From the NCBI GenBank assembly GCA_900095095.1, contig FMBT01000321.1:355507-419506 (forward strand): a stretch of 64,000 bases of DNA, read 5' to 3'. Shown here piece after piece: positions 1 through 64,000 of the stretch (its first letter is position 1; every line of letters begins with the position of its first letter). The notes beneath the pieces are model-generated. The model saw only the letters and a program-made list of their open reading frames with translations, did not search any database and was not told the origin of the DNA. The translations under genes and the position numbers were made by a program. The stretch is from Fragilariopsis cylindrus CCMP1102 (lineage: Eukaryota > Bacillariophyta > Bacillariophyceae > Bacillariales > Bacillariaceae).

Positions 1-103
1 GGGTTTGTGTAATCACAGAAGCATTTGTATCATTCTGCTTCGCAACAGCAGCGATACCTGCATTCGAAAGAGCCCTTTTAATTTCTTCACACGCCACTTC
101 CTT

Positions 104-138
<35 letters not shown>

Positions 139-675
139 TTGTATCAGCTGCAGCAGCAGCAGCAGTAAATAATTTCAAATATTCGTTATTCTTTTCCTCT
201 AGAACAATACCAGTTGTGATGGTGGTGGCCCTTGCAGCTTGTTCTTCTTGAATACTACCGACCGTCGTCCTGAATGCATCAGATGCATCTGTTTTCCTTT
301 TTTTTTCGAACGATACTTGTCATTCGCCGTTTTCATTTGCAATTGACTTCTTTTTTTCTTAACAGATTTACCATTACTTATCTGTTTGTTGTATTTTTTT
401 TCTATTGAATTAAAACTTATTTGATTCGGAAATGCATGAATACATTCTCTATCACCAGGACGATCTGATATAAAAATCTGATACATCATATGTTTGTAAC
501 GTATTTGTGATACAATATCTTCCATCGGAATGTAATCTAAGAGAATCTTATATCTTTCAGAAGCAGGGGAGTAATCCATACATGATGGTGATGATTCAAC
601 TAAGTTATTTACTCTTGATACCCAATCCTTCCATGATGTAGGACTACATTCCGTCATTATTAATATTATCATCAT
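1..675 (-). CDS. Partial hypothetical protein, frame broken at a T9 (A9 in sense) run
   Basis: The gene starts at ATG 675 (further ATGs at 672 and 657) and runs off the window at position 1, so its C-terminus is missing. The first frame reads to a stop at 199-201. From the homopolymer at 298-306 the convincing coding sense moves to another frame, which stays open to the window edge. It passes through GSIQEEQAARATT, a poly-Ala stretch and an Ala/Thr repeat, then KEVACEEIKRALSNAGIAA. Adding one base to the A9 run would restore a single frame, so this is either a sequencing indel or a young null allele. The N-terminal 90 residues look globular (SWKDWVSRVNNLVE...YKILLDYIPMEDIVSQ); the middle is Lys-rich and the end is low complexity. 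I recognise no family. An AT-rich TATA-like stretch lies at about 674-690, just upstream on the coding strand. Confidence 0.5.
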
Positions 676-844
676 ATAAATTTATATATTTAGCCGGCCG
701 AAGTATTAATGAATGCACAAAAAAATAGGGATACAAATTATTAAAAGAAAGGAAAAAGATATGAATATGCATCAATTTTAAAAAAATAGGAACGATTTTT
801 AATACGAATACGAATACCCCCAATGCAGTACAGCGGGATATTTG

Positions 845-916
845 AATCTGAATTTGAATTTAAATTTGAATTTGAATTCGATTTTGAATTCGATTTTGAA
901 TTCGATTTTGAATTCG
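845..916. repeat. Short tandem repeat of GAATTTGAATTT / GAATTCGATTTT type
   Basis: A run of 6- and 12-bp units (gaatttgaattt, then gaattcgatttt repeated about three times) lies just beyond the stop codon of the DUF6824-like gene, in its 3' flank. It produces a spurious Phe/Glu-rich open frame on the plus strand. Confidence 0.8.
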
Positions 917-929
917 TTTTGATTTTTAC

Positions 930-2706
930 TTACATTATGGAATCAGCGTCCGCCGTAGAATTTGCATTCGTCATCACGGCGGCGGCGGCAGTGGTGGGAA
1001 TAGAAGAAAACCCATTCTCCTCCTCCTCCTCCACCACAGTTGCCACCATCCTTAAATGATGATGGTCGTCATTGTTGTCGTCGTTCTTATTGGATTCAGC
1101 GTCGTCATCATCTATTTTTGTAATCTTCTCATCCTCGATTCTACTACTTCTTTCCCGCATCGTCGTCGTTTTAGTAAATTTCTTTTCCATTGGTTCATCA
1201 TCGACTTGTTCCTCTATCACTTTTGGGAGGGTACATTTTCGCTTAGGTCTTTTGTTATCTTGCCCAACAATTGATTGTCCAATCGACTCCCCAATCGACT
1301 CCAACATGGTACTAGTAGGAACAGATTTTGGGAGGGCGAGACGAAGAATAGATGGATTTCCCAATTCAACTAATGCTTTTGTAATCTTGGTTATGACATC
1401 CAATCGCGGAACAACATGCCATTGATTAGTACTATCAACTTTTAAGAATCGACCACCAATTTGATTATGAATATGATCAATAACCATACTAGCAACTATT
1501 GCTCTATCACCTATAGTCTCCCAATTGTGGTTGATATTTTCGTACAATATCCCTATACACTTTATTCCCAGGATGTTTGTTACATTTCTTTGATCCCATT
1601 AGAATATCATGATCATTCACATCATCAATCACAATGCTTTCTGCTTTTAATTCCTCGGCGGTTGGCATTGTTATTAATTTTGATGATTGAGAAGAAGGCG
1701 AAGGATTTGTGTCGCAACCACAAGATTTCCTCCGAGCATCTTTCGACGATTCAATGGTAACATTTGTCTCTTAGCTCTTTTCATTTTTGGTTTACCTTTT
1801 GATTCAACTGCCCGCGCAGGGACAAGACTTCCTCCGACCACATCGTTATCGGGATCATCATCAATTGTTAGATCGATTATTAGAGACGTTGCTGTTGCTG
1901 TTTGTTGCTGCTGTTGTTGCTGCTGTTGTTGTTGATGTTGATAAAGCTGATGGGGATGCTGTTTTTGCCGGTTCTTCTACTACAACTACTTCATCATCAT
2001 TACCATCCTTATGTGTGGTCTGAATGATAGTCTTCCCTAGAGGAGGAGGAGGAGGAGGAGGAGATCCTGTGGTTGTTGCTTCCATGGTATCATGTTCTTT
2101 TGAAGAGGAGGAGAAGGAGGAGAGGAATATTAGAGGGAGTAATAACAAGTCTTGTCCCAACAATTGGTTGACAATGGTAGGAGGTAGTGGACGGCAGACC
2201 AGCATCAATACCATCCTCGTATGTTGATACACCCGCATTATCATTGTGTCCGTCATCGTGGTAGTACCAACCGCCGCTGATGCCAATGCCGATGCCTTTT
2301 TCTTCAATGACAATAATGAAGATGTTGATGAAGGCTTTTCCGCCACAGCCACAGCCACCGCCGCCACCGTCGATCCGATTTTAGTCGTAGTAGTAGTAGT
2401 AGTACCATCCGTCGTCATGTTTTCGTCATCATCCTCTTTTTTCTTCTTTTTTCTTAATTTTTGTCCAGTCTCATATAATCCATTTCTTTTTCGAACACCT
2501 TGACTGACCTTATTATTATGATATTTTTCATACTCTGTTTGATTTCTAAATCGATGATAGATTACTCTTGTTGTATCTTCTAATTCATAATCCCATTGTA
2601 CTCGGATATGTTCTATATTCTTCTTGGTAATTCCTGTACCGTTTGGTGAATCAGGTACTTCCTTTGTCAGCAGATACTTATCAAAGTTCTTAGCAACTCT
2701 AGGCAT
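930..2706 (-). CDS. DUF6824-like domain protein, reading frame interrupted several times
   Basis: Coding sense begins at ATG 2706 (MPRVAKNFDKYLLTKE) and can be followed to the stop at 930-932, but only by changing frame at least three times: near 1885-1930 (inside an ACA/GCA repeat), near 1745 and near 1515. The N-terminal 80 residues look globular (IRVQWDYELEDTTRVIYHRF). A long Lys/Glu, Thr, Ser and Pro-rich low-complexity linker follows, including an acidic IIDLTIDDPDNDVV stretch that resembles a SUMO-interacting motif. The DUF6824-like domain (about 1270-1680) shows HDILMGSKKCNKHPGNKVYR, then GGRFLKVDSTNQWHVV, then a KITKAL helix. The usual GRGG near its start is GSKKC here. DUF6824 proteins are expanded in diatoms and are of unknown, possibly regulatory, function. 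The conserved sense across breaks argues for indel errors or very recent decay rather than an old pseudogene. Small introns are possible, but no clean GT-AG pairs were found. Confidence 0.55.
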
Positions 2707-4708
2707 GGTTCGATGTACCTTTCGTTTATCCGTTAGGGTTGTTTATTCGTTCCGTTCTGTTCCGTTTAGTTCTGTTCCGTTCTATTTTTAGATTGTAGAA
2801 AGAAATAAAGTAATCGTTCAGCAGTCAGCAGTCAGCAGTCAGTCTGAAAGTGTTGAAATATCTATATGTTTAGATCAAATTCAAATTCAAATCGAATTCA
2901 GTATGTATGATTTGTGTTGACTTTGTTCGTTTGTTTGTTTGTTCGACAGAATATATGCATATCATGTATGAATAAAATAAATGTGCGGCCTGATTGATTA
3001 TTCATGTTTTTTTCTAGTAATCTTTTTAGAGATAAAGAGAGAGGCAAAAAGCACCCAGCGGAGGGTGGAGCCACTACATGCCTGAAACACACGTACTAAG
3101 CTGTTCTAAACGGCCGAGCTCATAATGTTTTGATTACAGTACTGCTGCCTTTTAACTTCTAATCTTCAGTAGCTAGCTAATAACGTTAGTAGAGCATGCA
3201 TGATGGTTTGTTCGCATTAAATAATAATAAAATAAACGGTATGCACGAAGTCAAAAAAATTATTACCCCTGTGCAGAATTTTATATTGAAGTCGACTCAT
3301 TCGTTTTACTAGCACTACCCGGTTGCGTATTAGAAAAGGTATTAGCGCGTAAAGCGCGCTACTGCCTACTATACTAGTACCACCATTATTTGAACCTTCT
3401 CATTTAAAACCATCATGAAATAATGAACATCATCATCATCATATATATATGCATATATATATATATATATTGTACCAGCTGATGTACTGTAGCTACTGTA
3501 GTCATAAAAGTAACACATTAATTGTCTAGCCAGGCAGTTGATTGAGGGGAAGTTTTGCAAAGAATGGGGTGAGAATATAGAAGTGATCAGCTCAGCCGGT
3601 CGTCAGAAGTGAACACTAACATGCCATTCATTCCACCTGGCCCACATCACAAATTATTGATTACTTTATTTTCAATACCTGCATAGCATACAAAGATCAA
3701 CAGGATTAGACCCAGAACTTGTAGAATCTTGGTGCAGCAGATACTATAGTACATGAATACATGTAAGTAAGAACCTGCTTTGATTATGTGATGGTATGCA
3801 TCATGTCATGTCAGCTATTCCCATGATGCAAGCACACCGGTTTCATGGATTATCAGAGATGTCAAATGCCCTCCCTTTTTATCATCACTATTGCTATAGC
3901 ATAGTGCCCCACCCATAGTGGAATGGCTCATTAGATCATATCACAAAGCATCATTGATGTGTGCTATTCAATAATAGCAGCTGCATATCATAATATATAC
4001 AAAGCACAGGTAGGTTCCTCCAGATAAATATACTATAGTATCAAATTTCAGTACGAAATTGCATTGTCACACCAATTGCAGTTGTGTAGAACAATGCCAT
4101 ACAAGGGACATCTTCAGATAGATACTGCATTTGTTAATCTAGATTATGCCCAAGCAACTGAACAGGAATAAATGGTTTATATTACAATATATCCTCCAGA
4201 AGTTTTACCTCCAAAAGAAAGTTAGATGCCGCACCACACCACATTATGTGTTGAGTGTGTTAACTTTGTGTACAAGCTTGGGGATTTGAATCTGTTGTGT
4301 ATATTATACTTAGAGCTATGCAGAATTTGATGGATGTGTGAAGGTGTGATGGATGGTAATAATGAAGAAGGTTTTCAATATGTGGAAAGGGCTTGTTGGT
4401 AATGGTTCTTGTTGTTGAAGTAGTATCAAACAAATGGCTTCAATGATTCTTGTGCTGCCAGTACAGTAGTACCACACAATCATTACACACAACATGTTAC
4501 ACAACACACAAAACGAAGAAAAATATGCATCCATAGTATATCATATCCATGATAAGTGACCTCTCTATGCTATGTTAGCTTCAGTAGTAGTAAATTTTAC
4601 AAGGTCTTTGGAACCTGAGAAAACATGCCCTCACCCAGTAAACCCTTAGGCAAGTTCCAATCTTTCCCAGCAAGCCCAAAGTCCAAACTCTGTTCAATAT
4701 ATATTAAG
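2707..4708. other. Intergenic, no gene recognised
   Basis: About 2 kb without a convincing coding frame. It holds short repeats: several Gttccgtt-like units at 2745-2790, a three-fold cagtcag at 2820-2842, a gttt run near 2930 and an (at)n tract near 3440-3470. Nothing else is supported. Confidence 0.6.
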
Positions 4709-6410
4709 ACTGGACTTTGGGGCACTAGGCATGTGTTCTTCTTCACACTTGAAGGTGGTAAAGGGCGTGATGCAGTCTAGGACATGGGAAAATGGCTCAT
4801 TTGGGGGGGGGGGGGGGTGACCTAGTACACATCCCAAAATAAGCACATGGGGTTGACCATATACACCAAAGGCAAAAGACAAACTGGGCGAGCTATGGGC
4901 AGGACCATGTGGGTGCTAAAGGGGGAGAACCTGTTTTGGGGCATAAATGACCCTTTGGGGCTTAGTGCACCCTGACACCTTCCTAACCTCCCTATAGCCC
5001 TCAGCAATAGTTGTACCTTCTTGTACCCATAGGTATAATGTTGAGCTCCATATAATCCTTCAAGGTTACTAGTTCTGTATTGATGGTGCATCACGGCCTT
5101 GATTACACGCGCTCTTGGCACTTAAAGAAATTGTGTGTTTTAATAGCGGTCATTTTTAACCCGTGGCACCCCAAATATATGTATGGTTACCTAAAGCAAT
5201 GATATGACTCAAAACCTTTATGAGTTAGGTTGATGCCTAGCTATTTTATCTGGGACTCAGCATACCTGGTATGGGCACAATAGCATCTAAAATAGTCTTT
5301 GCAATGTGTGCATTTTGGGCTATTTTATGTCTATTCTAGTGTTCCCCACCCCACCCACCACCAATATGGCAGATGTTCCAGGTATTGTTGGTGTATTTTG
5401 ACCATAATATGCATATATGGAAGGTATCTGGGTGTTCAGACCATGGTCCAATTCCTTTTTTTGATGTTGTGGCAGCCTTTTTCTGAATGATACTTTTGCG
5501 CATGGAAATATGACATGTTGTCCAAAATGCAATGTTTGTGTTCTGGAGGCAAGGAATAAGGTAAGCATGAGGAATCATGACCCTTGGTTCATCCCCTATG
5601 GGTATGGGATGGATGACTAGGTTGTATTTTGGTGCACCATGCTGGTTCTAGGACCTAGGAAAAAGATATTCATCTTTTTATTCAAAGTTGTCCACTGGAG
5701 AATTTGTGAGATAAAATTGATACCAATCAGAAGTACTTTAGTCAAGTGATAATGAACCACCAGGGATGGTAGGAGGCAAACACAATGTTCTAGTACACTA
5801 CGTGGATGTTTGTGCACCCGGCCCATTTGGTGTTGTCCTCTGTAACTGTTTCAAATGAGAAATTTTGTTGTTCATTATTTCTGATCCAAGATCATGTTGT
5901 TTGTGTGCCGCCTGCCATAACAGCATTGTAATGAATTTTATTCCTCAACCACAGGAACAGAAAAGATGTGGGAGGCGAACACAATATTCTAGTACACTAT
6001 GTGAATGTTAATGCACCCGACCCATCTGGTATTGTTGTCTGCAATCCTTTCAAATGAGATATCTTTATGGTTCATTTCTAATCCAAAATCATGTTTGTGT
6101 GTGTGTGCCTGCCAAAAAATTATTCCTCAACCACAGGAACAGGAAAGTGCTAGGAGATAAACACAATGTTCTAGTACACTATGTGAATGTTTGTGTACCC
6201 AACATATTTGGTGTTGTCCTCTGCAACCCTTTCATATGAGATATTTTCGTGGTTCGTTTCTGATCCAAAATCATGTTTTTTGTGCATTCATCAGGAGTGA
6301 AACGAAGTTTATTCCTCAACCACAGGAACAGAAAAGTGTCAGGAGACAAACACAATGTTCTAGTGCACCCGACCTATCTGGTGCTGTCCTCTGCAACCCT
6401 TCCAAATACT
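4709..6410. repeat. Dispersed repeat, copy 1 (unclassified, with ~190-bp tandem units)
   Basis: This block is similar to 52,758-54,863. Shared landmarks include a G15 tract (4803-4817; G14 in copy 2), the phrase ggttgaccatatacacca, the segment ttgattacacgcgc, and atttggtgcaccatgctgg. Copy 1 has about 245 bp (roughly 5337-5579) that copy 2 lacks. Copy 2 carries a retrotransposon relic where copy 1 has about 60 bp (near 5010-5070). The right part consists of tandem units starting at about 5771, 5970, 6152 and 6341, each beginning AGGAGrCAAACACAATGTTC. Open frames here are not conserved between copies, so I treat it as non-coding repeat DNA, possibly a non-autonomous element. Confidence 0.75.
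5771..6410. repeat. Tandem array of ~182-199 bp units (3.3 copies)
   Basis: Units run from about 5771-5969, 5970-6151, 6152-6340 and a partial 6341-6410. Each contains the words ACACAATGTTCTAGTACAC, TGGTGTTGTCCTCTGCAAC, TGATCCAAAATCATGTT and TTCCTCAACCACAGGAACAG with point differences. Copy 2 of the parent repeat keeps one unit plus the first bases of the next before the LTR element begins. The units are too long and similar to be a CRISPR array. Confidence 0.8.
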
Positions 6411-7027
6411 ACTACTGTAGTACATGAACAATATTTTTGTATGAAATATCTTGTCCCCTTCATTTTTAGTGTTCATTCACTAGTGTTTCGTGTCTCGTTC
6501 ATTTCACTATTATTATTTCTTCATTATTTTTCACTAACCTTTCGTTTCCCGCAAAAAGGTGCGTGTTTTAGCGTTCATTTGAAGCGTGTTAAAATTTTCA
6601 CCATAGTAGCGCGTGGTAAAGTTAGCGGTGCAATGTATCGATCCAGGACTGCTTCACACTTTTACACATAAAAACAACACAAGAAACCGACAACAGAAAA
6701 AAAAATCCACCGTGATGAGAACAACTTGGCGATCTCTCAGCATCGTGGGTAACGGCTAGTATACAATCAGGTTTAGTCGTTTCGCTAGTCGCCTAAGCAT
6801 TGCGATGATGACAAGTAAAAACCCAGAACCCCGTCGTGGGTACGGTAACATACATGTCATGAAAGGAAGGACTTGTGTGTATTCATAGTTTTATTTCTTT
6901 CAAATTCGAAAAGGTATCTAATAATATAATACGAATCAATCGAATCGAATCAATCAATCAGCCTCTTTGCAATACTTCTTAAACAACCCACTGTCTGTCG
7001 ACCCATCAAGGATCATTCAATTTCCCG
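6411..7027. other. Intergenic, probable 5' region of the following gene
   Basis: No coding frame was recognised. AT-rich sequence and several CGAATCAATC-like words at 6935-6960 precede the start codon at 7028; no defined promoter element can be named. Confidence 0.4.
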
Positions 7028-8020
7028 ATGCAACAACATCCGCCACCTCAGAGACCGACTTTCTGCAACAGCAACAGCTTTGACCAGCAGCGCCGACAAC
7101 AGCAACAGCAATCTTCATATTCCACGATGATACCCCGTGACACTACTACATCCGCAGCTCAACACCGCTCGTCATCGCACTTCGGGACGATGACTACTTT
7201 GACTGCCCCAACACAGGACCATCCATGTATCGATTACTACGTTGAACCAAAACGACATGATGGTTCATTTGATTATCATAGTCAGAATCATGACGCTCAT
7301 CAGGGGCGAAATAATCATCGAAATGAATATCAACAAGTCAATCGTGGCCAAGATGACCAACGCGATCCTTACAATAGTACTAATACGATGCGTCGTCGTT
7401 ATGGACATCATCCTGTTGCAATACCTGAGGACGAGGGAAAGTACAATGATAACACTCGAGAGCAGCAACGACGACAACAAAACAAAACCATCTTTGATAA
7501 ATTTAAACCTTATCTATGTTTCTTCGGTGTGACGATGATAGGCATGTTCGCTTATTATGTTTGGACAGTAGTCATTCCCTACATCTTCCAAGTAGTTTTT
7601 CCAATGGTCTTCAATCTGTTATGTATTTCATTTGCATGTTCCATCGTGGCATGCATGGGGTGGCTTCTATATTCGAGGACGGTAACGGCAAGTGCCATCA
7701 CCAGTGCTACAAAAACTGTTGACAATGGTCGGACTTCAGCTTCAGCAGTGACATCACCGGTAGTGTCACCACCACCAACAAAGAAAATCAAATCGAAACG
7801 TCGGGCGACCAAATCGAAACGCAAAGATCGGGATCGGGAAGTGGCTCGTGAAAACGCTAGGCGTAGTATTAATGCACAACGCGAAGCCCAACAAAAGAAG
7901 TCAGAAGATTCTCGTGGAGAGCAACGACCAATTCCACCAGATATCTCCGGATTGACACGGCCAGAGGAACAACGAGTGTACCAAGAATATTGGTTCGACA
8001 ATATGAAATACTTAGGTTAA
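7028..8020 (+). CDS. Hypothetical protein with two transmembrane segments
   Basis: A 330-residue single-exon frame from ATG 7028. The first ~150 residues are hydrophilic and rich in Gln, His, Asn and Arg (QQRRQQQQQ near residues 20-30). Two adjacent hydrophobic segments follow at about residues 164-186 (FFGVTMIGMFAYYVWTVV) and 190-215 (VFPMVFNLLCISFACSIVAC), giving a hairpin-like membrane anchor. A basic, probably coiled-coil region (KKIKSKRRATKSKRKDRDRE) comes next. The C-terminus is short and ordered-looking (ISGLTRPEEQRVYQEYWFDN). No signal peptide is evident, so both ends are likely on the same, cytosolic, side. I do not recognise the family. It converges on the gene at 8234-9541 with a 213-bp gap. 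Confidence 0.75.
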   Translation: MQQHPPPQRPTFCNSNSFDQQRRQQQQQSSYSTMIPRDTTTSAAQHRSSSHFGTMTTLTAPTQDHPCIDYYVEPKRHDGSFDYHSQNHDAHQGRNNHRNEYQQVNRGQDDQRDPYNSTNTMRRRYGHHPVAIPEDEGKYNDNTREQQRRQQNKTIFDKFKPYLCFFGVTMIGMFAYYVWTVVIPYIFQVVFPMVFNLLCISFACSIVACMGWLLYSRTVTASAITSATKTVDNGRTSASAVTSPVVSPPPTKKIKSKRRATKSKRKDRDREVARENARRSINAQREAQQKKSEDSRGEQRPIPPDISGLTRPEEQRVYQEYWFDNMKYLG

Positions 8021-8233
8021 AAAGCAAATAATATATATGTTATGTTGATGGATTGTAAATAATAGTAAATTAGATGTATTAATTTCTTCACTGTAGATTT
8101 CTTCTTTGAATAAAGATGACGACGTGCATGGAAGAAAGGAAGGCAATAGTACAGTAGCAGTAGTAGCTGTAGTAGTAGGACGCTGCGTAAATTTTGTAAC
8201 TGAAACGGAGAGGATGCAATCGAAACATTCTTA

Positions 8234-9541
8234 TTATTCATCAGTTCTATCGTTTTCTATTCCACTACCATTACCACTCCCTTTATTATTAGCAGCTTTC
8301 AATACAGCACGTTTCACTTTTCTAGCACCGGATTCAAATGCATCTTCCACTGCATTTAATGCCGGATAATTTAATACAAAGAACTTGGTACGTTCCCGTT
8401 GACTTCTTATTTTCGATACTTGTTTTTTTGTTTTATTGATATCAGCGGAGGTAAAGCCATTTAATTTTAATAAATTACGACGTTGGAAATGATTTAAATG
8501 GAATTGTTGTCTTGTTCGTGTGGAGGGACGGAAATTTTCATAATCTTCTACCTTGATATCTGCTAATTCTTCATAATCCCAATCCAATTGAACCGGAGTA
8601 CCATAGGTACAGGATGGATTATCACCCATTGTTTGACTATGTTCACGGATTTTAATTGTACCAAATGATATACGTCTCTTCATCGCACCTCCCACAAAAC
8701 TGGAGGAAGATGAATTTTCACTTTCTTTTTCATTAGCAAATTTCGCAGTAGTAGTAGTTGTTGCTGCAACAACAGGCTGTTTTTCTTCTTCTTCTACTAC
8801 TTCTACTTCATTCTCAAGATAAACAGGACGGACAAAAACTGGTTCCGATGATACACGAAATAGTCCTCTACTAGTGGACTTTTTCATACCTCCTCCACCA
8901 GTACCAGTACCATCACCTACTGCTTTTGAAAAAATATCAGGTTTTGGTAGTACACGATTGTATTCTTTTCGTTCGAAATCAAGTGGTATCCCTACGTCCT
9001 TCTTACCATACGCCGATCCTCTTCGTAATGAAGATTTCTTGCCGCCGTTGTTGTTGTTTCCAGACGATCGTCTTCTAACAGCAGCAGCGAGCGCTTCACT
9101 ATTCTTATCTTCTAATAATGCTACTTGCTCTTGTTCTCGAAGTTCTTTCTGTCTATTTTTTTCTTTTTTTTCTGCCTGTTCATAGTCGGATGATCCTTCT
9201 TGGAATTGGACACTATCATCATTATTATCATCATTATTTTTATAGTCCTCATCTTCGTCATCGATATTAAAGAATCCAAAATCATCTGGATCTTCTTCCA
9301 CAGTGTGTTCTGTGGGAGTATTTTCCACTGCACGAGATGGATTACCTTCCTTGTGATCTTCACATTCATCATCAACTCCGTGTACTCCTTCTTCTTCATC
9401 ATCATCGTCGTGTTCGTGTTCGTGTTCGTGTTCATGGTGTGTTTCTAAGTTACTGATTTCACTAATTTGCATCGGAAAATTTCGTGATAATGATGATTCA
9501 TGAAGTCGTCGTATCTCCGGCGTGCTTGTTACTCTTCTCAT
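8234..9541 (-). CDS. Protein with an unnamed diatom domain (GDNPSC / LDWDYEE type)
   Basis: A 435-residue single-exon frame from ATG 9541. The N-terminal two thirds is disordered: a His-Glu repeat (HEHEHEHEH, about residues 35-43), long Asp/Glu stretches and Ser/Asn-rich segments. The conserved part lies at about residues 287-415. It contains RRISFGTIKIREHSQTMGDN, then PSC, then VQLDWDYEELADIKVEDYE, then a Phe/Arg-rich helical region (RRNLLKLNGFTSADINKTKK), then RSQRERTKFF. From memory, this combination recurs in many diatom proteins of unknown function; I know of no Pfam name. No signal peptide or membrane segment is seen, so a soluble cytosolic or nuclear protein is inferred. An (att)n microsatellite directly upstream (about 9548-9590) sits in the 5' region. 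Confidence 0.8.
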   Translation of the reverse strand: MRRVTSTPEIRRLHESSLSRNFPMQISEISNLETHHEHEHEHEHDDDDEEEGVHGVDDECEDHKEGNPSRAVENTPTEHTVEEDPDDFGFFNIDDEDEDYKNNDDNNDDSVQFQEGSSDYEQAEKKEKNRQKELREQEQVALLEDKNSEALAAAVRRRSSGNNNNGGKKSSLRRGSAYGKKDVGIPLDFERKEYNRVLPKPDIFSKAVGDGTGTGGGGMKKSTSRGLFRVSSEPVFVRPVYLENEVEVVEEEEKQPVVAATTTTTAKFANEKESENSSSSSFVGGAMKRRISFGTIKIREHSQTMGDNPSCTYGTPVQLDWDYEELADIKVEDYENFRPSTRTRQQFHLNHFQRRNLLKLNGFTSADINKTKKQVSKIRSQRERTKFFVLNYPALNAVEDAFESGARKVKRAVLKAANNKGSGNGSGIENDRTDE

Positions 9542-10669
9542 CTTGTTGCTATTAGTATTATTATTATTATTATTATTACTATTATTATATCTTAGTTTAT
9601 TATTGTATGGGTTTTACTTCGTTATGTTAGGCGTTATTGTAGGTTTGATGATTAGACGGAAAGAGATGAGCATAAATATAGATCGTATTGCAACTGCAGG
9701 ATGTACTAGTACAACGGCGTATATGATGCTAGCAGTATCAAAAAGGTTGAGCAGTGTTTGGCTATCAATGTTATTTTGTTTGAGCGGAACGAAGATGATC
9801 TGACGAATTGTGATTTAGTATGGCCTACAATGTACAATGGATGGAACATCCGTCACTGACTGCTACAAAGAATAACACAACTACTTTCGTGCCAACAGAA
9901 TCAATCGATCGCTTCCTTTCATATACCTTGAAGATCAACGAATTCCGTATAATTAATTATTTGAAGTGCTTCCTAATTCTCAATTCGATCAGGAATTAAT
10001 CACATCAAGTGAACGTGAACTTATCTTTAGTCCCAAAAAAAAAGCGGACCACCGACGAAAAAAAATGACCAAACAGCAGGCGTAAATTCCGAAGTTCTGG
10101 CTGCATCAACAAATTCGGAAAATTCTAAAAACAAATTCTGAAAAAATCGACGAAGTTGTAAGACCTGAAAAATAGTTGTTAAATAAAATACATAAATGGT
10201 AGCATTACAAAAACAAAATACTTATCATTGCATTAAAGAATTAATGCATCTAACTTACAGTATGAGCGATGAAAGATAAAATTCTAAAAATGAAAGGATA
10301 TCAAGTACCGGTACTTTAGTTAGTACGTGCCCCAGAAAGAATACGTTGTTTTGTGCTGTCAACCGTGTCTCATTGTTCTTCGCTTTGATTTTGAATTTTT
10401 TTGAGTGATTCCAACATTTTTGACTTGACTCATTCGAATCAAAATCATTTTCACTCTCAATATCTTTTCTCTCTTCACAACATGATCATCTGAATGAATG
10501 AATCAATATCAATTACCGGTAATCTCTACCGTACATTTCGCCGATTGCCGATAAAACTTTTTGTCAACATACCCCCCCCCCCCCCCGGCACAGCCAAGAG
10601 CAATCACCCATGCATAAGGATCAATTAATTAACGAAAGATTAGCGTAACCACATACATATTATTGATCC
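9542..10669. other. Intergenic between divergent genes, with a C15 tract
   Basis: 1.1 kb between divergently transcribed genes, so it should hold two promoters. It contains an (att)n microsatellite at about 9548-9590 and a run of 15 cytosines at 10,572-10,586, about 85 bp before the start codon at 10,670. No gene was seen. Confidence 0.5.
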
Positions 10670-13242
10670 ATGTCGTTCCGTCTCCTCGGCACGACGACGG
10701 CAAGGTTGCTACGTAGTAGCACTGCAAGTGCTACTAGCACATCTGCTTCACCAAGCGCCGTTTCTTCTTCTTCCTCCTCCTCCTCCTCCTCTTCTTCTTC
10801 TTCTTCTTCTTCGACAACGGCAGCAGCAGCAGCAGCAGCATTGGCAGTTGGTAGTAGCAATAGTGTAGGATGCAGCAGCAGCGTATTAGCTGGTGATCAA
10901 GCACGCAGTAGAGGAGAAATAGGAATAGGAATAGGATCCATCGCGGCGACGTTGCTACTCCTAGGTGCTGCATCTTCTTCTTCATCGTTGAATTTGTTAT
11001 CGTCATCGCAGTCGTCTTCGGCGGGCGAGGATGAGGAAAGAAAAGATTACAATGAAGTAGAAACAAAAAGAGCAAACAAACTACTAGGGAAACAGCAACA
11101 ACAAAGTTTTCATTCTGATTCGCATAACTATGTTTTCTTTCCTCATCTATCCCTATTGAAAAATTGGATGCACAACATGACATCATATGTCGACGCATCT
11201 ACAACTTTGTGCGAAGCGCCAACTAAAAGTAATAACATCAACGACGGCGATGAACGGCGTGATCAGCAACAACAACGCAATAACAGTAATAATAATAATA
11301 AGATTAATACTATTCGAAATAAGAATCGACGTCGGATGACGAATGTTGGACGGTTTTCTTTAGTTAGTGAAACTGCACGTAATCCATCTGTTCCTGTTTT
11401 AGTATTAGCCATGACGGGCAAACCATTGAAGTCAGAGGACTTTCGTCGTTTGTATCAACAAAAAAAAGTATCCGAAAAACATCCAAGATTTGCAGCACGA
11501 TTAGATTCCACAAAAACACATTTCGTCTTTGATAATAATAGTAATAATGACGACAACGGCGACGATGATGATCGCGAAACGAACGATAACAATGAGATTG
11601 TATATTATGGTGGTAGAAGAGCGTCAGTTGTAAAGAAGGACAATGTCCGTGAACTTTTATTTCCAGCAATACCCATTGCAGAATTGAAAGATAGGATTAA
11701 CGATGCAGCATTATACGAACCCCTCGATTTGAATATACGGCTATGGGAAGCGTGGACGGCAACAGGAGGATCTATTGGACAATCAGGTGCTATAACATCA
11801 CAACAAAAAGGAGAAGGAAAACCGCATGACGAGAATGATGTTGAATCATTGTTATTATTTCGTGCTCATCATTGTATGGCGGACGGGGTATCACTTGGAG
11901 CACTATTTGGTGACCTTATGGATGAAGGACCAGAATTTCAAGAAAAAATTAAACGACAGATCAAAATTTTCAAACAAAAGAAGAAAAAGACGCCATGGTG
12001 GAAAAGACTATTATTTGGATTGTATTATTGGATTTGGGGTACAATCCAAGCTTTGATGTATCAAGTATATTTGTTTAGTATATCTTGGTATGAGGGATGG
12101 ATGTCTCCACACGACGATCCGTGGGTGGTATTACAAACAATTTATGACGAAAAACAACAACAAAAACGATCGCAGCAACAACAACAACAACAGCAACAGC
12201 ATCCACCACGAAGTTTGTCATGGGCGACAGTAGCACCCGTTGATGAAGTTAAAAAAGTAGCCGACTTTTATTCTCGACAGCAGCAGCAGGATAACGGCGG
12301 CAGCAAAAAAAAGTCCTCTCGAATAACTATCAACGATGTATTTTGTAGTTGCGTTAGCGCCGCTATCATTAAACAACTAAAATATCATCGATCAGTAAAT
12401 CCCGAGTTGGCATCATCATCGTCGAACTCTAACTCGAAGAAACAACTGTCGTTACCGTATATGAATTTAATCATGCCGGTACATCTTCAGGGTGGGATCT
12501 TACTCCCAGGTAAGTAGAACGAATTGTTGTAGACTCTGATAATGGAATGAAAATAAAGTAATCTGAATTTGCAATTCACAAACAACGTACACCTAACACA
12601 AACAATATCTATATTACCTCTACTCCTCTAGGTCAAAGTATGGGAAATAAAATCGGTGCAATGGTATCACGAATACCAGGAGAAAATCTTGGACATGACG
12701 ATGATGTCAATGATAATGAACATAATGATCCCGCAATATTAGCACAAGAACGATTGATTCAAGTCCATCGGGTATTAAATGAACGCAAACAAACCCCTGC
12801 CGCTGTTCTTTCATACTTGGCAGCTGGTATAATGGGACGCATATCACCATCATCGGCATCGGCATCAGCATCAGCTTCTGGTAACAATAATGTTGATGAT
12901 GATACAAGTAGTAGTAGTACATATTCTGTTGGTTCCTCGTCGTCGTCATGGACGCCCTGGTTATTCCGAAAGGCCCATGCCAATGCCAGTGTCGTGGTCA
13001 CGAATGTACGTGGACCAGAATCCTGTGTGCATTTAGAGGGACGATCAATACGTGCCTTTTTAGGATTTTTACCATTACCTGCCGGTGTACCAATTGGATT
13101 GGTGGTGGGTTCGTACAATAATGAAATCACATTAACGGTAACAGCGGAAGAATATGCCGTCCCCGATGCCGATAAATTTTTAGGTTGGGTCCAAGAGGAA
13201 TATGAACTATTAAAACGACGTAGTAGTAGTAGCAGTGTCTAG
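10670..13242 (+). CDS. Wax ester synthase / diacylglycerol acyltransferase (WS/DGAT) family protein
   Basis: Two exons, 10,670-12,509 and 12,632-13,242, joined across a 122-bp GTAAGT...CTAG intron, give 816 residues. The WS/DGAT active-site motif HHxxxDG is present as HHCMADG at about residues 399-405. The C-terminal WS/DGAT domain contains VVVTNVRGPE (about residue 733) and FLPLPAGVPIGLVVGSYN. Members transfer acyl groups from acyl-CoA to fatty alcohols or diacylglycerol, making wax esters or triacylglycerol, usually at the ER or lipid droplets. The N-terminus is unusual: long poly-Ser and poly-Ala tracts and a ~250-residue low-complexity extension, with a weak hydrophobic segment near residues 85-105. 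Another hydrophobic stretch, LLFGLYYWIWGTIQALMY, at about residues 446-463 may anchor the protein to a membrane. The family call is firm; substrate preference cannot be read from the sequence. Confidence 0.85.
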
Positions 13243-13541
13243 AAAGTTATAATATACAATAGTAGTTTAATATGTGATCTAATAATATTATCAAGTCAAA
13301 AATTAATTATCATCTAAAATAATATACTGCAAAATAATTCTTTCCGTTTCATTCATTCCACCCTGATATTTGGTATAATATCATGCAGTATTATGCCGTA
13401 CCATACCATACCGTACCGTACGCACGGCATGGTATGTGGGGGACTGACTGTATAGTCTTACTTCTATATATAATTGTTTCTTTTTTTTTCAATCGCTTAG
13501 ATCGCCTCGTTCGGTCGGTCGGTCGCTTTTTTTTTAATTCA

Positions 13542-14750
13542 TCATCGTGTGGCTTCAATCAGAAACATAACACCCATAATTCGTAATCCATTTACTACTA
13601 ATAATTGAAATTTATCACGTGGAACTTTGGTCGCTAATAGACCACCCAGATGTCCACCTAGCATTAATGCTGGTAATAAATACAGAGAAGCCTGACAACG
13701 TTCGAAGGTAATGATCCCTTCATAGTATTGAGAAATAATCACTGGTACATTAACTACAAAAAATAATAATTGCATATTCGCTCTAAAAATTTCAGGTTGT
13801 TTTTGCCATCCAGCTTCTTTGGCATAAATTAAAAATGCTGGCCCACCTGTACCAAATGCACCCATTAATGCACCACCCACAAATCCAGCTACTATAGCTG
13901 TTGGATTACGTGTCATATTATGTTTACTATTTTTACTGCTTGTTATTGTCGTCGTCGTTTTCGTCGTCGTTTTCGTTGTTGCATGATGATTAGAATTAAG
14001 ATTTGGTACGGCGAGACTATTATTATTATTATTATTATTATGTGTATTATACCGATGTGTCAACGGTGATAATTGTGATTCTGCACATGGTATATTAGCA
14101 GAAATCGGTGAAGAGGGTTGAGTAGAATCATCTTTTTTCTCTTCAATGTTGTCATCACCGTTTTCAATATCTAATATTGACTCTAATTCTATGTCACTTG
14201 TTTTTCGTTTAATTTGGTTTTTGTAGTTATTTCTATTGTTTATTACACCAGCAGCAGCTGTTGCTTCTTGGCCTATTATATCGCTGCGATCATTATGGCT
14301 ATGGTTACTGCTTTTCATTTTCATTTTGCTGCTCTCATTTCTATTTTGGTCATCGTTGTCATCATCATTATCATTTTTACTTTTTATCATCGTATAAACA
14401 ATTAAAAATATACCTAACACGCAATCAATGGCATTGGACGACCAGGATGTGACAATCCATAATCCAAATAGTATACCAAATGGTGCAGTCATAAGTAATG
14501 GTTGTAATTCCGAGGGTGTACATGATTTATAGATGTGACATACTATAAATAAATTTAATGCGAGATGCATGGGTTGTAAGACACCCACCGCATCTTGTAT
14601 AGAGGTAAATAAGGGAAAAAAGGACATCCAAACTAACGAACAACCAAATCCTAATATACCTTCCACAATGGATCCAATAAATACTGCCATACTGGCAATA
14701 ATTAAATGATCCATTGTTCCACTACCATCATCGCCATCACCATCGCTCAT
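13542..14750 (-). CDS. TauE/SafE family membrane transporter (sulfite exporter-like)
   Basis: A 402-residue single-exon frame from ATG 14,750. Two homologous membrane halves typical of TauE/SafE proteins are visible. The first has VFIGSIVEGILGFGCSLVWM and further helices to about residue 125. The second, after a ~150-residue hydrophilic, Asn/Thr-rich loop, has IVAGFVGGALMGAFGTGGPA and several helices to the end (LVVNGLRIMGVMFLIEAT). The GFG and GTGGP glycine motifs occupy the expected positions. The family moves anions such as sulfite, sulfoacetate or taurine-derived compounds; the substrate here is unknown. The long central loop, containing poly-Asn from an (att)n repeat, is a diatom-style expansion. 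Seven or eight membrane segments are estimated. The stop codon lies 299 bp from the end of the WS/DGAT gene, with which it converges. Confidence 0.85.
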   Translation of the reverse strand: MSDGDGDDGSGTMDHLIIASMAVFIGSIVEGILGFGCSLVWMSFFPLFTSIQDAVGVLQPMHLALNLFIVCHIYKSCTPSELQPLLMTAPFGILFGLWIVTSWSSNAIDCVLGIFLIVYTMIKSKNDNDDDNDDQNRNESSKMKMKSSNHSHNDRSDIIGQEATAAAGVINNRNNYKNQIKRKTSDIELESILDIENGDDNIEEKKDDSTQPSSPISANIPCAESQLSPLTHRYNTHNNNNNNNSLAVPNLNSNHHATTKTTTKTTTTITSSKNSKHNMTRNPTAIVAGFVGGALMGAFGTGGPAFLIYAKEAGWQKQPEIFRANMQLLFFVVNVPVIISQYYEGIITFERCQASLYLLPALMLGGHLGGLLATKVPRDKFQLLVVNGLRIMGVMFLIEATR

Positions 14751-16040
14751 CTTTGTGTTGTGTTGTGCTTACTGTATATTGGTTTTGATTTTGGTCTTGA
14801 CTTTTGCTCTTGCTCTTGCTCTTGTCTATTCTATTTTGATGTCTTCGTTGGATGGATCTCTTCTTCTGTTCTTTGTCGATTCTGCTTGTCGATCTTTTCT
14901 TCCCTCTTCTTTTTCTTTGTCGCTACCGGGAATGTGTACGGTATTACAACTAATGTGCTGTAGTTTTGCCTTTCCCTGTGAGAACGAGCCCTGCCGATGA
15001 CCTTGCTTGCTGTTTTTTTTTGGAAGAATTTATTTTGAGGAACCCGAAGGTAAAAGGAGCCTCGTGAACAATTCATTTCTACTAGTAGTAATACTGTACA
15101 CGCGACAGTACGCGCGACACGCCACCACAACACTAGTTACCGGTAGTGAAACTGAAACTCCGAAACCAGTCGGACGAACGCCAAAAAAAACTTCGTTTCA
15201 CGAATACACAATAAGACTGAAATTACCCTTCTAAAGCAGGCAGGTCGTAAGAAAAATGATATTACGGTATGTATTTGCAACAACAAGCTTCTCTCTTCTT
15301 GTCGTAAATCTTTCTTTTGGTAGTACCGTAGTAGCAGCAGCTAGCAGCTCTAATGACTATTCTATCCAGTAAAGATTGGATTAAGTATAGATAGATAGAT
15401 AATAAACAGTTCCAAGCTAGTTGGATTCAATTAGTTGCACATCAAGTCAAGTCAAATTAAATTCTCTTGACGGCGCAACGCAAATTGGTACACAAAACAA
15501 CAACAACAAATATCGAGAGGACTTCAACTTTCTTCTTTCATTATAGATTGGAATTTGCCTAGGTATGATTCAGCATCAACTACTAGGCTACAACTTTTAT
15601 GCAGGAACTAGAATACGTAGGAACCGTTTAAATCGTACGAGTATCCAGCCGACTATCAACTTCTCCGAAAGAAGACCCGTGTGTTAATCAGTATTTTGTT
15701 CTATCCACACATAAGACAGTAAATTGGATTGCGCAAAAATCAATTCTTCGTGAGAGAGAAGTAAAAAAGTGAAACGCTTGCCGGGGACAATTTTAATTAA
15801 TTCAAACGAAGACTATAAGTTATTATGCTCTCGTTGGAACGTAACTATTCAAATACTACTATAACAATTGACAACTAAATTACTTTTACTATTGTGTATT
15901 TCATTATCCTGTGTGAGTGATTAACGAGAGAAATCTGGAACAACTCACCACTTGAAAATGCATAACTCACGTACGAACATATCGTATCGTATGAATATTT
16001 CTGCAGTACGTACGGTATCGATCCCCTCTGCGACTTGTAT
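14751..16040. other. Intergenic, no gene recognised; possible transposon-end fragment
   Basis: 1.3 kb without a supported gene. At about 15,509-15,528 the sequence aaatatcgagaggacttcaac closely resembles the right terminus of the mariner-like relic at 19,897-19,917, so a decayed related end may lie here. A (gata)n-like stretch lies at about 15,386-15,402. Confidence 0.35.
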
Positions 16041-17081
16041 CTATCTAGCTAGAGTTTCGCAGCAATCCTCCCATTCCTTCAACTCTCGTGGCGAAGGACG
16101 TCGACCAAGAACAAACTCGTACTGTTCGGCTTTCGTCTTTGCAAACTCGTTTTTTTTGTCTTTACAGAACTTCTTGTGAAGCGGCCAGTCTTTACGTTGA
16201 TGATCCTTGCAACAATAGTACACCATCTTGCAACCCGCGCATTTTAAGAGACACTGTGAGGAACGAGTCTTGTCCTGCACAACGTGACAATAATGACAGG
16301 ATTCCACTTTCTTCGTCGTGCCACCCAACTTCGTAAAAGCAGCCGTTTTCTTCCCAAACGCAAGTCCGAGTACTTCTAGATTTGCCGAACGGTTATTGGT
16401 CAATGCTGTTGCACCAGCATTTTTGACACCGACAGGTTTGATGAGAAGAATTTTGTAACCAGCAATTCCATACAAGCGTGTTGGTTCAAGCGTTCTAGTA
16501 CACTTCTTGAAAGTATCTTCAATAGAATCATCCGGCGATACTACAATGCACGCAAGACCTTGAACTTCTACCGTAGAGCAATGGCGCAATGGATGCCCAT
16601 CCAGGTGCCGTGTGTACAAAAAGTTAAACATCCTTTTTACGTGACGTACCATCGAACGATGGATACCTTCCATTAGCAGTTCGTGACCACGAACTTCAGT
16701 AAACCCACATGTGTAAGCGAAGTATTTTCCTTTATCTCCGCATAAAGTTATTTTAATCCCACTCATCCCAGGAAGCTGGCCTCGAATCATTTGTCCGTAA
16801 GATGCGGGATATGGACGTACTTTCAAGTGAGTGTTCAGTTGCGTTGCCATCTTCTTTCGAGCCGCTACCCCATTGTTTTTGATATCATCTAACGTTACGA
16901 AATTTTTAGTGACACCGACTGCCTCAAAAAAAGGCTTATTCTCCACGTAAAATTCGTGCATTTGTTCCAAAGAACACGCTAAAAGAGCATCTTTCAACGC
17001 ATCCTGATGCCGATGAGGATTAAGACGTGCCACGTAAAATTCGTGCATTTGTTCTAAAGAACACTGATGAGGATTTACCAT
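16041..17081 (-). CDS. MYND zinc-finger protein with a possible DUF4262-like region
   Basis: A 346-residue frame from ATG 17,081. A MYND finger lies near the C-terminus (about residues 262-302), with paired cysteines in CHYC, CLLKCAGC and YYCCKDHQ and the final HKKFC; MYND fingers bind zinc and mediate protein-protein contacts. The central part, KYFAYTCGFTEVRGHELLME, resembles the start of DUF4262 proteins (FAYTxGL...HPEL), a tentative assignment. The N-terminus contains an in-frame duplication: CSLEQMHEFYV at residues 7-17 recurs at 36-46, i.e. an 87-bp period. The real start could be upstream exonic sequence, but no clean splice site was found. No targeting peptide is seen. Confidence 0.8.
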   Translation of the reverse strand: MVNPHQCSLEQMHEFYVARLNPHRHQDALKDALLACSLEQMHEFYVENKPFFEAVGVTKNFVTLDDIKNNGVAARKKMATQLNTHLKVRPYPASYGQMIRGQLPGMSGIKITLCGDKGKYFAYTCGFTEVRGHELLMEGIHRSMVRHVKRMFNFLYTRHLDGHPLRHCSTVEVQGLACIVVSPDDSIEDTFKKCTRTLEPTRLYGIAGYKILLIKPVGVKNAGATALTNNRSANLEVLGLAFGKKTAAFTKLGGTTKKVESCHYCHVVQDKTRSSQCLLKCAGCKMVYYCCKDHQRKDWPLHKKFCKDKKNEFAKTKAEQYEFVLGRRPSPRELKEWEDCCETLAR

Positions 17082-17272
17082 TGTATCCTGTATAATTAGT
17101 TGACGATGAGAACCACAACCACAACAAACAATAATTTTATGAGAAAAAGAGAAATAATACTCAAATAATGAAATAAATAATACCGTACAAAACTCTTGAT
17201 ACCGACGTTTTTCCGCGGAAAAAATGAAATTAATAACAGTAATTCCTGCTCTTGGAATCTAAAAGCTCTTGC
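17082..17272. promoter_or_regulatory. Short 5' flank of the MYND gene
   Basis: 191 bp between the MYND start codon and the left end of the mariner-like relic. It must include the gene's proximal promoter unless that extends into the transposon. No specific element was recognised. Confidence 0.3.
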
Positions 17273-19916
17273 TTGAAGTTCTCTCCGCTATCTATTTATT
17301 TATTTACTTACTGAACTACGACTTGTATCAGTATGCAGTTTTTGACGTGTTCGCGAAAATCTCAACTTCAAATTGAAAGCTGTTATTGTTCAAAAAATTA
17401 ACAAAATTTCGTTGGAAAAGGTAGGTTTTCTCGTTGCACCCTCCTTCCCATAATATATTATTAGATTATCATGTGTATTGTTGTGTTTGCATTGCTCCCC
17501 ATAATATAGGTAGGATCCAGTTGTTGAATCACCCATTCCTCCCCGTATATATAGATCCATAGGATCCATTTGTTGAATATCTCATTCATTGATTCACCCT
17601 TCCTTTTGTTGATTCACCCATTCCTCCCCATAATAGATTAGATTATCATGTATATTGTTGTGTTTGTATACTAATTATTAATCCAACTCCCAGTACCACG
17701 CCTGGAATTATTCATCTTCCTTCCAGATCTGATCAAATTCATCATCAATTCCACCTGTAAAATATTCATAATTAGGATGATTGACACTACCTTCTTGGAC
17801 AAATAGTTCATATATTATATCATCTGAGAGTAGTTTTTGTGGATTGTATTTATGTTCTGGTAGTAGTTCTCCATCTCTTTTGAATTCTGTCATCACATCC
17901 GGTGTGTCATATCTAAGACTATCAAATCCTCCTACCTCATTCAAACTTTCTATCACTTCAACACCACATGGTTCTTAAATTAGTTCTGTAGATTCCTCCC
18001 CATTTCTATAAACTGGAACAACTACCTTTCATACACCACAATGAAGAGCTTGAGATGCAGTTGCAAACCCATCCCCACCCTTCCATTCAATCACTGCATT
18101 TACCATTTGATGATGATGAACATGCAAATTAGCAATCTTTGCTCAATCAAAAACTGATCCTTTGAAGAATAACTTTGAATGATTCACCACCTTTCATCCA
18201 GTTATTATCATTCAGGACAAATTCTGACATTGCAAATACCATAAACTTATCAATATGACTTTTATGATGAACTTTATGATCCACAGGGGAGCAACCAAAG
18301 GTAGGAACTAATTTCAGAAATCTCCTTCTTTCTTACAAGACAAAAGAACCACTTTTCATCAGACTGAAGGGTGACAAACTGAACCTTATCTACCACCATC
18401 TTACCTCCATGCCATAGAATATGAAACATACGGGCCCATTTGTATCGTCTCATTTGGTGCTGTGCATTAAGCATTGGCCGCATACGGGTAGTTTCATACT
18501 CAGATTTTGGCAAAGCCATTACATAAGTATGGATAGTATTTGGAGCAACAACCGATACCCCAACCCCGGCAAGTTGACTTGAGATCTCTCTCTCTCTCTA
18601 TGTGACAGCCCCATTTGTCTTGAGAAGTACAGCTTTGATATCCTCAGATGCAGTGGCAACCCGATTTGAAGAGATCTAGGGCCTTGTTAATATGGAATCT
18701 GCTCCTGTACTTATAGCTCTACTACTAGGTATTCATTTCGAATATCTGCCTCATTAAATGGTTCCGGATGATGAAGCCTTCCCCATCACTTGTAGTAATC
18801 AATAGCAGTATATACTTGCTTTCTTTTTGTTTCACACGTGAAAACAGATTTACCAACATCAGTCCGCTCCTTAGTAGAGGCAGTTGATGTAGCATCAGCT
18901 AAAGTTTGTATATCAATCTTGTTAATTGTAGACATAGATTTACCCCATGCATGAGCATAATCCGATAACAAATTGAATGAGTCCTTTTATCTTGCTTGGA
19001 GTAAGGGCAGAACTAGTAATTTTAGTTGTAGAAAAAAGTCGCTTTTCAGGTGATTTTTACTGACTGATTGGTGTGGATGGAAGTTTCAATGCTTTCTTCG
19101 CCTCCTGCCGCATCCATCCTGCTTCCTTTTTATCCTTCCCTTCTTTTAGATGCTTTAGTACTGGATGGGGACCTCCTATCGATGGTAGATATTCCTTGGT
19201 CACTATCTTTTCTGAGGACGGACTGTTGGTGGTGGTGGTGATAATACTGCTGCTGTCAATACTCCTCTACTCTAAATTCAAAACAACGACAACAACCACT
19301 TCGAGTAGTAAAACCATCACCACCACGTTCTAATAGATCAAATGATTGAGCATGTAATCTTCCCTCATCAATGAAAGGAGAGAAATTGACAGTACCAATA
19401 GAATTTTCAATATGATTGACATCAACGTTTCTTCTGTATAAACTGCTGCAACAAAACCAACACAATCCTGACTTGATGGAGATGGATCAACTCTGATGTA
19501 TGCTCCTGTAGAGTATATCTCTTGACTCATATGAGGAGGAGGCTTGATGTTGGGGCGTCAAATCATGGTGTTGTTGTTGTTGTTGTTGTTTCAGTCTTGA
19601 AAAGAAGCAAACAAACAAATCTTCACCTTCTGATTTTTTTCTTGGTCAAAAAATGGAGCCAAGTTCAACTTTGATTAGAGCAATACAAGATTTGATATTG
19701 TTGTTATTCTTTTCTAAAAAGTTCAAAACACACAAAACTAAATGTGCATCAAGTTCAATTTAAAGTGTGATTGAGTTGATTTTCGCATAAATGTTTCTCT
19801 TTCTTTTTTCATTATTTAAAATGCATAAGTAGTTTAATAAATAAAAATCAATGTGACGTCAAAAACTGCATACAAGTTGTTTAATAAATAATAAATAAAT
19901 ATCGGAGAGAACTTCA
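17273..19916 (-). mobile_element. Decayed Tc1/mariner-like transposon with inverted termini
   Basis: The ends are inverted copies: left TTGAAGTTCTCTCCG from 17,273, and its reverse complement ending at 19,916. Similarity continues inward with indels through (atttatt)n to gcagtttttgacgt (left, about 17,335-17,348; right, about 19,855-19,868), so the inverted repeats are about 65-80 bp. A broken transposase lies between them on the minus strand (17,708-19,530). No clear TA target duplication remains, consistent with age. An element of about 2.6 kb is a plausible size for an intact mariner relative. Confidence 0.65.
17708..19530 (-). pseudogene. Broken mariner-like (DDE) transposase
   Basis: Transposase sense can be followed on the minus strand from about 19,530 to 17,708, but stops and frame changes break it many times. 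Recognisable pieces, in order, are: FVAAVYTEE and DEGRLHAQSFDLLERGG (N-terminus), DVGKSVFTCETKRKQVYTAI (about 18,790-18,850), a stretch reading VVAPNTIH leading into ALPKSEYETTRMRPMLNAQH, then RYKWARMFHIL, and VTLQSDEKWFF. The DEKWF motif surrounds the first catalytic Asp of plant-type mariner-like transposases. It is followed by HHKSHIDKFMVFA, corresponding to the fragment before the second Asp. The last open piece is 82 codons ending at 17,708. The family assignment rests on these motifs from memory; the broken state is directly visible. Confidence 0.65.
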
Positions 19917-20079
19917 ACATGAGAGTCATCCAATAACTTCACCATCATTTCTCGCATACTGTACTTCGCTTATTTGACTTCCATTATCATCAGCGACAAA
20001 AATGTATCAGTGCAGCAACAGCAACAGCAATAGCAATATAACAATAGCACACTAGAACAACCGTCAACGCTAAGTCTGT

Positions 20080-23064
20080 ATGATGACGACGTCGATGTCA
20101 TCACCGTTACGAGCTACTGCTACTCCTGCCAAGAATGTCAACAGTCATATTCTGCCTTCTTCGTCATCGTCATCGTCATCTTCGCCACCATCGTCGATAT
20201 TGAGTACGTCACAGGTTCATTCAAAGACGTATACTTTCCCATACAAATTATATGATCTCATGGTGGACAACACGACCTCGACTGGAGATGCATCGTCTCA
20301 AGATGTGGTTTCGTGGTCATCCGATGGGAAAGTTTTCGTTATTAATAACCACAAACGATTTGCTTCTGAGTTATTACCAAAGTACTTCGGTCACAATACC
20401 CTCAGAAGTTTCGACCGACAAATTAAGTACTGGTCATTCGAAACGGTGCATCCCCCGCGGGGGATGAACAAAATTACCAACGAATCTTTTGGAGGAAAGT
20501 CATGGAAACATCCTTTCTTTGAAATGGGTCGACGAGATTTACTCAAGCACATTGTCCGCACAGAACTGAAAAGTAAACCTTCCAAGGCAATTCGAAATCT
20601 TAAAAAAGGAACAATGGACTGCGACAACAAAAATGACGGGCGTAACAGTAGTAGTAGTAGTAGCGTCTCCGCCGTGAATGTGAATGTGAATGTGAATACG
20701 AATGCGCATGCGAATGGATATTGCATCAATAACAATAATGCTATGAATAATGATAACAATTGTTTATGTTATGGCGAAGAAAAAGAATGTAAATATCTTC
20801 ATGCCGTAGAAGAACTTAGAAGAAAAGCAACAGCCGAAGAAGTAGAGGAAAAGGCAGCAGCGAGAACTTTCAATATTCAAATCCCGACAGTATTGGCTTC
20901 ATCGCCTTCGATGATCAATCAAGGAATATTCTCGCAACTGCATTCCTCGTCATCATTGTCAGTCCACACGAAAATAGCTCGAGAACTACAAACAAAGTTA
21001 GCCATCATCAATGAACAACTGGATATTGTCTCAAAAAAAGCTCGGGATGCAACGACGGTGACTCTGCAGCAAAAATACAAGGGACTACGCGCATCGTTTG
21101 ATTTTTCCTTTCTCGACGCTACGAAACAGAAACTGCAGCAGCTGCAGCAGCAGGAGAAGGAGGAGATCACAGTCGCTCATCCATTATCTGTTAATACAGG
21201 TACATCAAAGTCTTCGGCGAAGGTACAATCGTTACCACAAGAGGCGGTTGTGTTAATTAATGATGATATTGTCGTCGGATCTGCTTCCAACTGTGCATCG
21301 CAATCACAACTTCAAACGATGATATCGCAACCCAATATCGTATCACAACTCCATACCAAAACGAATTCATCTCGAAAACAATCTTCGTTTTCGACTGCAG
21401 CATCGAGTCAAAATGAACCAAACGATGATACATACAGTGCGGCTGCTAATCACCTCATCGACCCACCTGTATCATCGGAAAGGAGGTTGGCTGAGACAAG
21501 TTTTAGTCACACCACCCCATCGGTAAGTTCCCAGCAAGCATCCTCTTTATTTTATATCTACTAATTTATTATACCGGTCACCTCATCAGCTTGCATTGAT
21601 CAAAAATTACAAAAACTCTAGCAGCAGCAGCAGCAGCAGCAGCAGCAAAGACTTTCGTCGAAGTTAGCGTTATTGTCGTCAGCAACTAAAAAACACCCAC
21701 CTGTATCATCGGAAAGGCGGTTCGTTGAGACAAGTTTATCTTCGTCTCCTCCGCCTAATCTATCTATTCGGGGGAGATTTAAATTGCATTCGCACGACGT
21801 TGTACTAAACTGGGATAAATTGAATCATAGTGGAAATGAATGGTACCGTCAATTGATTGAAAAGGACCGATCGTCTACCGACGATGAGAAGCCAGCGATC
21901 GCAAAAGCTATTGTTCAAGCTGTTCATCAACGAGTACCGCACGGAAGATTCCTCAAGTTATTGTTACCATCAAATTACTGGACGGTGGTTCCGAATGAGG
22001 AAGCTATTGACAAGACGTTACAAGCGTTACACGAGCCAAGTCCACATCAACAAGTGCCATCAATACGGTGTAACAAAAGAAACAAAAGAAGCGCCTGTGA
22101 TGGAGATGATGGTAACAACCGCGAAGCAATAGATACGAATATCCCTCCTATGAAGAAGAGATGTATTTACGAAGTAACGGTATCTTCAAAGGAAAAACAG
22201 TTACCGAATCCGTGTCCTCAAGAGATGACGGATATCGTTGACCAACAGTGTGGGATCGGTGTCGAGAACAAAATTTCTGACTATACATTTGAAGAACGAT
22301 TGACACATCTTGCTGATTACAAGAAAAAACATGGCGACTGTAATGTTCCTCAAAGATCTAAAGAATACACGTCCCTTGGAAGGTGGGTTAATACTCAGAG
22401 AGATGAATACAAGAAATATAAAGAAAGCAAAAAGAGCTCGATGACAAAAGTTCGAATTCGTGTATTGGAAGAGCTTGATTTTAAATGGAAAGTGAAATTG
22501 TTTATTACTTTTGAGGACCGATTGACACAGCTTGCTGATTACAAGAAAAAATATGGCGACTGCAATGTTCCTAGAGACTTTGAAGAATACACGACCCTTG
22601 GAAAGTGGGTTAGTTCCCAGAGAACAGAATACAAGAGATATAAAGAAAGCAAAAAGAGCTCGATGACGAAAGTCCGAATTCGTGCGTTGGAAAAGCTTGA
22701 TTTTAAATGGAAATTGCAACTTACTTTTGAGGAACGATTGACACAGCTTGCTGATTACAAGCAAAAGAATGGCGACTGTAATGTTCCTTGTACGTCTAAA
22801 GAATACAAGAGCCTTGGACAGTGGGTTAGTTACCAGAGAACTGAATACAAGCGCTGCAAAGAAGGCAAAAAGAGCTTCATGACGAAAGTCCGAATTCGTG
22901 CATTAGAAAAGCTTGGTTTTAAATGGCACAATACTCAGTCACTGGAGGAAATAAGACCCATTCCTGCGGGCCTTTCGTTGCTAAATGACGTCGCAGTAGT
23001 TGCTGTCGACGAAGAACAGCGAATAGAACACGACGGTGATGATCAGCTGTTCGGAGAGAAGAAT

Positions 23065-23099
<35 letters not shown>

Positions 23100-23472
23100 G
23101 AACAACATCAACGACAACGATGACGACGATAGTGATAGTAATGTTCTCGGCGCCAACGAAGTTGTAGCTGTTGCTATCCCCCTTCCTATCCTAGAACTTC
23201 CTCCTGTAGAAACCGTAGTTTATGTCGACGACGAACAGCAAATTGAACACAACGATGATGATCTGCTGCTCGGAAGAAGCAAGACCAGTAGCAACAACAG
23301 CGAGGACGGTGACGGTAGTGATAATAGAGTCGGTAGTTACAGTTGTTACCGTGCAGAAGAAGGCGACCGCATTGATAATAATGAAGATTTTGATGGCGAT
23401 GGTAATGGTGGCTGGCGTGATCTTGGTGATGAATACTACGACACTGATGACGAGGATTGTTTGGTCTTTTAG
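20080..23472 (+). CDS. HSF DNA-binding domain fused to a DUF6824-like domain and three HA repeats
   Basis: Two exons, 20,080-21,522 and 21,622-23,472, are joined in phase 0 by a 99-bp intron (GTAAGT...CTCTAG) and give 1097 residues. Residues about 46-160 form an HSF-type winged helix (YTFPYKLYDLM, VVSWSSDGKVFVI, PKYFGHNTLRSFDRQIKYW, GKSWKHPFF). A possible oligomerising coiled coil lies at about 300-370 (LQTKLAIINEQLDIVSKKA), and poly-Gln starts exon 2. A DUF6824-like domain spans about 531-624 (HDVVLNWDKLNHSGNEWYRQ, HGRFLK, YWTVVPNEEAIDKTLQAL). Three ~70-residue helicase-associated repeats start near 702, 776 and 847, each with YKKKxGDCNVP, LGxWVxxQRxEYK and LxFKW. The tail is acidic. Exon 2 has no ATG before the DUF6824 region and its frame is closed by TAG exactly at the acceptor, which supports splicing into one protein. 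A nuclear, DNA-binding role is inferred. Confidence 0.75.
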
Positions 23473-23910
23473 AGACGAGAAAGAGAATCTACGAAGGAAT
23501 GAAGGAAGGGGAAAATAGATGAAACGTGCAAGTCCATCGATCGACTAACTTATGAGGGGGGACGTTTAATGCAGACGAAAAAGAAAACGAAGAATACAAA
23601 TTTTACGACTGCTATTTTAAATTGTATTGTAAGTAGTCTATATTATATCGAGACACAATGAAACGATTACATTATAGTTTGATTACTAGCTATACATAAT
23701 ACTAGTAGAGTCGTCGTCGTATAGAATCGCTAAGGATAGGTTGGTTCGTTTGTTCAATGTGCGATTGATTCATTATCGAATGGAAGCGTGACGAACAATG
23801 TAACGAGAGTCTAGAGTCACCCGTTTTCTTCTTCTTTTTTTCAAATTGAATTCATTCATTACTGTTGGCATTGCTACATTATATATATATACATATCTTA
23901 GATTTTTGAC
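23473..23910. other. Intergenic between convergent genes
   Basis: 438 bp holding the 3' ends of the HSF-fusion gene and of 6PGL. An (at)n tract lies at 23,880-23,892. No further feature was seen. Confidence 0.5.
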
Positions 23911-25171
23911 TTAATTGTTATATTCCTCCCCAAGAGCGGAGGCAGCAGCCTTATCCATGACCCATGTAGCACTTTCACGTAATCCAACCGCTGGGAAAGT
24001 TTGTAGTGTTTCATCTGTGGAACTAACAGCTCTTTTCATACCAGCTGATTTCCCTTGTGGATATTTATCAGAGACACCACATGCCGCAACCACTATTTGT
24101 CTGGCATTTTGCATGACGGGTAAACTTAATGTAATCGAGGGCGGTTCTTTCATTTCTACTGGTAATACCCATGGACAGGATCTTGTTGTACTACCATCAG
24201 CAGATCCGACTAATACCTCCTCACGATTCGGATATAAGGATCCGATATGTCCATCATCACCGACACCAATTAATGCTAAATCAAAAATTGGTAATCCTGT
24301 CGTTGTATCTATTGGTAATTTATCAATACTCAACAACTTTAATTTTGTTTCATACGATGTTGCTTCCTGTATTCCATCATTAGTGCCATCCAGAACGAGT
24401 ACATTCAGACCATCATCGATCTCATCATCATCATAATCCTCCACACCCCAGGAATCTAAAAAGAGTTGTTTTGCTTTGGCATGTGTGGCTAATTCAATAT
24501 TATTCATTGGAACACATTTATGATTGACATAAGCAATTATTGTCCTTGTCGTCCATTCTTCTTTGTTTGGAATATCACCGGATAGCATTTTTAAGATAGA
24601 ACCACCGGGGATCGCTAATGCAAAATATCCACGTTCCTCAATAGCTTTTTTTGCTGCCTCCGTTACGATATCACGAATTGCCTGACCTGTTTATTAATAT
24701 TATTATTATTATTATGGAAATACATACATCATTAGAATGTTAATGACATATAATGTAGAAAATGATTAGGAAAAAGCTTTCATTATTTTTGATATAATGA
24801 AAATAAGACAGACGAAGACGGAGACAAAACAAAAATAAATCTACTACAGTATGATTCATTCAATTCAATTCAAGCACACAAATTATTATACAACAGTATA
24901 TGGGCGTAGTATGTATTTGTAGCTTACCAACTGCTTCCGCATCCTCCAATACAATAACCTTGTCGACAGGAACTGCAGGAGGAGAGGATAGTGCGGACAT
25001 CATTGTCATAATAGTAGATCGATCATTGCGAATAATATTCTTATGATGATGGGTATGTGGTGGTTGGTGTTTTAAAACAAAAGATGCAGATTCATCGACA
25101 AGGAGAGTAATAGTAACAACTGCAATACTAATGATCGCGATGACGATCTGTTTCATGATAATTATCGCCAT
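23911..25171 (-). CDS. 6-phosphogluconolactonase, predicted plastid-targeted
   Basis: Two exons on the minus strand, 25,171-24,928 and 24,686-23,911, flank a 241-bp GTAAGC...ACAG intron and encode 339 residues. 6PGL hydrolyses 6-phosphogluconolactone to 6-phosphogluconate, the second step of the oxidative pentose phosphate pathway. Family motifs are IALIGVGDDGHIGSLYP-like (LIGVGDDGHIGSLYPN, about residues 215-232), PSITLSLPVMQNARQIVVAA, and FALAIPGGSILKML near the N-terminal side. The length beyond the ~240-residue enzyme core is explained by an N-terminal hydrophobic signal (MKQIVIAIISIAVVTITLLV) followed by SAS|F, matching the diatom bipartite plastid presequence. Translation may start at 25,171 or at the second ATG, 25,156. 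An internal acidic loop (VEDYDDDEIDDGLN) is an expansion. Confidence 0.88.
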
Positions 25172-26928
25172 ACTAACTTAGTAGTACTAGTAGTAATTGA
25201 ATTATGATATGCTGGTTGTCCTTGATTTAACGGCGTTTTTTTTTGACGAGAGATGGGTATCGAATAATGAAGATTGACACAGTAAGTAGTCTCAGAAGAA
25301 GTTTAAATAGACACACTTTAACGTTTCGACCTTGCAAATTTGTTAATAGGTAGGTAAAATGGGTACGATAGGGATACTCGATATGCTGTTCGGGTTGGTG
25401 ATGATGGTGTGATCATCGATTTTAATGTGAACGCTACTGAAGTCGTACGTCAGCGCAATACTGTACGCAATGTCGACAAGCAAAAAGCAAAAAGATTCGA
25501 TTCATTCATTCATTCATTCCCAAAAATAAAATCCGAAATCTTTGCTTTATCGCCGCCGCGCAAACAAAATATAAATTGAGAACCCCCCCCCCCCCCCCCA
25601 CCCCCAATTTAAATCCAGCTAGTCGACCACTCCCGGTAGTTTATTTACTGATCAATAATGCAATGGATGCAGTGTGTTCAGATAGATGTTGTTGAGGAAG
25701 AAGTTGAGAGGGACAAGAAGGAAGTTATTGATAGCTTTGTCTCTACTATATCTTCTATAATTCATATTGAACGACTATATTGTTTGACTTGACTTGCACA
25801 AAGGTAGTTTATTTATTGATCAATAATGCAATGGATGCAGTGTGTTCAGATAGATGTTGTTGAGGAAGAAGTTGAGAGGGACGAGAAGGAAGTTATTGAC
25901 AGCTTTGTCTCTACTATACTTCTATAATTCATATTGAAAGACTATATTGTTTGACTTGACTTGCACAACTTGCACATTCCTGCTTTAAAATCATCAACAA
26001 CAATCACAGTAAAATATAGTATAATAATATTTGATTTATAATGTACTTGAGTCGAGTAGCTGTTACTAAGACCAACAGCCGATCACCAAACCGCAGGACC
26101 TATGAGGGCCCCACCTATCTATATGTTTACTGGTACTGTCTGTTATTCTTATTCAAGTCTGTTCATGGTATTTGTCCTGGATCGATCGTTGTCAGTGTTT
26201 CTTTGTGTTCTTTCTTTCTTCCTTCCTTCCATCTCCTAGTAAATTATCTCTCTGTACTGTGTGAATTCTGTCTAGTGCTACATCGTTTGTATCGTTTATA
26301 CTCTTGAATCCATCCTACAAATGACCTCACTCCATGTTCTGTCTATTTTTCCCACTTTGTAATGGCTAGTTCTGTGTGGATCATTCCACAGATTGGTGGT
26401 GCTGGTATTACTGCTTTCTTTGAAATCTCTTTGATGATTGATGATTAACTGATACCACAACCCAAAAAGTGGTCCACACAATCCAACGAGAGGGCAGGGC
26501 GCTCCTGTACTTGCAGGCAAATCAGAAGGATATCATACTACAATGGAATCAATCAACCTCACAGATAGGTTTCAGATGAGAGTTGTACAGTAGCAGGTAT
26601 TCAAGGTATGTAAGGTATGATGTAGCAAGCATAATTCATATTATATAATTCTCAAAAATAAAATCTGCCGTCTTGCGCCCTACCGTATTCAGTATGAACA
26701 ATCATTAAACCAATCGTCATCGATCACACATCATCATCTTTTTATTTGTACAATATCATCGACTTCACAAGACAACAAGCAGAAAGGCGAATCAATCGAA
26801 TCAAACGATGAATCATCATCATCATCATCGACTTACAAATTCTTCCACATTGCACCACCACTGTTTTTAATATTGATCAAGTCGACGACACCAAGTTACT
26901 GTGTTTTTGCGTGTAAAAATAGATAATC
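25172..26928. other. Intergenic, contains a 168-bp tandem duplication and a C17 tract
   Basis: 1.75 kb between divergent genes. Apart from the C17 run (25,583-25,599) and the duplication at 25,636-25,970, no feature is supported. An 88-codon frame at 26,041-26,307 has no convincing protein character. Confidence 0.5.
25636..25970 (+). repeat. Tandem duplication of a 168-bp unit carrying a small ORF
   Basis: Unit 1 (25,636-25,803) and unit 2 (25,804-25,970) differ at a handful of bases. Unit 1 encodes a 44-residue frame beginning MQWMQCVQIDVVEEEVERDK and continuing with KEVIDSFVST. In unit 2 a 4-bp change in the second half shifts the frame and shortens the product. The peptide could be a decayed exon fragment; no homologue is recognised. 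Confidence 0.85.
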
Positions 26929-28122
26929 ATGATGCTTTCTTATTCTATTCGTCGATTCCTAGCTATAATTTCCGTTATTGGAACGGTAACTATTGTGAAT
27001 GTCAATGCATTTTCTGTTGGAAGTACTAGTAATGATAACAATAACAGCAGTGCTAGAAGTAGTAGTGTTAATAGCATCGGTGATGATGGTGGTGTTGAAC
27101 CTCAGCTACAGCAAGAACAAACAGAACGAAACTTTATTGAAATTACTAGTTTAAATGTTCAAGCACAATCTTTACCTGCATCATTTATTGATAATTGGCC
27201 AACATGGGTCCTGGAAACAGATGGTTCATTAGAAAGAATACCTGATAGTAGTGACGAAGATAATGGATTTGTGACACCCACATCCATTGATAGTTTATGG
27301 CAACCAATTGATTTAATACGTCCAAAAATGAAATTAGCGTTGGGAATACATATTCGTAATGGTTCAATACGACATGTCTTTCCTGCATTAGATATTAGTT
27401 ATGATGGTAATCAACATCGTAATCGTGGTATGTGTTCTGTACCACGTGCCTATACATGGGTCGATTTTGGATTCGTGAATAGTATGGGTGATTATAATCG
27501 TTATGAATTACGTGTTTCATCTAAAAAGAATAAAGGAAAAAGTAATAGTGATAATGAAGATGAAAATGAAAATGATAATGATGACGAAAATGATGATGAA
27601 GGCAAAGCTGAAACCGAAAAATGGGAACAACTTTTATCTTCTTCTTCAATATCAGATACTGAAATAATGTCAAAAGCAATTGAACGAGCTGTAATCTGTC
27701 TTGCTGAGAATGACAGTTCAATAAATGATTTAGATGGTTCACATATTTTTCATGTTATTTTAAACGACAATGACAATGACAATGATGCAACAACAGTTGA
27801 AATACCGAAATCAAATCATGAATTAAAAGTAACAATGGTGGAAAAATGGGGAAATAGTAATAAGATTGAAAATGAAAGTGTCGATGAGGTGGAGGTTGGT
27901 ATATTACAAGTGAATGTTATGACGACAATGAGTGGATCAGAATCCGACTATTTACCGGATGTTTATAAACCATTATACAATGACGAGTCATTACGTAATC
28001 CATTATATAAAAATTATAAAAAACGGGTCCAAAAAACAAAACAAGCGCAAGCAGAAGCAGCAGCAGAAGAAGTACAACAAGCACAGAAAAAGCAGCAACA
28101 AGATAGTACGGAAGAACTTTAA
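26929..28122 (+). CDS. Predicted plastid-targeted protein of unknown function
   Basis: A 397-residue single-exon frame from ATG 26,929 (a second ATG follows immediately). The N-terminus is a signal peptide (RRFLAIISVIGTVTIVNVNA) followed directly by FS, the Ala|Phe junction typical of diatom plastid presequences. The mature N-terminal half looks globular: FIEITSLNVQAQSLPASFID, then NWPTWVLETDGSLERIPDSS, PMKLALGIHIRNGSIRHVFP-like sequence and SVPRAYTWVDFGFVNSMGDY. An acidic insert (DEDENENDNDDEND) splits this from a region with DTEIMSKAIERAVICLAE. The C-terminus has YLPDVYKPLYNDESLRNPLY followed by a Gln/Ala coiled tail. It looks conserved and foldable, but I do not recognise the family. The DEDE/QQ insertions resemble those of neighbouring genes. 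Confidence 0.75.
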   Translation: MMLSYSIRRFLAIISVIGTVTIVNVNAFSVGSTSNDNNNSSARSSSVNSIGDDGGVEPQLQQEQTERNFIEITSLNVQAQSLPASFIDNWPTWVLETDGSLERIPDSSDEDNGFVTPTSIDSLWQPIDLIRPKMKLALGIHIRNGSIRHVFPALDISYDGNQHRNRGMCSVPRAYTWVDFGFVNSMGDYNRYELRVSSKKNKGKSNSDNEDENENDNDDENDDEGKAETEKWEQLLSSSSISDTEIMSKAIERAVICLAENDSSINDLDGSHIFHVILNDNDNDNDATTVEIPKSNHELKVTMVEKWGNSNKIENESVDEVEVGILQVNVMTTMSGSESDYLPDVYKPLYNDESLRNPLYKNYKKRVQKTKQAQAEAAAEEVQQAQKKQQQDSTEEL

Positions 28123-28508
28123 TAATAAATAATATGGATCACGCACCTCTAGATAGCTAGCTAGAGAAAAAAGTTAATAAGAATTTGAATTTAAAAAAAA
28201 ATCAAATGCAATGTCTTTTTTTTCTAACCCAACGTATGAATAGAATAGCAACAACAAAATTTATCTTATTTTACTTTATGTAGTAGTTTTCATGTTCATC
28301 ATCGTGCCATTATTACTTCAATTGTTGCTGTTGTCGTTGTTGTTGCATCATATTTTGTTGTTGTTTCTATTTCTGTCTCTCTTCAACATGCTGCTTTGCT
28401 TCTTCAGCTGTTATTGAAGCTCAAATATTTGTTGTTGACATATTTTTCGTTCCTCTCTAGATCGCTCTCCAGATAATTTTGATTCTATTTCTTCTACTGT
28501 ACTCATTA
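28123..28508. other. Intergenic between convergent genes, with a decayed-looking short frame
   Basis: On the minus strand, 28,506-28,411 reads MSTVEEIESKLSGERSREER and then KICQQQIFELQ before a stop. With one frame change the Gln-rich coiled-coil sense continues towards 28,310. It may be a gene remnant or an alternative 3' exon; it is too short to call. Confidence 0.35.
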
Positions 28509-29813
28509 TCAAGTTAAATTTCCAGAGGATTCAAATTGCAGATTATTTTCACCAGACGACGATATATCTGTCATTTCATAACCAATTTGTTGTGATAATT
28601 TTGCATGTCGTCCTCCACCTCGTCTCCCTCCTTTACCACCACCACTACCTGTACGTCGTTTATTGTTTTTAGAATAATGTGATTTTGCAATGAATCCAAC
28701 TGTTGCAATCACAATACATGAAATCATTACTATAACTATCATAGAATAAGACGAATCTGCGCTTGTACTTGCACTACTACTACTACTACTACTACCATTA
28801 CTATCGTTCGTATCTTTATTGGTACTGTCTAATCTTGATTCATCACCAGTACCACCAGCATTTAATGCAGACGAAGACTCCTCCTCCTCTACTGGTGGCG
28901 TTTCTACTGTATTGCTACTAGTGGTAGCGGGTGGTCTTGTTGCTTCATTTTCATTTTCATTTTCTTTCTCCTCTTCTGGTAGACCGTCTCTTAATTCTTC
29001 CATAAATTCATCATTAGTATCATCATTAAATGCAGTAAGATCATCTCCATCAAAAGTAAAAAGATCATCTACTTCATAATCGTCATCAAAAGTACCAAAT
29101 TCATCATCATTATCATCATCATCATCACCAGGACCAAATATATCATCATCTTTAAAATAATTGGAATCAATTTCTTCTACCAAATCATTGAAATTATTTG
29201 GTGGCACGTCACCCTCATAACAGGCAAAATCCATATCCGCAAACATCCCTTCCATTAATATACTGATATTTGTATTACGACATTCCTTGGTATTCGCTAA
29301 ACATTCACCATAATTATTCACAATCACTTTAATGGTTTCCATTTCCATTACAATACAGGTAAATTCTAATTTAGTCGTAGTTGTGATCCAATAGCCATTG
29401 TTCGTACTACAAATTGATTCTAATGCTGTTAATGATTCCTCTGGATATCCTAATACCATTATAGTATTTCCATCCGAATCTTGTTGGTCATTATCAATTT
29501 GTGAATAGGTATCAGCATATTTATCACATTCATTTTCAATATCTGGATTATCTAGAAAAAAATTCACTGTCGAATCAATACAGGATAAAATTTCTTCATT
29601 CATAAATGGTACTACTACATCGCCACCAGCATCGCCAGCATACTCATCGCCATCATCGCCAGCATTATTCTCATCAACTTTGACGGCATCCTCAGTTTCG
29701 GCGGCATTAACAACGATGACGTTGTTATTGTTAATACTAATAATGCATATACTAGTAATGCAATATGCAATAAGTGAAGAAAAAAATAGATGAAAACTAC
29801 GACGCACCATCAT
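28509..29813 (-). CDS. Type I membrane protein, secretory pathway, unknown function
   Basis: A 434-residue single-exon frame from ATG 29,813 (second ATG at 29,810). It has an N-terminal signal peptide (LFFSSLIAYCITSICIISI, then VNAAETED) without the plastid Phe motif. The luminal part contains spaced cysteines (SCIDS, ENECDKY, ESICST, FTCIV, GECLANTKEC, FACYEG), suggesting disulfides, followed by very acidic stretches. One membrane helix lies near residue 360 (MIVIVMISCIVIATVGFIA). The cytosolic tail starts with basic KKNKRR, has a Gly/Arg-rich patch and ends in SSGENNLQFESSGNLT. This topology suits a cell-surface or cell-wall-associated protein. No family is recognised. The acidic and poly-Ser linker before the helix is low complexity. 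Confidence 0.75.
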   Translation of the reverse strand: MMVRRSFHLFFSSLIAYCITSICIISINNNNVIVVNAAETEDAVKVDENNAGDDGDEYAGDAGGDVVVPFMNEEILSCIDSTVNFFLDNPDIENECDKYADTYSQIDNDQQDSDGNTIMVLGYPEESLTALESICSTNNGYWITTTTKLEFTCIVMEMETIKVIVNNYGECLANTKECRNTNISILMEGMFADMDFACYEGDVPPNNFNDLVEEIDSNYFKDDDIFGPGDDDDDNDDEFGTFDDDYEVDDLFTFDGDDLTAFNDDTNDEFMEELRDGLPEEEKENENENEATRPPATTSSNTVETPPVEEEESSSALNAGGTGDESRLDSTNKDTNDSNGSSSSSSSASTSADSSYSMIVIVMISCIVIATVGFIAKSHYSKNNKRRTGSGGGKGGRRGGGRHAKLSQQIGYEMTDISSSGENNLQFESSGNLT

Positions 29814-31298
29814 GATTTGATTTTAAGGAAAGAAAGAGGAAAAAGATTCAATTTGAGTTGATATGTCTATCCTGTGTTGGAAAGGATTTCTTTTGTTCTT
29901 GGTGTCTTGCTGTTAGGTTTATTTTGCTGTCGGCAAGCAATACGGTAGGCGTTGGCTTGGGAAAAGTGTTAAAGCAATCAATATATGTAATAGAAGATGT
30001 GGTAGACGAGAAAGAAAAGACGATAACTAGATTTATTTAGATCGTGGCTCCTATAAAAACGTCGCGTAACGTTAGTTGTATAATATAATCTTGAAAGAAT
30101 ATCAAAATACCGTAGGACCTCCCTAATTAATTAGTTCGAGTGGAATTAATTAGAGGGGGTTGGTCATAATATAAAAATTTATGACTACTATTGGCTTTAA
30201 TTAACAACTTGTTGATTTTTTTCTCGCGCAAAAGGCAGGCGGCAACACAGGCAAACAACATTATTATACTGTATTTGAAATCCTCCAACGGAATAATTTC
30301 TCGAGTGGAGAATGTTTGTTTTAGTTTAGAACATACTACAAATACAATCATGCCATCGACGTGATCTCGTTAAGAAGATCTTGACCCCCTCCCAGTACTA
30401 TGGTGACCGGGGGGAGGAGGAATAAACGCATACACAACCACAGAAAGTGGTGAAGCGGCGTCACTTTTATAATCCTTCTTTTTTGCGTGACACTCAGCGG
30501 CAATTTTATTGTGTCCCTACAGCAGTTACTTTTATCGCAGGAGGATCATCAGAACCGGAATAAAATCACTCTCCTTTGTGTCGTTTTATTCTCATCACCC
30601 TTTTTATCGATTGTCATTGCCACCACCGAGGTAGAACAACAGTAATTGTCTACCTCGACACCCCCCCCCCCCCCACACACACACAGCTTCTCTGCGTGTG
30701 ATGTGAGGACTGTACGTCCGAAAATCTCCAGAAAAAACGAAAAAATCTTTTACAAGGATCCATCGAACCAGAACCACACAATACTAGTGTATCAATATCG
30801 ATGCGCTCGAACTAACAACAGTGTATGATCGTTCTTTTAGTGGTGCTGCATTTGTTGTGGTTTGAGTACCGACCGTACGATGATGAGCGGGATAGAAATG
30901 ACAACTGCTACGAATGGTATTTAGATTCGTTTCTAGAATAAAATAAATAATTTCAATTCAAGTAAAGCAGACAATAAAACAAAAGTTAAAGAAATAATAA
31001 TCTGTTGGTTGTTACGAAAGTACCTACGACTCCTACTAGCTAGATAGTGGAGTACATTCAAATAGTAAATCTACAGCGATATAATTTCAAAAGAAAATCT
31101 ACACTACATAATAATAATAATCAAATAGTAAGAAATAATACTATATCATCATTTTAGTTATTATTTCTTTATTTATTTTTGCTTTTTCTTATACACTGCT
31201 ATGCACCTCCTCTAATCTGACGACATGTTGTACACTCAAAAGAACTTACGTCTCAGCAGAATATATCGGTTATGAAAACAAACGGGATGCATGCCCAT
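29814..31298. other. Intergenic, no gene recognised
   Basis: 1.5 kb. An imperfect inverted repeat around 30,119-30,158 (CTAATTAATT on one arm, AATTAATTAG on the other) could form a hairpin. A C14 tract lies at 30,661-30,674, followed by (ac)n. No coding frame is convincing. Confidence 0.45.
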
Positions 31299-33442
31299 TC
31301 AACAAGACAATCGCCGCGCATATCTACGGTAACCGCTATCTCCTGCCGGTGCCGGTGAATGTTGTTCCACCGCTGATTTTTCGTTCTCATGTTGTATTTC
31401 GTTTGTAGTAGCATCATCACCGTCACCACCGCTACTTTCCTCCTCCTCCTCCTCCTCCTCCTTAAGTTGTTCTTTGATATTAATACTGTGGCAACTATTA
31501 TTAAGATCAATATTCGCCGTCATCATTTGCATTTGCATGGTGGTTGGTATTGATTTCTTCACAAGTTTCATGGTACGTGGTGTCAATAAATAATCATTTG
31601 CAAATTGTCGATCTTTTTCGGCACGATCTAATACCTTTTGTTGTCCATTATGTTCATTCTGACAATCTTGATATAATTTTGCAATCCTTTCATCATCATA
31701 GTATCCAAATTGTTCCTGTTCATCTTGCTCTATAAGTACAGTATCCCATGCCTTCAAAAAGATTTTTTTTGGGTAGAAAGAGAGAGAGAAAAGAAAAATT
31801 GATTGAGTGAGTGACTCTATTATTTATCTATAATGGTGACAATCAATGAAATCATTCGAAACGACACAAAACGACACAAACACACAAAAGACAGCATGAT
31901 TGTTTTCATTTTTCTTTTTCCTACTTATTCATTCTTTTTAATATAATAATATCTTACCATATGTTTTTGATGCCGACCAGATCGATCCACATATTTTTCT
32001 AATCCACGAAAACTATCCGCACCAAAGGAACCAGAAAAGCTACCATTATTAATCGATACAAATGATGATGTTGATGATGATGATGATTCACGAGCAATTG
32101 GTAGATGATACGAATTCGAATCCAAATTCTGTGTATTTGTAGTTGACGGCATCGGTGGTGGTGGCGGCGGCGGCGGCGGTGGGGATTTTGAAGAGGATTT
32201 TGAGGATAACAATAATTGTTTATATAATTCTTTTCTTTTGGGTGAACTGATCTTAAAATTAGTCAAAGATAATCGACGACTGGCTTTTTTAGTTCCTCCA
32301 TTATTTGGTACATTCTTTTTCGGTGACATGGATCGTCGTTGTTCTTTTCTTCCTCCTCCTGTTGTGGATGATGATTGTAATTTGTTGTTGTTTTTGAAAA
32401 TGTGCTTCCCATTAATATTAATATTTAATAATTTTTGTTTCATTTTTTGTTTTTTAATTAATTTTTGTTCTTGTTGTTGAATTTTTTTGTCTTCCTTTTC
32501 TTGTAATTCAATTTGTTTTTGTTGTTCTTTTTTTAATTCTTCTCGTTCTTTATATTTTTTCAATAAAGTGCGTCGACGATCTTTCATTTCTGCCACCTCA
32601 TCGGGTTGGATCCATAAATCACGATGAGTGACACTGGTAGTATCATCTTGCACATTCAATTCAGTCATCCTTCGAACTTCTTGTATCTTCACACATTCTT
32701 CAAATTCAATCGATCGACGACGTTGCACGGGATAGACTGATCCTCTCATCCGTACCGAATGTACGGTACCACCACGACCACCAGCTGATATTGATCCACG
32801 TCGTTTATCTACACTATCAGCACTATTATAACGTACTACATTACGTGTAGGAGAAACAGCAATTGATGATCGTCCTCTACTACTACTACTACTACTAGTA
32901 TCATTGTTATTGTTACTGTTATTATTGCCTGGTGGCTGTTTTAAAGAGGACCGTCTTGGTATTCGTGTTGGATTGTAATCATATTTTTGTCCACTTAAAC
33001 TTGTGGAATTTTGACTTTTACGCCTTGTAGTAGTAGGAGGAGGAGAAGAACGAGAAGGAGGAGGAATGGCAGTAGGACTACCGGTAGTGGAAGCAGGAGT
33101 GGGGGCGGCAAATGTATCATCTCCTTTCAATTCTAATTCTTCTTCTTCTTCTTCTTCGTCACTACTACTACTACCATACATCTGGTTAATAAAATCCAAG
33201 TCATCCTCAATAGAACTATCGTCATTCTCATTCTCATTCTCATTTTCATTAATACCAGCGTCGTCGTCGACTACTGTTTTCGCAACATCGTTCTTGCTGT
33301 TGCTGTTCTTTGCTGCGACAGGAGCTAACATAGCTACGATAGTTTCGTCGTCATCGGTAGTACACGTTGTATCGCTTAATGGGTGTGGCGATCGTGGCGG
33401 TGTCAAGCTATTCCTTACTGGTAATGAAGGGAGTTGATTCAT
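31299..33442 (-). CDS. Large diatom-type protein with conserved FEECVKIQEV and RGLEKYVD regions
   Basis: Two exons on the minus strand, 33,442-31,958 and 31,751-31,299, joined in phase 0 across a 206-bp GTAAGA...GAAG intron, encode 645 residues. The first ~230 residues are low complexity (Asn/Glu repeats, Ser, Thr, Pro). A conserved block near residue 240 reads RRRSIEFEECVKIQEVRRMT, then DLWIQPDEVAEMKDRRRTLL, which leads into a Gln/Lys/Glu coiled coil. After another basic and poly-Pro segment, SFRGLEKYVDRSGRHQKHM spans the end of exon 1 and continues in exon 2 as AWDTVLIEQDEQEQFGYYDD and IAKLYQDCQNEHNGQQKVLD. I recall the RGLE...VLxEQ arrangement from many diatom proteins of unknown function; it has no name I can give. 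Splicing is supported by this continuity. Confidence 0.75.
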
Positions 33443-34796
33443 TTTGATTTTTGATTATAATAACTTTCGATCACTTCTTTCCGATTCGTGCGTACAGTAG
33501 TGATAGTTGGAGTTAGTTTTGAAAAACTGAGAGCACGATGGTCGGGTGTTATTCTTATTATTATGATTTGTTTGTATGGTGCTTCTTGTTTGTATTGTAT
33601 TGTGTTTTGTTTTTTAAAAAGGTGTACTGTAATGAAATGCCGTGACTTCCAAAAGTGACGAAGAGTAGAACAAGTATCCGATCCTTCTTTCTGAAAGTGC
33701 TATGAACGATAAGTTAGAATAGTGACGAAGTCATAGTTCTTACTTCGTTTGATTTTTGTAGAACATTGCGTGGGATTGATTGAGTCCATTTTCTCTAAAA
33801 AATTTAGGCTATTGTATGCTCTAAAAATGAACTGACGCGCTGAATAAAGTTCAGTGTACCAACGAACGGCCTCTAAGTAAAAATACACGAGTTCCACACG
33901 TTCCCTTGTTTTCGATCATGTCTGTGGGCACTTGTTTGGGGGAATAATTAAATAGCAGCCTTTATATAAAAACGTTTTTCTCTTCCCGAAGCTTGCTTGG
34001 CGCTAGCTTGCTTGGCTACTGCATTAATCGGGCGCTACTTGTTGGCAAATTAATTTCATAATTGTACGAATTTGCTAAGACATCGCATACACAATTCCAG
34101 CCTGGGTGACTTCTGATACATCGCATACAATATATTAAGAATGCCCTATTTAGGCCTACGGTATTTACGAGAACTTACATTTATTTATAATTTTGAACAT
34201 CATGATACAGAAAAAAGAAATTTTAACTATAATATTAATGTGATAAACAGGCTTATATATAAAGCCTAATGATCCTAATACTAATAAATAAGGGCGGTAT
34301 TTAATTATCGCAATCCTAGACTCGTTTCTGAAAAGAGAACAAAACCTCGACCCGTTTTCTGAAAAGAGAAAACAAAGAGAGAGTCAGTCAGTCAAATCTG
34401 GAGCGAAGTTTGAATCTAGTATTTGTCGCGAAGTAGTAGTAGTATTTGAATCGAATCTGCCATCTTGAAACTTTATTACCCCTGCATCTGGATACGGTGT
34501 ACTGTACTTCGGATTCTGTTCAACGACAAAGTCTTCCCTTTTTCCTTGCTAGTAGTAAGGTTCGCGGAAGGAATAACGACAGCAACGACAACAACGATAA
34601 CAAACACAGCGACAGCAACCATAGTAACAACAATAATAATAATAATAATAATAATAGCACCGCTACTACCGCCACCGCTTCATATATACAGGATAGTCAA
34701 GTAAAGATTTCAACATAGTCCATAGATAGTAAGAAGACAACAACGGCAAACAATAATAAGTATTTAACTACAACTAACGTCGTTCGTAATATTATT
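33443..34796. other. Intergenic between divergent genes, with small repeats
   Basis: 1.35 kb. A direct repeat, TTTCTGAAAAGAGAA, at about 34,325 and 34,356, and an (aat)n tract at about 34,629-34,659 are visible. The latter probably lies in the 5' UTR of the next gene. No gene was recognised. Confidence 0.45.
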
Positions 34797-37769
34797 ATGA
34801 ATAATAATAATTATAATAGTAGAAGAAGTAGTAGTACTTGTAGTAGTAGTGGAAGTGGTAGTAGAATAATGCAATTACCTAGGAGTAGTGGAAGAAGAGA
34901 AATAGAAAGCGAAAGCGGAAGCGCCATCAAAATGGAAGTATCGTTTGCTAACTTAGGTAAATATCTTTTAAAGAAACGAAGGGCACTAAAAAAGAAACAA
35001 AAAAAAGAAGAAGAAGAAGATGAAAGAAATCTGCTGAAAAACAACAGAAATGATCATGTGAATGCCGATGCTGATGATGAAGGAGGTGATAGTAGTAATG
35101 AAGATGAAGACGATGATGAAGACGATGATGAAGGCGATGATGAAGACGACGATGAAGACGATGAAGACGATGGTGACGAAGATGAAGAAGAAGAAGAAGA
35201 TGGTGATGATACCCCAACCCCAACCCTGGCGCAATGGTTCAACAAAAACAAGAAACCCGATAGTATAACTAATAGGAATAGTAGTAATACTACTACTACA
35301 AGTATTAATACTAATTACTTGAAAGAATCAAGAAAGTCTCTACTTGCCGGGTCAAGAACACCATCATTTAATGTTATGTTACGTGCCAATGATTATTATA
35401 AAGAATCTAGTACAATAAAATCACGATCAGTAATGCGAATAACTTGGGATGATCTAGAAGAGCAAGATAATATTAATTTTGAAGAAGAACAACAACAGAA
35501 TAATAATGCATTGAACAGTAATAGTTGTATACGCAGTATCAGTATCAAAAGTCTCGGCAATAATAGCAGTAGCAGTAACAGTGATGATGACGATGGTGGT
35601 CACGGTCACGACGATGACAATGACAATGACAATGACAGCAGTTATCAAAATAGTAACGGTATCGACCCTAATAGTTCTAGATCTACTGGCATGTTTCAAC
35701 TTAGACGTAAAGATAATAGTGCACGGACAAGTGCATTATGTATCAAGCCAAGTGAGAGTGAAAGAAGCATGTGGTCCTCCACAAGATCAATGGAATTTAA
35801 TCCAGATTTTTCAAAATTTGTATTAAATGAAAAGATAAAAGAATGGTTAAAAGCATTTGTAACATGTGATCCACGATATAAAATATTAAAATTCTTTAAT
35901 GATGTCGCCAATGAGGGAGCAACAGGGGATTCAACTTTTAAAAGAGATCATATTAGTCCATTATTAAAATTCTTTAATAGATCATCAGTATTTACTGTAT
36001 GGAGACCAACAAGTATGGATGCAATCCGACGTATGATGGTTGGGGAGGGGGTTGGTAAAGGATTAGATATAAAAGGAAAATCAGCAAAATGTGGTATATT
36101 ATCGGCATTAGTACCATTTCTACAAATCAATAAGGATGAACATAAATCAAAAGTACGTACATTACGTAAAGATAGTAAAATACGAATCTTTTTTAGTACA
36201 AAAAAGGATCGTAATACAGTTGTTACAAAATTAAATGCATTAGCATTAGAATTACAACAAACTGTGAAAGAAGCAAAAGAAATTAGTAATAGTAAAAGAG
36301 ATTTAAATTTGTATGATGAAACAACAACTGAAAATGCTATGGAAAAATTAATATTAGATATGGATGATACAACTATTGATATAATTGATACATATGCAAT
36401 AACTGATAACAAATATGGTATTGCTGTACAGGAACGATTATTTTGGGAAGGGATGGTAACACGTCAAAACATAACAAGACAAATTGGTACTCCGAATTAT
36501 ACAGGACGAACATCTATGCCAAGTTTTCAAGATATGAATTTTACATCATTACGTGCAAAATCTGCTGGTATATTAGGTGATGATAATACTCGTGCTGTTA
36601 TTCTGCAATATCGTTCACCATCAGATAATAACGGTAATAATAATGATGATGATGATGATGATGATGATGACAATGATCCGATGTGTCCATTAAATCTTGT
36701 TATGGCGTATGAAGAAAATAATCCAAACATACAACGTTTAAGGGTCATCCCTTGTGTAAGTGATTTTGATTGTTTCATGGTTGGTAGTCGTGGTGTAAAG
36801 TACAAAGAACAAGTTCCTGAAGAACAACTTGATATATTAAAATGGGGTGTCAACGAAACAGAAAAAATTCTTGCAAATGAAAGTACCGATTCATGGACGG
36901 AACGCTGGTTGGACGGACTAAAGGAATGTGCTAGTAAGGGATTCCAACCGAAAATACCACCGGGTGGGTACAGTGATCCAAAAACTCAATTCATATTTGA
37001 TCATGCTATTGAAAGATTAAGTTCTACCGGGTGTGTCCGTCATGGTGCGGAATGTTTCAATTATTATTTCCCCCAAGAACTTGATGATAAGTTATTAGTA
37101 ATTTCAGATGAATTACCGGAAAAATATGAAGGTCGTAATTGGGCGTATGTCGATCAGTTTGATTTACAAGAAATTCTTTTAGAAAAAATCAAAGTTGGAT
37201 ATACGTTCCCATTAAATCCAAAATGGATTCTTTGTGATCCAGGTTGGAAGAACGTTTACAATCAATTAATGAAAAGCAATCGACCGAATGTACAAGATTC
37301 CTTACAGTGTTGGTACCCACGGGAATCTGGTATCCGTGAACGTATTGATGACGTATATAATCAGTATCCAAATGGATTTAAACGATTGGAGACCAATATA
37401 AATGATAATGAATTCAAAGCACTTAGTTTTGAACAACGTCGATCTACAAGATTATCACACGTCGATGGTACTGCTGCGATGGATTTGGCCGAACTAGAAT
37501 TGAAACACTATCTAATCTTTCAACGTGCTCGTCGACGTCTCAAAGCTATTTTGATATTGAAACGTATGCTTGAAGGGATAAGGAAAGAAAAAAAATTAAA
37601 AGGAGAACGAGAAGAAGTGCAACAAGAAGAAAACGCAATAAAAGAAGATCTTCATCACGAAGACGAAGAGCACGAGAGGAGTAATGACAACAACACCGTC
37701 ACTAGAGAGGTTTCTGCATCAGCGGTATCATTAACGAATAAACAGACAACGTCGAATCCTGCAGCATAA
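34797..37769 (+). CDS. Large conserved diatom protein (RHGAECFNYYFPQELDD family), unknown function
   Basis: A 990-residue single-exon frame from ATG 34,797. Residues 1-330 are mostly disordered, with poly-Ser, a ~50-residue Asp/Glu block (about residues 90-140) and poly-Asn. The central region (about 340-560) begins FVLNEKIKEWLKAFVTCDPR and contains FFNRSSVFTVWRPTSMDAIR and a basic KVRTLRKDSKIRIFFST. This looks like a PH-like or lipid/phospho-binding fold, but that is a guess. The best-conserved part (about 640-850) has VIPCVSDFDCFMVGSRGVKY, WTERWLDGLKECASKGFQPK, VRHGAECFNYYFPQELDD and GYTFPLNPKWILCDPGWKNV. I recall this block from several diatom proteins of unknown function. The C-terminus is a Lys/Glu coiled coil. 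No signal peptide or membrane helix is seen. Confidence 0.82.
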   Translation: MNNNNYNSRRSSSTCSSSGSGSRIMQLPRSSGRREIESESGSAIKMEVSFANLGKYLLKKRRALKKKQKKEEEEDERNLLKNNRNDHVNADADDEGGDSSNEDEDDDEDDDEGDDEDDDEDDEDDGDEDEEEEEDGDDTPTPTLAQWFNKNKKPDSITNRNSSNTTTTSINTNYLKESRKSLLAGSRTPSFNVMLRANDYYKESSTIKSRSVMRITWDDLEEQDNINFEEEQQQNNNALNSNSCIRSISIKSLGNNSSSSNSDDDDGGHGHDDDNDNDNDSSYQNSNGIDPNSSRSTGMFQLRRKDNSARTSALCIKPSESERSMWSSTRSMEFNPDFSKFVLNEKIKEWLKAFVTCDPRYKILKFFNDVANEGATGDSTFKRDHISPLLKFFNRSSVFTVWRPTSMDAIRRMMVGEGVGKGLDIKGKSAKCGILSALVPFLQINKDEHKSKVRTLRKDSKIRIFFSTKKDRNTVVTKLNALALELQQTVKEAKEISNSKRDLNLYDETTTENAMEKLILDMDDTTIDIIDTYAITDNKYGIAVQERLFWEGMVTRQNITRQIGTPNYTGRTSMPSFQDMNFTSLRAKSAGILGDDNTRAVILQYRSPSDNNGNNNDDDDDDDDDNDPMCPLNLVMAYEENNPNIQRLRVIPCVSDFDCFMVGSRGVKYKEQVPEEQLDILKWGVNETEKILANESTDSWTERWLDGLKECASKGFQPKIPPGGYSDPKTQFIFDHAIERLSSTGCVRHGAECFNYYFPQELDDKLLVISDELPEKYEGRNWAYVDQFDLQEILLEKIKVGYTFPLNPKWILCDPGWKNVYNQLMKSNRPNVQDSLQCWYPRESGIRERIDDVYNQYPNGFKRLETNINDNEFKALSFEQRRSTRLSHVDGTAAMDLAELELKHYLIFQRARRRLKAILILKRMLEGIRKEKKLKGEREEVQQEENAIKEDLHHEDEEHERSNDNNTVTREVSASAVSLTNKQTTSNPAA

Positions 37770-37890
37770 TTAGCACTTTTCGACGAATGAAGTGCTTACA
37801 CAAATCACTTCTTTTCTCGATGTAAAATTGGATAGGATTTAACTAAACTAGCAGATACGAAGGTAGAATAAAAATTAGATAATATTTCAT

Positions 37891-38365
37891 TTACACTACA
37901 TCTGGACAACACCCATCCAGACAGCATCCGTCTGGGAATAGACAAGGTGCATACTTACAACACCCTTTCAATGGGTACACAGTAGCGGTTCTATCTTTGT
38001 TGCATCCAGGATTACCGTTTTTAATACCAAGAATTTTTTGAATCTTTTGTTCATCCAAGATTTTAGACAAAACTCCAGATGTGACTAATCCATTAATTGT
38101 TTTAACTTGATCAACTTGACTTGTAAATTTCTTATAGTTTTGTGCACTTGAACTTCCCATATCTTCGCCAGCGTCTTGAGCTGCCTTTTTGTTTTGCACG
38201 TTCTCTTGCTTCCTTCTGATCCTGTTCGTGATTCTGTTCTAATTGTGCCTGTGTCGATTTTACTGCACTAATCGCAGCGACACGAATAGCTTCAGGAGTT
38301 GCATCGGAATCAATCAATGCTTGAAGGATCCGGTGAAGACCAAAATCATTATCCTTATCTTTGGT
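37891..38365 (-). CDS. Small protein with Cys-rich C-terminus; partial model with one frame break
   Basis: Coding sense starts after a likely splice acceptor (CTAG, 38,366-38,369) as TKDKDNDFGLHRILQALIDS and runs through ATPEAIRVAAISAVKSTQAQ to the A5 run (T5 at 38,186-38,190). There one base too many moves it to another frame, which ends at 37,891 with YPLKGCCKYAPCLFPDGCCL and DGCCPDVV. Eight of the last ~30 residues are cysteine, suggesting metal binding, palmitoylation or disulfides. Upstream exons were not identified; the acceptor implies at least one. The region between has coiled-coil character (LEQNHEQDQKEARERAKQK). No family is recognised. The frame break could be an assembly error. 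Confidence 0.5.
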
Positions 38366-38651
38366 CTAGCAATCATTATCGTGCGTGAAATCGTAACAGA
38401 AACAAATTCCCTGTGACAAGAATGAAGTACAGTAAGTAGTAAAGTAACAATATAACATGAAGTTAAATGAGACAAAAAAAGGAATGAAACCACAGACTCC
38501 TTCTTCAAGTATTCATATTTTATGCTACTAACTTAGTACCTTGCGTCGATTTGAATTTTTTTTGTATCACTTTAATCAAAACATTTTAATCGTGTTTGAC
38601 ACTTTTGAAAATTTCAAATGCGAACAGCAAGTTCTTCACATCATTGTACTA

Positions 38652-38867
38652 CTTCCTCCAGCGAACGCAAAATGCATGCGCGCTATCGTATGAAATAATT
38701 CGTCGATAAAAATCTGTTGAAACCAAAAATCTACCCACAAAATGCGAAATGTACAAAACAATAAAAATAAGCGAAGCTTTTATGAAGATTTTAAGGACTA
38801 AAGGTGGTTTTATCGTCTAATAGTTCAAAACGATAGTACGCTTGCATTTTACGTTCGCTGGAGGAAG
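38652..38867. mobile_element. MITE-like foldback element with TA duplication
   Basis: A 216-bp element begins CTTCCTCCAGCGAACG and ends with the reverse complement CGTTCGCTGGAGGAAG. The inverted repeat matches at about 36 of 41 outer positions and continues more weakly inward (CGATAAAA on both arms, near 38,704 and 38,808). Both ends abut TA (38,650-38,651 and 38,868-38,869), as expected for a Tc1/mariner-type target duplication. It contains no ORF of note. Its termini differ from those of the relic at 17,273-19,916, so another transposase family member must have moved it. Confidence 0.75.
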
Positions 38868-39020
38868 TAACAAACATAAAACACTATGTTCATAAAATCA
38901 AACTCCTGTTGCTCGACAATAACAACAACCATCCCTTACTTTGGTCCCTCTCAACCGTCTCCTCCAAAATACAATTGTGATATCGTTATCTTCGCCATTC
39001 TTCTGTATCTCTGAGGCAAG

Positions 39021-42000
39021 ATGAACTCAACCTCCGGTTCTGATGCCATTATTGAGAACGAAATCTTTACAGCTCGTGAACAGCTTGAATCCGTTCAAGA
39101 GATTTGTGATGTTTATAAAGATAACGAGGAGGACTTTACGGATTCCTTAAATGTTAGTGATTTTGACATCGAGGATGCTGTTTCCACGATGGATTCGGTA
39201 TTCAACAATTCTTACTTCGGTGGAGTAATGAATGAATTAAATGATAACATTCCTGATTTCTCGGTAAACGACACCTTACCCGGTTTTTGTGACAAGGTTG
39301 ATCAAGCCACACAAGTGCTCAACACTGTGAATCTCTGTCCATCTGTGGGTAATTTTAACTACAATCCTACCTATTGTGATCCTGGGTACTGGTGTGGATG
39401 CTCAGATCCGAAAAAAGGTGAACGATGCAGACCATCTAATGATACAGATAATAACTTTTGGGCTGGTCGTTATACAACTGCCGAACCCGTCATCGATCCA
39501 ATAACGAATCAATCTACTCCGGGCAAAGCAGTAGTCTACACTGGATGGGCTTCAAAATTTCCAGATAATTACTTTAAATGTAGTGACACACTGCATTGTC
39601 CTGGACGGGAAGGAGGGAACTATATATGTCCTAGACTATGTAACGAAGGCAATTATTGTCCGCATCCAGATAAGGAATTCACTTGTCCTGTTGGGTCTTA
39701 CTGTGTGCAGGGTAGTACCGAGCCCATAGAATGTAGTGGATTACAACTATGTAACGAGGAAGGAATGAGTAATCCATTGCCTCATTGGTATCTTATTATA
39801 ATCCTCGTCATTGTATTTGTCGCCTTTGGATTTGTGGTAATCACGTACCGTTTCTTGAACAAGTTGTTTCCCTTTCAGAAAAAGGAAGAAGAAGACGGAG
39901 GAGGAGGAGGAGGAGAAGAAGATGCTGAAAATCTCGTGAATAATGCACCTGGTTCTGTTTCTGGTCATGTTACTTCTACTTTCAACACGCCAACGATGTC
40001 TGAGAGGCTAGTTAGACAATCTAGAGCAGCCGAGGAGGAAGAGTTCAATCTGTTGCGACAACCATCTACGCTTACTACACCTAAACAAAGTTTTACAATC
40101 GATGTACAGTTCAACAACTTGCAACTTACTTTACCGAATGGAATATGTATCATGCAGGGTGTTACTGGAGAATTGCAAGGAGGTCAATTTACAGCAATCA
40201 TGGGACCGTCGGGGGCTGGAAAGAGGTAATTTTTTTAGATTTAGAACATATTACGCTAGCAATCAACAATACGACTCCGACAGACCTCGTTTATCTGATT
40301 TCTCCTTTCCGTCGCTTACTTTCTCTTAATTCTTCCTCTATCTTCTTTTTCTCCTCTAAAATAGTACCTTTTTGTCCCTACTTTCTGGTAAGACAGAACC
40401 TACCGGAGGTAAACTAACTGTGAATGGAGAGGAGGCATCACTCAAGGATTTTCGTGAACTTGTTGGGTTTGTTCCACAGGAAGACATCATGCTTCGTGAG
40501 TTGACTGTAGAAGAAAATATTCGACATTCTGCGTTAATGCGTCTACCAACAGGATTGTCACATGAAGAAAAAATGGATCGAGTCTATCAGGTGATGGAAA
40601 GTTTAGACCTTCTACATATCAGGAATAGCATCATCGGTGATGAAATTGTTAGAGGAATCTCTGGTGGACAACGTAAACGAGTGAATGTCGCTATGGAACT
40701 TGTTGCCGATCCTTCTCTACTGGCGCTTGACGAGCCAACATCGGGATTGGATTCTACTACATCGTCTAAGCTGTGCGAGACTCTCTGTCAGCTTGCATTG
40801 GCAGGCGGGGTTAACGTTGCCGCTGTTATCCATCAACCTAAGATTGAAATATTAGAAAAGTTTACTAATGTACTCCTTTTAGGTGTAGGCGGCAAGACTG
40901 TTTATATGGGTCCTACTAAAAACATGACGGATTACTTTACAGGAATCGGATTTCCGTTACCGTCTCAAATGAATCCTGCTGACTACTACATGGACGTCAT
41001 CGCTGGCATAATCCCCTGCGAGAATAATCCTAACTTTAAGAAGGAAGAACTATTCGATTTATGGAATAATTCACCCGAGAACCCAGGTTCGAATCTCGAA
41101 GTAGATGACGGCAATAACGAGAATGATACTGTTCCTCAAAAGATGAAGGGAAAAGCTGAGAAGGCTTTCGGTAATCTTAAAAAGACTTTCGGTAATCTTA
41201 AAAAGGGACGGCAGAAGAAGTATCGAACGACGCCTGGTATTGTGGGACAAACATACCTCCTCATGAAGCGCGCTATCTTACAACGATGCCGTGTACCAAG
41301 GAATACACTCATACCTTTAATTCTCAGCGCTTCTGCTGCAGTCTTGATTGGATACTATACTCAAACAATTCTAGTGTATTATTACGGTATTCCAATTGTG
41401 TCCACCGATAGATTTAACGCCGCAAGTCAATTTATGTCAAATCACCCAGTACCTCCCAACAATGCGATTCCGCAAGTGTGGCTACTCACTGCATTGACCA
41501 TAATGCTTGTTTGTATCGTATCAATCAATACTTTCGGCTTAGAAAAAGCGGTTTTTCTGCGAGAAGCATTTAGTGGTACAAACCCTACATCTGTAAGTTT
41601 TCTCCACCTTAACGTGTCTATTTCCCTTTTCATATCTGCATATTAGTTGTTGTTATTGTTGTATAATCCTTCTCAAAATTTTGTTTCCGTTTGACTCTCT
41701 CTCCCCCTTTCATTCATTGGTATCGCAATAGTATTGGTTTGCGAAAACATTGGAAGCAGGTTTGTGGTTACCACTTTATTCTGCCCTGTATGTTGTCGTT
41801 GCCGATATATTCAGACCACTTCCAATTCTGATATCATCATTCTGGCTTGTGGTGTGGACGTCAATGATTGGATTTTCGGGAGTTGGACATATCGTTTCAC
41901 TATTACTTCCAGCAACCAATCGTGGTATCGTCCATTTGATTTCCTGTTTGGTATTAATTATGTTATTTAGTGGTGCTATGATCAAATACAATGGATGGTT

Positions 42001-42220
42001 AAAATTATTTTCTTTATTCTTTACCTTTTGGACGGCACAAAGCTATATGAAAGATTCTCTCGTTGTGTACGACCACGCTTTCGATATAGATCTATTGAAT
42101 GATAATACCTCGAGGTACGACTTATCTTATTCGCCTCAGTTTAATATTGTATGTGCTTTCCTTACCGGTATATTATGGCATTTCGTGGCATTAGTTATAA
42201 TAATTTACCGATCGAGATAA
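39021..42220 (+). CDS. ABCG (WBC) family half transporter with Cys-rich N-terminal domain
   Basis: Three exons, 39,021-40,225, 40,365-41,592 and 41,732-42,220, with two 139-bp introns, encode 973 residues. Residues about 115-250 form a Cys-rich domain (YCDPGYWCGCSDPKKGERC, CPRLCNEGNYCPHP, CPVGSYCVQGSTEPIECSG), followed by a membrane helix (WYLIIILVIVFVAFGFVVIT, about 254-275). The nucleotide-binding domain has Walker A GPSGAGKST (its Ser codon split by intron 1), signature ISGGQRKRV (about residue 500) and Walker B LLALDEPTSGLDS. Five or six C-terminal membrane helices follow (from about residue 680). This NBD-before-TMD order defines ABCG transporters, which export lipids or hydrophobic compounds as dimers. 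The Cys-rich extension resembles plant ABCG24/28. No signal peptide is visible, so an upstream exon may be missing. Confidence 0.88.
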
Positions 42221-42462
42221 TAATAAAGTGTCTAGGCAGGGACTAACTTAAATAATACAGTGAAATGGCATAAAAATAAGAAGAAAGAAATAGTGAAAAT
42301 CAAAAGCATTTGGTACGGTTTAAATACATACGTAAACCGTCATACACGTATCTACTCTAATGAAAAAATACGGACAGTCTTTGTGTTAAATTTGGATAAT
42401 TATTACTATTGAATATTATCTAATAATATAATTAATACATAATCACAAACATAAAGATTTTT

Positions 42463-42866
42463 TTCTTTCTTTCGAAAGTACTATATTGCCACTTTTTGCC
42501 GGTATGGTGTGAGATCTATCTCTATCTTTACTCTATCTTCTTGATGTTGCTGTTGTTGTTATTATTATTATCACTTGGTGCCAATGATGCTGTTGTTGTT
42601 GCAGCAGCAGTTGTTGGATCAAATGATGAGGAGGATGGGTCGGATGTTGCTGCTATTTTTTTCTTTCTTTCTTTCGAAAGTACTGTATTGCCACTTTTTG
42701 CCGGTATGGTGTGAGATCTATCTCTATCTTTAATCTATCTTCCTGATGTTGTTGTTGTTGTTGTTGTTGTTATTATTATCACTTGGTGCCAATGATGCTG
42801 TTGTTGCTGTTGCAGCAGCAGTTGTTGGATCAAATGATGAGGAGGATGGGTCGGAGGTTGCTGCTG
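42463..42866. repeat. ~200-bp tandem duplication at the 3' end of a membrane-protein gene
   Basis: A block starting near TTTCTTTCTTTCGAAAGTAC occurs at about 42,463 and again at about 42,664. Both blocks run through GCCACTTTTTGCCGGTATGG, GTGAGATCTATCTCTATC and CAAATGATGAGGAGGATGG to GTTGCTGCT. The right copy forms the last codons and stop of the gene at 42,730-43,332. The left copy is a non-functional duplicate of that C-terminal tail plus 3' flank. Confidence 0.85.
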
Positions 42867-43332
42867 AAAATAAAAATAAACCAAGTACGATACCCCAAAT
42901 CAGTTGTATTGATTTGGATGCTAACCAAAATGTGATATATAAGGTATAGGCACGTTCATCATCAATTTGTTGTGACCCACGAAAAAAAGCATAAGCGATC
43001 AAACTGGATAGGAAGGAGATCATGGATAATATCATCCATTTGATATTCTTTCCGGAAAATAGTGTACCCTCTTTTAATATAATAATGGATAGTGCTGATA
43101 ATAGTCCGGAGGGTAGATACTTTCCACTCATTAATGTCAATACCACTAACCATAATATATACCGTGCAATAGATCGACGTCCTGAATTATATCCTGGTGG
43201 AGTTGTTGTTGGTGTTGTTGTTGTTGCATTATTTACTGCAACTGCAACCGCTACACCAGGATTTTGTTGCTGCTGTTGCTGCTGTTGCTGTTGTTGTGCG
43301 TTGGCATTTATATATCTTGCGTCCGATGTCAT
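42730..43332 (-). CDS. Small multi-pass membrane protein, unknown function
   Basis: 200 residues from ATG 43,332; a longer frame starting at 43,344 uses a TTG codon and is not credible. After an N-terminal poly-Gln (about residues 13-23) and a Thr/Pro-rich stretch come four hydrophobic segments: YILWLVVLTLMSG, LLSALSIIIL, WMILSMISFLSSLIAYAFF and SIQLIWGIVLGLFLFSA. The tail is rich in Ser, Ala, Thr and Asn. Its coding DNA and 3' flank are tandemly duplicated just downstream, and the poly-Asn in the tail is a trinucleotide expansion in one copy. No family was recognised. Confidence 0.7.
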   Translation of the reverse strand: MTSDARYINANAQQQQQQQQQQQNPGVAVAVAVNNATTTTPTTTPPGYNSGRRSIARYILWLVVLTLMSGKYLPSGLLSALSIIILKEGTLFSGKNIKWMILSMISFLSSLIAYAFFRGSQQIDDERAYTLYITFWLASKSIQLIWGIVLGLFLFSAATSDPSSSSFDPTTAAATATTASLAPSDNNNNNNNNNNIRKID

Positions 43333-43866
43333 TTTTCTACCCAAGTTTCTTGTCTTTGTAAGTTAGTGTGGCGTTGATAGGTAGTACCGTGTATTGAAAG
43401 ATTTGTCGTTATACGGACTTCGTTTGTTAATTTTTATGAAAAAACAAAAAGGTTTGGTTTACATTCCACGATACGCAGTAAGTTACCGCACAAAAGATCT
43501 TTATTAGCTACCGTATTAGCTGTGCAGTCTTTCTTCAATGAGTCGTGTTGAAAGTTCACGACTAAATCTTATATCGTTTATGCACGCAACGCCCATACAG
43601 TAAGTTACGCGTCGCCCATACAGAATTTGAAGAAATCTCTTTTGTGAATGGAAAACATCAAACAAAGAGGCAATGATGATGAGACAGCTGCATCCTGTAC
43701 GTACAGTATCATGTCATCATCGTAGAACAATATAGTGTCTCATACTGATAAAATCATACCGGTAGCTATGGCATTAAGGTAGAATGCAACTAATTGAATA
43801 GATAGTCTAGGTAAATAGTGGAGAGGAACGGAGGAACTGAGGAACGAAAGAAGAAGAAAAGAGAAT
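43333..43866. other. Intergenic between divergent genes
   Basis: 534 bp that must contain both promoters. The phrase CCATACAGTAAGTTACG and related CAGTAAGTTACCG words recur at about 43,479 and 43,597. Nothing more specific was seen. Confidence 0.4.
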
Positions 43867-44940
43867 ATGACGCCGTCGTCGTCGTCGTCGTCATCATCGT
43901 TGCCGACGTCAAGACCAAATTACAAAGAATATTTGAAGAATGCTATTGCGATGGCAACAAAAAGTAATAAAACGATGACGACGACGACAACAGCATCAGC
44001 AGCAGCGATGATGAGGAATAGCAGGACGAGAGAAGAAGAAGAAGAAGTACAAGATGGTAATTGCGTACCGAAACAAAACGAAGTTAATGTTGATGATAAT
44101 AATAATACTATTGCTAGTCCAGAAGCTAGTATCTTATCATCGGTTCATTCAGAGTATTCAGTTCATGATACATCATCTTTATTATCTGCGATATCACAAG
44201 AATCAGAATTAGAATCACAGGAACAAGAAAAACAACAAGAAATTGATGCAGATGAAGATGAAAATGAAGATGAAGATGAAGATTCATTCTTGTCTTTGAC
44301 TCCATCTATGTTGGATAGTTCACTTTTTGAAGTAGCAACAACACCAACAAGATCAATAGCATTATCATCATCAGAAGAAGAAGAAGAAGAGGAAGTCGAA
44401 CATCAACATCAACGGAAAGCACGGCAACATCAAGAACAACAGCATCAAATAATTGATAGTAAAAGAACTAATGAAACTATTGATGATGATGATGATGATG
44501 ATGATAATAATGATGAGTCCTGCTGGTATGATCGATCAACGTTCGAGAGTATTGGAAGTCGAATGTTTGCAGATGACGACGACTTTACTACTGGTGGTAA
44601 TACAAGTAGTTATGAAGATATAGATGATGATGGAGGAAGAGGAAGTGGACCATCATCACCAAAACATCAACAACATCATAAAAAAGCACATACTACTACT
44701 ACTACTACTAATACTAATACTACAGCCACAGACTTGAAGGAAGAAGAAAAAATAAAAACTGCCACTACTACTGATAGTACTGGGATGGGTGCTGCCTTGC
44801 AGGTGGGTACGATTATAGCGGGAGTTTTCGGAATTATTCTTATCGTAACAACAAGTATTTTCTCTAATACTACTACTAGTGGTGATGATGATGGTACTGG
44901 TGATTCGAAACAACAAAAACATCGAAATAAAAAAAAATAA
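43867..44940 (+). CDS. Acidic low-complexity protein with C-terminal membrane anchor
   Basis: A 357-residue single-exon frame from ATG 43,867. It is almost entirely low complexity: poly-Ser, Thr, Glu, Asp and Gln/His tracts. Small ordered-looking pieces are RPNYKEYLKNAIAMATK near residue 17 and SILSSVHSEYSVHDTSSLLS, DSFLSLTPSMLDSSLFEV and SCWYDRSTFESIGSRMF. One hydrophobic segment near the end (ALQVGTIIAGVFGIILIVTT, about residues 308-327), followed by a short basic tail (KQQKHRNKKK), makes it a tail-anchored or single-pass protein. Function is unknown. Continuous coding sense over 1 kb and the anchor support a real gene. Confidence 0.65.
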   Translation: MTPSSSSSSSSLPTSRPNYKEYLKNAIAMATKSNKTMTTTTTASAAAMMRNSRTREEEEEVQDGNCVPKQNEVNVDDNNNTIASPEASILSSVHSEYSVHDTSSLLSAISQESELESQEQEKQQEIDADEDENEDEDEDSFLSLTPSMLDSSLFEVATTPTRSIALSSSEEEEEEEVEHQHQRKARQHQEQQHQIIDSKRTNETIDDDDDDDDNNDESCWYDRSTFESIGSRMFADDDDFTTGGNTSSYEDIDDDGGRGSGPSSPKHQQHHKKAHTTTTTTNTNTTATDLKEEEKIKTATTTDSTGMGAALQVGTIIAGVFGIILIVTTSIFSNTTTSGDDDGTGDSKQQKHRNKKK

Positions 44941-45780
44941 AAAAAACCACGTCCATAAAGGAGAATAAGTAAACGATAATAGTAGTAAGTAATAGTAGGT
45001 AGTAATAGGCGGTCGCTGTCGTCGTCGTTGTAACCAAGAAAAACATGACGAAACGTCGATGTCGTCTTTGTAATTCTCTTACGACATGCATATCGTTGGA
45101 TTCATTCACTCCTGGTTGTGCCCCCACTGCGGTGATTACATGATGTAGTGATCATTGGTTGACGAAGGAAGGCATGAATGAGAGCCATGTGTCAATGCTG
45201 TGACAATCCAAATTAATACTAGTACTATAAATGCAGTTGAGCATCCATTGTCGATACTTGATTTGTGTGTTTCTGCCCCAAAAACTCTTTCATGTTCATT
45301 CAATATATAAAACCTAAATCATGCCAATATAGAAACTAAATCATGCCCAAATTTTACTAGTATTTGTTAGTCTCGTATATAATCGCTCGACTAATGAGGC
45401 ATAATATATATCTGTAAAACATAAAATTCGTGCCTTCCATGCGTTCAAAGTGCCCTTCGAAAGGAGTAAGATTCAATAACACTAATATAATAATATTATG
45501 ATTAGATCGACTACTTTACTGACCATGAAACCTACCAGGTGGAATCAGCTACAGTACGCGCTTGTTGAACTCTGAGGTGTGTGTTCTGCTGCTTACGGAT
45601 ACGATTGATTCATGCTTTCATGATGTGTTGAAAATCAGGAGATCCATCACTTGAGAGATTCACACACCATCGGAAATCGAAAAGCAGACAAATCGACAAA
45701 CCAAGAATCGACAAGCAATAATCTTTTGTGCTAGCTAGTAAACACAACTGAAAGACATAGTTCTCAACAGATAAAACAGT
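44941..45780. other. Intergenic, no feature recognised
   Basis: 840 bp upstream of the IspH gene. No gene or repeat is supported; a 102-codon antisense frame overlapping the IspH start is a shadow. Confidence 0.45.
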
Positions 45781-47451
45781 ATGAGAATAAAGATCCAGCA
45801 AAACATCCTTCATTTGCTTCTTGTTGCAAATGTTGCAGAAGCATTTCGTGTTGGAAGCAGTTGTAATAATGCGCCTACAAGAGTAACGTCCTTGCGCTCT
45901 TCGACCACCGACGACCAAGATGCGACACCGATAGCCGCCGCCGCGGTTGTGCCAAAGGTGGTGAAGAAGGAAAAGCGCTTCTACATCAAAAATGAGCGAG
46001 AGAATATTGCCAAAAAGAAAGACTTTTTACGTGGGTCCGGTGTGTTCCGAAACGTCAAGGCGGAAGTCACGGAAGATATGAGACAACAATTCGATTCCGA
46101 AATGATGAACGAAATGAAAGATACACCAAATTACATGGTCGAACGGGATGGAGTGGAATTTTTCCTCGCCAAAGATCATGGTTTTTGTTGGGGCGTAGAA
46201 CGATCGATCAATTTAGCCTACAGTGCGGTGGAAACATTCCCCGAGTCCAAAGTGCACATCACGAATGAATTAATTCACAACCCGATGGTCAATGATCGGT
46301 TGCATAGCAAGAATGTGAACTTCATACAAAAGGACGAAGATAACAACAAGGACTTTACGCAGATCCAAGAAGGTGATGTTGTGATGTTGCCGGCGTTCGG
46401 AGCCACGCTGGACGAGATGAAGTAAGTTTTCTTTTTTGTTGTTTGCCACCACCGGCAAACTAACTGTATGGAATGAATGAATTCAATAATGTAGATATAA
46501 TTTCTGATATCTTGTCTTGTCTTGATCGTTTTTTGTAGGTTATTGGATGAGAAAAATGTCAAGGTGGTCGACACAACGTGCCCTTGGGTAGCCAAGGTTT
46601 GGAACACCGTCCATACGCATCAAGTTCGTGGCCTGACATCTGTCATCCACGGCAAGTACGCCCACGAGGAAACCATGGCTACGAAGTCCATGGCCGAGAC
46701 CTATATCTGCGTCAAAGATGTCGAAGAGGCTGAGTACCTCGCCGATTTCATCCTGACCGCCGAGGAGGGAGACGACGGTCGCAAGAAAGAATTCATGGAA
46801 AAGTTTTCCAAATCTTGCAGTTCCCATTTTGATCCTCACAAACATTTGCAAAAGATTGGTCTCGCCAATCAAACGACGATGTACAAGAAGGAGACGAGAG
46901 CGATCGGTCAGTTGTTGCAAAAGACCATCATGTCGAAATTCGGACCGGACCTGATCAACGAGCATTACTACGAGTTCGATACAATTTGTGACGCGACACA
47001 GGTCCGACAAGACGCCGTCGACGAATTGTGTAATATGCACGATGATGCACAGCAGCCCTCTCTCGATTTTATACTGGTGGTGGGAGGATTCGATTCTTCC
47101 AACACGTGTCATCTTCTGGAAATTCCACAGATGCGGGGCGTGACGTCCTATCACATCAACGCCGCCGACTGCATCCAGGCAGAGAACAAAATTCGACATC
47201 GAACCGTCGCTGGGGAGGTCATCGAGGACGAGGGTCCCTTCCTGACGGAGGATATGCTATGGTCGACCGATCAGGTAACTGGCGAAAAAACGAAAAATCT
47301 GCTTCGCGTCGGCGTGACGAGTGGTGCCTCAACGCCCGACAAGGAAGTCCAAGATGCTCTGGGAAGGATCATGATGCTCAACAAACTCAGTGAGGCGGGA
47401 ATCGAACTAGGAGGAGAAAAGGAATCGGAATTATTAGAAGAAGCGCAGTAA
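45781..47451 (+). CDS. ispH: 4-hydroxy-3-methylbut-2-enyl diphosphate reductase, plastid
   Basis: Two exons, 45,781-46,421 and 46,539-47,451, with a 117-bp GTAAGT...GTAG intron, encode 517 residues. IspH reduces HMBPP to IPP and DMAPP with a 4Fe-4S cluster, the last step of the plastid MEP isoprenoid pathway. The three cluster cysteines sit in DHGFCWGVERS (about residue 136), VVDTTCPWVAKVW (about 225) and EFDTICDATQVRQDAV (about 362). TSGASTPDKEVQDAL near the C-terminus is the substrate-binding Ser/Thr motif. The long form with the insert after the second Cys is that of plants and cyanobacteria. The N-terminus (ILHLLLVANVAEAFRVGSS) is a signal peptide ending AEA|F, the diatom plastid motif. 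Exon 2 is richer in G+C and in C-ending codons than the neighbouring genes, which suggests high expression. Confidence 0.93.
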
Positions 47452-47879
47452 TCAAAAATGACGTACTCGATCATGACCTAGCTAAACACCAATACTACAC
47501 AACGTATCTACCAGACTGCAACGATGGAGTCGCTACAAATTGTTATGTGATCCCTATTCCAAGAAGGAAACACGCCCAACTTCGCGCATTAGCTCTCTTG
47601 GAGCCGCATTAGCTAAGCCACACAAACCATAAATCATCATTACCGTAACATTTTTGATGATGCCCTTCTAGGGTGCCGTCATGCCGTGAGTGTGACCTTG
47701 AGGCCAACCGTGATCCCCAGCGACTTGGAATCGATTGGAAGGAAGAAAAATTACCAGTGCATGAATGCATCATACGGTTAAAGTTAGAAAAAGTAGTCAA
47801 TAGTAATATTGAATAGTGTACGGTAATTAACATATGTATTGAACTAGCGATTTGATTCTATTTCTACATTATTTATTGA
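47452..47879. other. Intergenic between convergent genes
   Basis: 428 bp of 3' flanks; a GCATTAGCT word is repeated at about 47,586 and 47,606. No feature was recognised. Confidence 0.45.
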
Positions 47880-50405
47880 TTAGCTTTTCTTTTTCTTTTT
47901 TCCCATTCTCTCATGCTCCATTTCGACCTTTTTCAGTATTCCTAAAGGATCCTTTTGATTCTGTTTGAATCTTAATAAATTTGTCATATACGGTCGTATC
48001 ATCCCCTCAGTCATATCAGCAGTACCACCATCATTTCGAACATGAACCATAGGAGAAGTGGGATATGTCCTTCTTGGATGTTTTCGTAAAGCCTTTGATC
48101 TTTCTTTGATCATTTTAACTAATGGAAATTCGATGTAAGGATATTGACTCATCGAAACAATCTCGCAATCGTATGGCAAGGTTGCATTTTTAGCATCCTG
48201 TTGTTCCTTCAACATCGCCATTAAGAGATATTGATCCTTCCCAATCTTTTTAGTCTTTTCGGCGTCAAATTTTGTCCGCCATAAATCCAAACAAGGAGGA
48301 GATAAGGATCGATCTAATACCATCTGCCCACCTTGGATTTGCCATTTGTTGGAATTTCCTTTAAACATAAACATTCTACCACGTGGCACAGCTACAGGCA
48401 AGCTATTTACGACGATAGTGTCATTTTTCGCGTACTGAGGGCCGATTCTATACGTTTCTTCTAGACCATGAAAAGCTGGCCACATCGAACTACCAAAGAC
48501 GATGTCAACATCGAGATAATAGACGAGTTCCACAGCGTCTAAACGAGAATCTTTCCCTACATATTCTATCACTAGAGTTTTGAATCGTTTATATATCATG
48601 TTGGAAGTTTTGTAGTGAGTTTTAATATGCTCCCTTTCCGGTTCCATAATAATAACGTTGTCCGCCCAATTGGAAATATCAGAATAACGATCGGGAGGAG
48701 CATCGGTTATTACAACGATCCAACCAGGATATTTTCCCGCGTTTCTTGCAGAATAGACAAATCTTTCGACGGTTTTAGTTTCAGCGGCTATTTCTCCCAT
48801 ACTAATAACAACGAAAGCTCTTCCGATATCGTCTACGTAGTCTAACTCTTTCATCTTCGCTCCCACCTCTGCCCTACTAAGGGTTGCCATTTGGTCGACA
48901 ATTACTACTTCATTGTTCGTGTCGCCATCGCCGTCACCATCATTACCATCATTTATAGTCACACCAACTTCACCGATAGATGAGGTGGGCGAATTCTCCT
49001 CCTGTTGATTGCCTGGTTGTAGCTCGATAATAGTGGATTGGTTTTCCTTTGAAACGAATACTTCTTTTGCTTCTAAATTTTGCTTCTTCTTTCCTTTATC
49101 TCTTTGACCTTCATCGAGGTACGTCTTTGTTGTGATTCCTAACACATCTTCTTGACCGCGTTCGAATCGCATTACGAATCGAAGGTATGCCTCTAAATCC
49201 TCCGGCGATAACTTTTTTAGATCCCCGCCTGTATTTTTGATGTGGTTTAAGACGGGAATTGAGTCATATGACTTGTTATCGTTATTGGTCGTATGATCTT
49301 CGTTCTTTATAGGCCGACCAGCAATTTCTTTCATATACGTTCGAGTAGGGAAGAGAATATGCCGTTCTTCTTGTGGCATGATAACAATTTCACACTTCAA
49401 CAAAGAATTGTCCTTTGTTTTGGCGGCTTTTTTCTGATCATCGAGCATTTGCATCAAAAGTACTTGATCAATCGTCGTCGTCTCAGGATCCATCAAGGAG
49501 CGGAGTCGTTCCAAACACGGTTGAGACGTCGTTCGGTCTAAGATCATTTGTCCACCCTGGATCTTCGTTTGTTTGTAATTTCCTTCAAACATCCACATCT
49601 TTGCTGCAACAGAAGATTGGTTCTTGTTTTCATTGCTATTATTATTATTGTCAATCGCAGAAGAACCGATTTGATACCTTCGTTCCAAATCGTGAAATAG
49701 TGGCCAGACTGAATTTCCAAATACGATATCTACATCAAGATAATATACTAATTCGATGTCGTCTAATCTTGAATCTTTTGATAGATATTGCAAGACGTAA
49801 GTTTTGAATTGTTTATATACCATAGCAGGTCCCTTCGCATAATGCCGTATGTAATGTTCTTCGTCCGGACGCACTATCGTGAATTTATTGTTACCAGTCC
49901 AATCTAATAGTTCCTTGTATCGATCGTCTGGAGCATCAGATATGAGTACAATCCAACCAGGAAATCTTCCAACATTCCTAGCAGACCAAACAAAACGTTC
50001 AACATAATTGGAATTGATAGCACTTTCTCCCAAGCATAGGATGACCAAGGCTCGTTGTTTGTTATCGAATTTGTCAGAATAGTTTTTGCTACGACTTACA
50101 ATGCTGCTCTTAATTATGCTGTTGCTTGCCTTGACTGTGTCTGAACTACTGTTAATATTGTTGATGTTGACGAATGGCTCGTCCATTATCGTTGGGACGA
50201 TTGACATCTCCCTCGTTGTCGAATTGTTCGCCAACAAGCTTTGTTTCAAGTAATTTGACATCACCGTTAGTTGCTGAAGGACACATAACACTGTTATTAT
50301 AACAAATATCCATCGGATGGTATCTGGAGTATTTGATTTTGTTTTTGGCGTAACTATTGATGGCAACGACGACGATGATGATGACATGAAAGACCACATT
50401 TTCAT
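47880..50405 (-). CDS. Type II membrane protein with two tandem glycosyltransferase-like domains
   Basis: An 841-residue single-exon frame from ATG 50,405. A signal anchor (IRWIFVIITVLCVLQQLTVM, about residues 30-50) is followed by N-glycosylation sequons. Two homologous domains occur at about residues 111-400 and 530-825. Each has a start like ALVILCLGESA / AFVVISMGEIA, then VERFVWSARNVGRFPGWIV / VERFVYSARNAGKYPGWIV. A DxD-type metal/nucleotide-sugar motif, VYYLDVDIVFG, lies near residues 220 and 631, and the motif IQGGQMILDR / IQGGQMVLDR follows. Both copies keep DVD, so both may be active. The layout suits a Golgi glycosyltransferase of the GT-A (GT8-like) type; donor and acceptor cannot be told. 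The two halves are clearly diverged, so the duplication is not recent. Confidence 0.8.
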   Translation of the reverse strand: MKMWSFMSSSSSSLPSIVTPKTKSNTPDTIRWIFVIITVLCVLQQLTVMSNYLKQSLLANNSTTREMSIVPTIMDEPFVNINNINSSSDTVKASNSIIKSSIVSRSKNYSDKFDNKQRALVILCLGESAINSNYVERFVWSARNVGRFPGWIVLISDAPDDRYKELLDWTGNNKFTIVRPDEEHYIRHYAKGPAMVYKQFKTYVLQYLSKDSRLDDIELVYYLDVDIVFGNSVWPLFHDLERRYQIGSSAIDNNNNSNENKNQSSVAAKMWMFEGNYKQTKIQGGQMILDRTTSQPCLERLRSLMDPETTTIDQVLLMQMLDDQKKAAKTKDNSLLKCEIVIMPQEERHILFPTRTYMKEIAGRPIKNEDHTTNNDNKSYDSIPVLNHIKNTGGDLKKLSPEDLEAYLRFVMRFERGQEDVLGITTKTYLDEGQRDKGKKKQNLEAKEVFVSKENQSTIIELQPGNQQEENSPTSSIGEVGVTINDGNDGDGDGDTNNEVVIVDQMATLSRAEVGAKMKELDYVDDIGRAFVVISMGEIAAETKTVERFVYSARNAGKYPGWIVVITDAPPDRYSDISNWADNVIIMEPEREHIKTHYKTSNMIYKRFKTLVIEYVGKDSRLDAVELVYYLDVDIVFGSSMWPAFHGLEETYRIGPQYAKNDTIVVNSLPVAVPRGRMFMFKGNSNKWQIQGGQMVLDRSLSPPCLDLWRTKFDAEKTKKIGKDQYLLMAMLKEQQDAKNATLPYDCEIVSMSQYPYIEFPLVKMIKERSKALRKHPRRTYPTSPMVHVRNDGGTADMTEGMIRPYMTNLLRFKQNQKDPLGILKKVEMEHERMGKKKKKS

Positions 50406-51065
50406 TTTACAACGATGTATGTAGCCTGGTTGCTGTGCTACCTGTCCGAATTTAAAGCTGGCATAGGTTATGTTGTCTTCTGATTTCTACCTAATATAGG
50501 TGTCCGGTGTTGATGTCACTTCCTTCCTTCTCGTTTTTTCTTTGTCTGCTCGATGCGAGAAGTATAGAGGCCTTTCTTTCGAAGATTCGAGAATTTAAAT
50601 GGTATGTAATCTTTTTCCGTTGTTTTTTTGTGTGTGTGAGATACATGGGCAATAATAATTTTGTCGTTATTTTCGCATCCCCTGGTGCGCTGCGAGCAAA
50701 GAAGACCTCATTATTATTATTTTATTTAGTGAAGCAGGCGTGCAAAATTTTACTATGATGATATGATGTATATGTACTATTAATAACTATGTTTTAGTCT
50801 AACCAGATGTACGTTTTACTTCGAGGCGCCATCAATCAAAAAGTAATATTTCTTTTTCATCGATCAATCGATCCATCACAAACATAAACATACATACCGG
50901 TATTAGCAAATCTTGACAGCTCATCATACTGTACTGTCGAACATTATTTATCCTTACACCTAGGTAACTTACTTGGTGCGCTACTGTCTAGCTGACTAGA
51001 CTGATCTTCGATCCTAAACACATTCACATTCACACCCACTTCATACATCCGTATACAGTACCATT
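50406..51065. promoter_or_regulatory. Divergent intergenic region
   Basis: 660 bp between the start codons of the glycosyltransferase and the YceD-like gene, so it likely holds both promoters. No specific element can be named. Confidence 0.35.
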
Positions 51066-52127
51066 ATGTTGAGACAACGAACATCGTATTATGGTTCATG
51101 TTTGGTAGCGTTGACCTGCTATTCTACTAGCGCATACGCATTTAATTTATGTCACAACAATCATGAAAGAACGCAGCAGCAGCAGAGCAATTTCCTTTTC
51201 CGAAACGACAACAATGATAACAAGTACTATGAATCACGACTCTTCGCCTCCGCCGCCGATAGTAGTAATAGTGATAACAACGATGATATCAATAATACTG
51301 ATGAAGAGAAATCAGCATCAACAACAATAAGAAATTCTGCCTTTATACGAAATGAATTTTCACGCATTATAAATATTGATCGAATATTTTCAAATCGTAG
51401 AAGAGCATTAAATCAATCCCAACGTGATCATGTTGTGACTGTAAAAGCGGATGAAAAGGAAAGGACAGCATTAGCCGAACGATTTGATTTAAAGGGAATA
51501 ACAAAATTAACTGCAGAATTAAATTTCCGTCCAGCACAAGATGGATTAGCAGAATTAGGGTATGGTGGTAGTTTCCCTGTTGAGGCTGAGGGGATGATTG
51601 AGGCACAGTTAACACAAACATGTGTCCGTACAAATGAAGAATTTGAAGTGGATGTAGAAATTCCTGTGTATGCTATTATACGACCAGTTGAAAGTAATTA
51701 TGAAAAATTGAATGGTGGTATTAATACATCGACAGAAAAACAGATACAAGAGGAGGAGGACGTAGAAGAAAGTAACAACACTAAAGGTAAAAAGAAGAAC
51801 AAGAAAAATAAAAAGAAGAAAGATAACTCGTTTCATGAAAATAAAAAGGTATACAATTTGGATGATATATTTGATTTACAAACGGCATTACAAGAAGCAG
51901 ATTCATTCAGTAGTAGTGGTGGTGGTGGTAGTGGTAATAGTAATGGTAATGGTGGTAGTGACGACGAGGATGGTGCCGCAGATGTTGTGGAAGATGAAGG
52001 TATTTATTCATTATCATCAGATCAATTAGATGTTGGAGAATTAATCGCACAAACATTTTGGTTAGAATTAGACTGGTACCCAAAAAAGCCAGGAACTGAT
52101 CCAATGGAATTTGAAATATCAGGTTGA
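51066..52127 (+). CDS. YceD/DUF177 family protein, predicted plastid-targeted
   Basis: A 353-residue single-exon frame from ATG 51,066. The signal peptide SCLVALTCYSTSAYA is followed by FN, an AYA|F plastid cleavage motif. The DUF177 core lies at about residues 120-220: ELNFRPAQDGLAELGYGG, then EAEGMIEAQLTQTCVRTNEEF, then VDVEIPVYAIIRP, with the characteristic CVRT after an alternating strand pattern. Bacterial YceD and plant DUF177 proteins promote 23S rRNA accumulation and 50S assembly, so a role in plastid ribosome biogenesis follows from the family. A ~100-residue Lys/Glu and poly-Gly insert separates the core from the C-terminal LIAQTFWLELDWYPKKPGTD. The TCVRTxE motif is intact; a usual later Cys is not evident. 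Confidence 0.83.
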   Translation: MLRQRTSYYGSCLVALTCYSTSAYAFNLCHNNHERTQQQQSNFLFRNDNNDNKYYESRLFASAADSSNSDNNDDINNTDEEKSASTTIRNSAFIRNEFSRIINIDRIFSNRRRALNQSQRDHVVTVKADEKERTALAERFDLKGITKLTAELNFRPAQDGLAELGYGGSFPVEAEGMIEAQLTQTCVRTNEEFEVDVEIPVYAIIRPVESNYEKLNGGINTSTEKQIQEEEDVEESNNTKGKKKNKKNKKKKDNSFHENKKVYNLDDIFDLQTALQEADSFSSSGGGGSGNSNGNGGSDDEDGAADVVEDEGIYSLSSDQLDVGELIAQTFWLELDWYPKKPGTDPMEFEISG

Positions 52128-52757
52128 AAAAGATGAAGTTTGAGGAAAAGTCTCTCGCACAAGAGCATATACTACAAAGAGAACGATTACAGTAAGAACA
52201 TAAATAAGAAATAATAATATGTATTCATTATAACAGCGAACTGGACTAAATAGATATGTTGTAGCACAGCAGCATACACAGAGAAAGATGGTGTGTAAAG
52301 TTTTTATTAGTTTTTTTGGAAATGGAACTACTTCTCGAAGAAAGTGTACATAATATCATAATTTCATAATATTATACAGGCTCTGCGATGATTGCAAAAC
52401 AACATCCCAAAAACCTCTTTTTTCTGGCTCTAATATAATAGTTAGTCAACTCTATGTAATAGAGTAGTGTAGATCCATACAGTATCGCATAAGATAAGAA
52501 TCTGAAAGTGGTACATTTGTGCTGCTGAATCAAACTGTTTCATAATCAAAAATAAATCAATACATATGCACCACATCTAATCTGGTACCCATACCATACC
52601 ATACTGCTTCTCTTCATTGTCTCTATCCTCTTAAGATATATTTAAAGTAGTTCACATTTTATTCTTGGTATCTTCATATACTTACTTCAAGTAGCATGTA
52701 TAAAGTCCCAGTCAGATAGTATAATTGGAGCTTAATATGCATAGGGTGGATACCTGG
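52128..52757. other. Intergenic, no feature recognised
   Basis: 630 bp between the YceD-like gene and repeat copy 2; AT-rich with nothing that can be named. Confidence 0.45.
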
Positions 52758-54863
52758 ACCGGACTTTGGGGTGCTAGGGATGTGTTCTTCACACTGGAAG
52801 GTGGTAAAGGGTGTGATGCAGCCTAGGACATGGAAAAATGGCCCATTTGGGGGGGGGGGGGGGATGTGACCTAATATACACAAAAAAGATGAATTGTCCC
52901 AAATTAAGCACGTGGGATTGACCATATACACCAAAGGGAATATAAACTTGGCGAGCTATGAGCAGGACCATGCTGATGTGGGCGCCAAAGGAGGAAAACC
53001 TGTTTGGGGGCCTAAATGACCCTTTTTGGTGCTTAGCACACCCTGACACCTTCTTAACCTCCCTACAGCCCTAAGCAATAGTTGCATGGCACGCGCGTAG
53101 GCCAGACGGTGAGTCAGTGACTAAGCACAACTCACATCCATCCAATATACGATAGCTAAAAAGCCTATCATCGGAATGAAAGCAAACCCAATTACAATAG
53201 CAATAGAGATCCTCATAATCTAAATATAACACAGTTAATAAGAACTCAGATAGATTCTGAATTGTCCCTGCTCGCTTCTGTCCTTCAACCAATAAAAGCG
53301 CATATCGATTGCTTTACTTCGATTTTGTTTAATTGTACCATTCATGATGCCTTCTGCTGTATTGTTATCTGTTCTCATTGGTGTTGCTGGTTGTTTGTGT
53401 CCTAATTCCTCACATGTTATTCTTAATGGTATAATTGCTTTGGCATTCATAAATAATGCTCCGATTTCGGCTTCTGCTGCGGAGGACATTACTGATTTGA
53501 TTATTTTTGCAATGACTAATATTGCACCGTTGATTATTTGTAGGTTTCCTTTGTGGTTTCCCATGTATGTAAATCCGCCTGCTCTGCTTCTTGCTTCTGA
53601 TGCTACTAAGTAGGCTGCATCGGAGTGGTTATGGATTACCATGTCGCTTGCTCTGAATATTATTTCGGCGTCAGGATGAGTGGCACAGTAATTAAGAAAA
53701 TGGGCTAGTGCTTCCATAGTCTTTTCAGTACCTTCTGTTGTTTGTGTTGCTAAATCATTCAGGGCATGTAACATTGTTGTATCGATTGCTCTTGCATAAT
53801 ATAAAAATTTTCCACACACCTGTTGTAATAATTTTGTTTCCCTTTTGTTTATTGGATTGGTTTCGTCGATTTTTGCCATTTGTTGTTTTCTACCATATAC
53901 TGGTGGTGTATACGGCGATGGTGAATTAAATTTGATTTCATTTGTACCAGGATGTTGAAACTCTAATAGCGCTTCCTTGACGTAACCTGGCATTGATAAT
54001 GTTGCTGTTCTGTTGACATAATCCCACTTGATTGTGATGCCCAGATAAAATTCTGCTTTCAGATCTACTTTTATAGGGTATCGATCACCAAGTGTTTCTA
54101 CTAAATGATCCATATCTTCTTTGTTTTCATATTTGACACCAAAATCGTCCACCACTAATGAGAAAGCTATTTTTCTTGTCTTGTGGGTGAACGATTATGA
54201 TCTCTCAAGGTTGTTTGGTATGTATTGATGGTGCATCATGGCCTTGATTACACGCGCACTTGGCACTTAGAGAAATTGTGTGTTTTAATAGCGTTCGGTT
54301 TTGACCCATGACACCCCAAATATATGTATGGTTACCTGAAGCAATGATAGAATCCAAAACTTCTATGAGTCAGATTAATTTTATTTGGGACTCAGCATAC
54401 TTGGTGGTATATGGGCGTGGTAGCATCTCAAATATCTTTGCAACGTATGCATTTTGGGTTCTTTTATGTCTATTTTAACCCTTGGTTCACCCCTGGTTGG
54501 ATTTTGGTGCACCATGCTGGTTCTAGAACCTAAGTAGAAGTTATTCATAATCTTATTATTGAAAGTTGTTTAATATTCCAATAACCAAACTCCACTGGAG
54601 AATTTGTGAGATAAATTACTTTAGACAGGTAATGAGGAACTATGAGGGATGGTAGGAGGGAAACACAATGTTCTAGTACACTATATGGATGTTAGTGTAC
54701 CCTACCCATCTGGTGTTGTCCTCTGCAACTGTTTCAAATGAGATAGTTAGTTGTTCATTATTTCTGATCTAAAATCATGTTATTATTATTTGTGTGCCTG
54801 CCATAACAGCAAGACAAATTTATTTTCGCAACCATAGGGTGATAAAAGTTGTAGGAGGCACAC
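52758..54863. repeat. Dispersed repeat, copy 2, interrupted by a copia relic and cut by the LTR element
   Basis: 52,758-53,083 and about 54,200-54,863 align with copy 1 at 4709-6410. The two parts are separated by a retrotransposon fragment where copy 1 has about 60 bp. Copy 2 lacks about 245 bp present in copy 1 (after 54,474). The repeat ends in the second tandem unit, at GGAGGCACAC, exactly where the LTR of the full-length element begins. No continuation of the repeat is found on the far side of that element, at 62,582. Confidence 0.75.
53084..54200 (-). pseudogene. Ty1/copia RT-RNase H fragment
   Basis: The open frame reads on the minus strand from about 54,200 (SLVVDDFGVKYENKEDMDHL) to 53,235. 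Its start lies at the catalytic VDD of reverse transcriptase, so the polymerase N-terminal part is missing. It continues through AEFYLGITIKWDY, the RNase H block (HSDAAYLVASEARSRAGGFT, SSAAEAEIGALF, KAIDMRFYWLKDR) and stops prematurely at IYLSSY. The remaining 150 bp to 53,084 holds only fragmentary sense. It differs clearly from the 54.9-62.6 kb element (SSAAEAEIGAL against SSTEAELVGVD), so it derives from another copia lineage. No LTR is seen at either edge. It sits within repeat copy 2. Confidence 0.8.
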
Positions 54864-55229
54864 TGTTGAAATACAATAGACACCCTCTGCGATCTGAGGT
54901 ACTTGTGATTGCTATGGCTATGTAATGCTTGAAGAGACTGTATGTTTGCTAGTTAACTTAGTTATTTATATATTTCCCTATTGCATAGATAATTAATAAA
55001 TAATGAGTAGTGACATGACAGTGGAGGTGCAGTGTACAGAGGTGCAATGATATTCATTTGCACAATGTAAACACAACACATCGCCTCTCGTCAATTGTCA
55101 GCCACACAACTAGATAACTTCACATGTTTTATTATTGTGAGGAAGCGACGTGCACAGATGTCATAATGCATATGATCCGCGACTACCACAAAACCCTCAC
55201 GGGACTCCAAATAAATTGAATCCGCAACA
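54864..55229 (-). repeat. 3' LTR of the copia element
   Basis: 366 bp, TG...CA ends; identical to the other LTR except one base (CAAAACCCT here against CAAAAACCT). It borders repeat copy 2 on its outer side. Confidence 0.95.
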
Positions 55230-55295
55230 CACTCCTATATTTGATATATAGAACAGTATGTTAATGTATCGAATATACATACCTTTAAACAATAT

Positions 55296-57869
55296 TCAAT
55301 TAGGTGGAGACCCACCCTTCTTGGCATCCGAATATGCCTTGTGATACTTGGCAATGGATTCCTCTGTATGTCCCATAATAGAATTCCTGTGAGTCCTAAA
55401 TAGGCAACCCTGTAGGGGCTTGGTCAAATAGTCGGATACCATTTCCTTAGTTGGATGATATATAACACTCATACTTCCATCCTTGATCTTGCTTGTTACA
55501 TAGAAATACCGAATGTTGATGTGCCTAGTCCTTTTGGTACTAGATTGTTTACCATTTCTTGCCAACAGAATTGTACTTGTATTGTCTTGTTGTATCACAA
55601 TTTCAGACCCAATCTTCTTCAAAATTGAATCGCTGTTAATTGATTTGAGCTGTTCTCCTACAAATAACTGCACCCATTCAACAAAGTTCATTGCATCATC
55701 GACCCCAACTAATTCTGCTTCCGTAGAGCTCTTGGTGTTGATCTTTTGCTTGATTGACATTGCCAATAGGGCGCCTTGTCCCAGTGTTAATACAGCACCG
55801 GTATGGCTTCTCATATCCTTGTGTATTGCAAACGATGCATCCACTGACCATAATAGTTTTCCAGTACCATCCCATCCCAACACGAGTGGAATGGATATGG
55901 TTAGTCGTAAATATTTGATCACCCTGGTTAATTTCCGGTAATCTGACTGTGTTGGAGCTTTCACTCGAGTACATAGATATGCTACAGCTACCTGTAGATC
56001 TGGTCTCGCTCTCTTTGAAGCAAACAGTAGCCTTGCTGTTGTTCGATGGAAGAAATCTGCTTCTTTTTCATTAAGCAGTGGTGAATCTTCATCCGCATCA
56101 AACAAGTTGCTACTTGCTGGTGTAGGTGATGTTCCCCTCATATCATTAGGCATTTCCTCCAGGATATCCTCCAAGTAGTCGTACATGGTGAAGATTACCT
56201 TCCCCTTTTCACTGTAATCAATAGTGATACCAAGATAGTCATGGACCAATCCGGTGCTAGCAGCAAGTGGCTTTCTTGTTGTACCAAATTGCTTGTTGAG
56301 GTCGGTTAGTACCGCGTCCACAACAGATTGCTTGACGTGTGATATCTTCAAGTCATCCACATGGAATTGGATTGTAACTTGGTTGCCATCAACCATCTTA
56401 TTGAATGTGCATCCATCATAGCAATTTGGTTCATATCCCCATTCCACTAATTGCTTACTAAGCTTGTCGTAGAATAATTTAGCACCAAGTAGTGTACCAT
56501 ACACTGCTTTAGTCAGCTTGGCATAGAGATGTTTCTTTCCATTCTTGCCAGGTACGAGATTCTTCTTGTATTCGGGGTTTATTTTGCATATCATACCGAC
56601 CATTACTCCATCGAATTTGAGCCAGCAGTCATGGTCTGCTGGCCAGTCAGCTTGTAGGAATGCTCCCGGGATGTCGCATGTGGCAACATATCTGCCTTCT
56701 ATCGCATCCATTAAACATGATGTCATCAATGCATATATCGACACTGTCGGGGAGCTAGACTCTTCCTTAGTGATGTATTCTCTTTGTGGCCGGCCATCGG
56801 CACAGCCTCTGGCCTTGATCTTTCCACAGCACTTTCTTTTTAAGAACATGAGGTAGTTGAGAGCCTCGTAACGTATGTGTTGATTGACTTCAGATGGATT
56901 AAGCATTTTTACTGCATTCATTCCTAAAAGATTATCATCAAGCTCTTTCACTGTTGCTTCATACCCAAGATCCTTGAATTCCTTCAGGCCTCTGTTAAAA
57001 CCATACTGTGGAGTAGACTTGGATGCTTCGATGTTGTTGTAAGAGGCAATGGTGTTGAGAACATAAGCATGTGATGATTGGGCGAACGCCCAATATGAAC
57101 CTAGGTCCGACACAAGCTCGGACGGAACGGATGGTTCCTCTACTGCAGCATCAATGACTTTGTCGTTGTTAGGTACTACAGTATTGTCTTGTATTACGTC
57201 ATCATCGAGATCTTCTTCTATCAAGTGTGTACCGTCATTGATGATGGGATACTTCTTCTTCTTATCGCTGCCACACTCCTGCTTTGCAGCTGGTGTAGTA
57301 GTAGTAAGAGCCACTGTTGGATTGTTGGCTGATCGGGTCCTATTGTCAAAGATGACAGGTTCTACACCCTGATTGTGTTGTTGTATTGGGTTCTGAAAGA
57401 AGTCTATCTGCGAGTCCGGGTCATCCGAACCAAACCCTGTTGAGTCAGGGTCTGCATCATTATCTGGATTATCTTTAAGTTCCAGTTTCCTTTCTTTGTC
57501 AAGTTCATCTTGATATTCTTCATCCATTTTAAAGTCAGCATCAGACGCATTGCTGTCATCATCATTATTATCATTGGCAGCGAAGTCATCAAGTGTGATC
57601 TTGCCATTCATGTCAGAGAATTCTAAGCCTTCTGGCTGTCCTTCCTCATTGCCAATGTGATTGACAGCTGTAATGGTGGCCTCACTTGTAGGTATTATTA
57701 CAACCCTGTTGACCGATACGACTTGTTTGGTGCTTAGTTTGAACACGCTGTGTCCACTGCCATTGTCAGCCCTACCGATGTACAAAGCATCGATTGACCT
57801 CTCTTGATCAGTACTGTTTGTACCACCCGTGAGACCTTGGACGTATTGCCTATTTTGATAGTAGGACAT
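55296..57869 (-). CDS. Copia reverse transcriptase and RNase H
   Basis: An 857-codon frame; its ATG at 57,869 lies in an overlap with the preceding frame, so the true protein should start in the integrase frame. Residues 1-260 are an acidic linker after the integrase. The RVT_2 domain starts near residue 300, with ARGCADGRPQREYI, DIPGAFLQADW, LTKAVYGTLLGAKLFYDKL and the catalytic FHVDDLKISH. RNase H shows LLWSVDASFAIHKDMRSHTG and SSTEAELVGVD. The end has RHINIRYFYVTSKI and VSDYLTKPLQG, the classic copia terminus. All catalytic residues appear intact. The frame is offset from integrase by one base near 57,846-57,858. Confidence 0.93.
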   Translation of the reverse strand: MSYYQNRQYVQGLTGGTNSTDQERSIDALYIGRADNGSGHSVFKLSTKQVVSVNRVVIIPTSEATITAVNHIGNEEGQPEGLEFSDMNGKITLDDFAANDNNDDDSNASDADFKMDEEYQDELDKERKLELKDNPDNDADPDSTGFGSDDPDSQIDFFQNPIQQHNQGVEPVIFDNRTRSANNPTVALTTTTPAAKQECGSDKKKKYPIINDGTHLIEEDLDDDVIQDNTVVPNNDKVIDAAVEEPSVPSELVSDLGSYWAFAQSSHAYVLNTIASYNNIEASKSTPQYGFNRGLKEFKDLGYEATVKELDDNLLGMNAVKMLNPSEVNQHIRYEALNYLMFLKRKCCGKIKARGCADGRPQREYITKEESSSPTVSIYALMTSCLMDAIEGRYVATCDIPGAFLQADWPADHDCWLKFDGVMVGMICKINPEYKKNLVPGKNGKKHLYAKLTKAVYGTLLGAKLFYDKLSKQLVEWGYEPNCYDGCTFNKMVDGNQVTIQFHVDDLKISHVKQSVVDAVLTDLNKQFGTTRKPLAASTGLVHDYLGITIDYSEKGKVIFTMYDYLEDILEEMPNDMRGTSPTPASSNLFDADEDSPLLNEKEADFFHRTTARLLFASKRARPDLQVAVAYLCTRVKAPTQSDYRKLTRVIKYLRLTISIPLVLGWDGTGKLLWSVDASFAIHKDMRSHTGAVLTLGQGALLAMSIKQKINTKSSTEAELVGVDDAMNFVEWVQLFVGEQLKSINSDSILKKIGSEIVIQQDNTSTILLARNGKQSSTKRTRHINIRYFYVTSKIKDGSMSVIYHPTKEMVSDYLTKPLQGCLFRTHRNSIMGHTEESIAKYHKAYSDAKKGGSPPN

Positions 57870-59806
57870 CTGAATTTCTTACCACTAACGATTTCTCTTG
57901 GTGATAGGATGGCATGTATTCCATTGCTCTTAGGTAGAGAGTTAATCAATTGGGCAACTTGGTGTACCATTTCAATGGTGAACCTCATTGGAAGTTTCTT
58001 GTACGGCATCATTAGCCTAACGGCTCGGATCCTCTCCTTGAGGAATCTTATTTGCCTTTCAATAGTCTCCACATGCCTGTCAGCATCACATGTTGATAAT
58101 GTTATATTGTATGGATCTCCTTCAAGCTCGTGCTTGATGGATTTGAATGCTCCGTCAGCTTCAATCGTTACGACCTTAAATACACTCCTACTTTTGTAGG
58201 ACTGTACTATTTTTAGAATGCACGCCAGTATGGCTTCACGATTATTCTTTCTTACACAGTACGTTTGTAGCAGTCCAATGTGCTTGGAGTGAGCTATTAG
58301 GAACTTGACTCCATTCACATGCATAAGGTCGATTGATATGTGGACATCAGTGTATTCTTTCAGTATGAATGATGGGAGTTCTGAAGTATCGTTCTCCGGC
58401 ATCTTGCTTGGCCGTTTGACAGTCTTTCCTTTCAGGGATGGGACGTCTGGACCATAGATCTTCTTTGCAATACGAATGTCCCTTCTGGTGAACCTGTTGT
58501 AGCCTATGATGTTGTGCTCCACTGCATTGGCCAGGTCAATGTCGCTAGGACATGCCAGTACTTGTTGTAGTTCTCTAACCTTGGCAGCTCTTCTGCAGTC
58601 AATTGCTGAGAACTGTGCGCTCTCGCCTTTGACAGTTTGATGTGCCATTACAACATGATCATTGCTATCCGTACCGATGTCAATACAGTACATGCCATTG
58701 GATGTCTTAGCAAACCGTATGTACGAGCCATCATCGTTGAATACATATATAGCATTGTCAATCGCACTGTCCATCACTACCCTTTTAGTTTCAGTAAGCA
58801 TGGCCAGTGATAGAAGGTTAGCTACTCCATTTGGATAGTAGTAATACCCATCACGAGGAAGAGGCAGTGTGTTGAGGTCATCACAAAGACGTCCTATGTC
58901 ATTAACTTGGAACTTCGAATCGGTGGTTCGAACAGCGATGGATTTGCTGTCATCAGAGAGTATGTCAGCTAGCAGGAAGGCATCCTTAAATATGTGAATA
59001 CTAGATCCACTATCAAGAGCAATGGTGGTCCGTGGGCCAACATTCTTACCCCCACTCCTTGCTTCCGGTGGTTGAACTGTCCCGGACATTTCAAGTGTCG
59101 GAGACAAATTAGAAACAAAGATAGGATCAGTAGTAACAGATACAACTTGGTGGTTGAGTACATAAGCACTATTCCAAATCATACCACCAGTCCAGTAAGG
59201 AGAGATGGCGTCATACCATGTGACGTCGAGATAAGATGGATCATCTATAGGATAGAATGATTGAGGTATAGTCGGAGCGGGCAGAGCATTACGGGTTTTA
59301 TATCGTATTGGTCTCCTTTGGTACCAGGTCTGGGTCCGAGGATTGGATCGGACCTGGGTTTGAGTGGGCCAGTAATCGGCCCATGGTTGCGTTATTATAG
59401 AACGCTTGGTTGCAAGTCGCTTTCTAGCATGGTACATACCAGAGTGCCTCCCTGAGGAACTCTTGTTGTTGCTGGAATTATGTCTTCTACATATGCCTGA
59501 AGGGCGTATGGCCATCGATGGATTAGTGTGCATTCGAACACTAGACATCAAACGTTCAAATCGTTGAATGCAATTGAAAATTGGATCAATATAGTTGAAA
59601 TGACGGAAAACACAAGACTCAATTTGAACTATGGCAGTACCGACTGTCAAGATAGAGTTAGCGATTGCTTGGAGTAGCTTGTAGGCAATTCCAAACATTG
59701 GAATGAATATGTTGTTGAAACACATTGCTGAAACGACAGTAGGTAGGCATCCTTGTTGTATATAAGCCAAGTTAGGCAAATCAATCCATAGATGGGTTTG
59801 ATCCAT
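57734..59806 (-). CDS. Copia protease and integrase
   Basis: A 690-codon frame from ATG 59,806, 41 bp beyond the gag stop and in another frame. The first ~90 residues are unusual and hydrophobic (AMCFNNIFIPMFGIAYKLLQ, AIANSILTVGTAIVQI), without a known copia counterpart. The aspartic protease motif is ALDSGSSIHIFKD (about residue 265). A GAG-pre-integrase region follows (NLLSLAMLTETKRVV). The integrase core has its acidic triad in HISIDLMHV, TIEADGAFKS and ETIERQIRFLKERIRA. At about 57,850 the natural sense leaves this frame: adding one base would continue from CPTIKIG into QYVQGLTGGTNSTD of the RT frame. The last ~40 codons of this frame are therefore not native sequence. Confidence 0.9.
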   Translation of the reverse strand: MDQTHLWIDLPNLAYIQQGCLPTVVSAMCFNNIFIPMFGIAYKLLQAIANSILTVGTAIVQIESCVFRHFNYIDPIFNCIQRFERLMSSVRMHTNPSMAIRPSGICRRHNSSNNKSSSGRHSGMYHARKRLATKRSIITQPWADYWPTQTQVRSNPRTQTWYQRRPIRYKTRNALPAPTIPQSFYPIDDPSYLDVTWYDAISPYWTGGMIWNSAYVLNHQVVSVTTDPIFVSNLSPTLEMSGTVQPPEARSGGKNVGPRTTIALDSGSSIHIFKDAFLLADILSDDSKSIAVRTTDSKFQVNDIGRLCDDLNTLPLPRDGYYYYPNGVANLLSLAMLTETKRVVMDSAIDNAIYVFNDDGSYIRFAKTSNGMYCIDIGTDSNDHVVMAHQTVKGESAQFSAIDCRRAAKVRELQQVLACPSDIDLANAVEHNIIGYNRFTRRDIRIAKKIYGPDVPSLKGKTVKRPSKMPENDTSELPSFILKEYTDVHISIDLMHVNGVKFLIAHSKHIGLLQTYCVRKNNREAILACILKIVQSYKSRSVFKVVTIEADGAFKSIKHELEGDPYNITLSTCDADRHVETIERQIRFLKERIRAVRLMMPYKKLPMRFTIEMVHQVAQLINSLPKSNGIHAILSPREIVSGKKFRCPTIKIGNTSKVSRVVQTVLIKRGQSMLCTSVGLTMAVDTACSN

Positions 59807-59846
59807 CCAGTGTCGTACGGTTCATATGGCATTCGATCTTCCGTTG

Positions 59847-62123
59847 TTAAGACCGGCCTTGACGAAAATCCTGAGTGTAACCTGCAATGTAACCTTGGTT
59901 CACTTCTATACCCAGAATATGCTTAAATCCATTGATTGTCATCTTGTGGAAGGAAGGCTTGTTGTATTGTTGGAATACATCATTGATTGTGTTATTTCTA
60001 ATCACATTTTCAAGTTGTTCACGAGAATTGATGTGACACTCTGTCATCTTTCGAGTTACCTTGTTGATCCAACGTGTAGGCTTGCGCCTTTGTTGGTATG
60101 ATGCCACTGCAACAATAGTATGATGCAGTAGAACATGAGCTGCAGGGTAATGGATTGGTGCATCATCTCTGCCGATTTCACCACACATAACATCATATCT
60201 TGTACTGTTGTATCGAAGATGTTCTTTGTGTCTGTATGTTTCCTCTTTCAGGAAACGCACTGTGCTGGTGTGAAGTGGTACTTGACATACTGTGTTCATC
60301 ATATGCCGGATGCTTGATGAGGCATCATTGGTACTACATTCTTCAAAGATATCAAGCAGATCCTCGACGTCCTTGATCCCTGCAGTCTGTAGCTTTAAAC
60401 GAAGTATATCTGAGTAGTCCACAATAGCTTCTGGTGTTGTACCTCCATATTCATGACTAATGAGGCCCGGATTATCTACTTCATAGTGTCGAATACGGAC
60501 ATGATCGCCTGAATTGTTCACTCTTTGAGCTGTTAGATATACCACTAATTCAAAATCTTGTTTGTGGTTGATCGCATAACTAGGTCGTTCATGCAATATC
60601 CTATCCCGCCGTTGATTGGACTCTTCAGATGAAGATTCTTCAGCATTGGCTGCTTGATCGACCACATGTGCAAAGCACAATAGGTCGGGTTCGTTGTCGT
60701 CATAAGCCTCATCAGCATCCTGCAGTCCTGCAAAACTAGCACCGATGAACATTTCCTCATCAGCTTCAGCTGTTGCTTCGCTAATAATGGAAGCCATAAC
60801 TGTTGCATTGAAATCAGCTTGATTAGTGTCCGTACACTCCTCAGTTTCTTCAACAACGACGTCGTCGATGGTTGGTTCTTCATGGGTGGGAGCATCATTT
60901 GGAATGATATCCTCCACTTCATTTTCAATAACAGGGTCGATAGTTTCGTGATAGGACACGATAGCTGTCTCAGCCTCTGTTTGATTGGTATTGTTATTAT
61001 CAGCTGGTGTCATCTTGAATGTTTCCAGTAAAGATAATGCTTCGCTCACAGTATTAGGATAACATGAGCTGTTGTTGACAGAATATGTTTTCACTAGTTC
61101 TGCACGGGCTTTGCTGTTAAGCGAATTCTTGATGATTAACCTGGCAACTGTTCTATCTTTGACAATATCATCGATAGGAGCTTGTTTCTCTTCAGTAAGG
61201 AGGTGGTATTCTTTGAATGTACATGGAGTATGATATCTTGATAATACTTTATCATAGATGGTTTGACCCACTATAAATTTACCACAAGTGAATACAGCCG
61301 ATTCGTATCGGTCCATCACTTCTTCTGCATAGTCTGCATCAGAAACACTCTTCACTTGTTTATAACCGAATGTTGAATGTAGAGAGTGCAGGTTCTTGAA
61401 TTCTTGATCAACCTTCACATTGCTTTGGTTCTGCGCACAAACAGATCTAAGGATGAGCAGGAATGCTATTAAATCCTTTTTCTTTTCTGCATCAGCCATA
61501 CGTTTGTCCATACGACAGTATGTTAGCACGTTGCTGTCAATGTTTCCAATGGCAATGCGATAATAACCTTCCACAATTCTACTGTATTGATTCCAGTTCG
61601 ACGACTGGATTTTTAACAGCGTGTGGTATTCAGCGTCCATTTGCTCCTTAAGAGCAGGATTGAAACATACTAGTGTGTTACCACCAGTTTCTGCACCATC
61701 TTCATCCAGGATTGGAGTCAGATTGGAATGCACTTCCGGACTTTCCTTCGGTGTAATGAAATCGGTCCTCAATTTAGGTTCTAGATCCAGAATAGCTGAA
61801 TCAAGCCCATAGGCTGCTGCCTCGGCAGCAGTACCAGCTAGGCTCTTCTGAAACACACGAAACTGACCAGCCTTGTTACCATTACCATCAGCAATTACAA
61901 TGCCTTTCATGGAGCTGTTGCCGGATGCCAAACCTTTGAAGGAAGATTTCGGTGTAGCCGTTTGTTTCTTCTTAGCAGAAGCGTTGTTGTTGTTACCCTT
62001 CTTCTGTTGTTGTTTCTTCTTTGATCCAGCTGCCTTCCCTGATGTGGTATCAGTCGTTGCGGCTGTTGCCTTGTTGTCGGCAGTACCACTTGGAGGAGTA
62101 CTGGATTCGTTATTTTGAGTCAT
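59847..62123 (-). CDS. Copia gag-like polyprotein
   Basis: Starts at ATG 62,123 (MTQNNESSTPPSGT); the open frame extends to 62,192 only through a TTG codon. About 758 residues. The N-terminus is Ala/Lys/Gln-rich and basic (GSKKKQQQKKGNNNNASAKK). A helical capsid-like region follows (MDAEYHTLLKIQSSNWNQYS, DLIAFLLILRSVCAQNQSN, SLHSTFGYKQVKSVSDADYA). An acidic stretch then leads to a C-terminal part ending VTRKMTECHINSREQLENVI and IEVNQGYIAGYTQDF. No CCHC zinc knuckle is visible. The protein is longer than usual copia gags, and the last ~200 residues resemble neither protease nor nucleocapsid. Confidence 0.85.
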   Translation of the reverse strand: MTQNNESSTPPSGTADNKATAATTDTTSGKAAGSKKKQQQKKGNNNNASAKKKQTATPKSSFKGLASGNSSMKGIVIADGNGNKAGQFRVFQKSLAGTAAEAAAYGLDSAILDLEPKLRTDFITPKESPEVHSNLTPILDEDGAETGGNTLVCFNPALKEQMDAEYHTLLKIQSSNWNQYSRIVEGYYRIAIGNIDSNVLTYCRMDKRMADAEKKKDLIAFLLILRSVCAQNQSNVKVDQEFKNLHSLHSTFGYKQVKSVSDADYAEEVMDRYESAVFTCGKFIVGQTIYDKVLSRYHTPCTFKEYHLLTEEKQAPIDDIVKDRTVARLIIKNSLNSKARAELVKTYSVNNSSCYPNTVSEALSLLETFKMTPADNNNTNQTEAETAIVSYHETIDPVIENEVEDIIPNDAPTHEEPTIDDVVVEETEECTDTNQADFNATVMASIISEATAEADEEMFIGASFAGLQDADEAYDDNEPDLLCFAHVVDQAANAEESSSEESNQRRDRILHERPSYAINHKQDFELVVYLTAQRVNNSGDHVRIRHYEVDNPGLISHEYGGTTPEAIVDYSDILRLKLQTAGIKDVEDLLDIFEECSTNDASSSIRHMMNTVCQVPLHTSTVRFLKEETYRHKEHLRYNSTRYDVMCGEIGRDDAPIHYPAAHVLLHHTIVAVASYQQRRKPTRWINKVTRKMTECHINSREQLENVIRNNTINDVFQQYNKPSFHKMTINGFKHILGIEVNQGYIAGYTQDFRQGRS

Positions 62124-62215
62124 CGTTAGAGTTGATATCTGGTATATTTGACTGTATCGATGGTTGTTATTGATTCGATTCGATCGGATCAATGGCTTTG
62201 ATTATTTATCAATTA

Positions 62216-62581
62216 TGTTGAAATACAATAGACACCCTCTGCGATCTGAGGTACTTGTGATTGCTATGGCTATGTAATGCTTGAAGAGACTGTATGTTTG
62301 CTAGTTAACTTAGTTATTTATATATTTCCCTATTGCATAGATAATTAATAAATAATGAGTAGTGACATGACAGTGGAGGTGCAGTGTACAGAGGTGCAAT
62401 GATATTCATTTGCACAATGTAAACACAACACATCGCCTCTCGTCAATTGTCAGCCACACAACTAGATAACTTCACATGTTTTATTATTGTGAGGAAGCGA
62501 CGTGCACAGATGTCATAATGCATATGATCCGCGACTACCACAAAAACCTCACGGGACTCCAAATAAATTGAATCCGCAACA
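62216..62581 (-). repeat. 5' LTR of the copia element
   Basis: 366 bp, matching the left LTR at 365 of 366 positions. As the 5' LTR of a minus-strand element it should hold the promoter. Its outer flank is AT-rich DNA unrelated to the flank of the other LTR. Confidence 0.95.
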
Positions 62582-63444
62582 GTTTATAACACGCGTAAAA
62601 TATCGTGAAATCCCTTATATAACTGGAATCCTGTTAACATTTCCAATAGAAGATCTAGAAAACCGTCTTTCTCCACAACTATTCAACCACAAATAAAGTA
62701 TGGCCAAAAATATCAGCAACAATAAGTAAATCAAAAATATCCAGTCAAAAATATATATATAACTAGTAAGACAACGGTCGACCAGCCTATTATTGATCTA
62801 TATTAGTACATATTAAGTAGGAACATCATCAAATCTATCGTCAATGCACTGATTCAACACTTCTAATACCGGTTGTACTCTTGTTGATTGTTCTCATGTC
62901 AAAAATATAGTACCTAGGTGGTCAAAGGATGTAGCTATATGATAACATTGATGAGGTTAATATAGGTGTTCAAGCGCCGCCAAATACATATATATATATT
63001 TATATAATACTTCTATCTCAGTCAATATTCGGTCAAAAATAAAGTTATAGGTAGTCAAAATGTAGCCGCCAATGTTCTCAGTTAACAGCAAACAAATTAA
63101 AATGCCATCACCATACGTGTTCTTCCAAACTTGTGGAAGAACAACATTTGGATAGTAGTAACTGTAGTAACTGTATATCTTCTACTATCTCATAGTTATA
63201 GAATCTAAAATTTCCTACAGAGACAGAAACCCCTGCTATATTCAACAATATTCTACCAAAATATAAGTATAGGTACCTTAGTGAAAATGTATCCAATGTT
63301 ACCGTTATTCCAAGCCTGAAATAAACTTGGAATATAGTTTTGAAGGTTGCGAAACCTTCTGTTATCATTAAAACTATTTAATCAAAGATTAGCTTTATAA
63401 AGTTAAAATCTCGACAACACTGCCAGTAAATAACAAACATAAAA
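62582..63444. other. AT-rich region with repeated GTCAAAAATA words
   Basis: No gene. Words such as ggtcaaaaata, ccagtcaaaaatat and tgtcaaaaatat recur at about 62,739, 62,897 and 63,032. An (at)n tract lies at about 62,986-63,004. Confidence 0.45.
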
Positions 63445-63518
63445 GCAGAGGTGGTCTAGTTGGTTATGACGCGGCTTTAACACAGCTGAGGTCGGGGGTT
63501 CGATTCCCCTCCACTGTA
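63445..63518 (+). tRNA. tRNA-Val (anticodon AAC)
   Basis: A 74-nt cloverleaf can be drawn by hand. The acceptor stem GCAGAGG pairs with CCACTGT (one G:U and an A:A mismatch at 5:68), with discriminator A73. The D-stem GTCT/TGAC has three pairs and a T:T. The anticodon stem CGGCT/AGCTG closes loop TTAACAC, giving anticodon AAC. The T-arm is GGGGG-TTCGATT-CCCCT. The internal promoters match RNA polymerase III consensus: A box TGGTCTAGTTGG and B box GGTTCGATTCC. T4 and T5 runs directly downstream serve as terminators. The anticodon A34 would be inosine in the mature tRNA. The acceptor mismatch leaves some doubt that the copy is functional. Confidence 0.85.
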
Positions 63519-64000
63519 CATTTTGTTTTTGATATTGGTATAATTTGGATTAAAGTTTTGCTGTTGCCAATGTTGATTATTCTGTTTTTGTTGAGCATCT
63601 GATTGAAAATGATATGTCTCTTAGATATATCGCAGTACATGTTCTGACATCGCTTGTTTAGCCTGAGTTTCGTAAATAAAGTGATTGAAAGTTGATGGCA
63701 GGCTTCTATTAAACAAACAGGCAACAAGATATAGTTATATATATAGTAAATAATGTATTAACAAATATTAGAGAAATAAATAAATAATCTAATATTATAT
63801 TCTTTTATTTCGTCGTATAGTATTATAAATAGTATACTATATATATCAAATACATCGGTCCTGTTGTTATTCCCTCACGCATGAATTACCATGATCAGGT
63901 TCTAGCGGTTTTCGGTAAAATATTGAATCTCAGCTCAGAAATATCCTTTGCTCCCGCAAACAAACAAGGTAACCGTTGTATTTAATTTCAAGACACAAAA
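63519..64000. other. AT-rich intergenic end of window
   Basis: Apart from T-runs after the tRNA (63,521-63,529), no feature is supported in this 480-bp stretch. Confidence 0.4.

Follow-up and report, generated by a model that had tools for sequence, protein, structure and literature searches.

The question raised by this locus is whether two adjacent open frames in a diatom genome encode one spliced protein, joining an HSF-type DNA-binding domain to a DUF6824 domain and three HA repeats, and what such a protein might do. The locus lies within a window of 64,000 nucleotides, bases 355507-419506 of contig C303, and the genome comprises 67.9 Mb in 818 contigs. The explanation we favour, and consider probable, is a single nuclear gene. 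Its 1,097-residue product would be a composite transcription factor, a fusion of HSF with DUF6824-HA that we propose acts as an activator.

Gene layout and domains

One intron-like gap separates the two open frames, whose joint product has 1,097 residues. The first frame starts at ATG 20080, with a further in-frame ATG at 20083 and an in-frame TAA upstream at 20071. The features of the gene, in window coordinates, are the following.

20080..21522, plus strand: exon 1, an open frame of 481 codons with the HSF DNA-binding domain and then a low-complexity linker
20236..20559, plus strand: HSF-type DNA-binding domain (PF00447), amino acids 52-159 counted from ATG 20083
20647..20856, plus strand: linker segment shared, at 90% DNA identity, with an unrelated-looking open reading frame, C620:31315-31524
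20956..21039, plus strand: possible short coiled coil LSVHTKIARELQTKLAIINEQLDIVSKK from a crude heptad count, a candidate oligomerisation stretch
21461..21503, plus strand: first copy of a 43-nt direct repeat (93% identity between the two copies)
21523..21621, plus strand: putative intron of 99 nt, phase 0, GTAAGT...CTCTAG, with a TACTAAT motif at 21559-21565
21622..23472, plus strand: exon 2, 616 codons and a TAG stop, with DUF6824, three HA repeats and an acidic tail
21695..21737, plus strand: second copy of the 43-nt direct repeat, within the reading frame of exon 2
21820..22035, plus strand: DUF6824 (PF20710), profile positions 11-84
22276..22497, plus strand: HA repeat 1 (PF03457)
22498..22719, plus strand: HA repeat 2 (PF03457)
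22720..22935, plus strand: HA repeat 3 (PF03457)
23407..23469, plus strand: acidic C-terminal tail GGWRDLGDEYYDTDDEDCLVF, a candidate activation domain with LVF-ending relatives among paralogues

The original prediction had based the join on a GTAAGT donor, a CTCTAG acceptor, continuity in phase 0 and the lack of any ATG between the acceptor and DUF6824, and each of these points is correct. The GTAAGT at 21523 is the sole GTRAGT of the gene. The first in-frame ATG of exon 2 is at 22150, beyond DUF6824, and the intron sequence is also without one. With the intron retained, the first frame gains 13 codons and then stops at TAA 21562-21564.

The domains had been named from the letters alone, and Pfam profiles placed all of them above their cut-offs. 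PF00447 (HSF_DNA-bind) matched exon 1 with 74.4 bits (E 1.2e-20, cut-off 22). In exon 2, PF20710 (DUF6824) scored 48.8 bits (E 1e-12, cut-off 27), with the first 10 profile positions unmatched, and PF03457 (HA) matched three stretches with 188.3 bits (E 2.5e-56, above its curated cut-off). The remaining Pfam families listed for either exon were all under their cut-offs and, HA repeats aside, neither exon matched a helicase family in Pfam at E values up to 1. The aligned HA segments are 222, 222 and 216 nt long; identity to repeat 1 is 73% for repeat 2 and 71% for repeat 3.

The suggestion that the protein carries several DNA-contacting modules stands, by sequence, for the HSF domain, which matched the solved HSF2, HSF1 and HSF4 domains in a sequence search of solved structures. 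For DUF6824 and the HA repeats such contacts are putative: exon 2 found no sequence match among the solved structures, and the model of an HA repeat gave no convincing match in structural comparison. The predicted fold of that repeat has three helices (mean pLDDT 86.3 for the best model, 71.5-74.6 for the other four). The structure prediction of DUF6824 was poor.

The recognition helix motif of HSF proteins is SF-x-RQLN-x-YGF, and the human HSF2 match displays RQLNMYGF. The corresponding region here, RSFDRQIKYWSF, keeps SF and RQ and has the N and G replaced. It reads RQIKYWSF in the window and RQIQYWSF in a second copy of the gene on contig C517, described below. As this region departs from RQLN-x-YGF, the domain may bind DNA weakly or differently. 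The HSF domain of the fused protein could thus have lost heat shock element binding, leaving a scaffold or a repressor, for example one that titrates partners, rather than a DNA-binding activator. The departure from HSF2 and the variation between copies fit such a loss, but the HSF domain still scores 74.4 bits, and the SF-x-RQ core is intact in relatives of the HSF side, the paralogues on C75, C297 and C610 (54-59% protein identity). We regard a scaffold or repressor as unlikely, and continue to prefer an activator. An HR-A/B coiled coil is represented by a short candidate stretch only, from the crude heptad count.

Other frames in the window, all on the minus strand, include one that carries a MYND zinc finger towards its C-terminus (16044-17258), one for a TauE/SafE-type membrane protein (13545-14768) and a retroelement-like frame with an RVT_2 reverse transcriptase by Pfam (55299-57878). 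Long frames beside the last, as far as 62201, may be part of that retroelement. A second DUF6824 half-domain, weak at 26.8 bits and thus just below the cut-off of 27, lies at 933-1598 on the minus strand and probably represents an exon from a different DUF6824 gene.

A second copy and the putative join between the exons

The copy at C517:17451-20573 has the same architecture: both frames are open, the donor and acceptor are unchanged and the intron is equally long. Because the flanks align on both sides, including the downstream neighbouring frame, it was taken as the other haplotype. The exon 1 proteins of the two copies are 93% identical, and the introns differ by five substitutions and no indels. 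Exon 2 on C517 is without a methionine before 'PPMKK', the same site as in the window copy. By Pfam it has two HA repeats, as against three in the window. Upstream of the gene, C517 also carries about 0.8 kb (about 285-1115 within C517:15951-21554) that is absent from the window, possibly an insertion or a promoter difference.

The pattern of indels between the copies tests the join. All nine in the exons are multiples of three (3/3 in exon 1 and 6/6 in exon 2), compared with 2 of 17 flanking indels (exons versus flanks, p = 1.8e-5); the flank count covers three aligned stretches and excludes the large upstream insertion. Selection on the protein is weak, with dN/dS between copies of 0.54 for exon 1 and 0.70 for exon 2. 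Each exon has a synonymous excess (one-sided Fisher p = 0.034 for exon 1 and 0.035 for exon 2, uncorrected across seven comparisons). Codons 1-140 of exon 2, which precede any ATG, gave a pN/pS of 0.38 (one-sided Fisher p = 0.017, likewise uncorrected across the seven comparisons), and in the HSF domain the excess was not significant (one-sided Fisher p = 0.31).

The HA region, 22284-22935, is the most divergent of the parts compared, with a dS of 0.23 against 0.05-0.16. The combination of this divergence with a copy number of three versus two suggests unequal exchange or conversion among the HA repeats.

At the level of sequence, the observation of two frames, a phase-0 gap and three domain types is confirmed, and both exons are likely to belong to one gene with a putative splice between them. 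The domain matches, the second copy and the in-frame indels support the earlier idea of a lineage-specific, multi-module regulator.

The origin of the probable fusion and its relatives

Apart from exon 2 itself and the C517 copy, the best match of exon 2 is on C72, where a DUF6824-HA gene stands alone, starts from an ATG of its own and shows no HSF match. DNA homology to C72 starts at 21739, 2 nt after the second copy of the 43-nt repeat, and together these two features place the fusion joint, as it appears, inside exon 2. With the joint at about 21738, just within exon 2, the intron lies on the HSF side of it. The possibility that the intron stems from 5' sequence of a DUF6824-HA gene was considered and is unsupported, since the homology to C72, the one such gene compared, begins at 21739. 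The linker of exon 1 has relatives of its own: 210 nt of it lie within a frame on C620 (C620:29815-33024, 1501-1710), and weaker copies are seen at the protein level at C411:547476-547673 and C620:35551-35742. Judged by these matches, the gene is a mosaic.

These findings bear on whether the locus holds two genes instead of one, an HSF gene of about 494 codons ending at TAA 21562 and then a DUF6824-HA gene that starts at a codon other than ATG or in a further exon upstream. In both copies the exon 1 frame does continue to a natural stop codon, its SSQQASSLFYxY terminus being conserved, and the paralogue on C72 shows that a DUF6824-HA gene can have its own ATG. However, neither copy has an ATG ahead of DUF6824 in exon 2 or within the intron, the DUF6824 part is preceded by a copy of 43 nt of the exon 1 linker, and homology to C72 is absent upstream of 21739. 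We consider two genes improbable. That the HSF gene merely stands beside a decaying, start-less DUF6824-HA fragment is more improbable still, for while the overall weak selection and the differing number of HA repeats would suit a pseudogene, all six exon 2 indels preserve the frame, neither copy has an internal stop and codons 1-140 of exon 2 show a synonymous excess.

The single fused gene that we prefer has many partial relatives. A profile search of the contigs gave 128 HSF matches in the genome. For HA and DUF6824 the comparison covered 150 of 583 and 150 of 319 candidates, respectively, together with 33 chosen from 90 further matches related to exon 2. Among the matches listed, HSF and DUF6824 occur within one open frame in at least six other places, with HSF first on C343, C513, C155 and C648 and DUF6824 first on C300 and C337. 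Both domains were confirmed by Pfam on C343 and C513. The six places look like about three loci with two copies each. On C521 an HSF and a DUF6824 match lie on the same strand, 1.3 kb apart and not in one frame. Close to the fused frames on C513 and C343 there is, on both contigs, a second HSF match on the same strand. Proteins with DUF6824 and HA and no HSF domain are found by Pfam on C72 and C388.

The pairing of HSF with HA is rarer. Among the matches listed, the two lie within 4 kb on one strand only at the window locus and on C517, besides C26, where an HA frame lies 3.5 kb downstream of a partial HSF match, both on one strand. This pair looks separate by its layout, because some 2.3 kb pass between the HSF match and the opening of the HA frame, which has methionines of its own. 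When 30 HSF loci were searched, the HA profile matched none and missed even the window's own locus, as the 1.5-kb flank stops before the HA repeats; this result therefore carries no weight. The DUF6824 profile matched four of the 30: the window locus, C517, C343 and C513.

The original prediction had regarded the fusion as new. This does not hold for HSF with DUF6824, given the six other places listed, and appears to hold for HSF with HA, which among the matches listed is confined to the window and C517, with C26 doubtful. A literature search that covered few subscription papers, and only the matches listed, found no report of an HSF-DUF6824-HA fusion; this silence is a weak sign of novelty.

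The tail offers a further link between these proteins. Acidic tails ending in LVF are present in all eight proteins compared (window, C517, C72, C340, C565, C388, C343 and C513), which were selected either for their relationship to exon 2 or because they combine HSF with DUF6824. A related frame on C679 ends SDGDCWVI, without LVF. Across the genome the strict pattern DD-x-(L/F)-V-F-stop had 12 matches, against one for a reversed-pattern control, and 9 of the 12 have a listed HSF, DUF6824 or HA match no more than 3 kb upstream. As C157 and C388, C325 and C340, and C565 and C648 are mutual copies, the nine amount to about six independent cases. A looser pattern gave 20 matches genome-wide, not clearly more than the 16 of its reversed control, and the evidence is thus limited to the strict DD form. 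The mix of acidic, aromatic and leucine residues in the tail presumably makes it similar to acidic activation domains.

A proposed composite regulator and known systems

It seems most likely that the gene encodes a lineage-specific transcription activator made of an HSF domain, auxiliary DUF6824 and HA modules and an acidic tail; the role of the auxiliary modules and the activation itself are what we infer. The 99-nt gap would be spliced out. The HSF winged helix would then select the DNA site, while the three-helix HA repeats and DUF6824 might add contacts to DNA or chromatin, and with them specificity, and the acidic LVF-ending tail would recruit the transcription machinery. The gene probably arose when an HSF gene, with relatives on C75, C297 and C610, fused to a DUF6824-HA gene related to that on C72. 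The occurrence of HSF and DUF6824 in single frames elsewhere in the genome indicates that joining of this kind is tolerated. The number of HA repeats, three and two in the two copies, is still changing. If the intron were retained, the product would be a shorter protein with HSF alone, which makes the intron a candidate switch.

A broader proposal is that the genome builds combinatorial transcription factors by shuffling the greatly expanded HSF, DUF6824 and HA domain families onto a shared acidic LVF activation tail. In this view the locus is the one triple combination, and its 99-nt intron, which contains stops, decides whether the HSF-only or the full-length protein is made. We hold the proposal in full to be unlikely. 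The architecture itself is a variant within a set of shuffled regulators and does not form a new category. If the composite activator that we favour is correct, two little-studied domains, DUF6824 and HA, gain a testable role in transcription, and the copies with two and three HA repeats provide a natural test of the effect of repeat number.

The HSF family is strongly expanded in diatoms (PMC4827209, PMC3145265). Like diatom HSFs (PF00447), the protein has an HSF domain well over the family cut-off, in a genome with 128 HSF matches. It differs from them in its divergent recognition region, in the tentative nature of any HR-A/B coiled coil, and in having DUF6824 and HA attached. The HSF-DUF6824 proteins on C343, C513, C300, C337, C155 and C648 also combine both domains, but in one frame without an intron. 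Those on C343 and C513 end in DLVF like the window tail, but both were scanned without an HA match, and they have a more typical RQLN region; on C300 and C337 the domain order is reversed relative to the window gene. The proteins on C72 and C388 have DUF6824, then HA and an acidic LVF tail, as in exon 2, with no HSF domain found, and that on C72 also has a KKRC motif in common with exon 2.

More distant comparisons can also be made. HA repeats are also found in helicases (PF03457, 'Helicase associated domain'), whereas no helicase domain was found in the window protein. Haptophyte HSF-PAS proteins (PMC4827209) likewise fuse an HSF domain to another domain in an alga, although the partner is PAS and the lineage is different. 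In the diatom genome, the HSF, DUF6824 and HA proteins exchange parts and have similar C-terminal tails, which suggests that domain shuffling built lineage-specific regulators.
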